A stretch of DNA of 64,000 nt from Candidatus Poseidonia sp. (GTDB lineage: Archaea; Thermoplasmatota; Poseidoniia; Poseidoniales; Poseidoniaceae). The stretch lies in assembly GCA_016778305.1 (NCBI GenBank), contig JADHPT010000004.1, positions 1 through 64,000 of the forward strand. Reading direction: 5' to 3'. The notes below the pieces were generated by a model, which worked only from the letters and a program-made list of their open reading frames with translations, did not search any database and had not been told where the DNA came from. Made by a program: the position numbers and the translations under genes. Below, piece after piece: positions 1 to 64,000 of this stretch. Numbering within the stretch: the stretch's first letter is position 1; each line of letters opens with the position of its first letter.

Positions 1-2
1 TC

Positions 3-815
3 ACGGAGCCGATCATCAAGCGGTGGATTAAGCAATCCGAGTTGATGGTGTACGTTCACGACCCGAAGCGCGGCCTGCTAAGGCCTGTTCTCGAAGGTGA
101 GCGCCTCAGGTGGACCCTGAAGGAAAACCTCTCCGTTGATGCAACCCACTGGCTGGACGTGATTGAACCGCTGCTCACCAAGCAGGACATCGTATTTGAC
201 GTTGGGACAAACATTGGAACCATCGCCAACTGGTTGGCCAACCGCACCCAACATGTTCATGGGTTTGAGCCACACCCAGCCAATATCGAAATGACGAGGG
301 ACCAAATTGAGATTCGAAAAGCAAAAAACATCACACTTTCCCAACTCGCCCTTGGAAGTGAACCTGGTATACTTCAGCTTCACGTCAAAAGTTTCCACGG
401 CCACCATTCCCTCGGGGACACAGCCGCCAGCCCCACGGTGGAGAAAATCGATGTTGAGGTTGACACGGTGGACCGTTATTGCTTAACACACGGCATTGAA
501 CGAATTGATTTCCTCAAAATTGACGTTGAGGGTTTCGAAGACGCAGTCCTCCAAGGATCAACATCAATGTTGAAGAACCACAGCATCGGATTTGTCCTGT
601 TTGAACTTCGACATTCGATTCTTGCTTCCGTTGACAAACACAGCAAGGACATTTTCACTCCGCTGACCGAAAACGGCTACTCGGTCTTCACCCTTGACGG
701 AAGAACACTTACCGCCGACGAGTTAGAGAATCCATCGGATGGAGATTATTTGGCTGCGGTAAACCCTGAAGAGTTCGTGCCCCACTTAGGTACGTCAACG
801 GCGCTATTGTGTTGA
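3..815 (+). CDS. FkbM family methyltransferase (5' truncated by window edge)
   Basis: The frame is open to the left edge, so the true start probably lies outside the window; an internal TTG/ATG pair at 42-47 is the first possible start seen. The protein has the SAM-binding motif I VFDVGTNIG followed by GFEPHP and the late FkbM motif IDFLKIDVEGFE, the usual order in this family. FkbM proteins are SAM-dependent O-methyltransferases acting on sugars, glycans or polyketides; the substrate here cannot be read from the sequence. The C-terminus ends shortly after the methyltransferase fold. It converges on the winged-helix gene at 871-1188. The family call is firm and the substrate is unknown. Confidence 0.85.
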   Translation, partial: TEPIIKRWIKQSELMVYVHDPKRGLLRPVLEGERLRWTLKENLSVDATHWLDVIEPLLTKQDIVFDVGTNIGTIANWLANRTQHVHGFEPHPANIEMTRDQIEIRKAKNITLSQLALGSEPGILQLHVKSFHGHHSLGDTAASPTVEKIDVEVDTVDRYCLTHGIERIDFLKIDVEGFEDAVLQGSTSMLKNHSIGFVLFELRHSILASVDKHSKDIFTPLTENGYSVFTLDGRTLTADELENPSDGDYLAAVNPEEFVPHLGTSTALLC

Positions 816-834
816 AGCCGGCGGCATTTGTTGC

Positions 835-858
835 CTTAACAAACAAACCCCTGTTAAG
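835..858. terminator. Inverted repeat between convergent genes, possible terminator
   Basis: CTTAACA at 835-841 and TGTTAAG at 852-858 form a 7-bp inverted repeat with a 10-nt loop, midway between two convergent stop codons. There is no long T tract, so a terminator role is only suggested by position. Confidence 0.25.
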
Positions 859-870
859 TGGTAAAGGGCC

Positions 871-1188
871 TCACGATTGGCTCCACATGTCACACCATTC
901 ATACATTGATTGAATAATCGGTGCTAATGATTCAGACTTCTCTGTTAATCTATACGAAATTGACGTTGCCTCACTTATCTCTCGGCTCACTAAACCGTAT
1001 TTTTCAAGTTCATTCAACCGTCTTGAAACAGTTGTACCCGATGTATCTACGCTCAATTTGAGTTTCGTGAAACTCAGTGGATGACCTGCTTCATGCAGTA
1101 TCAAAAGAATGTGTAAGGACTTAGATTTTGTCAGCACATCGAGAAGTTCGTCAACTTTGGCGTATATTGGATCGCATTCAATTTCCAT
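871..1188 (-). CDS. Winged-helix transcriptional regulator (HxlR/ArsR-like)
   Basis: A 105-residue protein with one winged-helix domain: an N-terminal helix, then a recognition-helix region (SVDTSGTTVSRRLNELEKYG) and a wing with LVSREIS, followed by a short C-terminal helix. The arrangement fits HxlR- or MarR/ArsR-like repressors that act as DNA-binding dimers; no metal-binding cysteine cluster is present. It diverges from the surface-protein gene at 1292 with about 100 nt between the starts, so it could control that promoter, but this is inference. A TATA-like ATATAT lies at about 1205-1212, rather close to the start codon. Confidence 0.7.
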   Translation of the reverse strand: MEIECDPIYAKVDELLDVLTKSKSLHILLILHEAGHPLSFTKLKLSVDTSGTTVSRRLNELEKYGLVSREISEATSISYRLTEKSESLAPIIQSMYEWCDMWSQS

Positions 1189-1291
1189 ATCTAACCGACT
1201 CTACGATATATTGCTCAAATATGACTGATTTCAATGCTTAGTTACGCAGCTGTTACCATATGGTTAATCCATTAGAACTCATGGGGAACAC

Positions 1292-4200
1292 ATGCAGAAG
1301 GTGCCGAAGGCTTTTTTTGGTCCCGTACTATTGGCAGCAATATTGCTAGGCATCACCGTTTCACCAATACTAATGCAGAGTTCCATTCTCGAAGATTCAG
1401 ACCGTAGTTCGCGTCATTCAAGTCCAATTCAAACAACCATTTCACCTCCTTCTGGTTGGACCAGTGGCGGTGAAGAAATTACAATTACTGGAAGTGGTTT
1501 TACAGATCTCGCCTTCTCAAACACAACAGACGATGGAATCAACCACCAATGGGTGGAGACGACCATGGACTATTCTTTCCAAGCCGGCCGGTGGAATGCC
1601 GTTGCGGTTGATTCAAATGGCCATATCCATGTTGTGCAAATTAAGGATGGAAATTACGAAATCCGGCACAGTGTCAATGACGGAACCGGTTGGAATTCAG
1701 GAAAAATCAGCGATTGTGGTAGCACATATTGTTGGGACATTCACATGGTCATCGATGATAATGACCACCTGCACTTGGCCTACACAACATACACTCAATG
1801 GGCTGAAACGCTGGTCTACATGAACTACGATGGAACTACCTGGAACAGTACCACGGTTTCATCCTCCGCTCATTTTGGCCCAATCGGTATCGCAGTTGAC
1901 TCGAGCAACCATCCACACATCTCCTATGCTATAAACGGAGCAGATCAATGCGGTAACGGACTTCGCATTGCCTCTTACACCGGAACCGCTTGGTCACACG
2001 ATACTGTTGAGGTGGGAAATAACCGTGGTTGTGAGTCTGCCATTGTAATTGATGAAAGTGATAATATATACATCGCCTATCAAGATCGTAGTTCCTCTAA
2101 ATTGAAAATCGCAACGGATAAAAGTGGTTCTTGGGACTCCTATCTGGTGGATACAGGAACATCCCCGAGCAATTTGTATCCAGGGTACATGACATCGATG
2201 GCTATGGACCAACAAGGACAATTGCATATCGCTCACCAAGATAACAAAGAGTATGATTTACGATACTCGACAGGCGCCCCGAATAGCCAATGGACGACCA
2301 CCATAGTGGATGCAACTGGGCATACAGGTCGGGACCCCTCAATCGCAGTTGATGCTGCAGATCAACCTCATATTGTCTACCACACCTGGACTGGACAGAA
2401 TCTAAAATACGCAACAATCGACCCGGTTACGAGCAATTGGACCGTCAGTACACTTGCTAATAGTGGCGATGTAGGTGAGGGGAACTCTATTTTCATCGAT
2501 GAAAGCGGGGATATGCACGTTCCTTTTAGCGACGGAACGAGTGACGTCTTGAATTACGCAACAAAATCCACTGGCCTCAGCGAAACGATGGAAATCACCG
2601 TTCAATTCGGTCAATACGGATATGTGACTGGAACGGTTGTTGATGATACAACAATTACTGTAATGACACCAGTGTCTGGTTTGACGCCAGCGACAATTGA
2701 CATTACTCTTTGGGATAAAGATGACAATTCACATATTCTTTCCTCCTCTTTTGAGTTTATTTCTCAAGATGACCTTGACAACGATGGTGTGCTGAATGAG
2801 AATGATGATTGTCCAAATGATGCAGGCACTTCGACGGAAGATTTGACCGGTTGCCCAGATGATGATGAAGATGGTTATAGCAACGCAGGAGACGCTTTTC
2901 CTAGCGATGCAAGTGAAGCCTTGGACTCCGATGGCGATGGAGTAGGAGATAACACCGATGCATTCCCAAATGACGCCAATGAGACACTCGATTCTGACGG
3001 AGATGGAGTCGGAGATAACACTGATGCATTCCCAAATGATGCCAATGAAACACTCGATTCAGACGGAGATGGAGTAGGAGATAACACCGATGCATTCCCC
3101 AATAACGCCATTGAGACACTCGATTCAGACGGAGATGGAGTAGGAGATAATACTGATGCATTCCCAAATGACGCCAATGAGACACTCGATTCAGACGGAG
3201 ATGGAATTGGCGATAACAGCGATGCCTATCCCTTCATCAACAACGACTTGGATTCAGACGGCGACGGGTACGACAATTCAGTTGATGCATTCCCTGGTGA
3301 TCAAACCCAGTGGAATGATACCGACGGGGACGGCTACGGCGACAATCCAAATGGAACTGATGCCGATCTCTTTGTCAATCTCTCTACACAATGGTTTGAT
3401 GCCGATGGTGATGGCTATGGAGATAACTGGGGCAATACATCGTGGAATGCAACTCGATTATTTGTTTGGCCTGGGGTCTTTGTAGAGGGCGTAGTTATGG
3501 GTGATCATTGTCCAACTGAATTTGGCAATTCAACCGTGGATGGTTATTTTGGCTGTCTTGATATTGACGCTAACGGTGTTGCGGACATGTACGAGGATGA
3601 GATGACGAACGAAACAGAACCGACCACGAATTCAACCAATGAGACTGAATTCAGTGATTTTGACGGGGATGGCGTCCCGAACGATACCGACCTCTGCCCA
3701 ACCACAGTTGAGAATGGGTACGTCGACCTTGACGGTTGCCTCATTGACGAAGATGGTGACGGGATTGATGATTCCAAAGATGCATGCCCGGGCACTGAAT
3801 CCGGTGCTACCGTCAATGCCAATGGGTGTATTGTTGAAAATGAAGTTTCAAGAAGTTTTCTCCAAGCATTGAGTTCTGGTGAGCAAGGCGCAGTGGTTCA
3901 AACGGTTGGAGTTGGAGCTATCCTTGTTGCAATATTTGGATTCCTTCAAACCAACATGGTCGCTGCTTTGCTTCCAGATTCGATTCGATGGATTCGCGTC
4001 TTCCGATCGGATTCCAAACTGAACAAAGAGGAGATACGTGAATTGGAATATCTCAAATCACTCGTACAAACCTATTACGAAGATGGAGAGGTTTTGCGGG
4101 ATGAACTGTACCAACTCAAAGCTGAATTGACGGCACGTTACACAAATAGTGAGATCACTAAAGTCACGCTTGAAAAGTTAACCACCCTCATCACGGACGT

Positions 4201-4345
4201 ATTGAGCATGGATGAAAATGAGGTCAGCCGTATCGCTCATAACGATGACTACTTTGGTTTAGGAGGTTCAATCAACATCGATGAGCGCTCTGTATACCTG
4301 TCAGAAGACGCTTTGATGCAGGATGGTGAACGTGAGCATCTTTGA
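1292..4345 (+). CDS. Large surface protein: TIG domain split by a beta-propeller, TSP3 calcium repeats, C-terminal membrane anchor
   Basis: A 1017-residue exported protein. Residues 1-30 are a signal peptide. Residues 51-75 look like the first half of an IPT/TIG domain (PSGWTSGGEEITITGSGF). Residues about 85-427 hold seven repeats of the type DxxGHIHVxY, as in sialidase-like beta-propellers. Residues 431-490 give the second TIG half (VQFG, then TITVMTP). Residues 495-715 and 787-835 are thrombospondin type 3 repeats rich in DxDxDG, predicted to bind calcium. A membrane segment lies at about 866-894, followed by a charged cytoplasmic region with a coiled-coil-like stretch. The frame stops at TGA 4343-4345, but sensible coding sequence continues in the same frame to 4504, so the protein may be truncated. 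It is probably cell-surface; its ligand is unknown. Confidence 0.88.
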   Translation: MQKVPKAFFGPVLLAAILLGITVSPILMQSSILEDSDRSSRHSSPIQTTISPPSGWTSGGEEITITGSGFTDLAFSNTTDDGINHQWVETTMDYSFQAGRWNAVAVDSNGHIHVVQIKDGNYEIRHSVNDGTGWNSGKISDCGSTYCWDIHMVIDDNDHLHLAYTTYTQWAETLVYMNYDGTTWNSTTVSSSAHFGPIGIAVDSSNHPHISYAINGADQCGNGLRIASYTGTAWSHDTVEVGNNRGCESAIVIDESDNIYIAYQDRSSSKLKIATDKSGSWDSYLVDTGTSPSNLYPGYMTSMAMDQQGQLHIAHQDNKEYDLRYSTGAPNSQWTTTIVDATGHTGRDPSIAVDAADQPHIVYHTWTGQNLKYATIDPVTSNWTVSTLANSGDVGEGNSIFIDESGDMHVPFSDGTSDVLNYATKSTGLSETMEITVQFGQYGYVTGTVVDDTTITVMTPVSGLTPATIDITLWDKDDNSHILSSSFEFISQDDLDNDGVLNENDDCPNDAGTSTEDLTGCPDDDEDGYSNAGDAFPSDASEALDSDGDGVGDNTDAFPNDANETLDSDGDGVGDNTDAFPNDANETLDSDGDGVGDNTDAFPNNAIETLDSDGDGVGDNTDAFPNDANETLDSDGDGIGDNSDAYPFINNDLDSDGDGYDNSVDAFPGDQTQWNDTDGDGYGDNPNGTDADLFVNLSTQWFDADGDGYGDNWGNTSWNATRLFVWPGVFVEGVVMGDHCPTEFGNSTVDGYFGCLDIDANGVADMYEDEMTNETEPTTNSTNETEFSDFDGDGVPNDTDLCPTTVENGYVDLDGCLIDEDGDGIDDSKDACPGTESGATVNANGCIVENEVSRSFLQALSSGEQGAVVQTVGVGAILVAIFGFLQTNMVAALLPDSIRWIRVFRSDSKLNKEEIRELEYLKSLVQTYYEDGEVLRDELYQLKAELTARYTNSEITKVTLEKLTTLITDVLSMDENEVSRIAHNDDYFGLGGSINIDERSVYLSEDALMQDGEREHL
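2924..3187 (+). repeat. Four near-identical 66-bp coding repeats (TSP3)
   Basis: Four consecutive 66-bp units starting at 2924, 2990, 3056 and 3122 each encode DSDGDGVGDNTDAFPNDANE followed by TL with one or two changes. Weaker copies flank them on both sides. The units keep the reading frame, so copy-number change by slippage or recombination would lengthen or shorten the calcium-binding stalk without breaking the gene. Confidence 0.9.
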
Positions 4346-4504
4346 GACAATAGTAACGTGGTCCAATCCAACCACCCCATCAAGGAACTCAACGGTCAAA
4401 TCAGTGAAAGTGACGGGCACGAATACCTTCAGTATCCTGCTGGAAGTGGAGCATGGTATTACCGCAACCGTTCAACAGGTGAATGGATGGAATGGGCGCA
4501 ATGA
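4346..4504 (+). other. In-frame continuation of the surface protein beyond TGA
   Basis: Directly after the TGA at 4343-4345 the same reading frame stays open for 52 codons, to a TGA at 4502-4504. Its translation ends in EYLQYPAGSGAWYYRNR and then STGEWMEWAQ, an aromatic tail that looks like a small W-Y-x-GEW-x-W domain and not like random sequence. The giant kelch protein at 7684-12387 ends in a comparable aromatic tail (EYEYTPDATYYV, then GRW). Most simply this is the true C-terminus, separated by a nonsense mutation or a sequencing error; UGA readthrough is the more unusual option. Confidence 0.65.
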
Positions 4505-4573
4505 GCGTGACTCAATCCAGCCTCATGTACACAAAATAAGTGAATATACTGACTCGTAAGGTTGGTTGCTTAA

Positions 4574-4590
4574 TGCCATAGAATATGGCA
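4574..4590. terminator. Short inverted repeat between convergent genes
   Basis: TGCCATA, GAA, TATGGCA form a 7-bp stem with a 3-nt loop between the surface-protein gene and the convergent DsrE gene. It is AT-rich on both sides but lacks a T tract, so terminator function is only a possibility. Confidence 0.25.
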
Positions 4591-4596
4591 CTATAT

Positions 4597-4950
4597 TCAA
4601 AAGGTCATGACTTTTTCAGAAGAGGCAACCCAAGATGCGCATTCCGCCATGGTTGACTTCAAACCTTCATCATAGTAGGGTTGACCCTTCCGTATTCCAC
4701 AACGACTCTGACACGTGCCGCAAACTTTCACAGCCACCCCTTTTCCAATCAGGTTACGAAGCATTTCAACCATGTCCTCATGGCCTTCTGGGGGCAAGAT
4801 GCCATCCCTGGCAAGGTCAACTGAATCGTTCATGAGGAAGATACGTACTTCATGCCCGTCTCCGTGTAGTTGTCGTGCAAGGCGCAGGGCATTCCATGTA
4901 ACATCAGTTCCGTCGTAGGGCTGTTGATTGAGGATGAACATCATCGGCAT
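4597..4950 (-). CDS. DsrE/DsrF-like sulfur-relay family protein
   Basis: About 117 residues with the DsrE fold pattern: N-terminal MFILNQQPYDGTDVTWNALR, a central VRIFLMNDSVDLA strand and the C-terminal VCGTCQSRCGI with three cysteines. DsrE/TusD-type proteins carry persulfide sulfur on a conserved cysteine; archaeal members often occur alone and their partner is unknown. The ATG at 4950 is preferred over the upstream GTG at 4959 because a TATA-like element (TTTATTG on the minus strand, 4973-4980) lies 26 nt upstream, consistent with a leaderless transcript. No dissimilatory sulfur genes are nearby, so a role in thiolation or redox is more likely than sulfur respiration. Confidence 0.8.
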   Translation of the reverse strand: MPMMFILNQQPYDGTDVTWNALRLARQLHGDGHEVRIFLMNDSVDLARDGILPPEGHEDMVEMLRNLIGKGVAVKVCGTCQSRCGIRKGQPYYDEGLKSTMAECASWVASSEKVMTF

Positions 4951-5017
4951 ATAGGGCACTTAAGAGGCGGGTCAATAAATGCAATCAATGCAGAACTTGA
5001 CCTTGAAGGCAAGCTCT

Positions 5018-7534
5018 TCATTCAATTTGTTCGCCTTCGAGGATTTCCTCGTCCTCTTGGCCGTTTCTGACAATCACGGTCGTAGCGACTCCAAGAGCAA
5101 TGAGCAGAAGGAAAACGATGATCAAAGCATTGTCCTGAATCGCATCGGCCATCGAAGCAAAGAAACCACCGTCATCTTCACCACCATTCATGCTCTTGGG
5201 TTGGATCAGTTGGACAACAGCGTATTGGTCGTATGCCCCGCGGGTATAGGTCAACATGCCTTCCATTGAATCATCATACACTTCTGATGGTGCGATTGGA
5301 TTCAAGTCCGAGTAGAAGTCTGGACGCTGGTCAAATTGTACGTTCACGGGTTCACTCAAGGCTAACGTAAGCACGACGTCAACGGTGTAAGGGATTCGTG
5401 ACTCAAAGAATTCTGGGTCATCAATGAAGCCGAAAAGCGTCACGGCTTGACCCGTAACATCGAAATGAGCCCATTGGCCCCATGCGGATGAATCAACGTC
5501 AAGGTCGTAATACCACGTGTCTGCAACACGTGAACCCTGTCCCTGTGCATCGTTACTGCCGTCGTCACCGAGATCGATTTCAAGTTGCACAGAGCCCGCT
5601 TGCCCGCTATCAAGTTCGAATTCAGTCGCACTAAAGGTTGCCTCAAGTCGCTCTGTTCCGTTAGGAATCCACACATAGTGAGAATCTTCAGTATAGTAGA
5701 CTGCACCTGTTTGTCCGTTGTTGAAATGGTTCCAGTCACCTTTCCAGGAGTGACCCAAGCGATCGGTGCTAAGCGACACGGTGGTTTCAGTCATCATGGC
5801 TTCGTAAATCTCCCAGGCATCCCACACGGTGTATTCTGGGTGGTCAATCATTCCGTCCCCGTCCTGGTCACGCATCAACTGCAAGGTGCGTGCGAGGGCG
5901 ACTGCAGCGTCGGTGTCGGTCAAACCGTGTCCGACTCGCCAGTCGTGGCACTCACCCGTAGCGCTGATGTAGCACTCTGTTGGTATATCGCTGCATGCAT
6001 CGTCGGAATTTCCATCCTCACAGGAATTCTCCATGCCCTCGTAAGTGGCCGTCAATTCCAAGATAAGTTCAACTTCGTGAATTCGACTGTAATTGGCAGT
6101 CTCCCAATCTTCGAATTGTCCATACGCTGCAGTCCCTTCTCCGCCGACGATACTGTCGCCAAAGTCGTGATCCTCACGGTGGTAATCTGCCACACCCAAA
6201 GACGGTGCGACATTGATGAGCAAGCCGGCCATTCCACCAACGTGAGGTGTTGCCATGGAAGTACCCGAGATGGCCATGTAATAGAGGTCGCCTTGGGTTC
6301 GAGTAGATGCATCAATGGCAGTGCCTCGAGGAGCAGTCGCCCAAATATCGCGCCCCGGGGCTCCTACATCTGGCCATGTATGCTGTTGGTTCATGCAACC
6401 TCGTGAAGAAAAAGATGTGACAGCAGTGCCGTCGTGGGTCAAGGCAGCCACCGAAATCGCAGAGGGCGTATTTGCGTAGACGTTGGTCTTCAACCCGCCA
6501 GCACATTCACCTCCTGAGCCACCTGAGTTTGAGGCAGCAAAGATGACGGCTACACCGTTTTCGTAGGTGAGACGGTCTGTGAGTTGTGCAATGACGCCGT
6601 TGGGGTCGTAGTCACCATCCGTTCCCCACGAATTGGAGACGACTCGAACGTGGTGGTTGTTTTGCCCCGGTGTGGAGTGCGCAAAGGTCCATTCAAGGCC
6701 TTGTTCAGCAGCGAAGATGGAGGCACCGTCGCCCGTTCCCAGAGCGACCATTTGACCGCCTTTTGCGACACCAGCACGACGGCCACCGGAAGCGTCACCG
6801 TTGCCAGCAATGGTCCCACCTACGTGGGTTCCGTGACCAGAGGATGTATCTGAGTTTCGAGTCTCAGTCCATTGAATTCCATCAAATTTCGCCGAATAAA
6901 TGACCTTCTCTCCCACCCAAGGTTCGAGGTAGTCAAAATCCGGGTGTCCAGCGTCAACGCCGGTATCGAGGTCAACAATGGCCGTACCGTCGCCGTCCCA
7001 TTCGGTGAATGAAAGGTCGGTTTCGTACTCCACATCGCCCTGTGGAGAGATGATAATTCGGTCCCATGAAGTCGTAGCCTTCACGATGTGCGTTGTTTCA
7101 TGCATCATAATGCCAACTTCGCCTTCATCAAGACTTGACGGATCCATGCCACCGTATTCTGATGGCAGATAGAAGAAATCCAATTCCTTGTTGAGTTCCA
7201 GATACTCTACACGTTCCCACATTGATAGACTCCTTAGGTCTGTGAGTGTACCTTCAACCAAACCACCGTCGACCAAGGGGGCTTCGCCAAGCAGCGTCAT
7301 TCTGTATGCTTCAATGACTTCACGGTCCTCTTCGGTCATAGGAGAATTGAGTTGGAAAATGACTTCAACAAGCGTCGAACCATCGCTGTCGACGAGTTTA
7401 TCGAGCAGATCCGTATTCATTTTGGTGGTATCTCCGTATGGATTCATGCCGTCTGCAACAGGTGCCGCAGTGGCCCCGAGCATGAGTGCCTGCATCAAAA
7501 CCGCAAGTAGAACAAAGCGTCGCTGTTGTCGCAT
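5018..7534 (-). CDS. Secreted, membrane-anchored subtilisin-like serine protease (S8)
   Basis: An 838-residue exported peptidase. A signal peptide (MRQQRRFVLLAVLMQALMLG) is followed by a propeptide region and the S8 catalytic domain: Asp190 in DLDTGVDAGHP, His234 in GHGTHVGG, oxyanion Asn336 in AASNSGG and Ser426 in SGTSMATPHVGG (numbered from the ATG at 7534). A long beta-rich C-terminal region precedes a single membrane helix (ALIIVFLLLIALGVATTVIV) and an acidic cytoplasmic tail. A longer frame reaches 7633, but the ATG at 7534 begins the signal peptide, has GGGAGG about 10 nt upstream, and a TATA-like ATTATAA centred 27 nt upstream. It diverges from the giant kelch protein and is likely to degrade external protein. 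Confidence 0.93.
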   Translation of the reverse strand: MRQQRRFVLLAVLMQALMLGATAAPVADGMNPYGDTTKMNTDLLDKLVDSDGSTLVEVIFQLNSPMTEEDREVIEAYRMTLLGEAPLVDGGLVEGTLTDLRSLSMWERVEYLELNKELDFFYLPSEYGGMDPSSLDEGEVGIMMHETTHIVKATTSWDRIIISPQGDVEYETDLSFTEWDGDGTAIVDLDTGVDAGHPDFDYLEPWVGEKVIYSAKFDGIQWTETRNSDTSSGHGTHVGGTIAGNGDASGGRRAGVAKGGQMVALGTGDGASIFAAEQGLEWTFAHSTPGQNNHHVRVVSNSWGTDGDYDPNGVIAQLTDRLTYENGVAVIFAASNSGGSGGECAGGLKTNVYANTPSAISVAALTHDGTAVTSFSSRGCMNQQHTWPDVGAPGRDIWATAPRGTAIDASTRTQGDLYYMAISGTSMATPHVGGMAGLLINVAPSLGVADYHREDHDFGDSIVGGEGTAAYGQFEDWETANYSRIHEVELILELTATYEGMENSCEDGNSDDACSDIPTECYISATGECHDWRVGHGLTDTDAAVALARTLQLMRDQDGDGMIDHPEYTVWDAWEIYEAMMTETTVSLSTDRLGHSWKGDWNHFNNGQTGAVYYTEDSHYVWIPNGTERLEATFSATEFELDSGQAGSVQLEIDLGDDGSNDAQGQGSRVADTWYYDLDVDSSAWGQWAHFDVTGQAVTLFGFIDDPEFFESRIPYTVDVVLTLALSEPVNVQFDQRPDFYSDLNPIAPSEVYDDSMEGMLTYTRGAYDQYAVVQLIQPKSMNGGEDDGGFFASMADAIQDNALIIVFLLLIALGVATTVIVRNGQEDEEILEGEQIE

Positions 7535-7557
7535 GGTTATTTTTGCCTCCCGTTGTC

Positions 7558-7564
7558 TTATAAT
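7558..7564 (-). promoter_or_regulatory. TATA-like box of the subtilase gene
   Basis: ATTATAA on the minus strand is centred 27 nt upstream of the ATG at 7534. That spacing would give a leaderless mRNA and leave the GGAGG motif upstream of the transcript start. The element is predicted from spacing only. Confidence 0.4.
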
Positions 7565-7650
7565 CGTGGTGGTAATTTGCAGAGCGTCTAAAAATATCAT
7601 TTTCAAGCAACACGCCATGCTGCATGGAAGCATCCATAACGAAACCGAGA

Positions 7651-7660
7651 AGGATATACA
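7651..7660 (+). promoter_or_regulatory. TATA-like box of the giant kelch protein gene
   Basis: AGGATATACA is centred about 27 nt upstream of the ATG at 7684, fitting a leaderless archaeal promoter. It supports choosing 7684 over the upstream in-frame ATG at 7624. Confidence 0.45.
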
Positions 7661-7683
7661 AACTGGTAGGTGATGGCTCGAGT

Positions 7684-10600
7684 ATGGGCTACTATGTCAC
7701 GGCAAAGCAACGGCTTCTTGCATTTGTCCTCGTGAGCATCATGATGGCAGCACCTTGGGCAGCCATGCCCTCCGCTCATCATGATACCATCATCCTTGAT
7801 TCAAGAGATGAACTGCAGCAGGTAAATCAGCTGACGCAACAATTCCCAGTGGCTGACGGATTCACATATACCAACTTATCACAATCGCCAGTCACTGGTG
7901 TTACAACGCTCGAACGACCTTCAATTTCCTGGTCTGCAACCACAGGCTTTGGCCTGACCAACCTACGAACGGGTGCGTGTTCTGCCTATCTACCCGCTAC
8001 TGATGAGGTGTTCCTCATCGGTGGCCGTATCGACGGAGACCCGACCCAAACAGGGGACGAATCAGCCACAAAAACCGTTGAAATATTTGATGTGAACAAC
8101 CAAGAATGGACGCCTGCTGTTGAGGAGCTAAAAGAAGAACAGCAATACCACAAATGTGCAGTTGTCGACAATAAAATCTACGCCATTGGTGACCATCACC
8201 CCTTTGAAACGCCGAGCGTCGAATCTACAGGCGTGGTTCAAGTCTACGATCCCAGCAATGGAAATTGGTCCTATGGAACATCCATGCCCGCAACGAAATC
8301 TGTCGGCCTTGCAGGTGTCGCATCCCAAAACGGCATGATCTATGTTGCGGGTGGTGTATCCCTCAAAGACAGAAGCGATGCCACCGACCGACTCATGAGG
8401 TACGACCCCGTGAACGATTCGTGGACTGAAATGGCCAATATGAACCACACGAGGCACTCCTTTGAATTGGTTTCCTTACGCGGCAAACTCATTGCATATG
8501 GTGGAGTAGCCGAATTCTTTGATCCCGTTGCGAACACAACCGTGGAGAAAGAAACGAATCTTACCGAAGCCTACGACCCCGTGACAGACTCATGGACCCA
8601 ACTGCCCAATGCAACACATGCAATGTCTGCTTATGCGGCTGCAGTCTACAACGACGAGATCGTTATTGTCGGAGGATATTCTCTCTCGGGATGGCAGGCT
8701 TCTATGAACGACAAAACCTACGGCTATGATCCCTTCGTGAACCGATGGGACACCTATGCAACCCTCCAAATTGGATTCTATGACTCAACCCTCGCACGGG
8801 CCAATTCAACGTTGGTCTACGCCACGGGCGATATGTCGTCGTCACGCTTCTCAACGTGGAGCGTACAATATCTTGCAGATAATGAGTGCTTCGTCAACCC
8901 TGCGCACCGAGAGGGTTGGCTGACCTCACCAACCCAAGACCTAAGGCCCGACACACACGGTTCAGCAAGCCCTCTTTGGTTCAACTTTGACGCTTCTACG
9001 CCGCAGGGGACGGAGTTAGGTCTCCAGTACAGAACAGCAGAGACGGCGCAAGGAATAGCTACTGCATCGTGGAAACCAACGACGATTCCAGTCTTCACCT
9101 ATCTTTCTGAGGCGAATCATTCGCTGATGGAAGTACCAGAGAACAGTCCCTTCATCCAGTACAGAGCGAAGTACACTACCACGAAGGTCATGGAGTGGAT
9201 TACTCCTTCGTTGCAAACGATGAGTTTGGGATACGACGATGTCGCTTTCATTTCACAACTTCCAGAAACAATGCAACCCACTTCAACACCCATCATTATT
9301 CAAACACAACATCACGGTGCTACAGAAGAAGGAGATTATGTCCTCGCAGTCCATGCTACAAATGAAATCGGCACCCTCGAGCAATCCTCCCAATGGACGC
9401 ACCTCACATGGAATTCAAGCACCGCCACCCTCACGATTGAGGATCCAGCTGGACTCATCTTCAATCAGCAAGTAGAGGCTGTTCAAGGACCGATGAGTAC
9501 AGACGGGCACGTCATGAACTGGTCCTTTTCTCTCAGCGGCGTGCTTCCAACAGATTACCTCCGATTCAAAGCCAGCACCCATGCGCTTCGTAACTCCAGC
9601 TACATTCACCCCGATGTCGTTTCCATTGACCGAGAAGTCGGCCTCATGATCACCAACATCACAGCAGATGCTTCGAGTCAAGGAGGAGCAGAAGTATTCG
9701 ATGACGAAGTTCTCCCGGGCAATGCTGGACTGAATATCAGCATTGACCACGCATTCAAAAACAGCGGACTACGACTTATGGGGGGTGCTTTCCAAGCACG
9801 TATCCATGTTGACATACTCACCTTTGACAGAGACATTGACCAGAAACGAATTTGGTTCAATGAAAGTTCGGAATGGTTTGATTTACCGGCAGGCCAACTC
9901 TACCACGCCTTGCTCAACCTCCCTGAGGGTGTGTCAGGAGATGTCTCGTTGTGGTTCGAGGCTCGTACGAGTGAAGATTGGATCCTTGATTATTCAACAG
10001 AACCCCACCAATTTGTCGTCAATGGAGAAGGCCCGACTTTGCTAAGCGTTGACCCCGCTCTCGACACCTATCTCAACGAAGAAACATACCAGACGGTGAG
10101 TTTTGAGTTCCATGATGTCGGTGGCTTTGACAACCAAAGCCTTCAGGCTTATTCTTGGATTGAGGCAAGAGATGACGGAAGCAATGGAAACCCAGCCGAT
10201 GGAATTCCGCAACGAGATGAATACCAACCCAACATCTTCTATCTTCATCAAAATGAAAACCGATGGTTCGTAAATATCACCGTGAACGATACCATCAACG
10301 AAGACCATCAATGGAATCGAATCCTGTTGGAGGGAGATGATCTCGCCGGCTTTGGTGTTCCCGCAGCAACCGCAGCAGACGGACACGCACGGTGGGAATC
10401 ACGCACCCCCCTTAAGTCTGAATTAGTCAGTATTGAAGCAGTTGGTCAACTTGCACAACCTGATGTCTTGCGCCTTGAACCGCAACAAAAAGTCGGCTGG
10501 TCGCTCACTGTTCGTGATACCAATGGGTTTGATGACATCAACGAAGTTCGGATTGAATTGGGCAACGACGAACGACTGGGATTCATCTACACGACCGTTG

Positions 10601-12387
10601 ACGACATCTGTGCCCCACTTGATGAGCGTTTGATCATGCTTCCCGGAGATTGTGTTGTTCGCCAAGTTGGACAAGAACTGCAGATCGACTTCAGCGCTTC
10701 AGTGGCCTGGAGTTTTACCTTAGCAGGCGTCATTCAAGGAGAAGTCGACCTCTATCTACGTGATTATGATGGCATCCAGCATTACGATTATTCGGGTGCT
10801 TGGGTACTTCAGCGAGAACTCAACATCGAAGTTGAATCATTGCGTGATGATACGGGTACGGTGAGGCAATCCATTGAGGAAGGCGTTTCGGTCATGAGTG
10901 GAGATGCATTGAACCTTACAGCAACCATCACTCACCGATTCAGTGGCACGCCTTACACTGGTGACCTACGACTGGGATGGAACGGATTGCAGCAAAGTGA
11001 CAACTGGCGGGGAAGTGCGGCCATTTCTGTCGTCGATGGAGCGGTCAGTCATGGGATTCCCACCCCGGAGGGTTCCGGTCTGATGCACGACATCGTTCTC
11101 TCGTTATGGGATCCTCTGGAACTTGAACAACTCTCGACCTATGATGTGGCATCTTTCAAACTCGACGGAAGAGCGCCTCAATTGTTGCCTACCACCATTT
11201 CAGCAGATATTTCTCGCTACCATCTCGATGATGTGGACATCGGCGTCAACATCCTTGAAGAACAAGGTTGGTCCTCTTCTGTGACGCTGAACTGCCAAAT
11301 TCGTTCGCTTGATTCTACTTGGAATGTGACCACGATGACCCGAAATGCAACGACGATATTTGACGGAAAAACCATGTTCAGTTTCTCCTTTGACTTCAGT
11401 CAGCTCGGTGACCCGTCAACCCTCTCTCAACAAGCCAATTTGATGTGCTGGGCTGAAGGCATGGACGATGCAGGATGGGAACTTACCTCCGATGTTGGAA
11501 ACAGTGAATTGGACCCCTGGTTGGAAGCACCCCTGAATAATATTGGACCTGATTTAGCACTTGAAAACATTGAGATCACCCAAAATGCTGCAGTCGGTGA
11601 GAGCGTTCGCCTCTCCTTCTTCGTCGTTAATGAAGGCGAAACCATCGATACAGCATTCAACGTGAGTATTGAACTTGTTCAAGGTGATGAACGGACCCTT
11701 ATTGGCCGTTCTATATTTTCTTCGATGGACGAAAATACCGCCAAATCTGTCAAGCGCTCCTTCGATGCACCCGAGGGTACGTGGGTGATTGAGATCACTC
11801 TTGACCAAGAGGGTTTGATATGGGAAATTGATGAAACCAATAACCTGTGGACTCTGACACAAACCAGCGAATCAGGGGGCCTCGGTGCAGTCATCATAGC
11901 GGGTGGTGGAATCTCAATCATTCTTCTTGCCGGTGGCTTTGTCATGCTCCGACGACGCAATTCAACGAACGTTGATGAGATGAAGATGGTTGCTGCTTTG
12001 GGCCCTACTGCTGGACCTGAAGGGGCGCCACCTGCCCCAGAAGCACCCGTGAAGCGACGTGGTCCACCAGGTGGGAAGATTTCCGCATCATCTGGAAAAA
12101 AACCGTCGAAGGGACCTCCAAGAGGGCCGCCAACGAAATCGTCCACTGAGCCAGAGCAATCTCCCCAAGCCACTGCTGCGCTTTACATGGACGCACTTGG
12201 ACCAGCGGTCGTTGAGAAATCCGTCGAAGAGGTTGGTGAAGAGAATCATGCTTCCGACTATTCACAACTTCCAGGGGGTGGCGAGTATGAATATACACCA
12301 GATGCAACGTATTACGTTGGCCCAACATGTGGTCGGTGGATCCTCAATGAAGACAAATCCTTCACACGTCTTCCCGATGAAGCATGA
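7684..12387 (+). CDS. Giant surface protein with kelch beta-propeller, CARDB domain and C-terminal anchor
   Basis: A 1567-residue exported protein. The signal peptide is MGYYVTAKQRLLAFVLVSIM. Kelch-type repeats fill roughly the first 370 residues, with repeated patterns such as YDPVNDSWTEMANM, YDPVTDSWTQLPNA and the GG doublets in IYVAGG and IVIVGG. A long run of beta-sandwich-like segments follows. Near the C-terminus a CARDB-like domain (LENIEITQNAAVGESVRLSF) leads to one membrane helix (AVIIAGGGISIILLAGGFVM), a proline-, lysine- and glycine-rich linker and an aromatic tail. The upstream in-frame ATG at 7624 is not preferred because the promoter-like element and signal peptide both point to 7684. 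It diverges from the subtilase gene. Its likely role is extracellular binding or adhesion; the ligand is unknown. Confidence 0.88.
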   Translation: MGYYVTAKQRLLAFVLVSIMMAAPWAAMPSAHHDTIILDSRDELQQVNQLTQQFPVADGFTYTNLSQSPVTGVTTLERPSISWSATTGFGLTNLRTGACSAYLPATDEVFLIGGRIDGDPTQTGDESATKTVEIFDVNNQEWTPAVEELKEEQQYHKCAVVDNKIYAIGDHHPFETPSVESTGVVQVYDPSNGNWSYGTSMPATKSVGLAGVASQNGMIYVAGGVSLKDRSDATDRLMRYDPVNDSWTEMANMNHTRHSFELVSLRGKLIAYGGVAEFFDPVANTTVEKETNLTEAYDPVTDSWTQLPNATHAMSAYAAAVYNDEIVIVGGYSLSGWQASMNDKTYGYDPFVNRWDTYATLQIGFYDSTLARANSTLVYATGDMSSSRFSTWSVQYLADNECFVNPAHREGWLTSPTQDLRPDTHGSASPLWFNFDASTPQGTELGLQYRTAETAQGIATASWKPTTIPVFTYLSEANHSLMEVPENSPFIQYRAKYTTTKVMEWITPSLQTMSLGYDDVAFISQLPETMQPTSTPIIIQTQHHGATEEGDYVLAVHATNEIGTLEQSSQWTHLTWNSSTATLTIEDPAGLIFNQQVEAVQGPMSTDGHVMNWSFSLSGVLPTDYLRFKASTHALRNSSYIHPDVVSIDREVGLMITNITADASSQGGAEVFDDEVLPGNAGLNISIDHAFKNSGLRLMGGAFQARIHVDILTFDRDIDQKRIWFNESSEWFDLPAGQLYHALLNLPEGVSGDVSLWFEARTSEDWILDYSTEPHQFVVNGEGPTLLSVDPALDTYLNEETYQTVSFEFHDVGGFDNQSLQAYSWIEARDDGSNGNPADGIPQRDEYQPNIFYLHQNENRWFVNITVNDTINEDHQWNRILLEGDDLAGFGVPAATAADGHARWESRTPLKSELVSIEAVGQLAQPDVLRLEPQQKVGWSLTVRDTNGFDDINEVRIELGNDERLGFIYTTVDDICAPLDERLIMLPGDCVVRQVGQELQIDFSASVAWSFTLAGVIQGEVDLYLRDYDGIQHYDYSGAWVLQRELNIEVESLRDDTGTVRQSIEEGVSVMSGDALNLTATITHRFSGTPYTGDLRLGWNGLQQSDNWRGSAAISVVDGAVSHGIPTPEGSGLMHDIVLSLWDPLELEQLSTYDVASFKLDGRAPQLLPTTISADISRYHLDDVDIGVNILEEQGWSSSVTLNCQIRSLDSTWNVTTMTRNATTIFDGKTMFSFSFDFSQLGDPSTLSQQANLMCWAEGMDDAGWELTSDVGNSELDPWLEAPLNNIGPDLALENIEITQNAAVGESVRLSFFVVNEGETIDTAFNVSIELVQGDERTLIGRSIFSSMDENTAKSVKRSFDAPEGTWVIEITLDQEGLIWEIDETNNLWTLTQTSESGGLGAVIIAGGGISIILLAGGFVMLRRRNSTNVDEMKMVAALGPTAGPEGAPPAPEAPVKRRGPPGGKISASSGKKPSKGPPRGPPTKSSTEPEQSPQATAALYMDALGPAVVEKSVEEVGEENHASDYSQLPGGGEYEYTPDATYYVGPTCGRWILNEDKSFTRLPDEA

Positions 12388-12415
12388 AGCCTATCTTGAT
12401 GAAGGCTAACTGTTT

Positions 12416-13000
12416 GTGCAGGTCATGAGCGAGGAGGCCAATGATGTACGTCGCGTTCTCACCATCGCCTTCCGAGGGCGTGAATCAATCGGGCAAATGG
12501 ACCTCGAACGTTTCCTCTCCTTCGACATGGAATGGGTAGCCCCTCAAGAAGCGGAGCAGGCGGTTCAATCACTGATCAAGGCTGGATGGTTGAACCTTAG
12601 CGACGGAGTACTGAGTATTTCGGTGGATCTTGGAGATATCTCCGTTCCGTTGGGATGGTTTCCACGCCCTTCGCGATTGCTCACCCCCGTGGGTGCTGTT
12701 GATGGAGATGCCGAAGTTCCGCGGGCCCCTGACCAACCAGCATCAACGAAACGCCTATCGCCATCTCCTCAAGTCAAGTCCCTCACAGGGAATTCTACCG
12801 ACCCTCGCGACCGACTTACGCAACGCCTCGTGAAATTCATCGCTCGCAAAAGTGGATTAGAAGCCAATGAATTGCAACGAAGAGCCGAACGGAAAATTTC
12901 AGCCTTCCACAATATCACACCTTGGCTGGCTTACGCCTTGGTTGCAAGAGAGCAAGGGTTAGCGATGCAGGACATCGTTGAAGCATTAGCCGTCGTCTAA
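12416..13000 (+). CDS. DUF2240 family archaeal protein
   Basis: A 194-residue protein starting at GTG 12416 or ATG 12425. The N-terminal part (about 1-85) looks like a winged-helix unit: a helix with FRGRESIGQMDLERFLSFDM, then WVAPQEAEQAVQSLIKAGWL, and a strand ending VPLGWFPRP. The C-terminal helical part contains DRLTQRLVKFIARKSGLEAN and ends WLAYALVAREQGLAMQDIVE. This two-part layout matches the archaeal DUF2240 family, whose function is not known; the helices suggest nucleic-acid or protein binding. A low-complexity linker of about 45 residues between the parts is longer than I would expect for the family. Confidence 0.7.
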   Translation: MQVMSEEANDVRRVLTIAFRGRESIGQMDLERFLSFDMEWVAPQEAEQAVQSLIKAGWLNLSDGVLSISVDLGDISVPLGWFPRPSRLLTPVGAVDGDAEVPRAPDQPASTKRLSPSPQVKSLTGNSTDPRDRLTQRLVKFIARKSGLEANELQRRAERKISAFHNITPWLAYALVAREQGLAMQDIVEALAVV

Positions 13001-13002
13001 GT

Positions 13003-15579
13003 TCAATCTTCATCGGCATCGACGGAGGATTCTTTACCACGGGCAGATAATTCCACGAGTACTGGCAGAACCATCACTGCGAGAATCAGTGAGAAAAGAA
13101 CGGTAATCGCCGTGATGAGTCCGAAGTCCTGAATCACGGGCATGGGTGAAAACAACAACACTGCGAAGCCCGCCATTGTTGTAATCGCACTGAGCATCAA
13201 TGCTACGCCCGTCGTATTGAGGGCAGCGCGTAGGGCTTCCCAACGGTCGCCTCGCTTTGATAATTCCACCTCAAAGCGTCTCCACATGTGAATCGAGTAA
13301 TCAATTCCGATACCCAGGGTTAACGCAGTTACCATCACCGTGAGTACGTTCCATTTCAAGCCAATGAGTGCCATCGAACCGACAACCCAAAGGGAGGCGA
13401 TTCCAACTGGGAAAAGGACAATGACAGCAGGCATGATGCGTCGTGTGAGTATGAAGAGAACGAGGAATGATACAGTGAGTGAGATGGCCGTACTTTCAAT
13501 TTGGGTCACACTCAATCCCTCCAGCACTGTTTGAAGCATGACCAAATCACCGGTGACGTGGAGCACAGCGTGATCTTTTAGTTCGTATGTGAGCGTGCCT
13601 GAATCTTCGGTTGAACCCAATATTTCTATGAAATTTTCAACCACTCGGTCTGATTCGACGGAGGTCGATGCTTCAACCCTCACTTCATGGCGGAGGTACG
13701 TGATTCCATTGCCCTCCAGATACACTGAATTGGCCAATCGCTCGTCCCATGATTCACCTGTTAGCGGATCCGCAGTGCTGGTATTTCCTGCGAGTGTTGC
13801 GAAAAAGAGTCCTAAATCAACGGGTTGTTCTCGGTCAATGGAGTAGACTTCTCCAGCAAAGACCTCCAGATTGTGCTCTTCTCCGAGACTCGCATTTCGC
13901 AGGATTGCATCACGAATGAGCGGATATGGTCCCTCATAGGAGGGGGATGAGATTCTGAAATTCGTCCCCACTACGTCGTTATTTGATTGAAGATCCGAAT
14001 GTAAATTTCGTAATTCGCTCAATAAATCATCATCCCCTGGTATGGTTGATTCACCAGCAGCAGGTTCCATCAAAATATGAATGATTTTCCAACCGGCACT
14101 CTCGTAACTCTGGTCAAGTGCCTCACGTACGGTCATGATTTCCATGTCTTGATCTACAAAGTCTGCAAGATCAAAATCAGTTTCAAGTGAGGCTGCCCCG
14201 TAAATCGATAGACCGGATATCAGTACGGTGACCAGCAGGACACTGACTTGTTGCTTTTGCTGAACTTTCAAAATCTGACCTGAGAGAATGGGAAGGGTGA
14301 GAGATGCAGGAGCAGGCCTTCGTTCCTTCCCATCAAACATCACGTGCAATGCGCCGACAAAGATTGTGGATGAAAGGAAGGCGCATATGACGCCGAGGGA
14401 CAGTGCATAGCCGAGAGTAGCGAGTGGAGGCAATGGAGAGATGATGTTCGCAAGGAAGGCCGCCACGGTGGTCACAACAGCGAGGCTGAGCGGGATGGAC
14501 AAATGACCAACCGCACGAAGCCAAGACTCAGCAGCTTCAGGGTAGTCGTCGGTATAGGAGCGCTGTGAGCGTTGAAGATGGATGGCATAATCAATGCCCA
14601 AACCGAGAACGAGCGGCGCAACTGTGGCTTCAAGCGCTGTGAATCGTGCGCCAGCTATGTTGAGAATCCCGTAGGTCCAAATCAAGGCGCTTGAAAGTCC
14701 GATGATTGGAAAAGCCACGCTTTTAACAGACCTAAATGCAATACTGAGCATCAAGACCACGACCAGGAATGCCAGCACAACGAGGAAGATTAAGTTGTCA
14801 AAGGTACCCTCATCAATATCGTGAGCGAATAAATCGTTGGAGATGACTTCATAATTCAGTTCTGATGTCGTGGAACGTTCGTTAAACACCGTCCTCAACT
14901 CGTCTTGAAGTTCCCTACGAACCTGTTCCTCAAGTTCAGGATCAACTTCCAGGACCCAAAGTGTCGATGATGCTTTTGGTGTCGCCATCCCCGTTCCATT
15001 GCTCAAGTAAGTACATACTTCTTCGTAATCAAGATCTTTATTGAGCAGGGCTGAAGATGCATAGGTCGCAGCTGAAAGGAGTTGATCATCAGCAGTGAGC
15101 CCGCATGTTTCATTCTCGTCAAATAGAAGATCGACAACTTCACTCCATCCAGATAGGGATGCAAGTTCTTCTGCGTTCGCTTCTTCATCAAGGCTCAATT
15201 GGACAATCCCTGGTGCTGTGGTCCAAACCTGAACGAAACCTTGGCGTTCTACGGATTCGTTTTGGAAGTAGAGAAGGTCGTCCTGCATCGACTTCATGTG
15301 CTCAAAGGCCAATACATTGGACCCGTCATCGGAGGTTACATGAACGAATAACGGGCGTGTTTCATCAGGGAAAAACTCGTGAATACGCTCGTGAGCGATC
15401 GAGGCATCAGACTCTGGAGCAAAGTCGTTCAAATCCGTTTGGAAGGTGGGTGGAGATACGTAGAGTTGACCTGCTAAAAGAAGGGTAATAATGGTGAAAA
15501 AAACGACGATATACGGTGCAGCCTGCTTGAATTGAGGGGCTCGGTGGGCCAAGCGTTCCTCAAGACCCCCCGTATCCAT
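13003..15579 (-). CDS. RND superfamily exporter (MMPL/HAE3-like)
   Basis: A membrane protein of about 858 residues with the duplicated RND plan: a first membrane helix (YIVVFFTIITLLLAGQLYV), a large external domain, a bundle of about five helices including GLGIDYAIHLQRSQ, then a second helix, external domain and bundle with LGIGIDYSIHMWRRFE. The GxGxDY motif in helix 4 of each half is the typical proton-relay region of this superfamily. The cargo cannot be inferred; HAE3-like archaeal members are linked to lipid or hopanoid-like substrates. The ATG at 15579 follows AGGAGG by 3 nt; an upstream in-frame ATG at 15603 is the alternative. It converges on the DUF2240 gene. Confidence 0.85.
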   Translation of the reverse strand: MDTGGLEERLAHRAPQFKQAAPYIVVFFTIITLLLAGQLYVSPPTFQTDLNDFAPESDASIAHERIHEFFPDETRPLFVHVTSDDGSNVLAFEHMKSMQDDLLYFQNESVERQGFVQVWTTAPGIVQLSLDEEANAEELASLSGWSEVVDLLFDENETCGLTADDQLLSAATYASSALLNKDLDYEEVCTYLSNGTGMATPKASSTLWVLEVDPELEEQVRRELQDELRTVFNERSTTSELNYEVISNDLFAHDIDEGTFDNLIFLVVLAFLVVVLMLSIAFRSVKSVAFPIIGLSSALIWTYGILNIAGARFTALEATVAPLVLGLGIDYAIHLQRSQRSYTDDYPEAAESWLRAVGHLSIPLSLAVVTTVAAFLANIISPLPPLATLGYALSLGVICAFLSSTIFVGALHVMFDGKERRPAPASLTLPILSGQILKVQQKQQVSVLLVTVLISGLSIYGAASLETDFDLADFVDQDMEIMTVREALDQSYESAGWKIIHILMEPAAGESTIPGDDDLLSELRNLHSDLQSNNDVVGTNFRISSPSYEGPYPLIRDAILRNASLGEEHNLEVFAGEVYSIDREQPVDLGLFFATLAGNTSTADPLTGESWDERLANSVYLEGNGITYLRHEVRVEASTSVESDRVVENFIEILGSTEDSGTLTYELKDHAVLHVTGDLVMLQTVLEGLSVTQIESTAISLTVSFLVLFILTRRIMPAVIVLFPVGIASLWVVGSMALIGLKWNVLTVMVTALTLGIGIDYSIHMWRRFEVELSKRGDRWEALRAALNTTGVALMLSAITTMAGFAVLLFSPMPVIQDFGLITAITVLFSLILAVMVLPVLVELSARGKESSVDADED

Positions 15580-15723
15580 GAACCTCCTCGGCAAAGATGG
15601 CATAAAAAGAAGCAGGGTTTTCTGCTATCAAGCATCCACTCTTTGCAATGCTTCATTACCAAACCATGTGACCCTTTGAGGAGAAGGTTCAAAACGAGTT
15701 GGCTGGTGGGCTGGACGGTTAAC

Positions 15724-15981
15724 ATGTCAGTGACAGTGCTCAAGAAAGAGAAGAACGAACTCCGACTTCGCATTATCGGCGAGAGTCACACCGCTCTCCA
15801 AGTCCTCCGTGAGCGATTGAACGCCCACAAAGACGTTGATTACGCCAACTACTTCCCCGGCCATCCAGAACTTGATGACCCCGAGTTTTACATTCGCACG
15901 ACCTCGAAGTCAGGTGTTGACAAAGTCCTGAATGAGATCATCGGCGGAGTTTCCTCTGAATTCAAAGGCGCCACCCTCTGA
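15724..15981 (+). CDS. rpo11: DNA-directed RNA polymerase subunit L (Rpo11)
   Basis: An 85-residue protein starting MSVTVLKKEKNELRLRIIGE, with the Rpo11/RpoL core HTALQVLRERLNAHKDVDYANYFPGHP. In archaea Rpo11 pairs with Rpo3, as the two alpha subunits do in bacteria, to nucleate polymerase assembly. The open frame extends upstream, but only the ATG at 15724 gives the conserved N-terminus. The stop TGA at 15979-15981 overlaps by one base the AGGAGG site of truD, so the two genes are probably translated from one mRNA. Confidence 0.9.
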   Translation: MSVTVLKKEKNELRLRIIGESHTALQVLRERLNAHKDVDYANYFPGHPELDDPEFYIRTTSKSGVDKVLNEIIGGVSSEFKGATL

Positions 15982-15994
15982 GGAGGTGGCCCTC

Positions 15995-17398
15995 ATGGTT
16001 GACGCCGTTGCAAAAGTGATTGGCCTTCTAGGCTATGCCACGAAGACAGATGGCATCGGTGGCTTGATCAAAGCACGTGTTACTGATTTCCGAGTTGAAG
16101 AGATTGCAACGCCCGTCCATTTTGACAACCGTGGACGGTTTACTGCAGCCAAGGTCACCTTAACCAATTGGGAAACCAACCGCTTTTGCAATCAACTTGC
16201 AGCGAAGCTGAAAATACCGCGTAATCGAATCTTCTTTGCAGGAACAAAGGACAAGCGTGCTGTCACCTCACAACTCTTTGTCATCGATGCACCAATGAAC
16301 AAAGTTGCCTCAGTTGAACTCCCTGATGTTGAAATCGAGGTATTGGGAAGAACACACCAAAAAATTGGCTTTGGGAACCACCGCGGTAACCGCTTCACCA
16401 TCGTCGTACGCGGCTGCTGTGATGCAGATGGAAATCCACTCAGCAACGAAGATGCGCTGGCTGAAGTACATCGGATTCGGAGTGAAATGGAAGCCTCTCT
16501 CGGCGTCAACCGATTCCCCAACTGGATTGGACCACAGCGCTTTGGTTCGGGCCGCCCGGTGACCCCAGTTGTTGGTCGGCATGCAGTTAATGAAGACTGG
16601 AAGGAAGCCGTCATGACCTACCTCGGCATGGAAGGAGCATCGGAAGAAGAAGAAGAAGAAGAAGCTCAACACGTACGCCAGTACATTCGAGAGAATGGAG
16701 TTGACGAATCATTGCTCGAAAAATTGCCTCGATGGATGGGATTTGAGCGACGAATGATCGAACACCTCCTGGCGCACCCTGACGACTATACTGGAGCATT
16801 CAGAAAACTGCCTGCCAACCTCCAACTTATGACCGTCCACGCTCTTCAGTCCATCGTGTTCAACAAATCGCTGCATCGCCGTCTCGAGGCAGGTTTACCA
16901 CTTTCAACGCCTGTTGTTGGTGACATTGTAGGCCGTATCGACGAAAAGGGACAATTGGATGTGAAGTCTTGCGTCACCGTCGAACCTCGCACCCTCAGTC
17001 GAATCTCACGCAATTGTGACATTGGGCGTTTGACTCCAACGGGACCTCTTCCCGGTAGCGAGATTTCAACCTCAAGCGGTGAGCCAGGTCAACACGAACA
17101 GGACATCCTCAAGGAAGAGGGATTGGATAGCGTAACCTGGCATGTTGAAGAAATCCCCCGACTCTCAACCAAGGGTACACGGCGAGGCTTGGTATCACAA
17201 TTCAATGAATTCACGGTCGACACCGTTGCAAGAGCCGATGGCTCAACCATGGGCAAGCGTTGGGAGGAAGGACCAACACATAACACAAGATGGCATCCTG
17301 AGGGTGCCTGTATTCGGTTTCGATTTACGTTAAGCTCAGGCAGTTATGCAACTGTCCTGCTAAGAGAATTCATGCAAGCACCCGTTTCACAGATGTGA
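15995..17398 (+). CDS. truD: tRNA pseudouridine(13) synthase TruD
   Basis: A 467-residue TruD-family enzyme, which isomerises U13 of tRNA to pseudouridine. The N-terminal motif DFRVEEI, the catalytic-region motif FFAGTKDKRAVTSQ (with Asp of KDKR as the likely nucleophile) and NRFPNWIGPQRFGSGRP are all present, as is the C-terminal GSYATVLLREFM. The ATG at 15995 is chosen because AGGAGGTG at 15981-15988 lies 6 nt upstream. A short glutamate run (EEEEEEE) sits in the insertion domain. It follows Rpo11 with 13 nt between stop and start. Its end faces the aEF1B gene. Confidence 0.93.
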   Translation: MVDAVAKVIGLLGYATKTDGIGGLIKARVTDFRVEEIATPVHFDNRGRFTAAKVTLTNWETNRFCNQLAAKLKIPRNRIFFAGTKDKRAVTSQLFVIDAPMNKVASVELPDVEIEVLGRTHQKIGFGNHRGNRFTIVVRGCCDADGNPLSNEDALAEVHRIRSEMEASLGVNRFPNWIGPQRFGSGRPVTPVVGRHAVNEDWKEAVMTYLGMEGASEEEEEEEAQHVRQYIRENGVDESLLEKLPRWMGFERRMIEHLLAHPDDYTGAFRKLPANLQLMTVHALQSIVFNKSLHRRLEAGLPLSTPVVGDIVGRIDEKGQLDVKSCVTVEPRTLSRISRNCDIGRLTPTGPLPGSEISTSSGEPGQHEQDILKEEGLDSVTWHVEEIPRLSTKGTRRGLVSQFNEFTVDTVARADGSTMGKRWEEGPTHNTRWHPEGACIRFRFTLSSGSYATVLLREFMQAPVSQM

Positions 17399-17405
17399 AA
17401 GGGAT

Positions 17406-17678
17406 TCAAATCAAGCCCATTGATAGGACTTCGATTTCTCCAACGCCGTGAATGGCTGCCATCTGAGCCTCAAAGGCATCTGCGAGTCCTTCACCATCGT
17501 TCATCTTGACGTGGACTTGAACGAATTTAAGACCGAAGGCAAGAGGCTTGGTCTCAATTTGCTGGATATCATAGATGTCGTTGCGTAGACCACCGATGGA
17601 TTGCGCAATCGCATCTGTGTCCACATCTTCGAGATCCGAATCCGGATTTACTTTGTACGTCATGACTACCATACCCAT
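17406..17678 (-). CDS. ef1b: Elongation factor 1-beta (aEF1B)
   Basis: A 90-residue protein with the archaeal EF1B pattern: MVVMTYKVNPDSDLEDVD, then LAFGLKFVQVHVKMNDGEG and VGEIEVLSMGLI at the end. aEF1B is the guanine-nucleotide exchange factor for aEF1A. It is encoded just downstream of the zinc-ribbon protein at 17688-17855 in the same direction with a 9-nt gap, a pairing often seen in euryarchaea. Confidence 0.92.
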   Translation of the reverse strand: MGMVVMTYKVNPDSDLEDVDTDAIAQSIGGLRNDIYDIQQIETKPLAFGLKFVQVHVKMNDGEGLADAFEAQMAAIHGVGEIEVLSMGLI

Positions 17679-17687
17679 ATGCTCACC

Positions 17688-17855
17688 TCAGGGTCCAACG
17701 AAGCCACAGTTTGGGCACTTGTAGGGTACGCCTTGGTTGCGTACACGGGAGCTGCGTCCAATGGGTTTGAAACACCCAGGACATGGGAAAGTGGTTGAAC
17801 CGGCTTCTTCCAGTGGGATGCCAGATGATGTGCAGTGGGTTGCTCGTTCACTCAT
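17688..17855 (-). CDS. Small zinc-ribbon protein (HVO_2753-like)
   Basis: A 55-residue protein MSERATHCTSSGIPLEEAGS with two CxxC knuckles, FPCPGCFK and YKCPNCGFVGP, plus an N-terminal cysteine. This matches small archaeal zinc-finger proteins such as HVO_2753, which sit beside aEF1B. Function is not established beyond likely nucleic-acid or translation-factor binding. A longer frame begins at 17918, but the ATG at 17855 has GAGG 7 nt upstream and starts the conserved part. Confidence 0.82.
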   Translation of the reverse strand: MSERATHCTSSGIPLEEAGSTTFPCPGCFKPIGRSSRVRNQGVPYKCPNCGFVGP

Positions 17856-17921
17856 GGATAGGCCTCGTAACGACTCTGCCACGCCCTCCCCTTCTTTATG
17901 GTTGCGTGAGCCTCGCACCGC

Positions 17922-18263
17922 TCAATCCAGTTCAAAACGCTGTATGATTGAAATTCTACCGTGGCGGCCAGTGCTGACAATAAGAGCCCCGTCCCGTGAC
18001 CGACACCACCCTGATTCAAGGCGAATCACATCACCAACACGGATCGCATCGATTTGATCGCCCCACAGCACCAATCCAACCAGCCCCGTGGCGTCCCTGC
18101 CACAAGCGGCTGCGACTGGTCCAGTGTAACGAGGAGATACAATCAGCCGTTGCGGGTAGATCCGCAGGACCACCATTTCCAAATCCTTCACGGGCGTATT
18201 GGGACGTAAATTAGCGATGGTTCGAGCAGGGGATGGCCAATCATGGGGTCGTTGTGATGACAT
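17922..18263 (-). CDS. OB-fold nucleic-acid-binding protein (SSB/SOSS-B-like)
   Basis: A 113-residue protein with a single OB-fold pattern: IANLRPNTPVKDLEMVVLRI, then LVGLVLWGDQIDAIRVGDVI and the closing strand ALIVSTGRHGRISII. The LVLWGDQ...VGDVIRL segment is typical of RPA/hSSB1-type single-stranded-nucleic-acid-binding domains. It precedes the zinc-ribbon gene and follows rlmE on the same strand, so it may form one transcript with RNA-related genes. DNA or RNA preference cannot be told. Confidence 0.78.
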   Translation of the reverse strand: MSSQRPHDWPSPARTIANLRPNTPVKDLEMVVLRIYPQRLIVSPRYTGPVAAACGRDATGLVGLVLWGDQIDAIRVGDVIRLESGWCRSRDGALIVSTGRHGRISIIQRFELD

Positions 18264-18298
18264 GAAGCGATGGTTTCACTTCAACCCACTTCAAACAT

Positions 18299-19075
18299 TC
18301 AGTCTGATTTTTTACGTCGCACGGAAAATGTAGAAGCCATCGGCTCGGGACCTTCCTCGATTTCATCCCCACCCACCTGATGATTCACGCCATCTTCGTA
18401 GCGCTCTCGTACCGACTTTTTGGGAGCCTTCCAAGGCGTGTGGTTGCGACAGATGAGGTAGACTTCAGAGGAGGAGTTCCTCGATGCATCGGGTGAATAT
18501 CTGCGTACCGTGGAAAAATGAGGGCGGACGGCCTCAATCAATTCCTCAACACCGATGCCTTGGAATAATTTTGTCGTAAAACAACCACCTTTTTTGAGAA
18601 GAGGAAGAGAAAAATCGAACACATCTGCGACCAATGTCATGGCGACAGATTGATCCATGTCCCATTTTCCGGTAATATCGGGAGAAATGTCCGAGATGAT
18701 CACGTTGAGACGTTCACCTCCCAATTCACCGAGGATTCGCTCTTGGGTGATGGGTTCGGTAATATCACCAGTGAGCAATACCGCTCCTTCCACCGGCTGG
18801 CACGGAAGCAGATCAACACCGACCACATGGCCTTCGCTCCCTACGAGTTCCACAGCGACTTGAGCCCATCCTCCGGGGTGGCAGCCAACATCGAGGACGA
18901 GGTCCCCTTCGCGAACGAGGCCAAACCGCTCTTGAATTTGCTTTAATTTGAATGCAGAACGAGCACGGTAGCCACTGGCCTTCGCTTGACGACGCCACGA
19001 ATCACGCTTGTGATTCTCAATCCAGTGGTCTGCCAGCGTTGTTCCCTCCTGCTTGAGGGACAACCTCGCCCTCAT
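18299..19075 (-). CDS. rlmE: 23S rRNA 2'-O-methyltransferase RlmE/FtsJ family
   Basis: A SAM-dependent RNA ribose methyltransferase of about 258 residues. It shows the RrmJ order: SGYRARSAFKLKQIQERFGL, motif I VLDVGCHPGGWAQVA, then VVGVDLLP, a catalytic Asp in VIISDISPDITG and a catalytic Lys in FTTKLFQG. A C-terminal extension of about 60 charged residues follows the fold. The ATG at 19075 is preferred to the TTG at 19111 because the family begins near there. It heads a same-strand run with the OB-fold, zinc-ribbon and aEF1B genes and diverges from the exported thioredoxin-fold gene, with which it overlaps only in unused upstream frame. Confidence 0.9.
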   Translation of the reverse strand: MRARLSLKQEGTTLADHWIENHKRDSWRRQAKASGYRARSAFKLKQIQERFGLVREGDLVLDVGCHPGGWAQVAVELVGSEGHVVGVDLLPCQPVEGAVLLTGDITEPITQERILGELGGERLNVIISDISPDITGKWDMDQSVAMTLVADVFDFSLPLLKKGGCFTTKLFQGIGVEELIEAVRPHFSTVRRYSPDASRNSSSEVYLICRNHTPWKAPKKSVRERYEDGVNHQVGGDEIEEGPEPMASTFSVRRKKSD

Positions 19076-19139
19076 CAACCCTTTTCTCTTTGACCGCCTC
19101 AAAGCAAGCAATCAAGGACAGGAAGGAAGTCGGCGAGGC

Positions 19140-20096
19140 ATGGTCAGTAGACAGAGTTCGGGAAGCAACTTCCCCCCGAGACTGTTCCTCCTTGTATTCA
19201 TGATGCTCAGTTTGCCATGGACGCCCACAAGCCAAGCTCGTGTCGTCGGCCTTGACACCTCATTTGCGGAGCCAGTCAGCAGTGGCCTCGGAGGTCGCAC
19301 CCTCCTGGTGGAAGAAGTGACCGCTACCTGGTGCCCGACGTGTGCAAGCATTGATCCCGAACTTTTTGAAGTCGCAGATAGCCATGGATCTCGCATCGCA
19401 CTCATTGCCTTGCACCCGAGTGATGGAGAAGATGCCTTTCAACCTGAAGCCAGCCAGAAGCGTATTGAACGTTTGAAAGTGATTCAACCCGATGTTGCCG
19501 ATTCGACCCCAACCTTTGTTGTCGAGGCAGGTATCCCGCGAAAAGGATACGATGCATGGCAAGATGTCCAGCGTGACATTCTCAACACGGAGTTGATGAG
19601 ACAGTCAACCAGCCAACTCGAGTTTGAAGTGGTTAAAACCGAGGAAGGGTATCGCGCCTCAATTACAACCGCAGACCTCGTTGAAGCCGAAGGGAGTCAA
19701 CTTACCTTCATGCTTCTCGAACATGAAAAGGTGATGCCCGAAGGAGCGATCAATCCCGGAGGAGATTTCCGAGACAGAGTACTCGTAGGCTTAGCTGAAT
19801 GCAATATTGACGACAATACAATTGCATCACACGTCGGTTTCTTGGGAGTAGAATCAACGACAGGATGTGCTTCATCCTTGACCGTTGAATTTGCAGAAAT
19901 GGACTCTTGGAGCTTGATTCTTGTTCACGAAGCCAACCTGGAGTCCATTGAGGCCGGTGGCCCAACATCAACCTACGGAGCCGTAGAGTTGGCGAAACGA
20001 CCCCTGGCAACGGCTGCAGAAGCCTCTTCCGCCATCCCCATGCTTCTCGGGATGTGCTTGCTCCTAAGTGCTGTTGCAATCATTCGTAAAAAGTAA
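19140..20096 (+). CDS. Exported thioredoxin-fold protein with C-terminal anchor
   Basis: A 318-residue protein. A signal peptide (FPPRLFLLVFMMLSLPW) is followed by a thioredoxin-like domain with the redox motif VTATWCPTCASIDPELFE and the cis-proline strand DSTPTFVVEAGIP. A beta-rich domain of about 120 residues follows, then a single membrane helix (AIPMLLGMCLLLSAVAII) and KK at the end. It would face outside and act on thiols of exported proteins. An upstream in-frame ATG at 19053 would bury the signal peptide, so the ATG at 19140 is chosen. It lies next to, but in a different direction from, the VKOR/TlpA genes at 20480-22318. Confidence 0.82.
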   Translation: MVSRQSSGSNFPPRLFLLVFMMLSLPWTPTSQARVVGLDTSFAEPVSSGLGGRTLLVEEVTATWCPTCASIDPELFEVADSHGSRIALIALHPSDGEDAFQPEASQKRIERLKVIQPDVADSTPTFVVEAGIPRKGYDAWQDVQRDILNTELMRQSTSQLEFEVVKTEEGYRASITTADLVEAEGSQLTFMLLEHEKVMPEGAINPGGDFRDRVLVGLAECNIDDNTIASHVGFLGVESTTGCASSLTVEFAEMDSWSLILVHEANLESIEAGGPTSTYGAVELAKRPLATAAEASSAIPMLLGMCLLLSAVAIIRKK

Positions 20097-20183
20097 TATT
20101 TTATTCCCATTTTACAACTTTAACATCGGAAAGTGACATTTTGTTACCCTAATCCGACAATAGACCTCACATCTTATGCAAGG

Positions 20184-20192
20184 TTTGATAAA
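20184..20192 (+). promoter_or_regulatory. TATA-like box of the 89-residue protein gene
   Basis: TTTGATAAA is centred 26 nt upstream of the ATG at 20214, the spacing expected for a leaderless archaeal transcript. No Shine-Dalgarno sequence is seen between them. Confidence 0.4.
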
Positions 20193-20213
20193 CTGCTCTG
20201 CTAATGTATAACC

Positions 20214-20483
20214 ATGACAAACACATGGGAAGACGTCACTTGGGAGGAAGAGCATTCACTCAAGGAATGGGTTGTAGAATACATCGCTAAGGTAAGCGAA
20301 GATTCAACCCACCATCTCACCGTGATTCACGGACTCGATATGGAAGATGTTCAGAAGCAACTGATGCACGAACTGAGAACTACCTACATGGAAGCCAGTG
20401 AAATCGAAGTCACTGTGCTGAGAATGGAAGAGATCGAAACCGAACCAAATGCATTCATGTTCAACGACACGTTCACGCCCTAA
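20214..20483 (+). CDS. Small acidic protein of unknown function (89 aa)
   Basis: I do not recognise the family. The 89-residue protein is rich in Glu and Trp at its N-terminus (WEDVTWEEEHSLKEWVVEYI) and appears to alternate helices and strands: LTVIHGLDMEDVQKQLMHEL, then EIEVTVLRMEEIE. It has no cysteine, signal peptide or membrane helix, so it is cytoplasmic. A TATA-like element 26 nt upstream and clean codon use support a real gene. It converges on the HTH-motif redox gene, the two stops overlapping by four bases. Confidence 0.65.
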   Translation: MTNTWEDVTWEEEHSLKEWVVEYIAKVSEDSTHHLTVIHGLDMEDVQKQLMHELRTTYMEASEIEVTVLRMEEIETEPNAFMFNDTFTP

Positions 20484-21001
20484 GCCTTGTCTCGGAACAC
20501 AAGATCGATGGTCTGACCGTCCGCCAGAATGTGGTTTTGGAACGAGGTCACTTCCTCTTGATTTCCACCAGCATCTGTGACGAACATCAGAAATTCTGTT
20601 GTTTCGTTGACGAGGTAATCGTCAAAACCAGTTGAATCCATGTGCTTCCCCCAGATGTCGAAAAAGGCCTCGAGTGGTGCCTCAGTGCCTTCTTCTTTCA
20701 TTTCAATGTGGATTTTACCATCTGCAGAATGTGTATGAAGCGGACGCATTGAACAACCCTCATCGTTCAATCCAACATCGTCGGGTATGGAAATAAATTC
20801 GCCGTGAATAGAGACACGTACCGTTGCATGGTAGTGCTCGGCTAAACCTCCATCGTGACTGCCGATGCATTCCTTGGCAAGTGCGTGCCGCTCATCAGCT
20901 GTTGAAAACGGGGGTTCCCCGTCGCTTTCGCCCAATAAAAAGCCGATAGCACCGAGTGCGCTAATTGTTATAATCATCCAAAAGATTGTTTCTAAATTCA
21001 T
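20480..21001 (-). CDS. Membrane-anchored protein with conserved C..RPLHTHSADGKIHIE motif
   Basis: A 173-residue protein with an N-terminal membrane anchor (IFWMIITISALGAIGFLLG) and an external domain carrying YHATVRVSIHGEFISIP, then CSMRPLHTHSADGKIHIE. The histidine- and cysteine-rich motif is found in small exported archaeal proteins and could bind metal; no function is established. The ATG at 21001 is used because AGAGGTGA sits 6 nt upstream; an alternative ATG lies at 21022. It is the last gene of a same-strand run after VKOR (17-nt gap) and the TlpA-like gene, so it probably belongs to the same extracytoplasmic redox unit. Confidence 0.7.
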   Translation of the reverse strand: MNLETIFWMIITISALGAIGFLLGESDGEPPFSTADERHALAKECIGSHDGGLAEHYHATVRVSIHGEFISIPDDVGLNDEGCSMRPLHTHSADGKIHIEMKEEGTEAPLEAFFDIWGKHMDSTGFDDYLVNETTEFLMFVTDAGGNQEEVTSFQNHILADGQTIDLVFRDKA

Positions 21002-21018
21002 ATTGGTCACCTCTCTCA

Positions 21019-21624
21019 TCATGAGGATGAAGGCTCTTCATCCTTCCATTCGCCATCTTCATGCATTTTACTGGCCCGCCAGAACCCGTACATGGCAATT
21101 ACGTTTGCAACGTGGGCGGTTGTGCAATATTGACATATTTTTTCCATTTCAATCTCGTAAGATACCAGGAGTGCAATAACGAGAAGTCCGCTTGCGGTGA
21201 GGTAGAAACCCCACTTCATGTATTGGCCAGACCAGCGGGCATCGGGGTCTTTGGAAACGCTGTTGGCCAAAAAGAGAAACGTTCCAAAGGCAAACATACC
21301 GATGAGCCCCCACGATATACCAAAGATCGGATCAACGTTGTAGGACGCATTGCCAAGTACGTCATCGCAAGAAAAGACCGTGGCGCTCGAGCATACTTCA
21401 CCTCCTTCGCTAATTTTATTGGTAATCCACAAGGTATGCACTGAAATGGCAAAGCCAACCAAGGTGACGATGTTCAAACCGAGTAGATGCCGACGACGGC
21501 GATTCACGAGTGTAGGATAGCGGCCTGCGAGCGAGACCCCCATAGCATCCCCTGCCCTGGTCATGAAGGCTGTACCAACGAGGAGGGGAATGATGTAAAA
21601 GAGGAGAATGATGTTTTCATTCAT
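21019..21624 (-). CDS. Vitamin K epoxide reductase (VKOR) family membrane protein
   Basis: A 201-residue membrane protein with about five helices. The loop cysteine pair CSSATVFSCDDVLGN and the active-site CQYCTTAHVAN (CxxC in a late helix) are the two signature elements of VKOR homologues. Such proteins reoxidise thioredoxin-like partners by passing electrons to quinone, completing disulfide formation in place of DsbB. The gene overlaps the upstream TlpA-like gene by 8 bp, which suggests that the TlpA-like protein is the partner. The quinone is inferred from the family, not seen. Confidence 0.88.
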   Translation of the reverse strand: MNENIILLFYIIPLLVGTAFMTRAGDAMGVSLAGRYPTLVNRRRRHLLGLNIVTLVGFAISVHTLWITNKISEGGEVCSSATVFSCDDVLGNASYNVDPIFGISWGLIGMFAFGTFLFLANSVSKDPDARWSGQYMKWGFYLTASGLLVIALLVSYEIEMEKICQYCTTAHVANVIAMYGFWRASKMHEDGEWKDEEPSSS

Positions 21625-22318
21625 CGGGCATCAACCCCTGTTCGTTAAAAATCCTGAACAGGCCGTCTGAAACCTTTTCTTGAGGATGTTCTGAATGGAC
21701 CCAAGCCACAATCCCATCAGGCTGGATAATGAAGTACGATGGAGTCCCAGGTATCTTCCAATCTTGCATGTTCTCCTGGTCAATATCATCAACGTAGATG
21801 AAGTTGTGAGGCTCACCATTGCGGCTGCTGCAGGATGAACCAGCACAAGAGGAGTCTCCTGTTTTATCTCGGAAGGAAATAATTTCTTCTCGGCTCGTTT
21901 CATGACCTTGGATGTCCAACTCGGTGGCACTGGCCACGAAGTTCACGACTGGACCATTCCAAGCAGGAGTTCCGTCGGCATCCTTGGAAATTTTCATGAA
22001 GTAATCAGCCACTTGGCCGAATTCATCAGCGTCTCTGAGACAAAATGTACAATCCGTGTCCATGAATTCTACAACCAGCCATTCACCATTGGCGTCGCCA
22101 ACAGTCCAGTTGGTAGTCATGTAGTCGTTCATATCGAATTGAGTCCAGCCGCTGCCGTTGTACATCATCCCTTCAAGAGGAGGAGCACGTTCACCCTCTT
22201 TTGTTCCTGTTTTGATTGGGCTCGTGGTAAAGGCAAGGAAAATGATAGCAACAAAAAAGAGAGCCAATATCTTGACCGCTGTGTCTGTACGTACGTCTGC
22301 TTCAGTATCTTGTTTCAT
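21617..22318 (-). CDS. Membrane-anchored TlpA/DsbA-like thiol oxidoreductase
   Basis: A 233-residue protein with an N-terminal membrane anchor (ILALFFVAIIFLAFTTS) and a thioredoxin fold facing outside. The redox motif is EFMDTDCTFCLRDADEF (CTFC), with the cis-proline strand IPGTPSYFIIQPDG. An extra cysteine pair in SSCAGSSCSS lies in an insertion. The ATG at 22318 is chosen because GGAGGA is 6 nt upstream; a TTG at 22324 is the alternative. Its end overlaps the VKOR start, so the pair probably forms one disulfide-making unit. The epimerase gene ends 2 nt upstream. Confidence 0.85.
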   Translation of the reverse strand: MKQDTEADVRTDTAVKILALFFVAIIFLAFTTSPIKTGTKEGERAPPLEGMMYNGSGWTQFDMNDYMTTNWTVGDANGEWLVVEFMDTDCTFCLRDADEFGQVADYFMKISKDADGTPAWNGPVVNFVASATELDIQGHETSREEIISFRDKTGDSSCAGSSCSSRNGEPHNFIYVDDIDQENMQDWKIPGTPSYFIIQPDGIVAWVHSEHPQEKVSDGLFRIFNEQGLMPDE

Positions 22319-22320
22319 GT

Positions 22321-23274
22321 TCAATCCTCCAATCCAATTTCTGCCAGCAATGTTTCAGCGGTGTGTCGAATGGCTTCCTCGCTATTCATGCCTACATCAA
22401 ATCCACTTTCTAACATTTTGTTGATGGCAAGACGAGCTTTTGGAATATCACCAGCCCAGCCGCGGTCGCCTCCCGTATACTCAATGCTAGCATTGTCACA
22501 CCCCGTCACGTCGACGACAATTTCAGCAATGGTTCGAACTGATGCCGTGTCATGGCTTCCAAGATTGTAGAGATTCAAGGGCTCATTGGCAACGGACATG
22601 ATATGCAGGATAGCATCAGCACAATCACCGACTTCCATGTACGACTTTTCCTGGAGCCCGTTGCCCAGGACTTCGAGCCGAGTAGAATCCTTTCGTAACT
22701 TGTGAATAAAATCAAAAATCACACCGTGGGTTCCACGGGCTCCGATGATATTTGCAAACCTAAAAATCCAGGCCTGCAAGCCAAAGGTGCCGACCCAACT
22801 GCTGATCAGACCCTCACCAGCTTGCTTGCTGGCACCGTACAGGGAAATAGGCATGCAGGGACCGTAATCTTCTGGCGTCGGAAGGGGAGCACCTTCTCCG
22901 TAAACAACTGAACTGGAGGCAAATGCGATTTTTTTGACATCGCAGCGACGCATGGCCTCAACGACATTGTAGGTCGCAATGGTCCCTTGTTTGAGATCGG
23001 TGTCTGTAAGACGTGTCCCCAAGCGTATATCGGGGTTTGCAGCGAGGTGGAATACACACTCAATGTCCTCCTTCATCGCTGCATGGACATCTTCAAAATT
23101 GCACAGATCGCCGTTGATGATCTGAACCTGACCTGTTGATTGATGATGTTCAAGAAATGAGAGTTGTCCGCTTGAAAGATTATCCAATACCACGACATGG
23201 TCTCCACGAGATACCAATCGGTCAATCAGGTGTGAACCAATAAATCCTGCACCACCCGTAACCAAGGCTCGCAT
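22321..23274 (-). CDS. NAD-dependent sugar epimerase/dehydratase (UDP-glucose 4-epimerase type)
   Basis: A 317-residue extended SDR enzyme. The Rossmann motif VTGGAGFIGSHLIDRL begins 4 residues from the ATG at 23274, and the catalytic SSSVVYGE with YGASKQAGE (YxxxK) follows; FANIIGARG and the C-terminal GDRGWAGDIPKA are typical of GalE/UDP-glucuronate-epimerase relatives. It would interconvert nucleotide sugars for glycan synthesis, fitting the nearby glycosyltransferase at 23793. The frame extends 170 nt further upstream, but that part has no family similarity. Substrate is not resolved. Confidence 0.88.
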   Translation of the reverse strand: MRALVTGGAGFIGSHLIDRLVSRGDHVVVLDNLSSGQLSFLEHHQSTGQVQIINGDLCNFEDVHAAMKEDIECVFHLAANPDIRLGTRLTDTDLKQGTIATYNVVEAMRRCDVKKIAFASSSVVYGEGAPLPTPEDYGPCMPISLYGASKQAGEGLISSWVGTFGLQAWIFRFANIIGARGTHGVIFDFIHKLRKDSTRLEVLGNGLQEKSYMEVGDCADAILHIMSVANEPLNLYNLGSHDTASVRTIAEIVVDVTGCDNASIEYTGGDRGWAGDIPKARLAINKMLESGFDVGMNSEEAIRHTAETLLAEIGLED

Positions 23275-23398
23275 GAATGAACCACTCGTGGCGCTCGTAT
23301 AAGGGAAATGGTTCCTCCTCAGAAAGCCGCCATGACATTGAAATCCATTGAAGTTGAACCTTAAGTTCCTGAGGAAGGACCTCGGAGGAGGTGAATAC

Positions 23399-23644
23399 GT
23401 GAAGAAAACCAAAACTGTGACCGAAGAGGCAATTGACAACAACATCCTGGTGGGCTATGTGCGACGCAGCAATGCTGGTGGCGCTCTCAAAGTGTCGATC
23501 AACACCGCTGCTTTTGCTGACTGCAGCACCTACATGACCAGCGACGGCCAGGCCTATGTCCCGTTGGTCATATCCCTGTCTGCATTGAATAAAGTGCTTG
23601 ACGGCGAACGTGCCGTTACGACGGTGAGCCAACTGCAAGACTGA
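23399..23644 (+). CDS. Small conserved-looking protein of unknown function (81 aa)
   Basis: I do not recognise the family. The GTG at 23399 is chosen because GGAGGAGGTG lies directly upstream with good spacing; an ATG at 23348 would place that site inside the gene. The protein begins MKKTKTVTEEAIDNNILVGY and has a compact core, SNAGGALKVSINTAAFADCS, ending VLDGERAVTTVSQLQD. It has one cysteine and no membrane segment. The very strong ribosome site and the strong terminator hairpin 48 nt after the stop suggest a single, highly expressed gene. Confidence 0.7.
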   Translation: MKKTKTVTEEAIDNNILVGYVRRSNAGGALKVSINTAAFADCSTYMTSDGQAYVPLVISLSALNKVLDGERAVTTVSQLQD

Positions 23645-23691
23645 GAACGCTCAATGCGCCATCAACCATCCTTCTCTCTGAGAAGTACAAC

Positions 23692-23731
23692 GCTTGGAGA
23701 GGGGTCACGACCTCTCTCCAAGCCCTTTTTT
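23692..23731 (+). terminator. Strong hairpin plus T tract
   Basis: GCTTGGAGAG at 23692-23701 pairs perfectly with CTCTCCAAGC at 23714-23723; inner GGT/ACC and one G-T pair extend the stem to about 14 bp around a CACG loop. It is followed by CC and six T residues. This is the clearest intrinsic-terminator structure in the window and would end the 81-residue gene. Confidence 0.75.
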
Positions 23732-23761
23732 AAAACAAAGTGATTCCCTTTCTTAAATACG

Positions 23762-23769
23762 CATATATA
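23762..23769 (+). promoter_or_regulatory. TATA box of the glycosyltransferase gene
   Basis: CATATATA is centred about 27 nt upstream of the GTG at 23793. It is the best TATA match in the region and argues for a leaderless GTG start. Confidence 0.55.
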
Positions 23770-23792
23770 GAAGATTGATTTCCATTGAAAAT

Positions 23793-24737
23793 GTGATTCC
23801 TCCTGAAGCACGCTCACCCGGGGGGAAACCCTACATTGTTGCAGGTATGCCAATGTACAACGAGGAAGAGACCATTGGCACGGTGGTCACCCGAGCACTT
23901 CGACATGTTGACGAAGTAATTTGCATTGATGATGGCTCATCTGACTCAAGTGCCCGAATCGCAGAAGCCTGTGGTGCAAAAGTGATACGACACCGCATGA
24001 ATCGAGGCTACGGTGGTGCCCTGAAAACACTCTTTATGCACGCCTCCAAAATGGATGTTGATGCCTTGGTTTTGTTTGATTCAGACGGGCAGCATGAAAC
24101 CAATGACATCCCTGCTATGTTGGCTCCAATTCTCAGCGGTGAAGCAGATTTCACCATCGGCTCTCGTTTCGTTGACGGTGGCGGAGGCACGGACATGCCA
24201 GCTTACCGAAGATTGGGCATCAAAGTGATTACCGCTGCTTCCAACCTCACAAGCGATCTGGATATCAAAGACACCCAATCAGGATTCCGTGCATTTTCAA
24301 GAACTGCACTGGATCGACTGCGTTTTGACGCAGAAGGCATGGAATTATCTCTTGAAATGCTGGAAGACGCACATGATAAGCAACTCACTGTTCTTGAAAT
24401 CCCAACCATCATTCGTTACGACGTTCCCAAAGGATCCAACTTCACAGCGGTTTCTCACGGTTTTACCGTCATGACATGGGCGCTGCTATCACTGTCTCAA
24501 AAGAAGCCCTTGCTGGTTCTTGGAATTCCCGGTTTCGGGCTCTTAGCAACAGGGGCCGCCATGGGTATGCAAACCGCTCAGGATTTCTCCTTGCAAGTCG
24601 ATAGCATCATTGGTTCTGGAATTTCAGCAGTGTGGATTGGACTCCTCGGGCTTTCGCTCATGGCGACTGGGCTGGTCCTTCAGAGCGCACAACGTTTCCT
24701 CAAACTGTTGCTCGTTCATGAATTTGGATTGGACTAA
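23793..24737 (+). CDS. Membrane glycosyltransferase, family 2 (DPM/AglJ-like)
   Basis: A 314-residue enzyme. The GT-A domain shows VAGMPMYNEEETIG, VICIDDGSSDSSA, the metal-binding ALVLFDSDGQHETND (DxD) and DTQSGFRAFSRTAL. Two membrane helices follow in the C-terminal third (LLVLGIPGFGLLATGAAMG and AVWIGLLGLSLMATGLVLQ). Such enzymes move a sugar from a nucleotide onto dolichyl phosphate or extend lipid-linked glycans on the inner membrane face. GTG at 23793 is preferred over TTG at 23775 because a TATA box lies 27 nt upstream. The C-terminal membrane domain resembles that of the degenerate paralogue at 48540-49391. Confidence 0.87.
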   Translation: MIPPEARSPGGKPYIVAGMPMYNEEETIGTVVTRALRHVDEVICIDDGSSDSSARIAEACGAKVIRHRMNRGYGGALKTLFMHASKMDVDALVLFDSDGQHETNDIPAMLAPILSGEADFTIGSRFVDGGGGTDMPAYRRLGIKVITAASNLTSDLDIKDTQSGFRAFSRTALDRLRFDAEGMELSLEMLEDAHDKQLTVLEIPTIIRYDVPKGSNFTAVSHGFTVMTWALLSLSQKKPLLVLGIPGFGLLATGAAMGMQTAQDFSLQVDSIIGSGISAVWIGLLGLSLMATGLVLQSAQRFLKLLLVHEFGLD

Positions 24738-24743
24738 CGTTCA

Positions 24744-25028
24744 TTAAATCACTTGTATGGCGAGTGAAATCAAGTATGGTGCTGCGAATAGACCGAAGAA
24801 AACGAACATAAGAATTCTTACCGTTCGTTGGTTTTTCTCATCTCGTTCATTTTTATCGATGCACTCTTGGCTCGTGCAAACACGTGGCTCTGCCGCCAGT
24901 GGAATTGTATCATGGCAGATACGGCAATGCTTGTGAGGCTGGACTTTACTGGAACTCCCGTTCACGGCGCCCATGAATTTATTGGTTTTTTTAGCCACCA
25001 TTTCCTTCACCTTTTTTGCGTCAACCAT
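24744..25028 (-). CDS. DUF2116-like zinc-ribbon protein with C-terminal membrane helix
   Basis: A 94-residue protein. A lysine-rich N-terminus precedes HKHCRICHDTIPLAAEPRVC and CTSQECIDKN, giving the CxxC...C...C set of the archaeal DUF2116 zinc ribbon. One membrane helix (ILMFVFFGLFAAPYLISLAI) ends the protein, so the ribbon is probably cytoplasmic and tail-anchored. Function is unknown. It lies 8 nt after the UMP kinase gene on the same strand. Confidence 0.75.
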   Translation of the reverse strand: MVDAKKVKEMVAKKTNKFMGAVNGSSSKVQPHKHCRICHDTIPLAAEPRVCTSQECIDKNERDEKNQRTVRILMFVFFGLFAAPYLISLAIQVI

Positions 25029-25036
25029 GTCCTCAC

Positions 25037-25744
25037 CTATGCTCGTATGACCGTTCCAATGAATGCTTTCCCTTCAAGGGCGTCATCCAGTCGTGAAAGA
25101 TCTCGCCCGTCAAGAACAGCCAAATCAAGCGAGGCGTCCATAGCCGCTTGAACTGCCATGGGGTCAATAACTGCAGATGCGCCAGGCGCTAAGGGCGTGC
25201 CAACACCCGTGATGGTCGCCAGTTCGTCCAACGTCAACTCCATCAAGGCCTCAGCATCATCATGATGCCGCGGGTCTTTGGAATATACGTGGTCGACATT
25301 TGTGGCAATAATGCAGTGGCGTGCATTGACGCTCACCGCTAATTGAACGGCAACTGTGTCGGTAGTATGGCCGGGTGTAGTACCTCCCATGACCACCACA
25401 TGGTGGTCGCCAAAAAGGGAGTGTGCATCCTCTATAGAATGAGGTATAAAAGGTGCTACATCGCATCCGATTTCAAGGAGAAGTTGTTGAAGCACGGTTG
25501 CATTAAGGCGCGTTCCAGCGATCCCAATTTGGTCCAACCGACGAGGATTCTTGATGGATGATTGAGCCAGTTGAATGCCCTCCCGTGCCGGGAGGCCCCC
25601 ACCGATAACGAGGCCTAACTTGCGCCCGTTTCCCTCAAGATGGACCACCAGTTGACGTAACCTGCCAAGCCACATTTCACGATCATCCGCTTCCTCCGGC
25701 CGGAGGAGACTACCGCCGAGAGCAACGATGTGGATGAGGCTCAT
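25037..25744 (-). CDS. pyrH: UMP kinase (archaeal PyrH)
   Basis: A 235-residue amino-acid-kinase-fold enzyme that phosphorylates UMP with ATP. Motifs are HIVALGGSLL at the start, LGLVIGGGLPAREGIQ, GTRLNATVLQQLL, VVVMGGTTPGHTTDTVAVQL and ATNVDHVYSKDPR. The length and the GGTTPGHTTD segment fit archaeal UMPK more than bacterial PyrH. The ATG at 25744 is the start of the conserved sequence. The gene diverges from aRF1, with 88 nt between them. Confidence 0.9.
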   Translation of the reverse strand: MSLIHIVALGGSLLRPEEADDREMWLGRLRQLVVHLEGNGRKLGLVIGGGLPAREGIQLAQSSIKNPRRLDQIGIAGTRLNATVLQQLLLEIGCDVAPFIPHSIEDAHSLFGDHHVVVMGGTTPGHTTDTVAVQLAVSVNARHCIIATNVDHVYSKDPRHHDDAEALMELTLDELATITGVGTPLAPGASAVIDPMAVQAAMDASLDLAVLDGRDLSRLDDALEGKAFIGTVIRA

Positions 25745-25832
25745 GGCTGATGTGCAGCGCGTCCATTCTTTCATCCTATCCCTTCAAGTCATCAAGACAA
25801 TCGACAAGGTAGACCAAAAGGAGAGGGTTGAA

Positions 25833-27128
25833 ATGCCTCGCTTGGGCACACACGGAACGGGGAGTCGTATGTCAGACGATGCAAAGTTATCAGCACGTCG
25901 CGTTCGACTCAAATTAGCCCTTGAGGAATTAAGGGAAATGAAAGGCTTTGGAACCGAATTGGTCAGCCTCATCATACCTCCTGACCGCCAGATTTCTGAC
26001 GCCCGTTCGATGCTTCAAAATGAACACGGGCAAGCGGCCAATATCAAGTCAAAGGGAACTCGGAAAAACGTTCAAGGTGCGATCGATTCAGCCATATCCA
26101 CCCTCAACCGCTTCAAGACCCCTGGGGAACACGGGCTGGCTATTTTTGTAGGTTCAATCATCATCGGAAACAACAGAAACCGAATGGTAAGCATCGTGAT
26201 TGAAGAACCACCGCAAGCACTCATCTCCTTCCGTTACCGATGCGATTCACGCTTCGAACTGACTCAACTGGAAGAGATGCTCATCGACAAGAAATCATAC
26301 GGGCTTTTTGTGATTGACCGCTCTGAGGCAGCCTACGGCATCGCAACTGGAAAACGAATCCATGTTCAAGAGCATCTTGTTTCCAACATCATGGGCAAGC
26401 ACAGGCAAGGTGGGCAATCAGCGCAACGATTCGAACGATTGATCGAAGAGGCTGCTCATAATTTTTTCAAGCGTGCAACCGAACATGCGAGTTCTTACTG
26501 GCTTCCTCATCTTGAAAACATTCAGGCCATCATCATTGGTGGACCTGGAGCGACCAAAGATTTCGTTGTCAAGAATGACTATTTCCATCATGAAGTTCAT
26601 AAGAAAATCGCAAAAACCCATTTTGATGTTGGCTACTCAAATGAATCAGGAGTCCGAGAACTCGTGGACAACGCAGGATCATTGATGGGTGAAATTGAAC
26701 TCGATGCTGAACGTCAAATGATGAACATGTTTTTGCAAGAACTGATCAAAAGCCATCCGAAAGCGACCTACGGTGAGATGATGATTAACAATGCCCTTGA
26801 ACAAGGCGCAGTTGACACGCTCCTCATCTCCGAAGGCCTCAGGGGAAATAACGTACAACTACAGTGTAAAAAATGCTCGAACGGTATTGAAAACAAATGG
26901 ATAGTTCGCTTGCAGCGTGATGATGAATTGCCGTCATGCCCTGAGTGTTCCGCAAGTGGAGACGCCATCAAAGAACTCGCCAGTCATTCCATGATCGATT
27001 CCTTGACATCTGCTGCCGAAGAAAGTAATACTGGCGTGGTTTACATTTCAGTTGACACCGAAGAAGGTGCTCAACTCATGGAAGGCTTTGGTGGACTTGC
27101 TGCCATTTTGCGCTACCCAATGATGTGA
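25833..27128 (+). CDS. prf1: Peptide chain release factor aRF1
   Basis: A 431-residue class I release factor. The stop-codon recognition motif NIKS occurs in ANIKSKGTRKNVQGAI, and the catalytic GGQ in KHRQGGQSAQRFERL; the C-terminal domain has two CxxC pairs (CKKCSNG and CPECSAS). It reads all three stop codons and triggers peptide release. ATG 25833 has GGAGAGGG just upstream; ATG 25869 is an alternative that matches typical N-termini better. Its presence with intact motifs matters for judging the in-frame TGA at 4343. Confidence 0.94.
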   Translation: MPRLGTHGTGSRMSDDAKLSARRVRLKLALEELREMKGFGTELVSLIIPPDRQISDARSMLQNEHGQAANIKSKGTRKNVQGAIDSAISTLNRFKTPGEHGLAIFVGSIIIGNNRNRMVSIVIEEPPQALISFRYRCDSRFELTQLEEMLIDKKSYGLFVIDRSEAAYGIATGKRIHVQEHLVSNIMGKHRQGGQSAQRFERLIEEAAHNFFKRATEHASSYWLPHLENIQAIIIGGPGATKDFVVKNDYFHHEVHKKIAKTHFDVGYSNESGVRELVDNAGSLMGEIELDAERQMMNMFLQELIKSHPKATYGEMMINNALEQGAVDTLLISEGLRGNNVQLQCKKCSNGIENKWIVRLQRDDELPSCPECSASGDAIKELASHSMIDSLTSAAEESNTGVVYISVDTEEGAQLMEGFGGLAAILRYPMM

Positions 27129-27137
27129 GGAATGAGC

Positions 27138-28892
27138 ATGGAGTTGTTGAAGCAGCAAATCTTGCCACTCGTTGAACAGGCAATAAACGCCCTTGGAGCA
27201 ACGGATCTGCCAGTTGCGAGCATGCTTCAACCAGCGCGTGAACTCGACCAGGGAGACCTTACACTCCCGTGTTTTCCATTCGCGAAAGCTTTCAAAATGT
27301 CTCCAGTTGCGATTGCAGAATCATTGGCATCAAGCATCCCAGAGCACGTATCTCTTAGCGATGTCACGGCCATCAATGGCTACCTCAACTTTCGTGTTTC
27401 ACCTCAGTGGCTTGCATCCCAACTCCTTCGAGGTGCCATGGACACCACCCATGAAGTTTCACAACGCTCCGTACTCATTGAACACACTTCGGCCAATCCC
27501 AACGGCCCCTTCCACGTCGGTCGTGCACGGAATGCAATTTTGGGAGACACCTTGGTCCGCTTGCACCGTTTGTGGGGCCACGAGGTGACGGCAGAATACT
27601 ACGTTGATGACATGGGAAAACAAGTCGCAGTTCTCGCCTGGGCCTTGGAGCACCTGAGCCACTCCGATGTCGAGTCACTCCTTCGTGGCCGTGAAGCATC
27701 CAATCCAACTTGGGAAGGGAAAGCCGACCATCAACGCGTTCGCTGGTATCAGGCTGCACAAAAACTCCGTCAAGATGAGGAAGAAGCCCCGGCGATTGAG
27801 AAAGCCATTGGAGAACTTGTCCATGCGAGTGAAAACGGTGATGAAGGTGTTCTTCAGGCCTTTGAAGACGCCTATCAGCCTGTATTGGATGGAATGTTGG
27901 AAACCCTTGGACGATTGGGCATTCAATTTGACAGGTTTACGAAAGAATCACGCTTTGTCACCAATGGAGACGTCACTGCCTTGATGGATGAACTCGGTGC
28001 ATTGGAGATCAACGGTGTGGCAGATAACGGAGCACAATACCTTGACCTCGGTGCGAGGGGATTGAAAGGAAAAACTGAGTTCTTTTACCGACGAGGAGAC
28101 GGTTCCTCCCTTTATGCTACCCGAGATATTGCTTACCATCGCTGGAAGTGGAGCATGAGCAATGAACTCATCAACGTGCTTGGCGAAGATCATAAATTGC
28201 AGGCACAGCAAGTCGGATTGACACTTGAGGAATTGGGCCAAGAACGACCCGAGGTCGTGTTTTATTCATTCATTAAATTACCAGACGGTAAGATGTCCAC
28301 ACGACAGGGAAATGTGGTATTTATGGACGACCTCCTTGAAGAGGCAAAGGCACAAGCAGCCAAGGTAGTTTCAGAATTACGCCCCGACTATGAACAAGAA
28401 ATCATCCACCAAATTGCTGAAGCCGTTGGCACCTCTGCAGTCCGATTCAACATCATTAACGTCAGCCCTGAGAAAGGATTCTCATTCCGCTGGGAAGACG
28501 CCTTGAGTTTTGAATCAGGTTCTGCTCCATTCATCATGTACAGCCACACGAGAGCCTATTCCATCCACCGAAGGGTGTCCGCCCTCCAGTCTTCAAGCGT
28601 GCGTGAGGACCTGATGATTCCAGACGAACTCCCTCAAGGTCTCGTGGACCTGCTACGAATACTTGGACGCCATAATGATTGTTTGCGAAAGGTCGTTCAC
28701 GAGCATCGCCCTCACCTCTTTGCGGAGCAATTACTCCACCTTGCCAACGGTTACAATGCATTTTACCGAGACTGCTACATCATCGATGAAGGAGAAGTGA
28801 ATCAATTCTTCTACCAAATCTCTGAACTGGCTCGTAACGTCCTACGGAAAGGCATGGTAGGATTGGGCATCGTTCCACTTGAATCGATGTGA
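27138..28892 (+). CDS. argS: Arginyl-tRNA synthetase
   Basis: A class I synthetase of about 584 residues charging tRNA-Arg. The HIGH-type motif is NPNGPFHVGRARNAILGD and the KMSKS-type motif is KLPDGKMSTRQGNV. The C-terminal DALRD anticodon-binding domain includes the conserved NDCLRKV and HLANGYNAFYRDC. ATG 27138 is preferred because GAGGA ends about 6 nt before it; ATG 27132 is too close to that site. It follows aRF1 by a few bases and is probably co-transcribed with it. It meets the NOG1 gene end-to-end. Confidence 0.95.
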   Translation: MELLKQQILPLVEQAINALGATDLPVASMLQPARELDQGDLTLPCFPFAKAFKMSPVAIAESLASSIPEHVSLSDVTAINGYLNFRVSPQWLASQLLRGAMDTTHEVSQRSVLIEHTSANPNGPFHVGRARNAILGDTLVRLHRLWGHEVTAEYYVDDMGKQVAVLAWALEHLSHSDVESLLRGREASNPTWEGKADHQRVRWYQAAQKLRQDEEEAPAIEKAIGELVHASENGDEGVLQAFEDAYQPVLDGMLETLGRLGIQFDRFTKESRFVTNGDVTALMDELGALEINGVADNGAQYLDLGARGLKGKTEFFYRRGDGSSLYATRDIAYHRWKWSMSNELINVLGEDHKLQAQQVGLTLEELGQERPEVVFYSFIKLPDGKMSTRQGNVVFMDDLLEEAKAQAAKVVSELRPDYEQEIIHQIAEAVGTSAVRFNIINVSPEKGFSFRWEDALSFESGSAPFIMYSHTRAYSIHRRVSALQSSSVREDLMIPDELPQGLVDLLRILGRHNDCLRKVVHEHRPHLFAEQLLHLANGYNAFYRDCYIIDEGEVNQFFYQISELARNVLRKGMVGLGIVPLESM

Positions 28893-30008
28893 TCATTGGT
28901 CGCTTCGATACCAGCCCTCTGGCAATTCCATCGGGTCATTTGGCCGAGCAGCCTTGACTTTTCGGACGATTTCGAGCCGCATGGCATCCAAGCCCACTTC
29001 TTCCGTAGCCGAAAGACATGTCCGCCCTTTGTGATCCTGAAGGAGGGGTAAATGAGGCTCTCCTTCCGAACCATTGGCCCGCCAATCGGCCTCAGCCTCA
29101 CGAACAGGATCCCACATTTCTGGAAGCGGATCCAATAAATCTGCTTTGGAAGAGACGATCATCAATTCAGTTTCTGGAAGCAACGTTTCTACTTCTTTGA
29201 GAAGATTCATCTGTTCCTCAAAGGGAGTGCCACAAGATTCACTTTCATCAACGAGGAAGAGAACCAAGGATCCAACGTGTTCGAGAGCGGCGATTGCCTG
29301 CATTTCGATATCGTTTCGCTTATCCATTGGTCGGTCGAGCAAACCTGGTGTGTCCACCAGCTGGTATTGAAGACGGCGATGCGTGAAATGGCCAACGTGG
29401 ATTTGCTTGGTCGTAAAGGGATAGTGATTGACTTCCATATTACCGGTACTTAATGCGGAGATAAAGGCGGATTTCCCTACGTTGGGAGCACCACAAACGA
29501 CGACGCAGGGTAGCACTTGGTCGATTTTAGGAAGGCGTTTGAGGATTTCACGAGTTTCACTGAGCCACGTGAGTGAAGGTCCGACCTGTCGCATGATGGA
29601 AGAAATACGACCGTAGGCTTCACGTCGTGCATCATGCATTAATTCGGTTCGGCCTGTTCGAATGATTTTCTTGGCATTCTGCGAAGCGATCCGCTGAACA
29701 TGTTTTGCAGCCCACTGGAGTGTTGCCAGATGCTTTCTGTAGTCGTCACAGCCAACACAAGCGTCGATCATGGCAACGTCAAAAAGAGGAGATTGATCGA
29801 GGGACGGCCATGCATTCACCAGTTCGGTGAACTCAGTGGCGATGATATCAGCCGCGGTTTGTACCATTCGAGTCATTTGCTTGCGTACGCGGAAGATACG
29901 GTCGGAATCGTCGACCCTGTCTGCCGCCTTCTTTGCTCGGGAGAAGGCTTTGTCGAGCACTTCGTCCTCCAAAAGAACGGTACTCAACGTTCGCCACGAG
30001 ACTTTCAT
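28893..30008 (-). CDS. NOG1-type GTPase
   Basis: A 371-residue GTPase of the Obg/NOG1 class, involved in large ribosomal subunit assembly. A long N-terminal helical domain is followed by the G domain: G1 VVCGAPNVGKSAFISAL, G2 in NHYPFTTKQIHVGHF, G3 LVDTPGLLDRP and G4 VSSKADLL. ATG 30008 is used because GGGG lies 6 nt upstream; the frame reaches 30041. The gene is convergent with argS and divergent from the 147-residue protein, whose leader contains nested hairpins. Confidence 0.9.
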   Translation of the reverse strand: MKVSWRTLSTVLLEDEVLDKAFSRAKKAADRVDDSDRIFRVRKQMTRMVQTAADIIATEFTELVNAWPSLDQSPLFDVAMIDACVGCDDYRKHLATLQWAAKHVQRIASQNAKKIIRTGRTELMHDARREAYGRISSIMRQVGPSLTWLSETREILKRLPKIDQVLPCVVVCGAPNVGKSAFISALSTGNMEVNHYPFTTKQIHVGHFTHRRLQYQLVDTPGLLDRPMDKRNDIEMQAIAALEHVGSLVLFLVDESESCGTPFEEQMNLLKEVETLLPETELMIVSSKADLLDPLPEMWDPVREAEADWRANGSEGEPHLPLLQDHKGRTCLSATEEVGLDAMRLEIVRKVKAARPNDPMELPEGWYRSDQ

Positions 30009-30068
30009 GCGCTTCCCCTGTCCGAGGGGCGTTGCCCACACTTGATGAACTCACCCGTAGAAAACAGC

Positions 30069-30115
30069 CTTGCCACACCAAAGGCGAGGTTCAAGTAGCC
30101 TCGCCAACAGGCAAG
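30069..30115 (+). promoter_or_regulatory. Nested hairpin in the leader of the 147-residue protein gene
   Basis: An outer stem CTTGCC (30069-30074) with GGCAAG (30110-30115) encloses an inner stem GGCGAGG (30083-30089) with CCTCGCC (30099-30105). The structure ends 3 nt before the ATG at 30119 and there is no Shine-Dalgarno sequence. If transcribed it could mask the start codon. Confidence 0.4.
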
Positions 30116-30118
30116 TTC

Positions 30119-30562
30119 ATGGCGAAGAAGAAGCAAGGTGTTGAACTCCCCAGTTGGGCCAAGTCAATGTGGGAAGAGATGGGCTCTCCCGAACTCGAAG
30201 GCATCGATTCGGTCTACAATGGCGACCTTCTTGAACGCCGGCAAGGACTGCGTCGTGACGACTTCATTGAAATTCACATGAATGTTCAAGCATTTTCAAA
30301 TCCCGAAGACGCCTTCATTCGTGGTCGACTGCTATCGAGTGGAAAAAGTAGTTTGGAGATTCTTGGAGATGATGGAAAATGTCACTTCATCGCACGGGAG
30401 ATCATCGTTCGAATGGTCCTTGTTGCTCATACTCGTCCTGCCTACATCGACGATAAGGAATTGCTCGCATTTGAGCGTGAAGATATGAAGCGACGCTCAA
30501 AACTTCACGAGAAGGTCGAAAAAGAAACGACTGGAAACGACGATTCTCACCTTTGGGGTTGA
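30119..30562 (+). CDS. Protein of unknown function (147 aa), possible small beta-barrel core
   Basis: I do not recognise the family. The basic N-terminus (MAKKKQGVELPSWAKSMWEE) leads to a middle with alternating strands: FIRGRLLSSGKSSLEILGDD, then KCHFIAREIIVRMVLVAHTR. That run resembles an Sm- or OB-like barrel, which is only a guess. The C-terminus is a charged helix (EDMKRRSKLHEKVEKET). There is no membrane segment. ATG 30119 begins the lysine-rich N-terminus; upstream frame is open but looks non-coding. The gene is followed 4 nt later by the carbinolamine dehydratase. Confidence 0.65.
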   Translation: MAKKKQGVELPSWAKSMWEEMGSPELEGIDSVYNGDLLERRQGLRRDDFIEIHMNVQAFSNPEDAFIRGRLLSSGKSSLEILGDDGKCHFIAREIIVRMVLVAHTRPAYIDDKELLAFEREDMKRRSKLHEKVEKETTGNDDSHLWG

Positions 30563-30566
30563 GACT

Positions 30567-30815
30567 TTGACCATCCCTGATGGATGGGCAGTGGTCGAGG
30601 AGCGGCTCATGAGAGCCTACGAATTCGAAGACTTTGCCCAAGCCAAATCCTTCATCGATGAAGTATCAAAGATTTGCGAACGTCAAAACCATCACGCAGA
30701 ACTTCATTTTGGTTGGGGATACGCAATTGTAGAATGCTTCACACACGACCAAAATGCCATCACGGATCTCGATTACACTCTTGCAGCATCCATTAACGAG
30801 GTGGTCGCTCCGTGA
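30567..30815 (+). CDS. Pterin-4a-carbinolamine dehydratase (PCD/DCoH)
   Basis: An 82-residue protein with the PCD active-site set: the two histidines in QNHHAELHFGWG, then a third in VECFTHDQNAITDLDYTLA. PCD dehydrates 4a-hydroxytetrahydropterin after aromatic hydroxylation; archaeal members may serve molybdopterin or other pterins. The start appears to be TTG at 30567, and the stop overlaps the GTG of the ferredoxin gene (30812), implying coupled translation. No aromatic hydroxylase is in the window. Confidence 0.85.
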   Translation: MTIPDGWAVVEERLMRAYEFEDFAQAKSFIDEVSKICERQNHHAELHFGWGYAIVECFTHDQNAITDLDYTLAASINEVVAP

Positions 30816-31153
30816 CACGGGACCCAAAAGGGCGGACTACTCCCGGTTTTGAGCGACACGCATTCATTTGCGGACATACCCGTGCAGAGGGCGCAGCCCG
30901 TCCTTCGTGCGAACCAAAGGGGAGCATCGATCTCATGAGATCGTTGAAAATGAGCATTCGAGAGGCTGGCATCAAACATGTGCGTGTTCAGAAATCTGGA
31001 TGTCTTGACCATTGTGAGTACGGACCTACTTGCGTTGTATATCCCGAAGGAACATGGTACGGATTAACAGATGCTGATAATATAGAGGCGCTTCTCCACC
31101 ATTTGAAAACAGGTGAAGTCGACGAAACGATGACCCTCAAAATGGATGACTGA
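30812..31153 (+). CDS. Thioredoxin-like [2Fe-2S] ferredoxin
   Basis: A 113-residue protein of the (2Fe-2S) thioredoxin-like ferredoxin group. The cluster cysteines are spread as FICGHTRAEG, ARPSC, and VQKSGCLDHCEYGPTCVVYP, with the conserved end of the domain GTWYGLTD. It would be an electron carrier for an unknown enzyme. The GTG start overlaps the carbinolamine dehydratase stop by 4 bp, suggesting shared expression. It converges on aIF2-beta. Confidence 0.82.
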   Translation: MTRDPKGRTTPGFERHAFICGHTRAEGAARPSCEPKGSIDLMRSLKMSIREAGIKHVRVQKSGCLDHCEYGPTCVVYPEGTWYGLTDADNIEALLHHLKTGEVDETMTLKMDD

Positions 31154-31154
31154 A

Positions 31155-31565
31155 TCAAAGCTTGACCGGGCGGGTAGCACCGCAAGCCTGGCACTTGAGC
31201 AGGGTGGTTCTGTCCTGCTTGATGAAATGCGTATCGGGTGCCGAGCATTGACTGCATTTGATGTAGGTGTTCACGTAATTCGCAATGGTCCCCTTGATAC
31301 GCTTTGGAGGGATTCGCCCTTTGAACCTGGCTCGTGGCCCATCACGGGAACCAGACGTTCCCAATTCGTTGAGAATGTACTGATAAACGTGATTTTCATC
31401 ACGATCCATCATTGAAACAACTTCATTGAAATTACGAAAAATCGTGTTTGAACCCTCAATTAGAATCTGAGGTGTTGGCAAACGCCACCGTGAGCGAGAA
31501 GAAATCTCTTCAGGGATATTGTCCCTCGCTCGGTCAAGAAGTGACTCATACTCGAAGTCGGCCAT
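31155..31565 (-). CDS. eif2b: Translation initiation factor aIF2 subunit beta
   Basis: A 136-residue protein starting MADFEYESLLDRARDNIPEE. The aIF2-beta core is present: LIEGSNTIFRNFNEVVSMMD, the IKGTIANYVNTYIKCSQC domain and a C-terminal zinc ribbon (CSQC, then CQACGATRPV). It belongs to the heterotrimer that brings initiator tRNA to the ribosome. ATG 31565 is preferred to 31580. The gene diverges from the GfcR-like regulator. Confidence 0.92.
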   Translation of the reverse strand: MADFEYESLLDRARDNIPEEISSRSRWRLPTPQILIEGSNTIFRNFNEVVSMMDRDENHVYQYILNELGTSGSRDGPRARFKGRIPPKRIKGTIANYVNTYIKCSQCSAPDTHFIKQDRTTLLKCQACGATRPVKL

Positions 31566-31663
31566 GATACTCGCCCCCAATGCCCACCTTCAAGACTTTC
31601 GCATGAGCAAGCCCAAACAGGAAAGCATTCATGTGGGGTCATCGGCACGAGGGAATGAACACC

Positions 31664-32248
31664 ATGGTCTTGAGCATTGAAGAACTGAAGGTCCTTGCAG
31701 CAAACCTCCGCAAGGAGGGGTTGAACACGCAGCAAATTGCGGATGAATTGTCACTCTCACAGGACACGATTACTTGGCTCCTAACGGGAACTGGTGACCA
31801 AGACCGCCCCACTGACGTTCGTATCGGCTGGAGGACATTGGGTGTTCGCCCAAATCGTCTTGCCTCGATTGGTGCAATTATGGCAGACGTTGCTGATGAA
31901 GAAATTGGATTTGATAATGTTGACACCGTCGTTGGAATCTCGATCAACGGCATCGCCTTCGCCTACGAGGTCGCACGAAGTCTAGAATCTGACATGACGG
32001 TCTTCCGAACCACAGACGGTGGCGACGGAAGCGGTTCACTCTCCAACAAATACGGCCAAGTGGCTGGAAAACGTGTCATCATCATTGACGATGTTCTCTC
32101 ATCGGGCGTAACCATGTCGAAAACCATTGATTCCATACGCGAAGCTGGCGGAGAAGTCGTACTCGCCATCGTATTGGTAAACAAAACAACTCGAAATGAA
32201 ATCGAGGATGTACCGTTGCGTGGATTAATTCGTGCCGTAGCCGTTTGA
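31664..32248 (+). CDS. GfcR-like regulator: HTH plus phosphoribosyltransferase domain
   Basis: A 194-residue protein. An N-terminal helix-turn-helix (GLNTQQIADELSLSQDTITW) precedes a type I phosphoribosyltransferase domain with the PRPP loop VIIIDDVLSSGVTMSKTI and a VVGISINGIAFA substrate loop. This is the layout of archaeal GfcR regulators, earlier annotated as orotate phosphoribosyltransferase-like, which act as transcription factors that bind a sugar or nucleotide ligand. ATG 31664 lies about 10 nt after GAGGG; ATG 31655 is too close to it. LysRS follows after 9 nt. Confidence 0.85.
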   Translation: MVLSIEELKVLAANLRKEGLNTQQIADELSLSQDTITWLLTGTGDQDRPTDVRIGWRTLGVRPNRLASIGAIMADVADEEIGFDNVDTVVGISINGIAFAYEVARSLESDMTVFRTTDGGDGSGSLSNKYGQVAGKRVIIIDDVLSSGVTMSKTIDSIREAGGEVVLAIVLVNKTTRNEIEDVPLRGLIRAVAV

Positions 32249-32257
32249 GGTGGATGC

Positions 32258-33859
32258 ATGCATTGGACAGACGTAATGGCAGAACGTCTTGCTCAACAGG
32301 GTCAAGAGCACATCATTGCAACCGGCATTACGCCGAGTGGTGAATTTCACATTGGACATTTGCGCGAAATCTTAACCGGAGACATGATCACTCGTGCTGC
32401 CAACAAAGCGGGCCTCAAGGCAGAACTTGTTTTTGTCGTTGACAATGCAGACCCGTTGAGAAAAGTATACCCCTTTTTGGACGAATCCTATCGGGAATTC
32501 ATCGGGCAACAACTCGGTGCCATTCCAGCACCTGATTCTGAAGGCAAACCCGATTGGATTCGCTTTGAACAAGAAGGTTGGACATACGGAGACCATTTCC
32601 TTACGCCGTTCCTTGATGCCCTGAAGCAAATTGGCGTTGAACCGAGGTTGATTCCGAACTTAGAAGCCTACAGGAGCGGGATGTTTGCGGATGCAACAAA
32701 GCGGTGTTGCGATGACATTGAGACCGTCAAAGAAATCATTGAACGCGTGTCAAGCCGGGAATTGCCTGAGGGATGGTTTCCCTGGCAACCATTGAACTCG
32801 AAGAAATCCTTAGACGGCGTCACGGTTACTGGTTATGATTATCCCTTGGTACATTGGAAGGATGAACACGGCGAACATGGCTCATCGAATATCATCAAAG
32901 GAGAGGGGAAATTGCCCTGGCGGCTCGACTGGCCTGCAAAATGGGGCCATAATGGTGTGACCTGCGAACCCTTTGGCAAAGATCATGGCGCCAGCGGAGG
33001 TTCCTACGATACTGGAAAGGAATTGTCGGTGTTCATGGGTCATGCTCCACCGCTCCCACTTACCTACGAATGGATCAGTCTTCGAGGTCAAGGTGCGATG
33101 TCTTCCTCAACGGGAAATACCGTTGGACCCATTGAGGCATTGGAATTAGTACCTCCACAAATCTTGCGCTTTTTGATTGCAAATTCCAAGCCAAATAAGG
33201 CTATAGAATTTGACACTGGCATGGGGCTGGTCAATTTAGCCGACGAATATGAGCGGTTGTGTTCAAGGGATTTTGAGACTGAGCTAGATGATGAATCAAA
33301 GAGTCGCCGACAACGTGTTCAAATTGAAGATGCACAGGCTGCACTTCGCCTCTCAATGATCTCAGAAGAGGATTCAAACGAAGCAACCGCTGTTAGCTTC
33401 CGCCACCTCGCTCTGCTCGCTCAAATCAAAGATGATGACGAAGCCGTTTGGGAGAGTCTGCGGGGGTCCGGAGCGATTGAATCACCTACATCCCTTCTAC
33501 GGGACCGTTTGGCGCGAATGCGTGCTTGGATCAAATCATCGCATTTCCCTGAAGATATGCGCATTCAAATCATGACCGAACCGAACCAAGATGCAATCGA
33601 ACGTCTTGAGAAACATCAACGAGACCTTCTCCCAGTACTCCTCGCGTGCTTTGAAGACGCACCGTGGGATGTCTCGGGCATTACGGCAGCTATCAAATCC
33701 GTTGCTGAACAGGCGGAAGCCCCCATGAAAGATGTCTATCGAACATGTTATGCAGTATTTATGGGAGCTGAACGTGGACCCAGACTGGCGCCGATTCTTT
33801 GCAATTGTGACCAGGAGGTCATCTGCCAATTGATCAGCAGATGTGTCTCCATGTCTTAG
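32258..33859 (+). CDS. lysK: Lysyl-tRNA synthetase, class I
   Basis: A 533-residue class I LysRS, the form typical of euryarchaea and unrelated to the class II enzyme. HIGH appears as TPSGEFHIGHLREI and KMSKS as GQGAMSSSTGNTVG. The cysteine/histidine-poor insertion and the helical C-terminal cap match the family. GAGGTGGAT sits just before the ATG at 32258. It follows the GfcR-like gene closely and probably shares its transcript. Confidence 0.94.
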   Translation: MHWTDVMAERLAQQGQEHIIATGITPSGEFHIGHLREILTGDMITRAANKAGLKAELVFVVDNADPLRKVYPFLDESYREFIGQQLGAIPAPDSEGKPDWIRFEQEGWTYGDHFLTPFLDALKQIGVEPRLIPNLEAYRSGMFADATKRCCDDIETVKEIIERVSSRELPEGWFPWQPLNSKKSLDGVTVTGYDYPLVHWKDEHGEHGSSNIIKGEGKLPWRLDWPAKWGHNGVTCEPFGKDHGASGGSYDTGKELSVFMGHAPPLPLTYEWISLRGQGAMSSSTGNTVGPIEALELVPPQILRFLIANSKPNKAIEFDTGMGLVNLADEYERLCSRDFETELDDESKSRRQRVQIEDAQAALRLSMISEEDSNEATAVSFRHLALLAQIKDDDEAVWESLRGSGAIESPTSLLRDRLARMRAWIKSSHFPEDMRIQIMTEPNQDAIERLEKHQRDLLPVLLACFEDAPWDVSGITAAIKSVAEQAEAPMKDVYRTCYAVFMGAERGPRLAPILCNCDQEVICQLISRCVSMS

Positions 33860-33953
33860 TGATTCATCCGAGTATTGAATACCGTTGTCAAACTGCACAA
33901 CTCAATCAATTTGAGACACACCCTTCAAAAAGAGTTACACGCCATGAGGAAAC

Positions 33954-35168
33954 ATGGGCGGCGTCTATTGTCCAACCTGTGAGGCAGGTGTGGAGGTTAC
34001 TGCCACATTTTGTCTCTCGTGCGGACACGACATGTCGGTCCAAGGGCCGATCACCGCCACGGGACACGATTTGAACCAACTCAAAGACGTGATTCGTGTT
34101 CGAGAAGATCTCTCAATGGCAGAGAAATTTGACATGATTGCTCAAATCGAAGACGGTGCCGACCCGATTGCTTTGGGCATTGCTGCTGCTGCGGATGATG
34201 GCGAAACAAGTATCGCTGGTGCGTTTGAGCAGCCTGAAATGAAGGTTGATGTTGCGCCTGAACTTCGACAGAAGAAATGGGGCGATGAAGCAGCAGATGC
34301 TGCCATTGTAGCAGCATTGGCCGAAACGAAACTGGCAGACTTGAAGAAAGCAGGCAGTTTTGATGCTGACGAGGAAACCTTCGTCGAAGCAATGGACGTC
34401 GGCCGAGATGCTACACTCCACTTGATTGAGGTCTCACTCGGCGCATCTACATCCACGAATGCTGCACTTAGCGATCTCCCCGTGATGCGTCCACCAACCA
34501 AGAGTTTCTGTCCAAAATGTGGCTCGGACATTCAAGCGAATACATTGCTCCAGTGGAAAAAATGGACAACGACCTCTCACACCCTACTGACGGTTCAACT
34601 GGAAGCTGCAATGAAGGCTTCACTCATGCATCTCGCCGCAACCTACCGAGATAAGATTCAAGATCTCAAAGACCAACTCGATGATGCAAAAAACAGCGGA
34701 GGAAAAGCCTTGCCTGTTGATGAAGAGCAATTGCGAAAGAAGCTTGAAAAAGAAATTCGCAAGGAACTCAAGGATGAACAAAACGACAGTCCAAAAACTG
34801 ACTCAAAAGGAAAGAAGGCAGCAGCTTCCAAGAGTACTGGCAAAGCGGCATCAACAACCTCCAAGCCAAAAAGCAAGCCAAAATCCGGCGGTCTCTTCGG
34901 TGCAAAAAAGCCCAAAAGGACCTACGAAGGCGAGCCTGGAGGAAAAGCAGAGTGGTTCCTTGATGAGGCACTTGACACTGTCTATGACCCTCATGGAACG
35001 GGTAAACCAATCAAAGGTGCTATGATTTTGGCCCGCTCATCGGATGGAAATGTTCGCGTACGCGACGTTATTCGCACATACGCCGTTGAAGGAGAAGACG
35101 GTATCTCGGAACTCGCATGGACGAGCCCTCTCACAAAGTATCTCATTGAGGCATTTGACGCCTGCTGA
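33954..35168 (+). CDS. Zinc-ribbon / coiled-coil protein of unknown function (404 aa)
   Basis: I do not recognise the whole protein. It starts with a zinc ribbon (YCPTCEAGVEV, then FCLSCGHDM) and has a second knuckle at about residue 190 (FCPKCGSDIQ). A charged coiled-coil stretch follows (YRDKIQDLKDQLDDAKNSGG), then a lysine/serine/alanine-rich linker resembling histone tails (STGKAASTTSKPKSKPKSGG) and a compact C-terminal domain with GKAEWFLDEALDTVYDPHGT. GAGG lies 4 nt before the ATG. It is cytoplasmic; the basic linker suggests nucleic-acid or membrane contact. It precedes the second RND gene. Confidence 0.7.
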   Translation: MGGVYCPTCEAGVEVTATFCLSCGHDMSVQGPITATGHDLNQLKDVIRVREDLSMAEKFDMIAQIEDGADPIALGIAAAADDGETSIAGAFEQPEMKVDVAPELRQKKWGDEAADAAIVAALAETKLADLKKAGSFDADEETFVEAMDVGRDATLHLIEVSLGASTSTNAALSDLPVMRPPTKSFCPKCGSDIQANTLLQWKKWTTTSHTLLTVQLEAAMKASLMHLAATYRDKIQDLKDQLDDAKNSGGKALPVDEEQLRKKLEKEIRKELKDEQNDSPKTDSKGKKAAASKSTGKAASTTSKPKSKPKSGGLFGAKKPKRTYEGEPGGKAEWFLDEALDTVYDPHGTGKPIKGAMILARSSDGNVRVRDVIRTYAVEGEDGISELAWTSPLTKYLIEAFDAC

Positions 35169-35222
35169 TATGGAAGTATTGGCTCACCGCGCCAAACTCT
35201 TCTTGACCCACCCCCACCTGCA

Positions 35223-38087
35223 ATGACCATGGACAGTACCCCTTCGCCTTGGGAATCTGTCAGCAACACATTCGAACGATTCACATCGGGTATCAAATCA
35301 AGAAGTCATGAACGACTCGACGCCCTCTATTCCAACGCACTCAAATCACCTGGAACAATTGTCCTTCTGTTCGTGGTACTCAGCGCTGTGTTCGCACAAC
35401 AAGGCATGGCCTTTCAAGAACAGATTGATGATGATGTTGAAATTTTCCTGCCCGATGGGGCGTCTTCAACTGAACTCCTACTCGAAGTTCGTCAAGAATG
35501 GTCAACGGACCTTGCGGTCATTTACATTCAAACCCCGAATGCATTCAATCCGACCGACACGACGAATATCACCGATGAAAGTTTCCTCAATGAAATCAGC
35601 TGGGTTGAAGGTGACGACCGCAATATTGGGGGCGACTCAACGGGGAGAGGAATGGATTTTGACAAGACCGACCACGGTAGAAAGGACGGTGTATTGTGGA
35701 TTATCTCACCCGCTCAGGTCATAAAAGAGATCAATTCAGCGGATGGCCGATTCAATAATTCACTTTGCGTACACGGAGTAAACAATCGCTTACCTATTGA
35801 ACTGGATTGTGATCTTTTGCCACCTGGTGGAGAATATGCAATTCCCGACCAACAACGCATTGACCAGATCATCGAAGAATCGGATGGGGGCTTTGACGCC
35901 TTGTTCAAAGACACCAACGACATGGACCCGACCGTCGACAGTGATGGAGACGGAATTTACACGAACGACATGGATGGGGATGGAATATGGGACACTACGG
36001 CCATCATCGTTGGTATGCACCACGACCCTTCCGTGACGGGAGATTGGGAAGATTTCTCTGCACTTCTGAATCATTTCCAAAATATCATTGATGCCCGACC
36101 AAGCGATTCATCTAATACAGAAATGACGGTAACGGGATTAACCAAAGTTCTTGAAGACATTTCAGATGCGATTTACGAAGATTTACTCATGATTCTTCCT
36201 TGGTCGGTATTGTTCACCGTATTGGTTATCACCGCACTTCACCGCTCTGCAAAGGTTGTTGTCATCACAGGCACACCTATTTTGATGGCCCTCGCCATCA
36301 CCTTCGGATCCTCAGTGATTCTCAACATCACCTTGACACCGATGATCGTAGCGACCTTCCCCATCTTGATTGGTTTAGGTGTGGACTACGCACTGCATAT
36401 GGTAAACAGAATCGAAGAAGTGCGGCGGAAAGAAATCGATAAGGCTCACGATGAGAATGAACGCAGGCGTAAAAGGGGTCAACCGGATGAACCTATTCCA
36501 GACCTGTGGGACATTGATTTTTACAAATCCTGTGTAATGGAGATGACTCGCTCAACGGGTGTAGCAGTCTTCCTCTCAGCCATGACGACAATCGTTGGAT
36601 TTTCAGTCCTCATCGCTCCCGCAATCGTACCCATTTCTCCAATACGTTCGGTGGGAATTACACTGGTCATCGGAATTTTCTCAACGCTTGTCCTGAGTAT
36701 ATTGCTCGTTCCCACCTTAGCATGGATGTTGAAATTCAACAAACGGACGAACCCAAGTGTTTGGAAAAACATTGGAAAAGCTCCCATTAAAGGATTCTTT
36801 TTGATTATCCTCATAGCGAGCAGCGTTACGGTGTATGGAATCGCGAATCTTGACGAGCTCAGCAAACCAATCACGGGTTCATCAGAAGCACCCGATGGAA
36901 TTGATTCACTCAACTCACTTGCAGAATACTCGAGGCAATTTAGCAGTGGGCAGACCTCGCTCTTCATTTACGATGCATCACAGCGACCTAATAATAACGA
37001 TACGCAGAACATCAGGGATCTGCCAGTATTGGACTCAATGGATGCGATGGAACAACAAGTAGACCAGGTTGATGAAACTTCAACAACGAGCATCATCACC
37101 TTCCTCAAAGCAGTACCTGCAACCATTACAATAGCGGACGGGATTACTATCGGCGACGGTTCCCTGTGGGATTTGCTGCACGACCCTTGCTGGGACAGTA
37201 CTGAATTGCTCAACCCGAATTGTCCCGCATGGACCTTGATACCTGTTGGTGAACGAGAAGACCTCCGTAAGGACATGGTCAACGTCGCCTTTGACACATT
37301 ATCACCAGAAGTTCGTTCTATGCTCCTCAATGAGGGAGGTGAAAAGGCGATTATATACGTGAGTCAACCCTACATGAATCTCAATGTCGCTGGTGAATTA
37401 CGAGATGAAATCGACGACATTTTAGGAGAAGGCCCCAAGCTTTCTAACACCCGTACCTCCCTTTTAACAGGGGGGCTTCCCGTATCGCTTGACATCAATG
37501 AAGGCATCCAATATACGCAAACAACCACCACACTTCTCACCCTACTCGTTCTCACACTCCTGCTCATGGTAGTGTTCCGTTCGCCCCGTTTGGGTATCTA
37601 CACCATGATACCGGTTGCGGTAGTCATCCTCTGGCAGCCCTTGCTCATGAGAAGCGGTGATGTGAACGTCAATATCTTCACTGCCATGATTGGAACCATT
37701 GTATTCGGCATCGGTGTCGACGATGCGATTCACGTTATGCACCGTATCAAAGAAGAGGGAGAGACACCCCATGGAATGGCATCTGCCATTGAGGAAACAG
37801 GCCAAACCATTTTCGAAACCACCATCACGACCGTGTCTGGAATTGCAGCGGGCTTCCTCGCTGCCTTCCCGGGATTAGAAAATTTCTTCATGCTGATGTG
37901 CTTATTGATCATCTTTGCTTTCGTCACGAGCACCTTCTTGCTGCCGGCGATTATTACAGCAGAACACGTCGTAAGAGCAAAAATCAATCGTCACCCATCA
38001 TGGATTGACTTTGGAGATGGCGTTGCTGTCGGGCAATCCGAGGTCATGAAACCGCTTGATGCAATCGTAATCGGAGACTTGGACTAA
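35223..38087 (+). CDS. RND superfamily transporter with TSP3-like external insertion
   Basis: A 954-residue membrane protein with the duplicated RND layout and about 12 helices. Helix-4 motifs are IGLGVDYALHMVNRIEE in the first half and FGIGVDDAIHVMHRIKE in the second. In the first external loop is an acidic calcium-type insertion (DPTVDSDGDGIYTNDMDGDG), like the repeats in the surface protein at 1292. The cytoplasmic loop carries a long charged helix. Cargo is unknown; it may be an exporter of lipids or other hydrophobic compounds. It is distinct from, but related to, the RND protein at 13003-15579. Confidence 0.83.
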   Translation: MTMDSTPSPWESVSNTFERFTSGIKSRSHERLDALYSNALKSPGTIVLLFVVLSAVFAQQGMAFQEQIDDDVEIFLPDGASSTELLLEVRQEWSTDLAVIYIQTPNAFNPTDTTNITDESFLNEISWVEGDDRNIGGDSTGRGMDFDKTDHGRKDGVLWIISPAQVIKEINSADGRFNNSLCVHGVNNRLPIELDCDLLPPGGEYAIPDQQRIDQIIEESDGGFDALFKDTNDMDPTVDSDGDGIYTNDMDGDGIWDTTAIIVGMHHDPSVTGDWEDFSALLNHFQNIIDARPSDSSNTEMTVTGLTKVLEDISDAIYEDLLMILPWSVLFTVLVITALHRSAKVVVITGTPILMALAITFGSSVILNITLTPMIVATFPILIGLGVDYALHMVNRIEEVRRKEIDKAHDENERRRKRGQPDEPIPDLWDIDFYKSCVMEMTRSTGVAVFLSAMTTIVGFSVLIAPAIVPISPIRSVGITLVIGIFSTLVLSILLVPTLAWMLKFNKRTNPSVWKNIGKAPIKGFFLIILIASSVTVYGIANLDELSKPITGSSEAPDGIDSLNSLAEYSRQFSSGQTSLFIYDASQRPNNNDTQNIRDLPVLDSMDAMEQQVDQVDETSTTSIITFLKAVPATITIADGITIGDGSLWDLLHDPCWDSTELLNPNCPAWTLIPVGEREDLRKDMVNVAFDTLSPEVRSMLLNEGGEKAIIYVSQPYMNLNVAGELRDEIDDILGEGPKLSNTRTSLLTGGLPVSLDINEGIQYTQTTTTLLTLLVLTLLLMVVFRSPRLGIYTMIPVAVVILWQPLLMRSGDVNVNIFTAMIGTIVFGIGVDDAIHVMHRIKEEGETPHGMASAIEETGQTIFETTITTVSGIAAGFLAAFPGLENFFMLMCLLIIFAFVTSTFLLPAIITAEHVVRAKINRHPSWIDFGDGVAVGQSEVMKPLDAIVIGDLD

Positions 38088-38137
38088 CATCCGCTATGTC
38101 CAAGATTGATTGAAGTTGGACCAATACAATTGGAAGT

Positions 38138-38440
38138 GGAGGGAGTAGGGAGTAAGCCCCTTTCTGTTACCTTTCGGTGACCGCATTCAACTTAGCATCC
38201 TACCTGTCCCTCGTCGTGCAGAGTCAACGGGACTGTTTGGACTTGCTCCAGCGGGGTTGCTCGTCTCATCGACAACATGGCAATCTCGGTCTTTCAACGT
38301 CATCGTACACACCTTGCATCGTTCGTTTCTGCAGCATTGACCCAACCATTTCTGTTTGCTTCCTTCTGGTAGCCGCTTGCACTATGGAGAGGGGACTTTC
38401 CTCAGAGTCGAACTCTGTCAGCGGCCCTCCTACTCCCTCC
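38138..38440 (-). ncRNA. rnpB: RNase P RNA (archaeal type)
   Basis: The 405-nt stretch between two protein genes holds an RNase P RNA read on the minus strand. Its 5' end GGAGGGAGTAGG (38429-38440) pairs perfectly with CCTACTCCCTCC at the 3' end (38138-38149), forming the 12-bp P1 stem. The universally conserved GAGGAAAGTCC (CR-I) lies at 38393-38403 and ACAGAAAGGGGCTTA (CR-V) at 38153-38167. At about 303 nt it has the usual archaeal length. It is the catalytic RNA of RNase P, which trims tRNA 5' leaders. It lies 53 nt downstream of the gene at 38493-43511; no clear promoter of its own was found. Confidence 0.93.
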
Positions 38441-38492
38441 GAAACAAGGTGTTCACCCCTTGCATTTGAAAACTCCCTTCAAAGAAGAAACT

Positions 38493-41400
38493 TCACTGAT
38501 AGGGATTCTCACCCGGAGATGCCGTCGCTGTTTGGCTTCCGTATGGGCCTAGTTCTTCCTTGCTAGAGGGGGGTGTTGGAGGTTTGGATTGAGCTACTGC
38601 AGGTAAGGACTTGAGCGGTGCGCCGGGCACGTTTTCCCGACGGAGGCCAACAACAAGCAGGCCAATCAATCCAAGTGAAAGGAGAACAACCACAACGAGT
38701 AAGGAAGTGTTGACTGATGTGATGGTAGCGAAGACACCTTCAGAGCGTGGCTCATCAACGAGAACTGTTTCAGATTGAGCAATAGGGCCGTTGATAATAC
38801 TTAATTCAAGCCATTGAGTTCCATCGCGTCCAGGTTTCCAAAGATATTGGTACAGCACCTGTTCTCCAGACTGCACATTGATAACACGAGCATCCAATCG
38901 TGTTCGTGCACCATTTGACTCAACCAATTCAAGAACAACATTCGCCTCTCCATCAGCGAGACCACCATTGCTGATAGAGGTAGCAACCGTGATGAGATCA
39001 CCTTGATGGAGCTCAGAATCTGGCTTCATTTCAATATCAGCAATACTGAAGATAGGGACACGTTGTTCAAGAGCCCATACTCGAAGAGGTGCATCAATGT
39101 CGTTGAAGACTGAATCCACTTCGTGACCAGCAGCATCCATCCCCGTCACCCAAACACGCAACTCAATGGCTTTTGTTCTGAACAACGGGAGCATCAATTC
39201 ATCCAAGTTCAGCGTACATCGTACGGGAATGGATTCACCACTGAGGCGCTCACCAAGCACTTCAAGAGGGACACTGCCGTTATCGTAAAGATATGAATTC
39301 AGGCCAAGACCAGCGTCATTGAGCGACCAGTGAAGCCGCAACGTAGATTCATCCAAGCGTGCATTTTCATTCAGCCTCAGTTCAAAGTTGAGATCTGTCC
39401 ATTCATCCTCAGAAAGAACCGTGTTGAACTGTGGGCGGTCAACTGCTGCCATGCGTGGTGCTTCATTGTCAACAATGAACCAGATAAATGCTGCGTCATC
39501 ACCTCTATAGACCGCACCATTAGGAGCGTCATAGAGGTCACCAAACAAGCCGTAAGTACCGTCCAAGAGGGGGGTCATCAGTGTAGCAGTGAAGGTTCCG
39601 TTGATCGCTTGAATTTGGGCACCATTCTCACCTAAGGAAAGGTCCACGTAGAGATCTTGGTGAACGGAACGTTGGCTTCGGTACCAAACCAGTGAACCCG
39701 TGACGTCAAAGGATGTTCGAGGTTTTACCCAATAACCCAGTGAATCCACTGGTTCGTCACCCAAAGAAATTGCAAGGGAGTCGGGATGAATCATCATTTC
39801 ACCCGAAAACTTCCAACTCAATGGTTCAAGTAAAAATCGATTGGATTGACCTGACTGATCGATCATCGTGATGTGAGGAATTCTGCGTAGCGAAGTATCG
39901 GGGTCGTATCCCCATTCGATGCTGAAATTAACTTCAAAGACTCCATTTCGGGAGAATAAATCACTCTCTTCGAGGGGAAGCAGTTCGCATGATTCCAATT
40001 CGACATAGGTGTGAGATGAAGAGCATTGCCCGGTACTTTGATTCCAAGTAATCACTGACGGGTAAGGAGTATTGAACGCCAAGGCGAGGTGAATTTCAGA
40101 AAGGTCATAGATTCCGTTACGCTCCCAAATTGGAATCTGAATCGTATTCCATTCATCAGGGTGAATCCATGGTTCCTCTTCCCCACTGGACCACGCCAAA
40201 CTCGAAGCCCCTAAGGAAGGTGCACCATTTTCGTTGATTTGGACGTGGAACAGTGGAGCATCCATGTCTCCAGAATCCGCCATTAGATGTCCCGCACTAT
40301 CACCTACCTCAAGCCAACCGACGAAGTAATCACCGACTTCTGCATCTGAAGTATCGAGAAGAAGTGGGTACTCTCCGATGAGCGTGGAGAGATTTTGAGG
40401 TAGCGTGAGGTCCATCCTATGCAGTTCATCTGAACTCATATTGAGGTCCCCGTTTGCATCGTCGACCCATGAGCGCCAAATCATAGCCATTGCATGAGTC
40501 GGCAAATGTGGGCGGTCTGCAATTGAAAACTTAAGCTCAGTTCGGGGTGAAGCATCTCGATTGTCGAAGCGTTCAACATCACTTGACACAAGCGTTGGTG
40601 GAACATTGTCAAACAGGAAGGTGTGCGTGTTTACCACTTCTTCAACCATGTCTTGGCCACGAAGAGGTACGACTTCCACACCAAGTTCCATGGAAGGTCT
40701 GCCGCTCGGTACGTTGTAGGGGAAGAGTGCGACTCCGTTGGAATAGGATGAGGTGGTAGCATATTCTGTTCCATCAACAAGGAAGCGAACCAAGGCGGCT
40801 CCTGTGCGAGGTGTTCCTTCATCTGTTCCCTCAAAGCCGAGTACGACTTCGATGTTCACCACTTCACCTGCTCGCAGATAGGGGAATTCGGCATCAGAGC
40901 GTATTCCCTCACTGGAAAGAACCGACCATGAGCGAAGCGCAATATCATTCTCAACGCCTTGATCGTAGCCCAAGCCAAAGGTTTGCGATACCGGCAACAT
41001 GGACCCGGTCGGTGCAAGCATGTTAACCGTCATGACGAGAGATGGTTCGTCGTCCCAGCCATCTGGGAATTTGAAATGATGTCCAAATTCGAGATAATTG
41101 GAGGAACCTACGGCGGTAATGGAACCTGACAGTCCTTCATCAAACCAAACCAATGAAGTTCCAGAGGCCGTACAGCTTGAGATTGAAAGAGGCGTGATGG
41201 GAAGAGAGGTGATGGGGCATCGCAGGGTGGATTGTTGTGATTGACCAGCAAGTTGGAACTGGACCTCCCAGTTGGATTGTTGAGCATGCGTATATGCGTC
41301 CGTGATGCCAAGCGGCGTGAAATCAAAGATCGCTTTGGTCTCAATCCAATCATTACCAGGCACCAGTGTATTGGTAACGTTGCTCACTTCAAGTGAAACG

Positions 41401-43511
41401 GGGCGAACGGAGGCTTGGGTTTCTATTGAAGTGATGGTCAAGTAAATTGATCCTGTTCCGTCCATTCGAACCGGAAGATTTGCTTGTCTCTGACCCGCTT
41501 GTGGAATGGTCATTGAAAGTTCATGGTTCAAGCCCATCACCAAGGGGTGAGCTGCATTCAGGGTCAGGGTCATGTTGCTATCATAGGGGGCAAAGACGCC
41601 TCCGAAGAGTAAGTCCGAGGTGGTCAATGACGAGCCGATTCGAACTTCAACACTCGCCATAGGCAAGGCATCAAGCCCGTAGACTCCATTGGCTTGGATA
41701 AGAGCACTGTTGAGATCGGTGAGTTCAGTTCCTGAAAGCGTTACAACCGCTAAGTCACCAATATTTGAGAGGCCTCTGTTTAGGACATCTTGTCCGTTGA
41801 CGGATACAACCATGTAAGGGCTACTCAATTCGGCAGATGGCGAGGCTACGGCGAATGAAAATGAATCAACACCACGAGTGGGTAATGCCATTTCAAAAGA
41901 GGCAGGGGTAGCAGGCGTGGCTGCTTTTGTTGCCCATTGTACTCCGGTTATCAATTCGTTCTGCAGCCCGAGAATACCAATACCGTCTCGGTCAAGCGAC
42001 CATTCCGGTATTCCGTCAAGTCCCACATCCAAGCGTAATCCATCGGCAACAGAAGTACGAACGAGTTCAGCATCAAAGGATAACCAAGTGAAAGAACCAC
42101 CCGTACTTTGCATCCTGAATTGCACCATGAAAGAGGGGGCATTCAAATCTTGACGGCCCTGGGGATTCATTGCATTCCAAGTAGTACCGCCATCGGTTGA
42201 GAACTCAAGCTGCCCTTGCCCGGACTGAGTATTATTCACGACGATTGAAGAGAAGCCACTTCGAACGTGATATTCGTTACTGAGTACGACTCCATTGCTC
42301 GTAATGGCACCGTTTGCCCAGTTACCTGATTGGATTTGCCAGCCCTCCGAGGAAGGATCCGTATCGAATGTTTTTGCGACATGACCGTTCATGGAGATAC
42401 TACGGACTTCGGAGGTTCCTCCACCTGGTGCTTCCTTCATGTGGAATTTCAAGCGCAAGAGAGGATGTGCTTCAGCATCGATCATGCCAAGGTCTGCAAA
42501 GGTGGAAGTCATGTGTTCAAATCCAGGAACTGGAAGTGAGGTTTGAGCGTCAAGGATTTGCCATTCAAAAACTGAACCGGGATACACGAAGGCATCCATG
42601 TGAAGCAGTCCGTGCATCATGCCTTCTCCACGTCCAAGTTGAGAGGGTCCAAAGATATCCGATGTCCAATTACCCTCTCCGTTCCCTGAACCACCCGTTG
42701 GTGTGATGACGATGTCATCAACCCAAGCGGTGTCAGATCCACTGTTGACACTGCCGTCCTTGGTATACTTCCATGTGACAGATTGTGCGGTGGCTGGAAG
42801 GGAAAAGCTTGCTGTAGAAGGTCCAACCGTACCTGACCATCTGCTGGTATAGCCAGAATAACGTGAGCAATTTGGATTATCGATACAGAAGATGAGGTAG
42901 TCAAAACTCCCTTCAGAGGAAACTCTGTACTTGAAGGTTCCAGAAGCAGCTGGCAGTTGAGATACATCAAGGGTCATGCTCGATTCTTGATTGTGCGAGA
43001 TGGTGCCTGCTTTGGCTTGACTTGCACCTTGAATCGCAGTTGCAGGTGGTTGTATTGCTTCAATGATCCAATTTGAAGTTCCCGAAAGCGACCATTCAGG
43101 CTCGAACGAACCTGATTCAAAGTTATATTGCCAGTCCTGTGGTAGGATTTGAAGTGAAGATTTATTCACATCCATCCCATCATACACCGAATTATCATCA
43201 AAATCACCTGCATCGGTCATCGTTGACGCTAATGAGTTTTGTAGGGTGTTCGGTTGTATTTCAAGGTCCATCGATTTGATGGCATAGCCGTCATTAACTG
43301 CAACGCTCACACGTTCATTGGCGCCATCTGGCCACGATCCAATCGTCAATGTAGTAGCTTGACCAACGGGAGTTGTAGGAGCGATTAATCCGTCATCTTG
43401 GGCCAATGTTTGTGATGATTTGACCAATCCGAGATCGGCAGGAATCATGGAAATGAGAAACAAGAGACACAGGCCGACCGCAAGGCCTCGCCCGTTGCCC
43501 TGTGGACTCAT
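38493..43511 (-). CDS. Giant surface protein with CARDB domain and C-terminal membrane anchor
   Basis: A 1672-residue exported protein. The signal peptide is GLAVGLCLLFLISMIPADLG. The mature part is a long series of beta-sandwich-like segments, including MAM/concanavalin-like regions near the N-terminus (SGTFKYRVSSEGSFDYLIFC) with paired cysteines. Near the C-terminus a CARDB-like domain (IADIEMKPDSELHQGDLITV) leads to one membrane helix (LLVVVVLLSLGLIGLLVVGL) and a proline/serine-rich tail. The layout parallels the kelch protein at 7684, though the N-terminal modules differ. ATG 43511 begins the signal peptide. Function is likely cell-surface binding or structure. Confidence 0.85.
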   Translation of the reverse strand: MSPQGNGRGLAVGLCLLFLISMIPADLGLVKSSQTLAQDDGLIAPTTPVGQATTLTIGSWPDGANERVSVAVNDGYAIKSMDLEIQPNTLQNSLASTMTDAGDFDDNSVYDGMDVNKSSLQILPQDWQYNFESGSFEPEWSLSGTSNWIIEAIQPPATAIQGASQAKAGTISHNQESSMTLDVSQLPAASGTFKYRVSSEGSFDYLIFCIDNPNCSRYSGYTSRWSGTVGPSTASFSLPATAQSVTWKYTKDGSVNSGSDTAWVDDIVITPTGGSGNGEGNWTSDIFGPSQLGRGEGMMHGLLHMDAFVYPGSVFEWQILDAQTSLPVPGFEHMTSTFADLGMIDAEAHPLLRLKFHMKEAPGGGTSEVRSISMNGHVAKTFDTDPSSEGWQIQSGNWANGAITSNGVVLSNEYHVRSGFSSIVVNNTQSGQGQLEFSTDGGTTWNAMNPQGRQDLNAPSFMVQFRMQSTGGSFTWLSFDAELVRTSVADGLRLDVGLDGIPEWSLDRDGIGILGLQNELITGVQWATKAATPATPASFEMALPTRGVDSFSFAVASPSAELSSPYMVVSVNGQDVLNRGLSNIGDLAVVTLSGTELTDLNSALIQANGVYGLDALPMASVEVRIGSSLTTSDLLFGGVFAPYDSNMTLTLNAAHPLVMGLNHELSMTIPQAGQRQANLPVRMDGTGSIYLTITSIETQASVRPVSLEVSNVTNTLVPGNDWIETKAIFDFTPLGITDAYTHAQQSNWEVQFQLAGQSQQSTLRCPITSLPITPLSISSCTASGTSLVWFDEGLSGSITAVGSSNYLEFGHHFKFPDGWDDEPSLVMTVNMLAPTGSMLPVSQTFGLGYDQGVENDIALRSWSVLSSEGIRSDAEFPYLRAGEVVNIEVVLGFEGTDEGTPRTGAALVRFLVDGTEYATTSSYSNGVALFPYNVPSGRPSMELGVEVVPLRGQDMVEEVVNTHTFLFDNVPPTLVSSDVERFDNRDASPRTELKFSIADRPHLPTHAMAMIWRSWVDDANGDLNMSSDELHRMDLTLPQNLSTLIGEYPLLLDTSDAEVGDYFVGWLEVGDSAGHLMADSGDMDAPLFHVQINENGAPSLGASSLAWSSGEEEPWIHPDEWNTIQIPIWERNGIYDLSEIHLALAFNTPYPSVITWNQSTGQCSSSHTYVELESCELLPLEESDLFSRNGVFEVNFSIEWGYDPDTSLRRIPHITMIDQSGQSNRFLLEPLSWKFSGEMMIHPDSLAISLGDEPVDSLGYWVKPRTSFDVTGSLVWYRSQRSVHQDLYVDLSLGENGAQIQAINGTFTATLMTPLLDGTYGLFGDLYDAPNGAVYRGDDAAFIWFIVDNEAPRMAAVDRPQFNTVLSEDEWTDLNFELRLNENARLDESTLRLHWSLNDAGLGLNSYLYDNGSVPLEVLGERLSGESIPVRCTLNLDELMLPLFRTKAIELRVWVTGMDAAGHEVDSVFNDIDAPLRVWALEQRVPIFSIADIEMKPDSELHQGDLITVATSISNGGLADGEANVVLELVESNGARTRLDARVINVQSGEQVLYQYLWKPGRDGTQWLELSIINGPIAQSETVLVDEPRSEGVFATITSVNTSLLVVVVLLSLGLIGLLVVGLRRENVPGAPLKSLPAVAQSKPPTPPSSKEELGPYGSQTATASPGENPYQ

Positions 43512-43573
43512 ACAACTGGCAGGACAAATCAATGGTCTAAAGGCTTCGGCGGCGAGGTTTGCCCGGTAATTGC

Positions 43574-44299
43574 ATGACGAAACTCAATAGAGTCCTTTCT
43601 CCAGCAACACTCATGGATGTGGAAGCCCTCAAAGCAGAAGCCGGTCGTGCAGCATGCAAATATGTGTCTGATGGAATGAATGTTGGTCTTGGAACAGGCT
43701 CAACGGTGAGGTATACCATCCTCGAACTTGGTCGCCGCGTCAAGGAAGAAGGTCTGAAGATTATCGGGGTACCAACCTCAATCGCAACTCAGGCGCTCGC
43801 AAAGGAAGTTGGTATTCCACTCGCCTCCCTTGACGAGTTAAATGGACTCGACATCGTTATCGATGGAACCGATGAATTCGATCCGCAATTCCAACTGATC
43901 AAAGGAGGAGGGGCTGCGCTCTTGCGAGAAAAAATCGTTGCCCAATCATCCGCTCGAATGATCGTCGTTGCAGACCAGCGAAAACAGGTTGATACTCTGG
44001 GGGCCTTTCCGCTCCCCATTGAGATAACACCATTTTCCCACCTCACAACGGTTCGAGCGCTGGAAAAACTTCTTGATTGCAGGGTCACTCTGAGGACAAA
44101 TGATCAAGAAACTCTGGTCACAGATAATGGCAACTATATCGTCGATGCGCATACGGGCTCAACCCTCAGCGACCCCCTTGAAATGGAACGTACGATCTTG
44201 AACATAGCGGGTGTTGTACAAGTTGGACTCTTCATCAACATGTGTGATGTTGTTGTGCTTGCATCCGATGACGGCGTAGTCGTGCTTGAAAAAGCATGA
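43574..44299 (+). CDS. rpiA: Ribose-5-phosphate isomerase A
   Basis: A 241-residue enzyme converting ribulose-5-phosphate and ribose-5-phosphate. Motifs are NVGLGTGSTVRYTI (phosphate-binding), VIDGTDEFDPQFQLIKGGGA with the catalytic acid, and ADQRKQVDTLG. The C-terminal GVVQVGLFINMCDVVVLASD is intact. ATG 43574 is used; ATG 43613 would also fit the family start. The gene feeds nucleotide and aromatic synthesis. It diverges from the giant surface protein and precedes tRNA-Lys. Confidence 0.93.
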   Translation: MTKLNRVLSPATLMDVEALKAEAGRAACKYVSDGMNVGLGTGSTVRYTILELGRRVKEEGLKIIGVPTSIATQALAKEVGIPLASLDELNGLDIVIDGTDEFDPQFQLIKGGGAALLREKIVAQSSARMIVVADQRKQVDTLGAFPLPIEITPFSHLTTVRALEKLLDCRVTLRTNDQETLVTDNGNYIVDAHTGSTLSDPLEMERTILNIAGVVQVGLFINMCDVVVLASDDGVVVLEKA

Positions 44300-44334
44300 G
44301 TTCATTGTTGAAGCAATACACTCTGCGTGAAGCA

Positions 44335-44341
44335 TTAAATA
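44335..44341 (+). promoter_or_regulatory. TATA-like box of tRNA-Lys
   Basis: TTAAATA is centred 25 nt upstream of the first base of the mature tRNA at 44363, the position expected for an archaeal tRNA promoter. Confidence 0.5.
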
Positions 44342-44362
44342 GGCGAGGCAGAAGGCCAAAGT

Positions 44363-44436
44363 GGGCCTGTAGCTTAGTCAGGTAGAGCGATGGACTCTTA
44401 ATCCATCGGTCGCGGGTTCGAACCCCGTCAGGCCCG
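44363..44436 (+). tRNA. trnK: tRNA-Lys (anticodon CTT)
   Basis: A 74-nt cloverleaf. The acceptor stem GGGCCTG pairs with CAGGCCC and the discriminator base is G. The anticodon stem ATGGA/TCCAT closes the loop CTCTTAA, giving anticodon CTT at 44397-44399; the T arm is GCGGGTTCGAACCCCGT. CCA is not encoded. No intron is seen. It lies just downstream of rpiA and faces the SodX gene. Confidence 0.96.
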
Positions 44437-44439
44437 CTT

Positions 44440-44748
44440 TCACTCCTCGATACAACGAGCAATTACTGCATCTCTTGAGACGGCTCCAAAGTTATGAGAA
44501 TCCTCTGATGCCAGAGGATCAGGCTGATCTCCGGTCAGAAAGAGGGTTTTGTTGGGTTCAACCCTCAAAATTCGTTTGACGATGAGGACATCAGGCTTCA
44601 AGGGATGATGGACAAGAACCACATCACCTGGACCAACAGAATCACCACCAATAGGTCGGAACGTCAAGACCGTTCCTTCAGGATAGGTAGGCCACATGCT
44701 TTCGCCTACGAGGCGAACGGGGAAATCTTCCTGTTCAGGCAGACTCAT
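44440..44748 (-). CDS. sodX: NiSOD maturation protease SodX (S26-like)
   Basis: A 102-residue S26-type peptidase without membrane helices. The catalytic serine lies in VRLVGESMWPTYPEG and the general-base lysine in LIVKRI; the C-terminal LFLTGDQPDPLASEDSHNFG is typical of the soluble nickel-type SOD maturation proteases. It would remove the N-terminal leader from SodN, exposing its histidine ligand. The ATG at 44748 overlaps the sodN stop as ATGA, so translation is coupled. ATG 44763 is the longer alternative. Confidence 0.87.
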   Translation of the reverse strand: MSLPEQEDFPVRLVGESMWPTYPEGTVLTFRPIGGDSVGPGDVVLVHHPLKPDVLIVKRILRVEPNKTLFLTGDQPDPLASEDSHNFGAVSRDAVIARCIEE

Positions 44749-45188
44749 GAAGCACGAATCCAAGGGACTTCACGACCCTTTACTGCCCAAAACATGTTGT
44801 GGATGGCTTCGCATGCATCCATCAATTCTTGTGCGTGGTCGGCTGAAACTTCAACTTTACAGGCGGAGCACAACTTTGCAGCGTGCCAGAAGGTATCGTG
44901 GAGGTCTGGGTTGGCCTCGAGATGTTGTGGCTTGAAGAAATCAGTCCAAAGAACGAGGAGTTCATCCTTGCAGGTTTGCGCTTCTTCTTCTTTGATTGCA
45001 GCATATCGTCCCATCGTGTTGAGGTAGGCGGCCATTGCTGGTCCGTCGCTGGTCTCTGGGCACGTTAAGCCGAGCATTTTCTTGGTCATGGACTGAACGG
45101 CTTCTGCTGCAACACGAGCACTGGCAGGGTCGTATACGCCACATGGGCCATCACAATGGGCTTCTGCTTCGATGATAGGGGTCTTCAT
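44745..45188 (-). CDS. sodN: Nickel superoxide dismutase precursor
   Basis: A 147-residue NiSOD precursor that disproportionates superoxide. After a 10-residue leader (MKTPIIEAEA) comes the nickel hook HCDGPCGVYDPASARVAAEA: His11, Cys12 and Cys16 of the precursor become His1, Cys2 and Cys6 of the mature enzyme. Position 4 of the hook is Gly where bacterial NiSODs usually have Leu. The rest is the usual four-helix bundle (TKKMLGLTCPETSDG, then LVLWTDFFKPQHLE). Its coupling to SodX makes the assignment secure. A TATA-like element sits 26 nt upstream. Confidence 0.92.
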   Translation of the reverse strand: MKTPIIEAEAHCDGPCGVYDPASARVAAEAVQSMTKKMLGLTCPETSDGPAMAAYLNTMGRYAAIKEEEAQTCKDELLVLWTDFFKPQHLEANPDLHDTFWHAAKLCSACKVEVSADHAQELMDACEAIHNMFWAVKGREVPWIRAS

Positions 45189-45210
45189 GAGTCACGCCAA
45201 GGCTCCGCAC

Positions 45211-45218
45211 CATATCAA
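45211..45218 (-). promoter_or_regulatory. TATA-like box of sodN
   Basis: TTGATATG on the minus strand is centred about 26 nt upstream of the sodN ATG at 45188, consistent with a leaderless sodN-sodX transcript. No nickel-responsive operator is recognised. Confidence 0.45.
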
Positions 45219-45241
45219 TGTGATTCATCAACCAAGAAGCG

Positions 45242-46147
45242 TCAAGCAACAATGGTCGTGCCGCCATCACCTCGAAGCGACTCGAGAACGTTTCCTGGAG
45301 AACAAAGCACCGATTTTCCATCTCCAGAACCCGAAGCAAAGGAGCAGAGTGCCTGCAATTTTGGTCGCATGGAGCCTTTTGGGAATTGGCCTTCTTCATC
45401 CATAGCGTGTATTTCACTGACGGTGAGGATACGATGTGCTTTTGCTTCTTGTGTTCCAAAATCCGAGTAAACTGCATCTGCATCGGTACTGATGATCAGA
45501 GCATCTGCTTGTAAATCAAGGGCAAGGCGAGAAGAAAAATGGTCCTTATCGATAACGGCAGGCATCCCCACGAGATGTTGGCCCCGTTGTGCCACGGGAA
45601 CACCACCTCCCCCGCCACAAATCACAACAGCGTGAAGTTTGACAAGATGCTGTATTACATCCAATTCAAGAATTCGGATTGGAAATGGACTGGCTACAAC
45701 GCGCCGAGGTCCGTGAATTGTTTGTGCGATATCCCAGTCCGCTGACATCACGGTTGCAGAATCCAAAATCGGCCCTATCGGTTTCGTAGGTAAGGAGAAT
45801 CCCACATCTTCGGGGTCTACCTCTACCCGTGTGAGTACAACAGCGCTTCGTTCTGGTCGTCGCCGACGGTCTAAGATCGCCTGCAGATTCATTGAAAGTT
45901 CATGCCCAATCATCCCTTGGGTGGCAGCCACCCATGCGTCGAGGGAGTGTATGGAGGCCTCATCCATTTCAAGAAGATGACCCACTTGCGGACCGTTGCC
46001 GTGTGTTAAGACCACATTCCAGTCCATCTCGAGTAAATCTACGACGTCACTCATGACTTTGGCCAACACATGGGCTGTTTGATTGGACTGGTCATGAGGG
46101 GGTTGGAGCGCATTGCCTCCCAAAGCATAAACGGCGACCTTTCTCAC
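45242..46147 (-). CDS. arcC: Carbamate kinase
   Basis: A 301-residue amino-acid-kinase-fold enzyme interconverting carbamoyl phosphate and ADP with carbamate and ATP. Motifs are VYALGGNALQPP, VLTHGNGPQVGHLLEM, AVVICGGGGGVPV and ALIISTDADAVYSDFG. The protein ends with the family's SVLCSPGNVLESLRGDGGT-type nucleotide segment. No arginine deiminase or ornithine carbamoyltransferase gene is present here, so the source of carbamoyl phosphate is open. It is upstream of sodN on the same strand by 53 nt. Confidence 0.9.
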   Translation of the reverse strand: MRKVAVYALGGNALQPPHDQSNQTAHVLAKVMSDVVDLLEMDWNVVLTHGNGPQVGHLLEMDEASIHSLDAWVAATQGMIGHELSMNLQAILDRRRRPERSAVVLTRVEVDPEDVGFSLPTKPIGPILDSATVMSADWDIAQTIHGPRRVVASPFPIRILELDVIQHLVKLHAVVICGGGGGVPVAQRGQHLVGMPAVIDKDHFSSRLALDLQADALIISTDADAVYSDFGTQEAKAHRILTVSEIHAMDEEGQFPKGSMRPKLQALCSFASGSGDGKSVLCSPGNVLESLRGDGGTTIVA

Positions 46148-46273
46148 ATCCTTACTTCACCCCCGTTCCGTTTTGACCCTTTGCCTGATTTCAACCATGG
46201 AGGTGCTCTTTTTGTGTGAGTGCTTGGGGGTGACATTGAATTAGACCCCACGAATGGACAGACGGGTGCGAGT

Positions 46274-47623
46274 ATGGCCAAGACCGTGTGGATTGGAGAC
46301 GTGCAAGATGGTTTGTACGACGGAAAAACCGTAGAATTGAAAGGATGGATCAAGCGTACCCGTGGTTCCAATAAAATGCGGTTCATCGTCTTGCGTGATT
46401 CCACAGGCGAGATTCAATGCGTTGGTAAAAAAGACGCAATCGGCGAAGAAGCTTTCCTCGCTCTGAAAGAAGCACTCATCGAATCAAGTGTCATATTGAA
46501 CGGAACAGTCAATGTTGACGAGCGTTCAGAAGGAGGGCATGAGTTGGTCGTCAATGCCGTCGAAATTGTTGGAGCAGTCGACCCTGAACGCCCCTTCCCA
46601 ATCAACAAAGAGGCGTTGGACGTGGTCGATGAAGATGGAGAACCCATGCCTGGCGGTTCTGAATTCCTGCTCAATCATCGGCATCTCTACCTTCGCACGA
46701 GCCGAATGACTACGATGTTAAAACTCCGAAGTTCAGCTTTCGGAGCGATTCACAACTACTTCAGAGACGGTGATTTTATTGAATATCAAGCCCCTAACTT
46801 CGTCGCAGGTGCCGTAGAGGGCGGTTCGACATTATTCGAAGTACCTTATTTCGACAAGGTCGCCTATCTGACTCAATCCTGGCAACTCTATGCTGAGGCA
46901 GCCATGCCAGCACTTGAACGACTCTACACCATTGCACCATCATTCCGCGCAGAGGAATCCCGTACTCGAAGACATCTGACTGAGTTTTGGCATGCTGAAA
47001 TGGAAGTTGCATGGGCGACCAACGACGAAATTATGGCTCACGGCGAAGGAGTTGTTCGCCACATTGCCTCTACGCTACTGGAAGAACGCGAATCAGAATT
47101 AACCTCACTCAATCGTGACCTTGATGCCATTGCAAGGTATGCAGACTCTCCCTACCCAAAGATGCGCTACGATGAGGCGGTGGAAATCCTCCAGGGGAAA
47201 GGGGTTGAAGTTGAATGGGGCGAAGATTTGGATTACTCCAAAGAGAAAATTCTTACACAGGATTTCGACCTCCCACATTTCCTGACACATTATCCGAAAA
47301 TTGCAAAACCATTCTATCACCGGGTCGACCCTGATGATGAGAAATATGTTCTCTGTCACGACCTACTCGCCCCCGAGGGCTATGGCGAAATTATTGGTGG
47401 TGGGGAGCGGACATGGTCTGAAGAAGAAATTCTACGCCGTCTTGACGAGGAGGGGACTCCGCACGAACCCTACCAATTCTACATTGACACCCGTTCATAC
47501 GGCGGGGTTCCACACGGAGGTTTCGGACTTGGAGTGGACCGTGTTGTCAGTTGGTTAGCTGGTGCCAGTCATATTCGGGAAGTCATTCCATTCCCACGTA
47601 CTTCACGTCGTGTCACGCCCTGA
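46274..47623 (+). CDS. asnS: Asparaginyl-tRNA synthetase
   Basis: A 449-residue class IIb synthetase. An OB-fold anticodon domain (VELKGWIKRTRGSNKMRFIV) precedes the catalytic core: motif 2 PSFRAEESRTRRHLTEFWHA and motif 3 HGGFGLGVDRVVSWL. The C-terminal IREVIPFPRTSRRVTP fits AsnRS more than archaeal AspRS. Its presence means Asn-tRNA can be charged directly. ATG 46274 is the likely start; an upstream in-frame ATG at 46220 is less likely. It abuts the convergent 43-residue zinc-ribbon gene with no gap. Confidence 0.87.
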   Translation: MAKTVWIGDVQDGLYDGKTVELKGWIKRTRGSNKMRFIVLRDSTGEIQCVGKKDAIGEEAFLALKEALIESSVILNGTVNVDERSEGGHELVVNAVEIVGAVDPERPFPINKEALDVVDEDGEPMPGGSEFLLNHRHLYLRTSRMTTMLKLRSSAFGAIHNYFRDGDFIEYQAPNFVAGAVEGGSTLFEVPYFDKVAYLTQSWQLYAEAAMPALERLYTIAPSFRAEESRTRRHLTEFWHAEMEVAWATNDEIMAHGEGVVRHIASTLLEERESELTSLNRDLDAIARYADSPYPKMRYDEAVEILQGKGVEVEWGEDLDYSKEKILTQDFDLPHFLTHYPKIAKPFYHRVDPDDEKYVLCHDLLAPEGYGEIIGGGERTWSEEEILRRLDEEGTPHEPYQFYIDTRSYGGVPHGGFGLGVDRVVSWLAGASHIREVIPFPRTSRRVTP

Positions 47624-47755
47624 TCAAAGCAGAGGTTCCCCGCATGACGGGCAAGGCATGCCTGGAATAAAGGCCCCGAGTAAAAATCCACAATGAGGGC
47701 ATATCGAGGTCAGAAAGTCATCAACCATGTGGATGATGGTGGCGAGGTCCATCAT
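47624..47755 (-). CDS. 43-residue zinc-ribbon protein
   Basis: A very short gene. Its ATG at 47755 shares its A with the stop TGA of the HAD gene, giving classic overlapping translation. The product begins MMDLATIIHMVDDFLTS and ends in two knuckles, ICPHCGFLLGAF and MPCPSCGEPLL, a complete four-cysteine ribbon with 12 residues between pairs. The stop at 47624-47626 is immediately after the asnS stop on the other strand. Four correctly spaced cysteines and the overlap make chance unlikely. The function is unknown; it is probably co-made with the HAD phosphatase. Confidence 0.8.
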   Translation of the reverse strand: MMDLATIIHMVDDFLTSICPHCGFLLGAFIPGMPCPSCGEPLL

Positions 47756-48516
47756 CAAGGTTTGGGAAGTGAAAAACGCTCACAAATAAGATTGAGAACA
47801 ATGTTGAGATCTTTTTCTTCGATGATGTGGTGGGCATGATCTTTCGGACGGTCGTCCCAAGGATTGAACAAGATAGCACACCCACTTTCATCGAACATGC
47901 CAATATCACCCGCTGAATCACCGACAGATGCAGTATGCTCTTTGGATACGCCCAATCGCCGTTGGAGCATCTTGACCACGGAACCTTTGCCGTCCATTTG
48001 CACCTGATAGCGTCCGAAATCACCAATCGTGTGTTCTCCAGAACTCAAAGGGCTATCTCTGAGCCAGCCGTTGGTGAAAACATGAAGTTGCGTATCCAAG
48101 CCTCCTGACTGCTCAGATGCGGTGTGACGGTCGATTCCTCCCCAACGTCTTCGCCACGGTTCCTCCGAAGGGAATTGAGCGGCAATATCTCGTGCAGTCT
48201 TTTGTAAGCCACCACTTACTATGGCCACATGAACGCCTTGTTCGAGAAGGTGACCGATGAGACCTTTCCACCCAAGCATCATTGGCATTCCTTCCATTAT
48301 GGAGCGAAGGTGCTCATCTGTGATAGGTTCAGAGCGAGCAGACTTGATGAGCGCAAGGTCCAACTTGATCCACTCCCATTCGTCCAACAAGCCCTGGTTG
48401 TACAGCTCAAAGGATTCATCATTGGAGATGCCAAGTCGGTCGTACACGAATTGCCACGTGGACAGATGGTCAACCAATACACGGTCCATATCCAAACATA
48501 CGAGATACTCTGTCAT
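47755..48516 (-). CDS. HAD-superfamily phosphatase (phosphoserine phosphatase-like)
   Basis: A 253-residue HAD hydrolase. Motif I is YLVCLDMDRVLVDH with the nucleophile Asp in DMD; motif II is AIVSGGLQKTARD; motif III/IV is KGSVVKMLQRRL and SVGDSAGDIGMFDES. The cap region with GLLDEWEWIKLDLALI resembles phosphoserine-phosphatase relatives, but the substrate is not certain. GGTGA precedes the ATG at 48516 by 4 nt. It stands between the pseudo-glycosyltransferase (24-nt gap) and the zinc ribbon in what looks like a three-gene operon, suggesting a glycan- or lipid-phosphate substrate. Confidence 0.82.
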   Translation of the reverse strand: MTEYLVCLDMDRVLVDHLSTWQFVYDRLGISNDESFELYNQGLLDEWEWIKLDLALIKSARSEPITDEHLRSIMEGMPMMLGWKGLIGHLLEQGVHVAIVSGGLQKTARDIAAQFPSEEPWRRRWGGIDRHTASEQSGGLDTQLHVFTNGWLRDSPLSSGEHTIGDFGRYQVQMDGKGSVVKMLQRRLGVSKEHTASVGDSAGDIGMFDESGCAILFNPWDDRPKDHAHHIIEEKDLNIVLNLICERFSLPKP

Positions 48517-48539
48517 GATTTCACCATCGTCAATGACCC

Positions 48540-49391
48540 TTAACCTTGTTTTGGCCAATTGTACTGGGATTGAATGCGTTCCACCTGTTTACCCATGATG
48601 TACAAGATCACGGCGACCATCATCGCAAAGAGGCCGATGAGCGTCATCGCAACCGTGGCCAATGTCACGCCAATCGAAGTTGAATTCAATTCAGTAAACA
48701 TCGTAGCGAGATCCCCTGAAAGACGGTAACCGAGAACGAACAGGACGATGCCTGGGATTCCAAACAACAAAAGTGGATGTTTGGATTCAAGCATCCAGTA
48801 AAATAACTGAGCGAATCGGGATGCTGTTGCTAGTGATTCACGTTGCGGCAGTTGAATTGGTCGATCGGCTTTGACAAAACGAGCCGTTAATCCATCCGGG
48901 ATTTCTTTTGGTGTTGCCAAAGGGGACAATGATGCCATGGCTGCACAACCATCTTCACTGAGGATGAGATGCTGAATCTCTGTTCGAGAAAGGACCACTG
49001 AATCTTCTTCAGATTCTGCTTTCGCAACATCCCTGTATGTAAAGTGGATATCCCATGGTTCACGGGCCCTGTTGACACTGAGTGGGAGTTCGGAAATTTT
49101 GAGGGAGGCATTCACCGGTAGAATGAGTGTTTTCCCTTCAGATTCTGATTGCTTGAGGAGGTAACTACAGACCTCCTGAGCAATAAGTTCCCCCGTGTAG
49201 TGATGGACCTCACAGTCCACCTCTTGAGCAAGTTCAACGGTTTCATCATTGGAGCCAGTGTCGATGAAAATGACTCGGTGGGCTACCTCACGTGCCCGTA
49301 CGATAAGAGATACGATTCGCAACTCAATGTCGCGTCCAATCAAGACCAATCGGTCAAGTGAGCCATTCACGATGTTGGCTGACCTGTCCAA
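48540..49391 (-). CDS. Degenerate family-2 glycosyltransferase (pseudoenzyme) with two membrane helices
   Basis: A 283-residue protein. The N-terminal half keeps the GT-A outline (VIFIDTGSNDETVELAQEVD) but where active enzymes have FDSDGQ it has TLILPVNASLKISELP, so the metal-binding DxD is gone. The C-terminal third has two membrane helices (PLLLFGIPGIVLFVLGYRLS and VAMTLIGLFAMMVAVILYIM) similar to the active glycosyltransferase at 23793. It probably binds a lipid-linked sugar or a partner enzyme and does not catalyse transfer. It opens the operon with the HAD phosphatase and zinc ribbon, and diverges from the glycosyltransferase at 49472. Confidence 0.75.
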   Translation of the reverse strand: MDRSANIVNGSLDRLVLIGRDIELRIVSLIVRAREVAHRVIFIDTGSNDETVELAQEVDCEVHHYTGELIAQEVCSYLLKQSESEGKTLILPVNASLKISELPLSVNRAREPWDIHFTYRDVAKAESEEDSVVLSRTEIQHLILSEDGCAAMASLSPLATPKEIPDGLTARFVKADRPIQLPQRESLATASRFAQLFYWMLESKHPLLLFGIPGIVLFVLGYRLSGDLATMFTELNSTSIGVTLATVAMTLIGLFAMMVAVILYIMGKQVERIQSQYNWPKQG

Positions 49392-49471
49392 CCTATCAAT
49401 TCTCTTCTTGCATCAAGGGGTAACATGTCCTTTTCGGGTAGGTTCTTGAAAGCCAGTTGATTGGGCTTATC

Positions 49472-50401
49472 ATGTTGGACGGCCATCACATAGCAGTGGT
49501 CGTCCCGGCTCGTGATGAAGAAGAACGCATAGTCGAGGTGATTGAAACATTACCAGACTATGTTGATTTGGTGGTAGTCGTTGATGATGGTTCGAAAGAC
49601 CGTACGAACAAAAGGGCAGAAGAGGCCTCATCCCCATGCAAACTTGTGATACTAGAACATGGAGGAAAAGGGGTTGGATCAGCGATTGATCGTGGTCATC
49701 AGTACGTGCTTGAACATCTCACAAAGCCCTTTGTGAGTGCGGTCATGGCCGGCGACGGACAAATGAATCCAGAGGACCTCATGCCCGTCGTTCACCCGAT
49801 TCTCACGGGAGACGCCGACCATGTCAAAGGTAATAGAAGAGCCCACAGGGAGGGGTACAACCTCATGCCCGCTGCTCGCAAAAGGGCTTCATCCATCCTC
49901 GGGTTTTTCACGACGCTTGCATCTGGCCAGCCAATTGAAGATCCACAGTGTGGGTTCACTGCAACGAGTTCAGAAGTTCTTGAGTCATGGGATTGGAGTC
50001 GCTCATGGAAAGGCTATGGATATCCAAATTATTGGATTATCAACCTGTCTCGGCAGGGATGGAGAATCGCTCACGTCCCTGTTGAATCAATTTACAGGGA
50101 TGAGGTCTCTGGCATCAAAACCTTGCCCTTCTTTACAAAAGTCGGTGCAATGATGGCAATTGAACATCATCGTAGGAACCTAGCATGGCTAATACCCCGA
50201 AATCTAACACCTCACACACTCTTTGCCCTCCTGGCCTATGGCTTAGGATGGTCGGCTTTTTTGCCGATGGTGAGCAATGATCTTGAAGATGAATTGATGG
50301 CGAGAGGTGTCCCCATGATACTCGTTGGCGTCTTCTTTTGGTACATGGCGCACATTTTTGACCGTATGGCCGTTCGTATGCATCGGGAGTTGCGTTCATG
50401 A
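49472..50401 (+). CDS. Family-2 glycosyltransferase with C-terminal membrane helices
   Basis: A 309-residue enzyme. GT-A motifs are IAVVVPARDEEERIVEVIET, VVVVDDGSKDRTNKRA, the DxD in VMAGDGQMNPEDL and DPQCGFTATSSEVLESWDW. Two membrane helices (TLFALLAYGLGWSAFLP and MILVGVFFWYMAHIFD) close the protein. It likely acts on a lipid-linked acceptor at the inner face of the membrane. The ATG at 49472 starts the domain. Its stop overlaps the start of the parvulin gene (ATGA at 50398), so both are expressed together. Confidence 0.87.
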   Translation: MLDGHHIAVVVPARDEEERIVEVIETLPDYVDLVVVVDDGSKDRTNKRAEEASSPCKLVILEHGGKGVGSAIDRGHQYVLEHLTKPFVSAVMAGDGQMNPEDLMPVVHPILTGDADHVKGNRRAHREGYNLMPAARKRASSILGFFTTLASGQPIEDPQCGFTATSSEVLESWDWSRSWKGYGYPNYWIINLSRQGWRIAHVPVESIYRDEVSGIKTLPFFTKVGAMMAIEHHRRNLAWLIPRNLTPHTLFALLAYGLGWSAFLPMVSNDLEDELMARGVPMILVGVFFWYMAHIFDRMAVRMHRELRS

Positions 50402-50727
50402 GAAGGCTTGACAGGCGGAGAAAACCGCGTAAGGCTCATGTTCGCCATATTCTCGTAACTGGGAAACCCGAAGCTAAAATGATTCTGGAATCCATCCAAA
50501 CCGCGAAAAAACCACTCAAGGTTTTCCGGAAAATGGCGAAGAAGTATTCCAACTGTCCCAGCGGGAGCAAAGGAGGTGACCTTGGTGAATTCATTGAAGG
50601 TCAAATGATTCAAGATTTTGAAGAGGCTGTTTGGGCATCGGAACTCGAGACAGTACCCGAAACATTCATCAAAACACAATTCGGGTTCCACATTTTGTGG
50701 GTGCACAGCAAAGGCCAGCTCGAGTAA
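50398..50727 (+). CDS. Parvulin-type peptidyl-prolyl isomerase (PpiC)
   Basis: A 109-residue single-domain parvulin. The basic N-terminus (MRRLDRRRKPRKAHVRHILV) leads into the PpiC core: VRHILVTGKPEAKMILE, YSNCPSGSKGGDLGEF and TQFGFHILWVHSK. Parvulins catalyse cis-trans isomerisation of prolines during folding. There is no signal peptide, so it is cytoplasmic. It overlaps the glycosyltransferase gene by 4 bp. Two Cys-containing positions near the active site match archaeal parvulins. Confidence 0.9.
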   Translation: MRRLDRRRKPRKAHVRHILVTGKPEAKMILESIQTAKKPLKVFRKMAKKYSNCPSGSKGGDLGEFIEGQMIQDFEEAVWASELETVPETFIKTQFGFHILWVHSKGQLE

Positions 50728-50731
50728 GTGG

Positions 50732-50806
50732 TGGGCGTACCAAGATTTGAACTTGGGTCCAAGCGTCCCAAACGCCCGAGTATAGGCCAAACTAACCCAT
50801 ACGCCC
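50732..50806 (-). tRNA. trnP: tRNA-Pro (anticodon TGG)
   Basis: A 75-nt cloverleaf on the minus strand. Acceptor GGGCGTA pairs with TACGCCC and the discriminator is A. The anticodon stem GGGCG/CGCTT (with two G-T pairs) holds the loop TTTGGGA, giving TGG; the T arm is CCAAGTTCAAATCTTGG. The D arm has G18-G19. CCA is not encoded. It is 5 nt beyond the parvulin stop and 34 nt downstream of the zinc-ribbon gene on its own strand. Confidence 0.93.
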
Positions 50807-50840
50807 GTTGTCTTCTGCCACGAGGTCTTACCTATGAACT

Positions 50841-51281
50841 TCACTCAAAGAATTGCCAGTGTCCATCGTCCAGTCGCAGCGCAAAACCTTCACTCTCTGC
50901 TCGCTCCATGAGTGCGTCTACCGAAATATCTGACTGATGTTGTTGGAGGGCGAGAAGGACACTCATCCTATCAATAACGCCGTTATCATCAGCCTTTTTT
51001 CGAAGATAGGCCATCAATGACCTCGGCGAGAATTCTTGAGTTGCTTCAAATGAACGATGATGTTTCTCTAATTTTTTACGAAGCGAGCCTCTGAGTTCTT
51101 CAGGAGTATTCGCAAGAGCAACCTCGATGTGGAGTTGGGGTGCGGAGTTCACCTCACAAACGACTTCCGTATCACGTGGAAGGTTTTGACCGCAATGAGG
51201 ACAACGTCCCTTTAGTGAACGGTGGCCAAAACACTGCTTACAGTGAGGGCAACGAATGACAAGCCATCTCTGTTCAGACAT
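50841..51281 (-). CDS. DUF1922-like zinc-ribbon protein
   Basis: A 146-residue protein. The N-terminus is a zinc ribbon (LVIRCPHCKQCFGHR, then GRCPHCGQNLPRD) like the archaeal DUF1922 family, followed by a strand (LHIEVALANTPEELRGSLRK). The C-terminal half is helical and charged (FSPRSLMAYLRKKADDNGVI) and ends with a small fold resembling a winged helix (SVDALMERAESEGFALRLDD). It is longer than simple DUF1922 proteins. Function is unknown; nucleic-acid binding is plausible. It lies 12 nt after the PvlArgDC-like gene. Confidence 0.68.
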   Translation of the reverse strand: MSEQRWLVIRCPHCKQCFGHRSLKGRCPHCGQNLPRDTEVVCEVNSAPQLHIEVALANTPEELRGSLRKKLEKHHRSFEATQEFSPRSLMAYLRKKADDNGVIDRMSVLLALQQHQSDISVDALMERAESEGFALRLDDGHWQFFE

Positions 51282-51293
51282 AGAGTTCCCCGA

Positions 51294-51977
51294 TCAGAGT
51301 GTGAAATCATGCTTATTTTGAGGTTGCCCCGGACGGCGCGCAGGCGCTGCTGGAGCCTTTATGTCAACTCGTTTCTTTGGCTCTTCAGCCTTTCTGGTAA
51401 GCGCTCCACGAATGGGGCCGGTCTTTGTCCGAGCACCAAGCGAGAGTGATTCAGGAAGTATCAATGCTGCAACGGCAACACCGTGGTGGTCTTGTCCAGC
51501 AGTGACTTCATCAACGGCAACATCGAACTGCAAAACTTCAAGATCACGACTGGCTAACCTTCGCTGGAGATTACGACGAAGGAGAAGCACGGTCTCTTCA
51601 TAGTCAAGATCGGTTGTGATCGTGGCGACAATCGCACACTCATCACCTTCAGGCGTAGTACAAGACGCCCATGCCACACCGGCTGAAGCAGTTGACCCGT
51701 TCCAAGCATATGCTGTGGCAAGGTGGCATTCAACCAACGAACCCATCGGGAGTGGGCGAGGAATCGTCACGCCAAATCCAAGTGGCAACATGGCCCCTTG
51801 AGCTTGAATCAAACGTACATCTCCGAGGCCCAGTTCGACCAAACCCTGGTCAAAGGCATCTTCTGCATTTTCACCCCAAGGCGCCACCGCAGTCATCAAC
51901 CATCCTGGGCAATCGGGGCCTCTTGCGGCTTGCATGCTTCTACACAAGCGCAACGGGTTCATGAATAACATGGTCAT
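51294..51977 (-). CDS. Pyruvoyl-dependent arginine decarboxylase homologue lacking the cleavage serines
   Basis: A 227-residue protein. AEDAFDQGLVELGLGDVRLI, LPMGSLVECHLATAYAWNG and the C-terminal HHGVAVAALIL align with archaeal pyruvoyl-dependent arginine decarboxylase (PvlArgDC). In the active family a Ser-Ser pair lies after LIR and is cut to make the pyruvoyl group; here the corresponding residues are Gln60-Gly61 in LIQAQGAMLP. Self-cleavage by the usual route is therefore impossible. A basic, proline-rich tail of about 45 residues (PKKRVDIKAPAAPARRPGQP) is extra. It may be a structural or regulatory relative. It diverges from a small membrane protein with a 9-nt gap. Confidence 0.75.
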   Translation of the reverse strand: MTMLFMNPLRLCRSMQAARGPDCPGWLMTAVAPWGENAEDAFDQGLVELGLGDVRLIQAQGAMLPLGFGVTIPRPLPMGSLVECHLATAYAWNGSTASAGVAWASCTTPEGDECAIVATITTDLDYEETVLLLRRNLQRRLASRDLEVLQFDVAVDEVTAGQDHHGVAVAALILPESLSLGARTKTGPIRGALTRKAEEPKKRVDIKAPAAPARRPGQPQNKHDFTL

Positions 51978-51986
51978 AGGCTCTTC

Positions 51987-52280
51987 ATGGCCAAGGCAAC
52001 ACGGGGCATTCTCATGTTGACGCTTTGTGGTGTGGTCGTTTTGGTTCTTTTGACCCTCTTTCAGGATAGTGAGTTTACACTTGCATTGGTCATTGCGACG
52101 CTTTTTATCACCGCTCTGGGCATTTTTTTGCTCGTACTAAATTCATCAAGACTGCACGAGCCTCAACACCTCGGAACAACAAAAGTCCAATCGGCTAGCG
52201 GACGAGAGGGCTCAGGATTAGCCATATCAGCTCCGGACCTACCGGACCCACTCGACTACGAACTTGATATCCCTCTGTAA
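51987..52280 (+). CDS. Small membrane protein (97 aa), unknown function
   Basis: The protein has two membrane helices (GILMLTLCGVVVLVLLTLF and LALVIATLFITALGIFLLVL) followed by a polar C-terminal tail of about 45 residues (LNSSRLHEPQHLGTTKVQSA). I do not recognise the family. Its start is 9 nt from that of the PvlArgDC-like gene, so one or both promoters must lie inside neighbouring coding sequence. Its end abuts the aCPSF1 gene with no gap. Confidence 0.6.
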   Translation: MAKATRGILMLTLCGVVVLVLLTLFQDSEFTLALVIATLFITALGIFLLVLNSSRLHEPQHLGTTKVQSASGREGSGLAISAPDLPDPLDYELDIPL

Positions 52281-54185
52281 TCAAAATAGACGAACTGTCT
52301 CAAGATTACTCGGGGCGAATGTCATACAACCGTACCGTTCACGCAGCGTAAGGCCGAGTTCGTTGCATTTCTGATAGTCTCCGTGATGGCAGATGATATT
52401 CTTAGGTGTTGGATTGATGCGATCAACGAAGTCAAGCAACTGTCGGCGATCAGAGTGTCCTGAAAATCCATCGATTGTGACCATTTCACAGCCAATTTTG
52501 ACAATCTCGGTTTTTCCATTGATGAGCATGGGGACTTCTCCGAATCCTTTCTGAAGGCGGCGACCGAGTGTTCCTTCTGCCTGATAGCCAACAAAGCAAA
52601 GTGAGTTGCGCTCTTCATGGGCCCAATTCTTGAAGTATTCCATAACGGGTCCTCCATTGAGCATTCCAGAGGTGGCCAAAACGATACACGGAGAAGTATC
52701 CATGATGATGCTTTCCCGGAGTTCGCGGCCTTTGACTGGCCTGAACCATTCACTTGTGAAGGGGTTTTCACCGTCGTTTTTGAGCAGCGACTTGCTCAGG
52801 CTCTTCGTCAGATAATTCGGGTGGGATGCGTGAATGGCTGTTGCTTCCTGAATCATTCCGTCAAGCCAGACCGGCACAGGTTTGACCGCTCCGGAACGGA
52901 ACAATTCGTCTATAGCGATCATCACTTCTTGACTTCTTCCAACAGCAAAGACAGGGCAGATCATTTTTCCACCACGCATCAGCGTGCGAGAAACGATATC
53001 TTGGAGTTCTTGATTGGCTTCTTGACGGGATGGTTGGTAGTCTCCAGAAGCTCCGTAGGTGGATTCAATCACAAGTGTCTCCACTCGTGGGAAACGGGTG
53101 TTGGCCGCGTCAAAGAGCCACGATTTCTCATACTTTTGGTCACCACTGAAGACGATGTTATGCCTTCCATCGGCGATGTTGAGGTGGACTGCAGAAGAAC
53201 CGAGAATATGGCCGGCGTTCGAGAAGGTCAACTTCACATCAGGAGCAATGTCTGTGGTTGAGTCCCAATCAACGTCAACAACGTGTTTCATGCACATTCT
53301 GATATCTTCCATATCGTAGGCAGAACGCTTGCCTTCTGCACCTCCAACTTTGAGGTAATCAGTTTGCAAGAGCAGCATCAGATCACGGGTAGGTGGAGTA
53401 CAATAGACGGGCCCTCGGTATCCGTACTTGAACAGAACTGGCAGCATTCCAGCATGGTCAAGGTGAGAGTGAGTGAGCACAACGGCGTCAAGTTTCTCGA
53501 GAGGAAGTGCTTCTGGAGCATTGAAAAACGGCATTGGATCAGTATCGGAAGCGATGTTGACACCAACATCGATCATGATTCTTGATTCATTCGTGGTGAC
53601 ATAGTGACACGCACGACCGACTTCTCTGTACGAACCTAATGCGGTCACACGAGCCCATGATGAACCTGGACGAGTCGGTCTGTGGATATTCAAACCAAAA
53701 TCCTTGAGGAGTTTACGTCGCTCATCTGCGAAGGACTGGCGGTACATTCGTATGTCGTGAACTGTCTTAGAAAACAACGGTGGTGTTCGTTCCACTTTGA
53801 CGGACCAACCTGTTTCGTCTCGGATTCTTTTGTTATTCTCGCCTTTTATCCCGATTGCTTTCCCGGGATGCTGACATTGAATTGTCACTTCTCGATAACA
53901 ACCGTCAAAGTACATCTCCGAAACCTCTGCATCTTTGGGAAGAAGATCTTCAATGAACTCCTTTGCATCATCCATCGGCATCATCTTGTCAATAGGCGTC
54001 CTGAGCACGATTTTTCGTTTGATACGACGCGCTATTTTTCCAATCAGACCATCACTGCCCGTGAAGGGCCCCATTTGCGAGGTAATGATGGCGATATTTC
54101 CCGCCTCGAGGTCGACGGTATATTCGATATTTCGTGGAATAATCTTTGCGATTTCATCCTTCAGTTGCTTGTAGGTCATTTGCAT
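52281..54185 (-). CDS. fttA: aCPSF1/FttA: KH-MBL-beta-CASP ribonuclease, transcription terminator factor
   Basis: A 634-residue protein with the full archaeal CPSF1 plan: two N-terminal KH domains (about 1-145, including GKAIGIKGENNKRIRDETGW), a metallo-beta-lactamase domain with the metal motif VLTHSHLDHAGMLPVLFKYG, and a beta-CASP domain with VFAVGRSQEVMIAI and ATSGMLNGGP; the final histidine motif is DGFSGHSDRRQLLDF. In archaea it cleaves nascent RNA and terminates transcription. GGTGA precedes the ATG at 54185. Palindromes lie just upstream. It sits after the proteasome beta gene on the same strand. Confidence 0.95.
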   Translation of the reverse strand: MQMTYKQLKDEIAKIIPRNIEYTVDLEAGNIAIITSQMGPFTGSDGLIGKIARRIKRKIVLRTPIDKMMPMDDAKEFIEDLLPKDAEVSEMYFDGCYREVTIQCQHPGKAIGIKGENNKRIRDETGWSVKVERTPPLFSKTVHDIRMYRQSFADERRKLLKDFGLNIHRPTRPGSSWARVTALGSYREVGRACHYVTTNESRIMIDVGVNIASDTDPMPFFNAPEALPLEKLDAVVLTHSHLDHAGMLPVLFKYGYRGPVYCTPPTRDLMLLLQTDYLKVGGAEGKRSAYDMEDIRMCMKHVVDVDWDSTTDIAPDVKLTFSNAGHILGSSAVHLNIADGRHNIVFSGDQKYEKSWLFDAANTRFPRVETLVIESTYGASGDYQPSRQEANQELQDIVSRTLMRGGKMICPVFAVGRSQEVMIAIDELFRSGAVKPVPVWLDGMIQEATAIHASHPNYLTKSLSKSLLKNDGENPFTSEWFRPVKGRELRESIIMDTSPCIVLATSGMLNGGPVMEYFKNWAHEERNSLCFVGYQAEGTLGRRLQKGFGEVPMLINGKTEIVKIGCEMVTIDGFSGHSDRRQLLDFVDRINPTPKNIICHHGDYQKCNELGLTLRERYGCMTFAPSNLETVRLF

Positions 54186-54188
54186 TTT

Positions 54189-54222
54189 TGTTCACCTGAG
54201 GTGACCCGCAGTCAACGTTGAC
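54189..54222. promoter_or_regulatory. Palindromes upstream of the FttA gene
   Basis: TCACCT-G-AGGTGA lies at 54192-54204, and it contains the GGTGA ribosome site of the FttA gene. GTCAACGTTGAC, a perfect 12-bp palindrome, lies at 54211-54222, about 26-37 nt before the start codon. Either could be an operator or an RNA hairpin. No regulator is known for these sites. Confidence 0.3.
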
Positions 54223-54270
54223 CACATAGCGCGAGGTGCGCAGTGCGGCGATAAACCGCGGGAATTGAAT

Positions 54271-54891
54271 TCACTTGAGGAGATTTGCAATCTCGTCTTG
54301 TGAGAGTTGTACATAGCCCGAACTTGGGGTGATGACTGCCAAATCCATGCCGTTACCGGAGGCCGCATCACGTTGGCCGGATGCATGTAGCGCTCGCGCT
54401 GCCAATTTTAATGCCTCCGCCTGAGTCATGTTATCCTTGAAGCCATCTTCGAGGACACCGTACATGTACGGAGATCCTGATCCTGTAGCACAATAAACGT
54501 CTGGAATGGAACCACCGGCGGAGTCGATGGAGTACACGTGACCGCCATCAGCGTCAACGCCAACGATAAGCAGTTGGACCCAATGAGGGCGACCAGAGAG
54601 AATGTTGGCGGTCAAAGTAGCCGCTCCTTTCACCGTCATGGATTGTTGGCGACGAAGCTCAAAGAGTGCGACTTCAGCAGTGAGGGTGCGTGATAGAGAC
54701 TGTGCGTGGCCAACGAGACCTGCAGTTGTTAGCGCGAGATTGTTGCCGATTTTGAACAACTTTTGGACGCTTTTGTTCGCAATGAAATGACCCATTGTTG
54801 CACGATGATCCGCTCCAACAACGACACCACCCTTGAAGGTAATACCGATGGTGCTGGTTCCAGTTTTCAAGACTCCCTGATGCTCTGACAT
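54271..54891 (-). CDS. psmB: 20S proteasome subunit beta
   Basis: A 206-residue beta subunit. The propeptide MSEHQGVLKTG is cleaved before Thr in TSTIGITFKGGVVVGADHRA, exposing the catalytic threonine; the Lys33-equivalent region is ATMGHFIANKSVQKLFKI. The late motif ATGSGSPYMYGVLED and the end GNGMDLAVITPSSG are intact. It makes the hydrolytic rings of the proteasome with alpha subunits that are not in the window. It diverges from the SepF-like gene. Confidence 0.94.
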   Translation of the reverse strand: MSEHQGVLKTGTSTIGITFKGGVVVGADHRATMGHFIANKSVQKLFKIGNNLALTTAGLVGHAQSLSRTLTAEVALFELRRQQSMTVKGAATLTANILSGRPHWVQLLIVGVDADGGHVYSIDSAGGSIPDVYCATGSGSPYMYGVLEDGFKDNMTQAEALKLAARALHASGQRDAASGNGMDLAVITPSSGYVQLSQDEIANLLK

Positions 54892-55059
54892 GGTATCTTC
54901 TCTGTCACGACACTTCTTGAACCTTGAGGCACTTTACCATCAACCGTACGATTCAGAAGCCCAGATGCTAGCCCCGCTGAACAGATGAGCGTCACCAACA
55001 GTGCTGGCGTAGTGGAGAAAAAGGGGAGGCTTGATGAAGCCTCGGTTTCTTGCACCCAC

Positions 55060-55674
55060 ATGCGCCGAAGAAAACGACGGGAACCTGACGAGGCTCAGTC
55101 CTCGCTCGACCGTTTCTCAGGCGCCGCACCGTCACCAACGCCAAGCGAAGAGCAGGTTCCCTCCATGCCTGACTTGGACCTCCTGGAAGCTGCAGAGGCG
55201 AGATTGGATGCACCAGCAAGCGAAGTCGTGAAGGCTGTTCAAGATGATGCTGAGGCGCTGAGGCAGTTTGAGATGCCGAGCAACCGCCGCGAGATTCGAA
55301 CCAAGGCAGCATCGAGCACCCTGCAATACCACGACCTCGGTGTATTGTATCCGAACGCACCCGTCCCCTCCCTCGAGGGTGGCATGGTCCTTCACAATTC
55401 CACGCTCCACGATCTCACGGGCTGTTCTACGCTCATGAACTGGATAGCAGACGGACATGCATGCATCGTCGAGATGAAACGAATGATGCAGCGGACCACT
55501 GAGTTCAATCAGGCGCTGAGCACACTTCATGCATTTGTTGAAGGCGATGCTCAAGGTCAGATCATACGAATCACTGATACTCGCCTCATGCTGCTCCCGC
55601 AAGGTTGCCGCGGTCTCAGAGGAACCGAGATGGAAGGGTTCACGGCTTCTCAAACCGATTTCTCGGAGGTATGA
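55060..55674 (+). CDS. SepF-like cell-division protein (inferred)
   Basis: A protein of about 204 residues. The N-terminus is charged (MRRRKRREPDEAQSSLDRFS) and low in order; the C-terminal 90 residues resemble the SepF core: LHDLTGCSTLMNWIADGHAC, then VEMKRMMQRTTEFNQALSTL and IIRITDTRLMLLPQGCRG. In archaea SepF tethers FtsZ to the membrane. The usual N-terminal membrane helix is not clear. Starts at 54985 and 55060 are both possible; 55060 has the basic N-terminus. It is followed, with overlap, by the ZPR1 gene. FtsZ is not in the window. Confidence 0.55.
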   Translation: MRRRKRREPDEAQSSLDRFSGAAPSPTPSEEQVPSMPDLDLLEAAEARLDAPASEVVKAVQDDAEALRQFEMPSNRREIRTKAASSTLQYHDLGVLYPNAPVPSLEGGMVLHNSTLHDLTGCSTLMNWIADGHACIVEMKRMMQRTTEFNQALSTLHAFVEGDAQGQIIRITDTRLMLLPQGCRGLRGTEMEGFTASQTDFSEV

Positions 55675-56315
55675 CCGTGAATGAACAGGACCTCGATTTT
55701 CCTTGCCCGATTTGTTCAACGACAGGGCAGGTGAAGATGATCACTCATATCGATGAAATCCCATATTTCGGCGAGCACACACAGTTAACCCTGATGTGTA
55801 ATGCTTGTGGGTGGACACAAACCGATTTCATTCCCGCTGAAGGGAAGAAAGCAGGGGGTTGGACACTCATTATTGACGACCCGAGCAAACTCCGAGCACG
55901 AGTGGTACGATCTTCATCCTGCACGGTATCAATTCCTGAACTCGACCTCCAAGTCAATCCTGGAAGCAGTTCAACCGGCTACGTTTCAAACGTAGAGGGA
56001 GTTATGATTCGTTTCCAGGAAATCATTGCCATGGTTCAACGAGATGTCATGGCCCAACTTGAAGAAGGAAGTGAAGAAGAGGGGCTGCTTGAAGAACAAT
56101 TTCAGACGCTTGTCAATTTGTCCTTGCGGCTCCACTCCTTGAGCGAAGAAGGAGCCAACCCACTTACGCTTGAGTTATTGGACCCGCACGGACATTCAAT
56201 GATTCTTCACGAGGATGCAGTTGAACGTCCTTTGAGCGAAAAAGAACTTGCAAAATTACCCGTAGGGCCCGACCCTGCAGTATTTTCAACCGATGAGATG
56301 AACGATTCAGCGTGA
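55671..56315 (+). CDS. ZPR1 zinc-finger protein
   Basis: A 214-residue ZPR1-domain protein. The C4 zinc finger is FPCPICSTTGQVKMITHIDE with MCNACGWTQTDFIPAEGKK, followed by the ZPR1 A/B-type domain ending LNPGSSSTGYVSNVEGVMIR (seen as VNPGSSSTGY). Archaeal ZPR1 proteins have one module where eukaryotes have two; in eukaryotes ZPR1 works with eEF1A. ATG 55671 overlaps the SepF-like stop; GTG 55677 is 6 nt after GGAGGT and may be the true start. The C-terminus is acidic. Confidence 0.88.
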   Translation: MTVNEQDLDFPCPICSTTGQVKMITHIDEIPYFGEHTQLTLMCNACGWTQTDFIPAEGKKAGGWTLIIDDPSKLRARVVRSSSCTVSIPELDLQVNPGSSSTGYVSNVEGVMIRFQEIIAMVQRDVMAQLEEGSEEEGLLEEQFQTLVNLSLRLHSLSEEGANPLTLELLDPHGHSMILHEDAVERPLSEKELAKLPVGPDPAVFSTDEMNDSA

Positions 56316-57692
56316 GTCAGATGCAAGGAAATCCTTGACTGAATGTGCTGTTTGGTCCCGCATCTCATGCAGGTGACTCATCCATGCGGAAGCTCGTTCG
56401 ATGCACAATTGTTTCATCTCACCCGCCAAGATGTTGCCTGAACGGAATCCTGAATTCACTTCTGCGAGGAAGGTATCGTCTTCTTCAAAGAAATACATCA
56501 TGTATTGATACGCGACATCCACGTCAGGATTTCCTCCCAACCGTCGGTGCTCTTCAACCGTGGCTTGCCCTCCAGAGAAGGCACGCTTGATTTTCTTCTC
56601 CACCGACGCCAAATCATCACGCAGGAAGAGCGTTGTTTTCGGCTGACTGCTGCTCATCTTGCTGCCGGTCATACCGACTGCAAAGTGATGGTAGGTCGAG
56701 GATGGAGCCAAGAGGCCCATGCCTCCGAGGCTACGCTCAAGAGCGAGAAGCGACATACGAATGCCGTGCTTGTCGCGAGCAGTCGCTGATGGAACGTGCA
56801 CGTGGCCTTGTTTGGGGTTGGACATGATGTCTGAAAAGCCCAAAGAAGCAATTGCTGAAACCACACGATCACACATGGCTTTGACCTTCTCTTTGTCGAG
56901 CCGGCCGTTTGCCATCTGGCCAAAGATTGCTGCGTTCTCATCGTGTACGCTGAGGTTGATCAAAACGCCCTTCGAAGATGAATCTTTGAGATTGAACCAA
57001 TTGGTTTTACTGGCGAGGCCGCGGGTCAGGCGCAAGTGAGGATCTTGGTCAACACCCACTGGAACCACAATCGGCCGAAGACCTCCATATTCGTCAGTTT
57101 GAGGATGTAAGATATCACCTACTTGTACGAGTGGTGCTTGTACGTGAGCGAGATTGGTTTCCCCACCGAACCCATAGATGGATTCGAATTCATTGAGATT
57201 CGTTCGCTTTCCAAGTTGAAAACCAAGTCGCTGAACTACTGGACGAGTTGATTGAAAGTACACGTTCGTACGGTCGGGGTCAAGGCCAAGTGCAGCATAG
57301 TGAGCAATGTATTCATTGAGAGCAACTTCACGGCCTTTTTCCAACGAAACACCCCGTGTTGCTTGACTTTCCAAATCGGCTACGGCAATGGTCACGTCAC
57401 CACCCTGCTTCTGAAACCATTTGACCTGCTCAACCACCATGGAGTGTCCGAGGTGCATTTGACCGCTTGGCATTAATCCAGTAAGAACACCAAAGGGGTC
57501 GCCCTTGCGTTGCGCTTCTTGAATCACATCGAGGTCCCGATGTGCGAAGACAATACCACGTCGGTGAAGTTTGGACGGCGAGGCGAGCGTTTCTCCTGAA
57601 AGTGAGCTCAGCCCAAATTGTTGAATGATGCGATCGTAATCGGTGGATTGAGCACTGCCCCAGGGGTCGATGATGATATCGTCATTACCCAT
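56307..57692 (-). CDS. trpS: Tryptophanyl-tRNA synthetase
   Basis: A 461-residue class I enzyme of the archaeal/eukaryotic type. HIGH appears as LTGLMPSGQMHLGHSMVVEQ and KMSKS as GMTGSKMSSSQPKTTLFLRD; the binding motif VPVGVDQDPHLRLTRGLAS is clear. The C-terminal anticodon region is complete. It overlaps the ZPR1 gene end by 9 bp on the opposite strand. It is preceded by an exported protein gene on the same strand with an 11-nt gap. Confidence 0.94.
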   Translation of the reverse strand: MGNDDIIIDPWGSAQSTDYDRIIQQFGLSSLSGETLASPSKLHRRGIVFAHRDLDVIQEAQRKGDPFGVLTGLMPSGQMHLGHSMVVEQVKWFQKQGGDVTIAVADLESQATRGVSLEKGREVALNEYIAHYAALGLDPDRTNVYFQSTRPVVQRLGFQLGKRTNLNEFESIYGFGGETNLAHVQAPLVQVGDILHPQTDEYGGLRPIVVPVGVDQDPHLRLTRGLASKTNWFNLKDSSSKGVLINLSVHDENAAIFGQMANGRLDKEKVKAMCDRVVSAIASLGFSDIMSNPKQGHVHVPSATARDKHGIRMSLLALERSLGGMGLLAPSSTYHHFAVGMTGSKMSSSQPKTTLFLRDDLASVEKKIKRAFSGGQATVEEHRRLGGNPDVDVAYQYMMYFFEEDDTFLAEVNSGFRSGNILAGEMKQLCIERASAWMSHLHEMRDQTAHSVKDFLASDSR

Positions 57693-57703
57693 TCAGCACA
57701 CCT

Positions 57704-59017
57704 CTATTCTTCGTCGTCATCTTCTTTGGCATCAAGGCTTCGCTCGCTTGATACCGCTTGAGGCCTCTTTTCGTCACTCATGGCATCAGCCACGGACGGA
57801 GAGGGGGCGATTGGGCCGAGACCCTCTCGCTTGAGCAAGTACAACATAGCGATGATGGTTGAAAAACCAATACCTACAATGGCATAAGGAATCCACGCAT
57901 CGCCTTCTTCAGCAACTCTCGGGGTCACAAGCCAAGTGAAGCGAATGTCTTCTTCGTCGAGGAAGCGTTTTGACCATTTGAACAAATCATTTGTTTCGTG
58001 ACCAGCGATCGTCACTGCTGCCGTGTGGTTATTCCAAAATTCCGTTTGGCCCAATATATCGTATTCAACATCATCCTCAGCTAACTCGATGGCAACTTGG
58101 TTTCCGTTGATCACGGAGAGCATCAGTGCCCCGTCGCCATTGACCCACCACCCCTGTTGCATGTTCTTTTCAAATTCTATAGAAGGAAGTTCTGCACCTT
58201 GGCTCGTCACGGAATCAACGGTGGAGTTTCCAAGTTCAATCACCCATGTAACCGGTACGTTCCAAGCACGATTATTGGTGGCTGAACGGCATTGTTCTGT
58301 GTCCAAGGCCTCGAATGAAAGAACGGAGCCATTATCGGTCGAAGCAAGATTATGTGTAAATTCATAGCATCGCTTGGCGGACCAAGATGACCATGCTTCG
58401 CCCCATGTTGTCAGCCACAATCCGGGCTCTTCGCTGAGGAAATCAAGAATCTCTTGATCGTGGCGAACGGTTGCGTCGTTCACACGACCAATCCAGTACA
58501 GGTTGACCAGCCCACCTTGGGAAATCTCATGTTGCAAGTCCTCGAGAGACGCCATGCCTTTTTCCAAACTACCACCTCGTCGGCCGAGATTGTACCAATC
58601 CCAGACATCAACTGGTTCATCGGTCCCGTTGTGCCAGGCTGATAGCGAGAGGTCTGTATCATCTCCGTGCACGGTAAACCCTTGGCTTGCGACTCGTTCA
58701 TGTTCTACCATGGTCAAGGATGAAGGCGTATAGGTTGAAATCGGCGAAGTTCCCCATTGGCTTGCATTGATTCTTTCTTCAATGTAATTTCGACATGATT
58801 GGGCAACAGCACCTGCATCATGATTCCAAGAGAGCCCAGGCATTCCGTAGCAGCCGAATTCATCACCATTCTCAAGCCGTTCATTCGCGTAAGAGGTTCT
58901 CAGCCAACCATCTTCCTCCCAGGCACTTTGGGCCAGAACTACGGGATGAATCAACACCAACAGAAAGGTGAGGGAAAGAAACAGAGGTACAACGACCCCG
59001 CTTCTTGTATCAGCCAT
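57704..59017 (-). CDS. Exported membrane-anchored protein of unknown function (437 aa)
   Basis: I do not recognise the family. A signal peptide (VVVPLFLSLTFLLVLIHPVV) precedes a 340-residue external region rich in tryptophan (LYWIGRVNDATVRHDQEILD, ending GLWLTTWGEAWSSWSAKRCY) with several cysteines. A membrane helix (PYAIVGIGFSTIIAMLYLLK) and an acidic cytoplasmic tail (SLDAKEDDDEE) follow. Part of the sequence resembles DUF4350-type proteins, in which a rhodanese/GATase-like external fold precedes the anchor; I hold this loosely. It abuts the trpS gene and may be co-transcribed with it. Confidence 0.6.
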   Translation of the reverse strand: MADTRSGVVVPLFLSLTFLLVLIHPVVLAQSAWEEDGWLRTSYANERLENGDEFGCYGMPGLSWNHDAGAVAQSCRNYIEERINASQWGTSPISTYTPSSLTMVEHERVASQGFTVHGDDTDLSLSAWHNGTDEPVDVWDWYNLGRRGGSLEKGMASLEDLQHEISQGGLVNLYWIGRVNDATVRHDQEILDFLSEEPGLWLTTWGEAWSSWSAKRCYEFTHNLASTDNGSVLSFEALDTEQCRSATNNRAWNVPVTWVIELGNSTVDSVTSQGAELPSIEFEKNMQQGWWVNGDGALMLSVINGNQVAIELAEDDVEYDILGQTEFWNNHTAAVTIAGHETNDLFKWSKRFLDEEDIRFTWLVTPRVAEEGDAWIPYAIVGIGFSTIIAMLYLLKREGLGPIAPSPSVADAMSDEKRPQAVSSERSLDAKEDDDEE

Positions 59018-59175
59018 GTATCATCGTCAAGGTAGTACACTTTGACGCTTGTCCTGCCGCCAAGAACGGTTGAAGGGGAAATGGACTTCGCAGGCCAACG
59101 TGCCGGCGAAACCTCAAAGTCTCATTCAGTTGACCTGCCGGTGTGGCGACGACAGAAGGCTTGGACGAGGCTTGG

Positions 59176-59928
59176 ATGCTGTTGAAGGAGCACTGGTTCA
59201 TAGCGCCAGCCTCACAACATATTCCAAGCACCCCCATTTACAGTGCCCTCCGCCTCTTTCTCTCACCCCTATTGCGTCCTTTTTTGAGATGGAAGATTCA
59301 CGGAGTGCATAACATTCCTCGCTCTGGCCCTACGATTCTTGCAACAAACCACTTGTCCCACATTGATCCAATTGCAGTCATTGCGGCTGCACGCAGAACC
59401 ACCCACTACCTTGCCAAGGACGGCCATTTTTCAAATCCAGTGACGCGATTGGTGATGACATCAACCGGCCAAATCGAAACCATGAGGGAGCAGGGAGGAA
59501 ATGATGCACTCTCAAGCGCAGCAACGGTACTTGTAAGCGGTCGTGCCCTGGGTATCTTCCCAGAAGGGACAAGATCCAAACGAACTGAAGCCCCCTTCTT
59601 ATTGCCCGGAAAAACTGGCGTTGCACGTCTTGCTGCCGCCTATCCAGAGGCGTCTGTCATCCCTCTCGCATTGATTGGCGCTAGGGAAATTATGGCACCA
59701 AAAACACACAAATGGCCACGACTTTGGCGACGGTTGAGCATTGTATCCGGCAAGCAGGTGAATTGGTTGGAATGGTTAGGCCACGAGATGGGGGGTGGCT
59801 ATACGGCCGAGAAGCTTGAGGAACTCTCGCAGCAAGAAGAGCACGAGGTACGAGCAGAATTAGCAAGGCTCTACCGAAAGTTCACCGACCAGTTGATGAG
59901 ATCGCTTTCAGCCCTCGGAGCGCCATAA
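59176..59928 (+). CDS. plsC: 1-acyl-sn-glycerol-3-phosphate acyltransferase family (PlsC)
   Basis: A 250-residue LPLAT-family acyltransferase. The catalytic NHxxxxD is in ATNHLSHIDPIAVIAA and the second motif in LGIFPEGTRSKRTEAP, with a third at SVIPLALIG. The enzyme transfers an acyl chain to a glycerophospholipid precursor, a reaction not used for classical archaeal ether lipids. GAGG sits 5 nt before ATG 59176; GTG 59143 would give a longer form. It is followed after 147 nt by ThyA. The family is clear and the physiological acceptor is not. Confidence 0.85.
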   Translation: MLLKEHWFIAPASQHIPSTPIYSALRLFLSPLLRPFLRWKIHGVHNIPRSGPTILATNHLSHIDPIAVIAAARRTTHYLAKDGHFSNPVTRLVMTSTGQIETMREQGGNDALSSAATVLVSGRALGIFPEGTRSKRTEAPFLLPGKTGVARLAAAYPEASVIPLALIGAREIMAPKTHKWPRLWRRLSIVSGKQVNWLEWLGHEMGGGYTAEKLEELSQQEEHEVRAELARLYRKFTDQLMRSLSALGAP

Positions 59929-60075
59929 TTTATTGATACTCGACCGATGAATGGATCACGACTATCTGCGTGCCCCGGTTGAACCTGCCGACCGCATCTT
60001 TATTGCTCGAAAGTATCGTGTAAGAGGGTGAGAATCCCTAAGTGCTGCCGTTGACGACAAATCATTGGCGATACG

Positions 60076-60870
60076 ATGCAGGAATACCTTGACTTGATGC
60101 GTCACATCCTCGAACATGGCTCCGAAAAGGGTGACAGGACGGGGACAGGAACCAAGTCAGTCTTCGGCTACCAGATGAGATTTGACCTTTCAGAAGGCTT
60201 TCCTATGGTGACCACGAAGAAATTACACCTTCCTTCGATCGTGCACGAATTATTATGGTTTCTCAAGGGTGAAACCAACGTCAGGTACCTGCAAGAAAAT
60301 GGCGTTCGCATCTGGAATGAATGGGCTGATGAAAACGGAGATTTAGGGCCCGTGTATGGCAAACAATGGCGCCGATGGGAGGCGAAGGACGGACGAATCA
60401 TCGATCAGGTCAAGCAAGCGATTGATGCCATCAAAACCAACCCTAACAGCAGAAGGATCATCGTCTCAGCTTGGAATGTGGGGGAACTGGACGAAATGGC
60501 ACTCATGCCGTGTCATGCTTTCTTCCAATTTCACGTCGCTGATGGAAAACTGAACTGTCAACTTTACCAGCGCAGTGCAGATGTTTTCCTCGGAGTGCCG
60601 TTTAACATTGCATCCTATGCCTTACTCACACACATGATGGCTCAAGTATGTGGTCTTGAAGCGGGTGTTTTTGTTCACACCCTCGGTGATGCACACCTCT
60701 ACAACAACCATCTTGACCAAGCGAGGTTACAAATCTCTCGAGAACCGCTGAGTTTGCCAACCTTGAAACTCAACCCAGAACGAATGGACATTGACGACTT
60801 CACTTACGCTGATATCGAAGTGCTCGGCTACGAGCATCATCCACACATCAAAGCACCCATTTCCATTTGA
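60076..60870 (+). CDS. thyA: Thymidylate synthase ThyA
   Basis: A 264-residue ThyA, the bacterial folate-dependent type, methylating dUMP with methylene-tetrahydrofolate. Motifs are the phosphate-binding [19 protein letters not shown], the catalytic Cys in [14 protein letters not shown], and [20 protein letters not shown]. The end [13 protein letters not shown] is complete. It sits 9 nt upstream of folA, so one transcript would make dTMP and recycle dihydrofolate. Most archaea use other routes, so transfer from bacteria is likely. Confidence 0.95.
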
Positions 60871-60879
60871 GGCTCGAAC

Positions 60880-61350
60880 ATGCTGACAATGATTTACGCC
60901 TGTGATGAGAACGGAGCCATCGGAAAAGATGGTGACCTGCCATGGCGTCAATCAAGTGATTTGAAACATTTCAAATTGAAAACACTCAACAAAACGATTG
61001 TGATGGGCCGTAAGACGTGGGACAGCCTGGGTCGGCCTTTACCCAACCGAAGAAACGTTGTGATGACTCGTCAAGAGCCGCTTCAAGGGGTTGAATGCAT
61101 GTCCTACGAAGAGGTCATGGCCTTGAGCGAGGAAGAGGAAGTCGTCATTATCGGAGGAGGAGAAATCTATGCACTCTTCCTCGAAGAAACAAAAGAAATC
61201 CATCGAACGATTGTCCATACGATGGTTGAGGACGCAGATACATACGCACCTGACATTGAGGATTCGGGTTTCTATCTCATCGCAGAAAGGCGAGCACCTG
61301 CTGGTGAAAAAGACGAGCATGAAATGACGTTTCAGCACCTGATCCGATAA
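60880..61350 (+). CDS. folA: Dihydrofolate reductase
   Basis: A 156-residue DHFR reducing dihydrofolate with NADPH. It has the N-terminal MIYACDENGAIGKDGDLPW with the catalytic acid region WRQSSDL, the NADPH-binding VMGRKTWDSLGRPLPNRRN and the later VVIIGGGEIYALFL. ATG 60880 follows thyA by 9 nt. The gene pair completes the thymidylate cycle within the window. It faces the MazG-like gene. Confidence 0.94.
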   Translation: MLTMIYACDENGAIGKDGDLPWRQSSDLKHFKLKTLNKTIVMGRKTWDSLGRPLPNRRNVVMTRQEPLQGVECMSYEEVMALSEEEEVVIIGGGEIYALFLEETKEIHRTIVHTMVEDADTYAPDIEDSGFYLIAERRAPAGEKDEHEMTFQHLIR

Positions 61351-61719
61351 TTATTCAGGTCGGTATTCTGTAACCCTCACGCCCAACCTTCCCTGAAGGG
61401 CCTCCCGCTTCATAATACGAGCATATTTCTTTTCAAAGGCTGCCTTAAGATCGATCTCCATTGCCAAACTATGGCCCATGAGCAAGATGAGAACATCTGC
61501 CATTTCTTCAGCACATTCTTCAATTGGTTTACCTTTGGTTATCGCAGCAGCAAGTTCACCCAATTCTTCAATCGTGAGAGCCATTCTATAGCCCATATCG
61601 TGCCCGTTTTTTCCGGCGAAATCATGCTTGTGATGGAAGGCTGCAACACGCTTCATCATCGCTTCCCATTCATCAGCGGGTTCGTGACCCATCCAGTCTT
61701 CAACCGTCCGACCATTCAT
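61351..61719 (-). CDS. MazG-like nucleotide pyrophosphohydrolase
   Basis: A 122-residue all-alpha NTP pyrophosphohydrolase. The metal-binding EExxE is in MALTIEELGELAAAITKG and the ExxD in IEECAEEMADVLILL. Such enzymes hydrolyse non-canonical or excess (d)NTPs; the location beside thyA-folA suggests a dCTP/dUTP role, which is inference. It shares a strand with the phosphorylase at 61756 with a 36-nt gap. Confidence 0.85.
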   Translation of the reverse strand: MNGRTVEDWMGHEPADEWEAMMKRVAAFHHKHDFAGKNGHDMGYRMALTIEELGELAAAITKGKPIEECAEEMADVLILLMGHSLAMEIDLKAAFEKKYARIMKREALQGRLGVRVTEYRPE

Positions 61720-61755
61720 GATGCGTGCTCACCGTGGCAAGCCATCATGTTTGTG

Positions 61756-62535
61756 TTACTTCAGCAAGGCGAGAATGCACGCCCGCACAGGACCAAGGCG
61801 ATCGTTGGCTTGAGCGGAAACTTCAGTGTGATTGAGATCTTTTGACCCGTCACCTGGCTCGCGCCCTGCAGCCCAATTTGATGAAATACAAACGGCAACA
61901 TAAGGCAAATCGAGCTCTTTGGCGAGTTTGGCCTCACGTGGCATGGTCATGCCAACCATTTCTCCACCAAGACGTTCAATGGCATTGACCTCTGCTACGG
62001 TTTCGAATTGTGGGCCTTGTGCCAACCAATAGGTGTACATCATTGGTTCGCTTGGATCAAGTGATTGCTCTGAGCGGAGGACATCAATAAGTCGTTCATT
62101 TGTTTGACGGTCGAAGGGTTGAGTAACAGAAGTGAAGACAGATTCATCGCTGTGGAAGGTGGTGGTCACGCCTGTGAAATCGATGTATTGGTTGGCGACT
62201 GCGACCTTGCCAGGTTGAAAAGTTGGTGCGATGGCTCCAACAGAGCAAACCGATAGGACAAGATCGACATCAGCGTCCTGCATTGCCATAATGTTGGCAT
62301 GATGGTTGATCATGTGGGGTGGACACCCATGTCCAGACTCGCTATGATGTCGTTGAAGGAAAATTAATTCCTTTTCCACACCGTTGACGTCCAACGTCAT
62401 GCAGTTCAAGGGCACGGGACCGAACGGAGTCTCGACAACCATGTTGTCGTGTTGCTTTACTGAAATGCCATGACTTTCAAAGCCGTCTGTACCCATAGCA
62501 ATGAGGCCAGTTCCTCCAATGACACCGAGGCGCAT
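61756..62535 (-). CDS. MTAP/PNP-family phosphorylase, probably methylthioinosine- or 6-oxopurine-specific
   Basis: A 259-residue nucleoside phosphorylase. It has LGVIGGTGLIAMGTDGFE, the phosphate region FLQRHHSESGHGCPPHMINH and AQGPQFETVAEVNAIE, then VGMTMPREAKLAKELDLPYV. In adenine-type MTAP the base site has TDYD; here it reads ISSNWAAG, with Asn where 6-oxopurine phosphorylases have theirs. So methylthioinosine (or inosine/guanosine) is a better guess than methylthioadenosine. It would salvage a polyamine- or SAM-derived nucleoside. The ATG at 62535 gives a complete Rossmann-like start. Confidence 0.8.
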   Translation of the reverse strand: MRLGVIGGTGLIAMGTDGFESHGISVKQHDNMVVETPFGPVPLNCMTLDVNGVEKELIFLQRHHSESGHGCPPHMINHHANIMAMQDADVDLVLSVCSVGAIAPTFQPGKVAVANQYIDFTGVTTTFHSDESVFTSVTQPFDRQTNERLIDVLRSEQSLDPSEPMMYTYWLAQGPQFETVAEVNAIERLGGEMVGMTMPREAKLAKELDLPYVAVCISSNWAAGREPGDGSKDLNHTEVSAQANDRLGPVRACILALLK

Positions 62536-62607
62536 GGAAAGGATGTGGCGTGAAGCCCTATCTCAAACCTACGGCTCAACGAGGGAGTTGACACACGGAA
62601 GTGGCTT

Positions 62608-63666
62608 TCATTCACTCAAGCGAGCGATGAGGTCGGGTTTCTTACCGGATACAGGCTTTCCTGCAGCCTTAAGAAGTTCCTTGAGTTCTGCAACCGTCAT
62701 GCTGCTGTAATCTGCAGCATCTGAAGATGCTTCCTCAACCTCAACTACTTCACCCGAGGGTGTAACTTCGACTTCAATCTCTTTTCCGTCTTTTTCAACG
62801 GTGACTTCGAACACGGCTTGCCCGTCTTCTGTTTCGATTTCAGCTTCTGTAATGGTAGCGCCAGGAACTGCTTCCTCGACTGCAGCCTTGATATTGTCAG
62901 GAATGTCTTCAACGGCAACGTCGATTTCATCGTCTTCATCTTCAAGTTCATCAGCCATTGCTTCGGCTAGCGCCGCTGCTTTCTTGGCTTTCATTTCTGC
63001 TTCTTGGCGTTGCTCCATTGCGTGGACTTCATCCAAGGTTGGACCGGATGAGGCGACAACACCTTCTTGCAACAATTGGCTCTTACGAATGGCAACCGAG
63101 CGAACAGGATAGATTGGTTTAACGCCCTTTTGGATTTCTTCTTCCAAACTTCCGTTCATCAGTGCTTCTTGCACCTGAGCAAAGGTGTTCTTGGAGGCGT
63201 AGGAGATGATGATATCTCGTGCACGCACACGCATATCTTGCTTCAACGAAGTCTGCACTCGCTGTTGAGTGATGATGAGCGGCTTCATTCGAACAAGGTA
63301 TCCGTCTGTGGTCACAACGTCAACGACATCGTCCACTTTGCCACGGTAGCGACGGATCTGTCGACGGGTGTGGTCCGTTTGATGGTGGTGTCCGATGAAG
63401 GTGGTGAGGGCATCTTGGCCAACACATTCGGTCACACGGAAGCGGAGGATGACGTGCATCTTCGAGAAGTCGCCGCTAAATTCTTGCTGGGTCATTTGGT
63501 AGACACGACCGATGATATACTCATCGGATTCACCGATTGTTTCGCCGATTTTCTTGAAATCCCATGGATGACGTGGTGCACGAATCGTGTACCATCGCTT
63601 TGTCTTCCACTTGTCACGTTGTTTACGCGCTGCTGCGCGTGCCTTTGCACTGATTTTCTTTGCCAT
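62608..63666 (-). CDS. rps3ae: Ribosomal protein S3Ae (eS1) fused to PepSY-like and SAP domains
   Basis: A 352-residue protein; usual archaeal eS1/S3Ae is about 200 residues. Residues 1-215 are the ribosomal domain: MAKKISAKARAAARKQRDKW, WYTIRAPRHPWDFKKIGETI and the long RRQIRRYRGKVDDVVDVVTT. After an alanine/glutamate-rich linker, residues 254-312 look like a PepSY-type domain (IKAAVEEAVPGATITEAEIE, then KDGKEIEVEVTPSGEVVEVE). Residues 323-352 form a SAP-type helix-turn-helix (MTVAELKELLKAAGKPVSGK then LIARLSE). ATG 63666 begins the conserved part; a TTG at 63675 precedes it. The added parts could reach mRNA or DNA near the mRNA exit. Confidence 0.85.
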   Translation of the reverse strand: MAKKISAKARAAARKQRDKWKTKRWYTIRAPRHPWDFKKIGETIGESDEYIIGRVYQMTQQEFSGDFSKMHVILRFRVTECVGQDALTTFIGHHHQTDHTRRQIRRYRGKVDDVVDVVTTDGYLVRMKPLIITQQRVQTSLKQDMRVRARDIIISYASKNTFAQVQEALMNGSLEEEIQKGVKPIYPVRSVAIRKSQLLQEGVVASSGPTLDEVHAMEQRQEAEMKAKKAAALAEAMADELEDEDDEIDVAVEDIPDNIKAAVEEAVPGATITEAEIETEDGQAVFEVTVEKDGKEIEVEVTPSGEVVEVEEASSDAADYSSMTVAELKELLKAAGKPVSGKKPDLIARLSE

Positions 63667-63795
63667 ATCGTTCAACTCGGTTCGTGTCTTGCGGGGGCTA
63701 CCCCACTTGCAAGATGCCCACCAACCCCCCCTATTTGAAAGGGCCTCATCTCACTCAACGCCACCTCATAGTAAAATCAATCCTTCGGCAACCTC

Positions 63796-64000
63796 ATGAA
63801 ACATCACGAACACCCTTTGCTTGTGGGACTTCATCACATCACATGGAGAGCGACTGCGAGCGCTCTCACAAATCACGAAGTGGTTGCTGAGGCAATGGCA
63901 TGGCTCATTGGTGATCCTGATGCCGTGCAACTTGAGCGCAGCACCTCCTACCACGGTTCAGAATTGTGGATGGTCACGGCTCACAGCAAAAAGAAAAGTT
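63796..64000 (+). CDS. COG1325-type RNA-binding protein (exosome-linked), truncated by window edge
   Basis: The gene starts at ATG 63796 and runs off the right edge. The visible 68 codons read MKHHEHPLLVGLHHITWRAT, then EVVAEAMAWLIGDP, STSYHGSELWMVTAHS and KKKS. The HITWRA start and the later YHGS-LWM-A pattern match the archaeal RNA-binding domain proteins of the PH1010/COG1325 group, linked to the exosome. A TATA-like stretch (ATAGTAAAATC, 63768-63778) lies about 23 nt upstream, suggesting a leaderless mRNA. It diverges from S3Ae. Confidence 0.75.
   Translation, partial: MKHHEHPLLVGLHHITWRATASALTNHEVVAEAMAWLIGDPDAVQLERSTSYHGSELWMVTAHSKKKS

Follow-up and report, generated by a model that had tools for sequence, protein, structure and literature searches.

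The window analysed here, a 64,000-nucleotide stretch of a Candidatus Poseidonia sp. contig, contains an open frame of 227 aa (51294-51977, minus strand) whose product resembles the self-processing enzyme PvlArgDC and lacks the serines from which the pyruvoyl group of that enzyme is formed. What such a protein can still do, and why an archaeal order has kept it, is the question that this locus raises. We refer to this non-catalytic PvlArgDC homologue and its relatives as FAM.

Fold, cleavage site and conservation of FAM

The likely real start of FAM in the window is Met15 at 51935, giving a protein of 213 aa, because the frames of four homologues from the same genus (L010-L013) open a few residues ahead of this Met without containing an earlier one. 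The Pfam profile PF01862 matched the window protein with an E of 5.5e-4 and 20.3 bits, slightly below its curated cut-off of 22.7, and TIGR00286 gave 24.8 bits, far below its cut-off of 106.95. Nine relatives of FAM do pass the PF01862 cut-off, and labelling these Poseidoniales genes as arginine decarboxylases would be a wrong annotation.

The core of FAM was modelled by AlphaFold2 with a pLDDT of at least 88 per block. VIA-align superimposed it on the PvlArgDC structure 2qqd from M. jannaschii with a Z of 20.6 and an rmsd of 1.7 over 147 residues at 24% identity, the next rows being histidine decarboxylase (Z 6.7) and unrelated proteins (Z at most 5.9). Foldseek concurred (E 3.1e-12), and the PvlArgDC fold that a preliminary description of this sequence had assigned is thus conserved. 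The last 46 residues (182-227; model residues 158-203) had a pLDDT below 50 and are predicted to be disordered. The basic tail mentioned in that description proved to be real: residues 177-227 (51297-51449, minus strand), mostly predicted to be disordered and ending in [DNSQ]-F-x-[LFMI], carried a net charge of +1 to +9, which was positive in all 50 aligned FAM rows.

Gln60-Gly61 (51795-51800) had been described as replacing the Ser-Ser cleavage site. Using phmmer, we found that these two residues indeed pair with Ser52-Ala53 of 1n2m, the S53A structure of the M. jannaschii enzyme whose native site is Ser52-Ser53. A better alignment, made with 40 closer PvlArgDCs from the same phylum, placed Gln60-Gly61-Ala62 (51792-51800, minus strand) against Ser-Ser, with one residue extra. 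In neither alignment did a serine of FAM fall at the cleavage site, nor did a Thr or Cys, and none of these three residues occurred at positions 57-66 in any of the 50 aligned rows (a set that includes the window itself and holds genome G008 twice, as L022 and L032; the row of L050 is partly masked (X) and gapped, which leaves n=49 at some positions). All 50 rows have Gly-Ala at residues 61-62, with Q in 25, K in 12, E in 12 and R in one at residue 60, and [Q/K/R]-G stood at the cleavage site in 80 of 80 named loci. Sequencing error or chance is ruled out, because the change is seen across the 50 rows and the 80 named loci.

The change extends beyond the cleavage site. Asn, Ser-Ser, Glu and His are invariant in the 40 Thermoplasmatota PvlArgDCs, and all five polar positions are altered in FAM. 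Arg55 (51813-51815, minus strand) occupies the position of Asn47 in M. jannaschii numbering, being Arg in 50 of 50 FAM rows and Asn in 40 of 40 PvlArgDCs; Thr119 (51621-51623, minus strand) takes the place of the invariant Glu109 of M. jannaschii (T in 40, S in seven and K in two of 49 rows), and the His two residues past Glu109 has become Ser, Thr or Ala in 49 of 49. We take Asn47 and Glu109 of the M. jannaschii enzyme to have catalytic roles, and mutants of both are named in the titles of structures that matched. Asp43 (51849-51851, minus strand) is the equivalent of Asp35, a position at which PvlArgDCs have Asp or Glu and which presumably binds the guanidinium group; FAM retains Asp there in 50 of 50 rows. 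Glu83-Cys84-His85 (51723-51731, minus strand) was likewise invariant in 50 of 50; Cys84 is common to 15 of 16 short-form PvlArgDCs, and Glu83 and His85 are new in FAM.

The FAM gene was detected in 14 of 21 genera of Poseidoniales and in 84 of the 145 genomes. Among named genomes, a scan turned up 191 relatives, from which 80 loci were kept; these counts are not independent, the named loci possibly coming from the same assemblies as other genomes counted. The kept loci were labelled Poseidoniales, Poseidoniaceae, Poseidonia or euryarchaeote MAGs, with the single exception of a Rhodobiaceae label. That locus, L128 (CALDQY010000278.1, "Rhodobiaceae bacterium MAG"), carries FAM at 80% identity and is probably a misbinned Poseidoniales contig. 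Identity to the FAM of the window ranged from 57 to 98% across the relatives, and 55 positions were invariant across the 50 rows. Of 105 same-genus pairs, 17 had a dS <2 in the core, and their median dN/dS was 0.024 (24 of the 105 were usable for the tail; the remainder were saturated), indicating strong purifying selection. Together with the loss of Ser-Ser, Asn, Glu and His, this gives good support to the earlier claim that the protein cannot self-process and is a dead or repurposed decarboxylase.

SpeD-family genes and the search for a second PvlArgDC

The preliminary description had further proposed that FAM is the partner of another PvlArgDC, to be sought as a serine-bearing copy; no such copy was found across 140 genomes of the order, and this part of the proposal fell. 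A PF01862 search of the own genome of the window (94.4% complete) gave no match, and the nine matches above the cut-off in the 140 genomes were all, by their position, FAM in relatives. A live homologous enzyme of the kind that a prozyme accompanies was thus found neither in the own genome nor in the 140 genomes of the order. Nine weak PF01862 matches elsewhere (E 0.007-0.225; six of them in frames of 389-430 aa) were set aside as chance.

A SpeD-family gene was detected in 130 of the 140 genomes and in 21 of 21 genera, at one place in each genome and at two in G029; the ten genomes with no SpeD match were 79-93% complete. In the own genome, the SpeD gene (AdoMet_dc) is flanked by an arginase-family gene on one side and a deoxyhypusine-synthase-family gene on the other, which corresponds to speB-speD-speY, and spermidine synthase had no match there. 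According to the accessible part of PMC10407285, speB, speDA and speY cluster in marine group II/III and Poseidoniales, and two SpeD proteins of marine group II/Poseidoniales (DAC51064 and AIF02979) were assayed as L-arginine decarboxylases and named SpeDA. The same part of that paper reports that the two SpeD proteins fail to restore spermidine synthesis and that SpeDA proteins are active on expression in E. coli. Given this gene cluster and the absence of a spermidine synthase match, the SpeD of the window genome is probably a SpeDA. The own genome also encodes TiaS, which uses agmatine. The term "PvlArgDC" is absent from the accessible part of PMC10407285, and a full-text search of the literature on marine group II arginine decarboxylase or Poseidoniales agmatine yielded nothing beyond this paper.

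Variants of the SpeD gene were also seen. At L170:3923-5236 (+), SpeD-family and deoxyhypusine-synthase-family (SpeY-like) domains are fused in one frame of 438 aa, and in other genomes, belonging to genera g4, g6, g7, g9 and g10, long frames (~430-500 aa) surround the SpeD match.

The zinc-ribbon neighbour and the age of the pair

Twelve bases downstream of FAM lies a gene for a protein of 146 aa with a zinc ribbon and a winged helix (50841-51281, minus strand), which we call ZNR. It was found directly 3' of FAM on the same strand at 128 of 130 loci, and at the other two (L119 and L135) the contig runs out before ZNR would be reached. The conserved neighbour of FAM is therefore a zinc-ribbon/winged-helix gene and not a second decarboxylase. 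ZNR was predicted with a mean pLDDT of 90. The nearest structural match of its winged helix was the one in MCM8, with a Z of 9.0 and an rmsd of 2.1 over 64 residues; this domain is a common one, and a Z of 8-9 is a modest similarity. The ZNR of the window matched no Pfam family at E 0.01; among 22 ZNR members, MRNIP matched three (best 1.4e-7) and DUF5817 one, and DUF5817 was above its cut-off in three of four ZNR homologues that adjoin serine-bearing PvlArgDCs. A full-text literature search returned no paper for the labels DUF5817 or COG3364, the latter being a label that we assume. Identity to the ZNR of the window was 22-44% in 20 of 21 rows and 78% in one, so that ZNR is much less conserved than FAM (22-78% vs 57-98%, in row sets that overlap and are not identical).

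On the other side of FAM, an FttA/aCPSF1-type beta-CASP ribonuclease gene (52281-54185, minus strand) is a common upstream neighbour in the order. Between FttA and FAM there is a small ORF of 97 aa (51987-52280, plus strand), membrane-like by sequence and with no family match of note. Across 100 loci, the upstream FttA and a proteasome gene were common and sometimes rearranged, and the FAM-ZNR pair was intact. At some loci a parvulin-type PPIase gene (PF13616, E 6.9e-17; 50398-50727 in the window) follows shortly after ZNR, on the other strand.

ZNR was found in 136 of the 140 genomes of the order, including the seven genera of the second family in which FAM was not found. In the first family, FAM had no match in G093, G116 and G142 (82-85% complete). 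We searched 15 loci of the seven genera (L194-L208) for a diverged copy of FAM upstream of ZNR and found none, the best match having an E of 1.1. At 13 of these 15 loci, FttA is followed by a gap of ~300 bases between frames and then by ZNR; L196 has an additional ORF of 408 aa in between, and L199 stops at a contig end. The results showed that FAM is dispensable in the seven genera and that ZNR does not depend on FAM, because ZNR persists there. FAM would have been lost in these genera rather than gained elsewhere, since the two families carry it in the same position. The seven genera without FAM are small-genome genera.

The pairing is not confined to Poseidoniales. Outside the order, ZNR stood directly downstream at 31 of 42 short-form PvlArgDC loci and at 0 of 31 long-form loci (the latter drawn from 26 genomes), the 31 of 42 being obtained with an iterated ZNR profile trained on its own matches. 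A profile built from Poseidoniales only recovered ZNR at 22 of the 42 short-form loci and matched nowhere else among 2449 ORFs; the iterated profile left eleven of the 42 with no adjacent ZNR. The N..SS pattern was present in 42 of 42 short-form genes, including all 31 with ZNR. When whole genomes were searched with profile A3, to which 8 of these loci contributed rows, ZNR adjoined PvlArgDC at the same places, within a few bases in G277 and G279, for example. Profile A3 also matches frames of ~690-880 aa over the winged-helix part, perhaps MCM C-termini. ZNR-like matches with no PvlArgDC neighbour are widespread in the phylum (174 of 236 genomes), and the weak ones are probably other winged helices. 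In the same class outside the order (f3), PvlArgDC occurs in five genomes, in the long form in the three that were read, and the ZNR-like matches in these genomes lie elsewhere.

At the two short-form pair loci looked at, the upstream gene differs. FttA was not found within up to ~4 kb of PvlArgDC at 14 loci outside the order; therefore, only the link with ZNR is old. The PvlArgDC-ZNR pair probably predates the inactivation, because serine-bearing short forms elsewhere in the phylum share the ZNR pairing. A tree of 93 rows, left unrooted, placed FAM as a single clade (100/100) on the side of the short forms, and its exact sister is uncertain because the stem branch of FAM is very long. The nearest row to FAM in this tree, with a long stem between, is L236 (G151), a divergent short-form PvlArgDC with no adjacent ZNR.

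Possible roles of FAM and comparison with known systems

We consider it probable, with some reserve, that FAM is a pseudoenzyme that arose in place from a short-form PvlArgDC and was retained for a non-catalytic role with ZNR. An enzyme with a different chemistry has to be weighed against this. It seems unlikely to us that FAM is a neofunctionalised enzyme in which Glu83, His85, Cys84 and Arg55 form a new active site on the PvlArgDC fold. At residues 83, 85 and 55, all 50 rows have Glu, His and Arg, whereas PvlArgDC has mostly H/F/Y, V and N; the dN/dS is very low, and new residues conserved so strictly would be compatible with a new enzymatic activity as well. However, they may be structural or interface residues, the tight link with ZNR is left without explanation, and we know of no activity for a PvlArgDC fold that lacks pyruvoyl. 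The proposal that the pyruvoyl is now made from Cys84 at Glu83-Cys84, and that FAM is still a pyruvoyl decarboxylase, is highly improbable. Its appeal lies in the invariant Glu-Cys-His (50/50), which resembles the Glu-Ser-His of the SpeD homologue in the own genome, and in the occurrence of Cys-derived pyruvoyl in proline and glycine reductases. We rejected Cys84 in this role because it is old, 15 of 16 short-form PvlArgDCs carrying the same Cys beside Ser-Ser; it also lies within a long predicted strand, the invariant Glu and His of PvlArgDC are lost as well, and SpeDA would already supply the activity.

The SpeD fold differs from the PvlArgDC fold, FAM lies outside the speD cluster in the own genome, and SpeD is also present in the genera without FAM, all of which makes it very unlikely that FAM is a prozyme-like activator of SpeDA, comparable to the dead partner that activates trypanosome AdoMetDC. 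FAM is nevertheless the inactive relative of an enzyme of polyamine synthesis, found in organisms where SpeDA would do the job, and the accessible part of PMC5201418 establishes for a pyruvoyl enzyme that a prozyme can act in this way; against this, the published SpeDA is active in E. coli (PMC10407285, accessible part). It is barely credible that FAM is a decaying pseudogene on its way out, for which the PvlArgDC of Chlamydia trachomatis is the comparison case, as far as the accessible part of PMC2720952 goes. FAM is missing from seven genera, but its dN/dS of 0.024, the 55 invariant positions in 50 rows and its presence in 84 of 145 genomes speak against decay, and neither relaxed constraint nor a broken frame was found.

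If FAM is a pseudoenzyme retained with ZNR, the ancestor of Poseidoniales may have handed arginine decarboxylation over to SpeDA, together with agmatinase and SpeY. PvlArgDC would afterwards have been stripped, in place, of Ser-Ser, of Asn47 and Glu109, and of the His that stands two residues past Glu109. FAM would then have been kept with ZNR, its biochemical role most likely being that of an oligomeric scaffold or of a sensor for an arginine- or agmatine-type ligand, and the disordered C-terminal tail with its conserved Phe may serve as a docking segment. We infer this order of events, and with it ligand sensing, docking and a physical contact with ZNR; the adjacency of FAM and ZNR taken alone can reflect co-expression without contact. 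By this reading, an enzyme known from textbooks for its self-processing would have become, in much of an order of abundant marine archaea, a conserved protein without enzymatic function that still adjoins its long-standing partner gene, and a different enzyme carries out the reaction in these genomes. More tentatively, short-form PvlArgDC itself may possess a second, non-catalytic function with a nucleic-acid-binding ZNR, for example in an arginine- or polyamine-gated complex, of which Poseidoniales lost the catalysis and kept the complex. This is a possibility to which we give rather less credence; if it is true, Poseidoniales expose a hidden second function of PvlArgDC from which the catalytic one has gone. 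FAM offers a directly testable case for such a function, with the DUF5817-like ZNR as the candidate partner.

Among known systems, FAM is most similar to PvlArgDC (PF01862, TIGR00286; 1n2m/2qqd), with which it shares the fold (Z 20.6), the equivalent of Asp35 and, with many short-form enzymes of the phylum, the pairing with a ZNR gene. It differs from PvlArgDC in lacking Ser-Ser, Asn47, Glu109 and the following His, in one extra residue at the site, in its basic disordered tail and in scoring below both curated cut-offs. SpeDA, as described in the accessible part of PMC10407285, performs the reaction that the ancestor of FAM presumably carried out, whereas its family and its locus (speB-speD-speY) are different. 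The prozyme of trypanosome AdoMetDC, as the accessible part of PMC5201418 presents it, is like FAM a dead, unprocessed relative of a polyamine pyruvoyl enzyme kept by selection, but it has a live paralogue as its partner, and for FAM none was found. As for ZNR, some of its homologues match the DUF5817 and MRNIP zinc ribbons, the ZNR of the window matching no Pfam family at E 0.01, and its winged helix is closest to that of MCM8, at the modest Z of 9.0.
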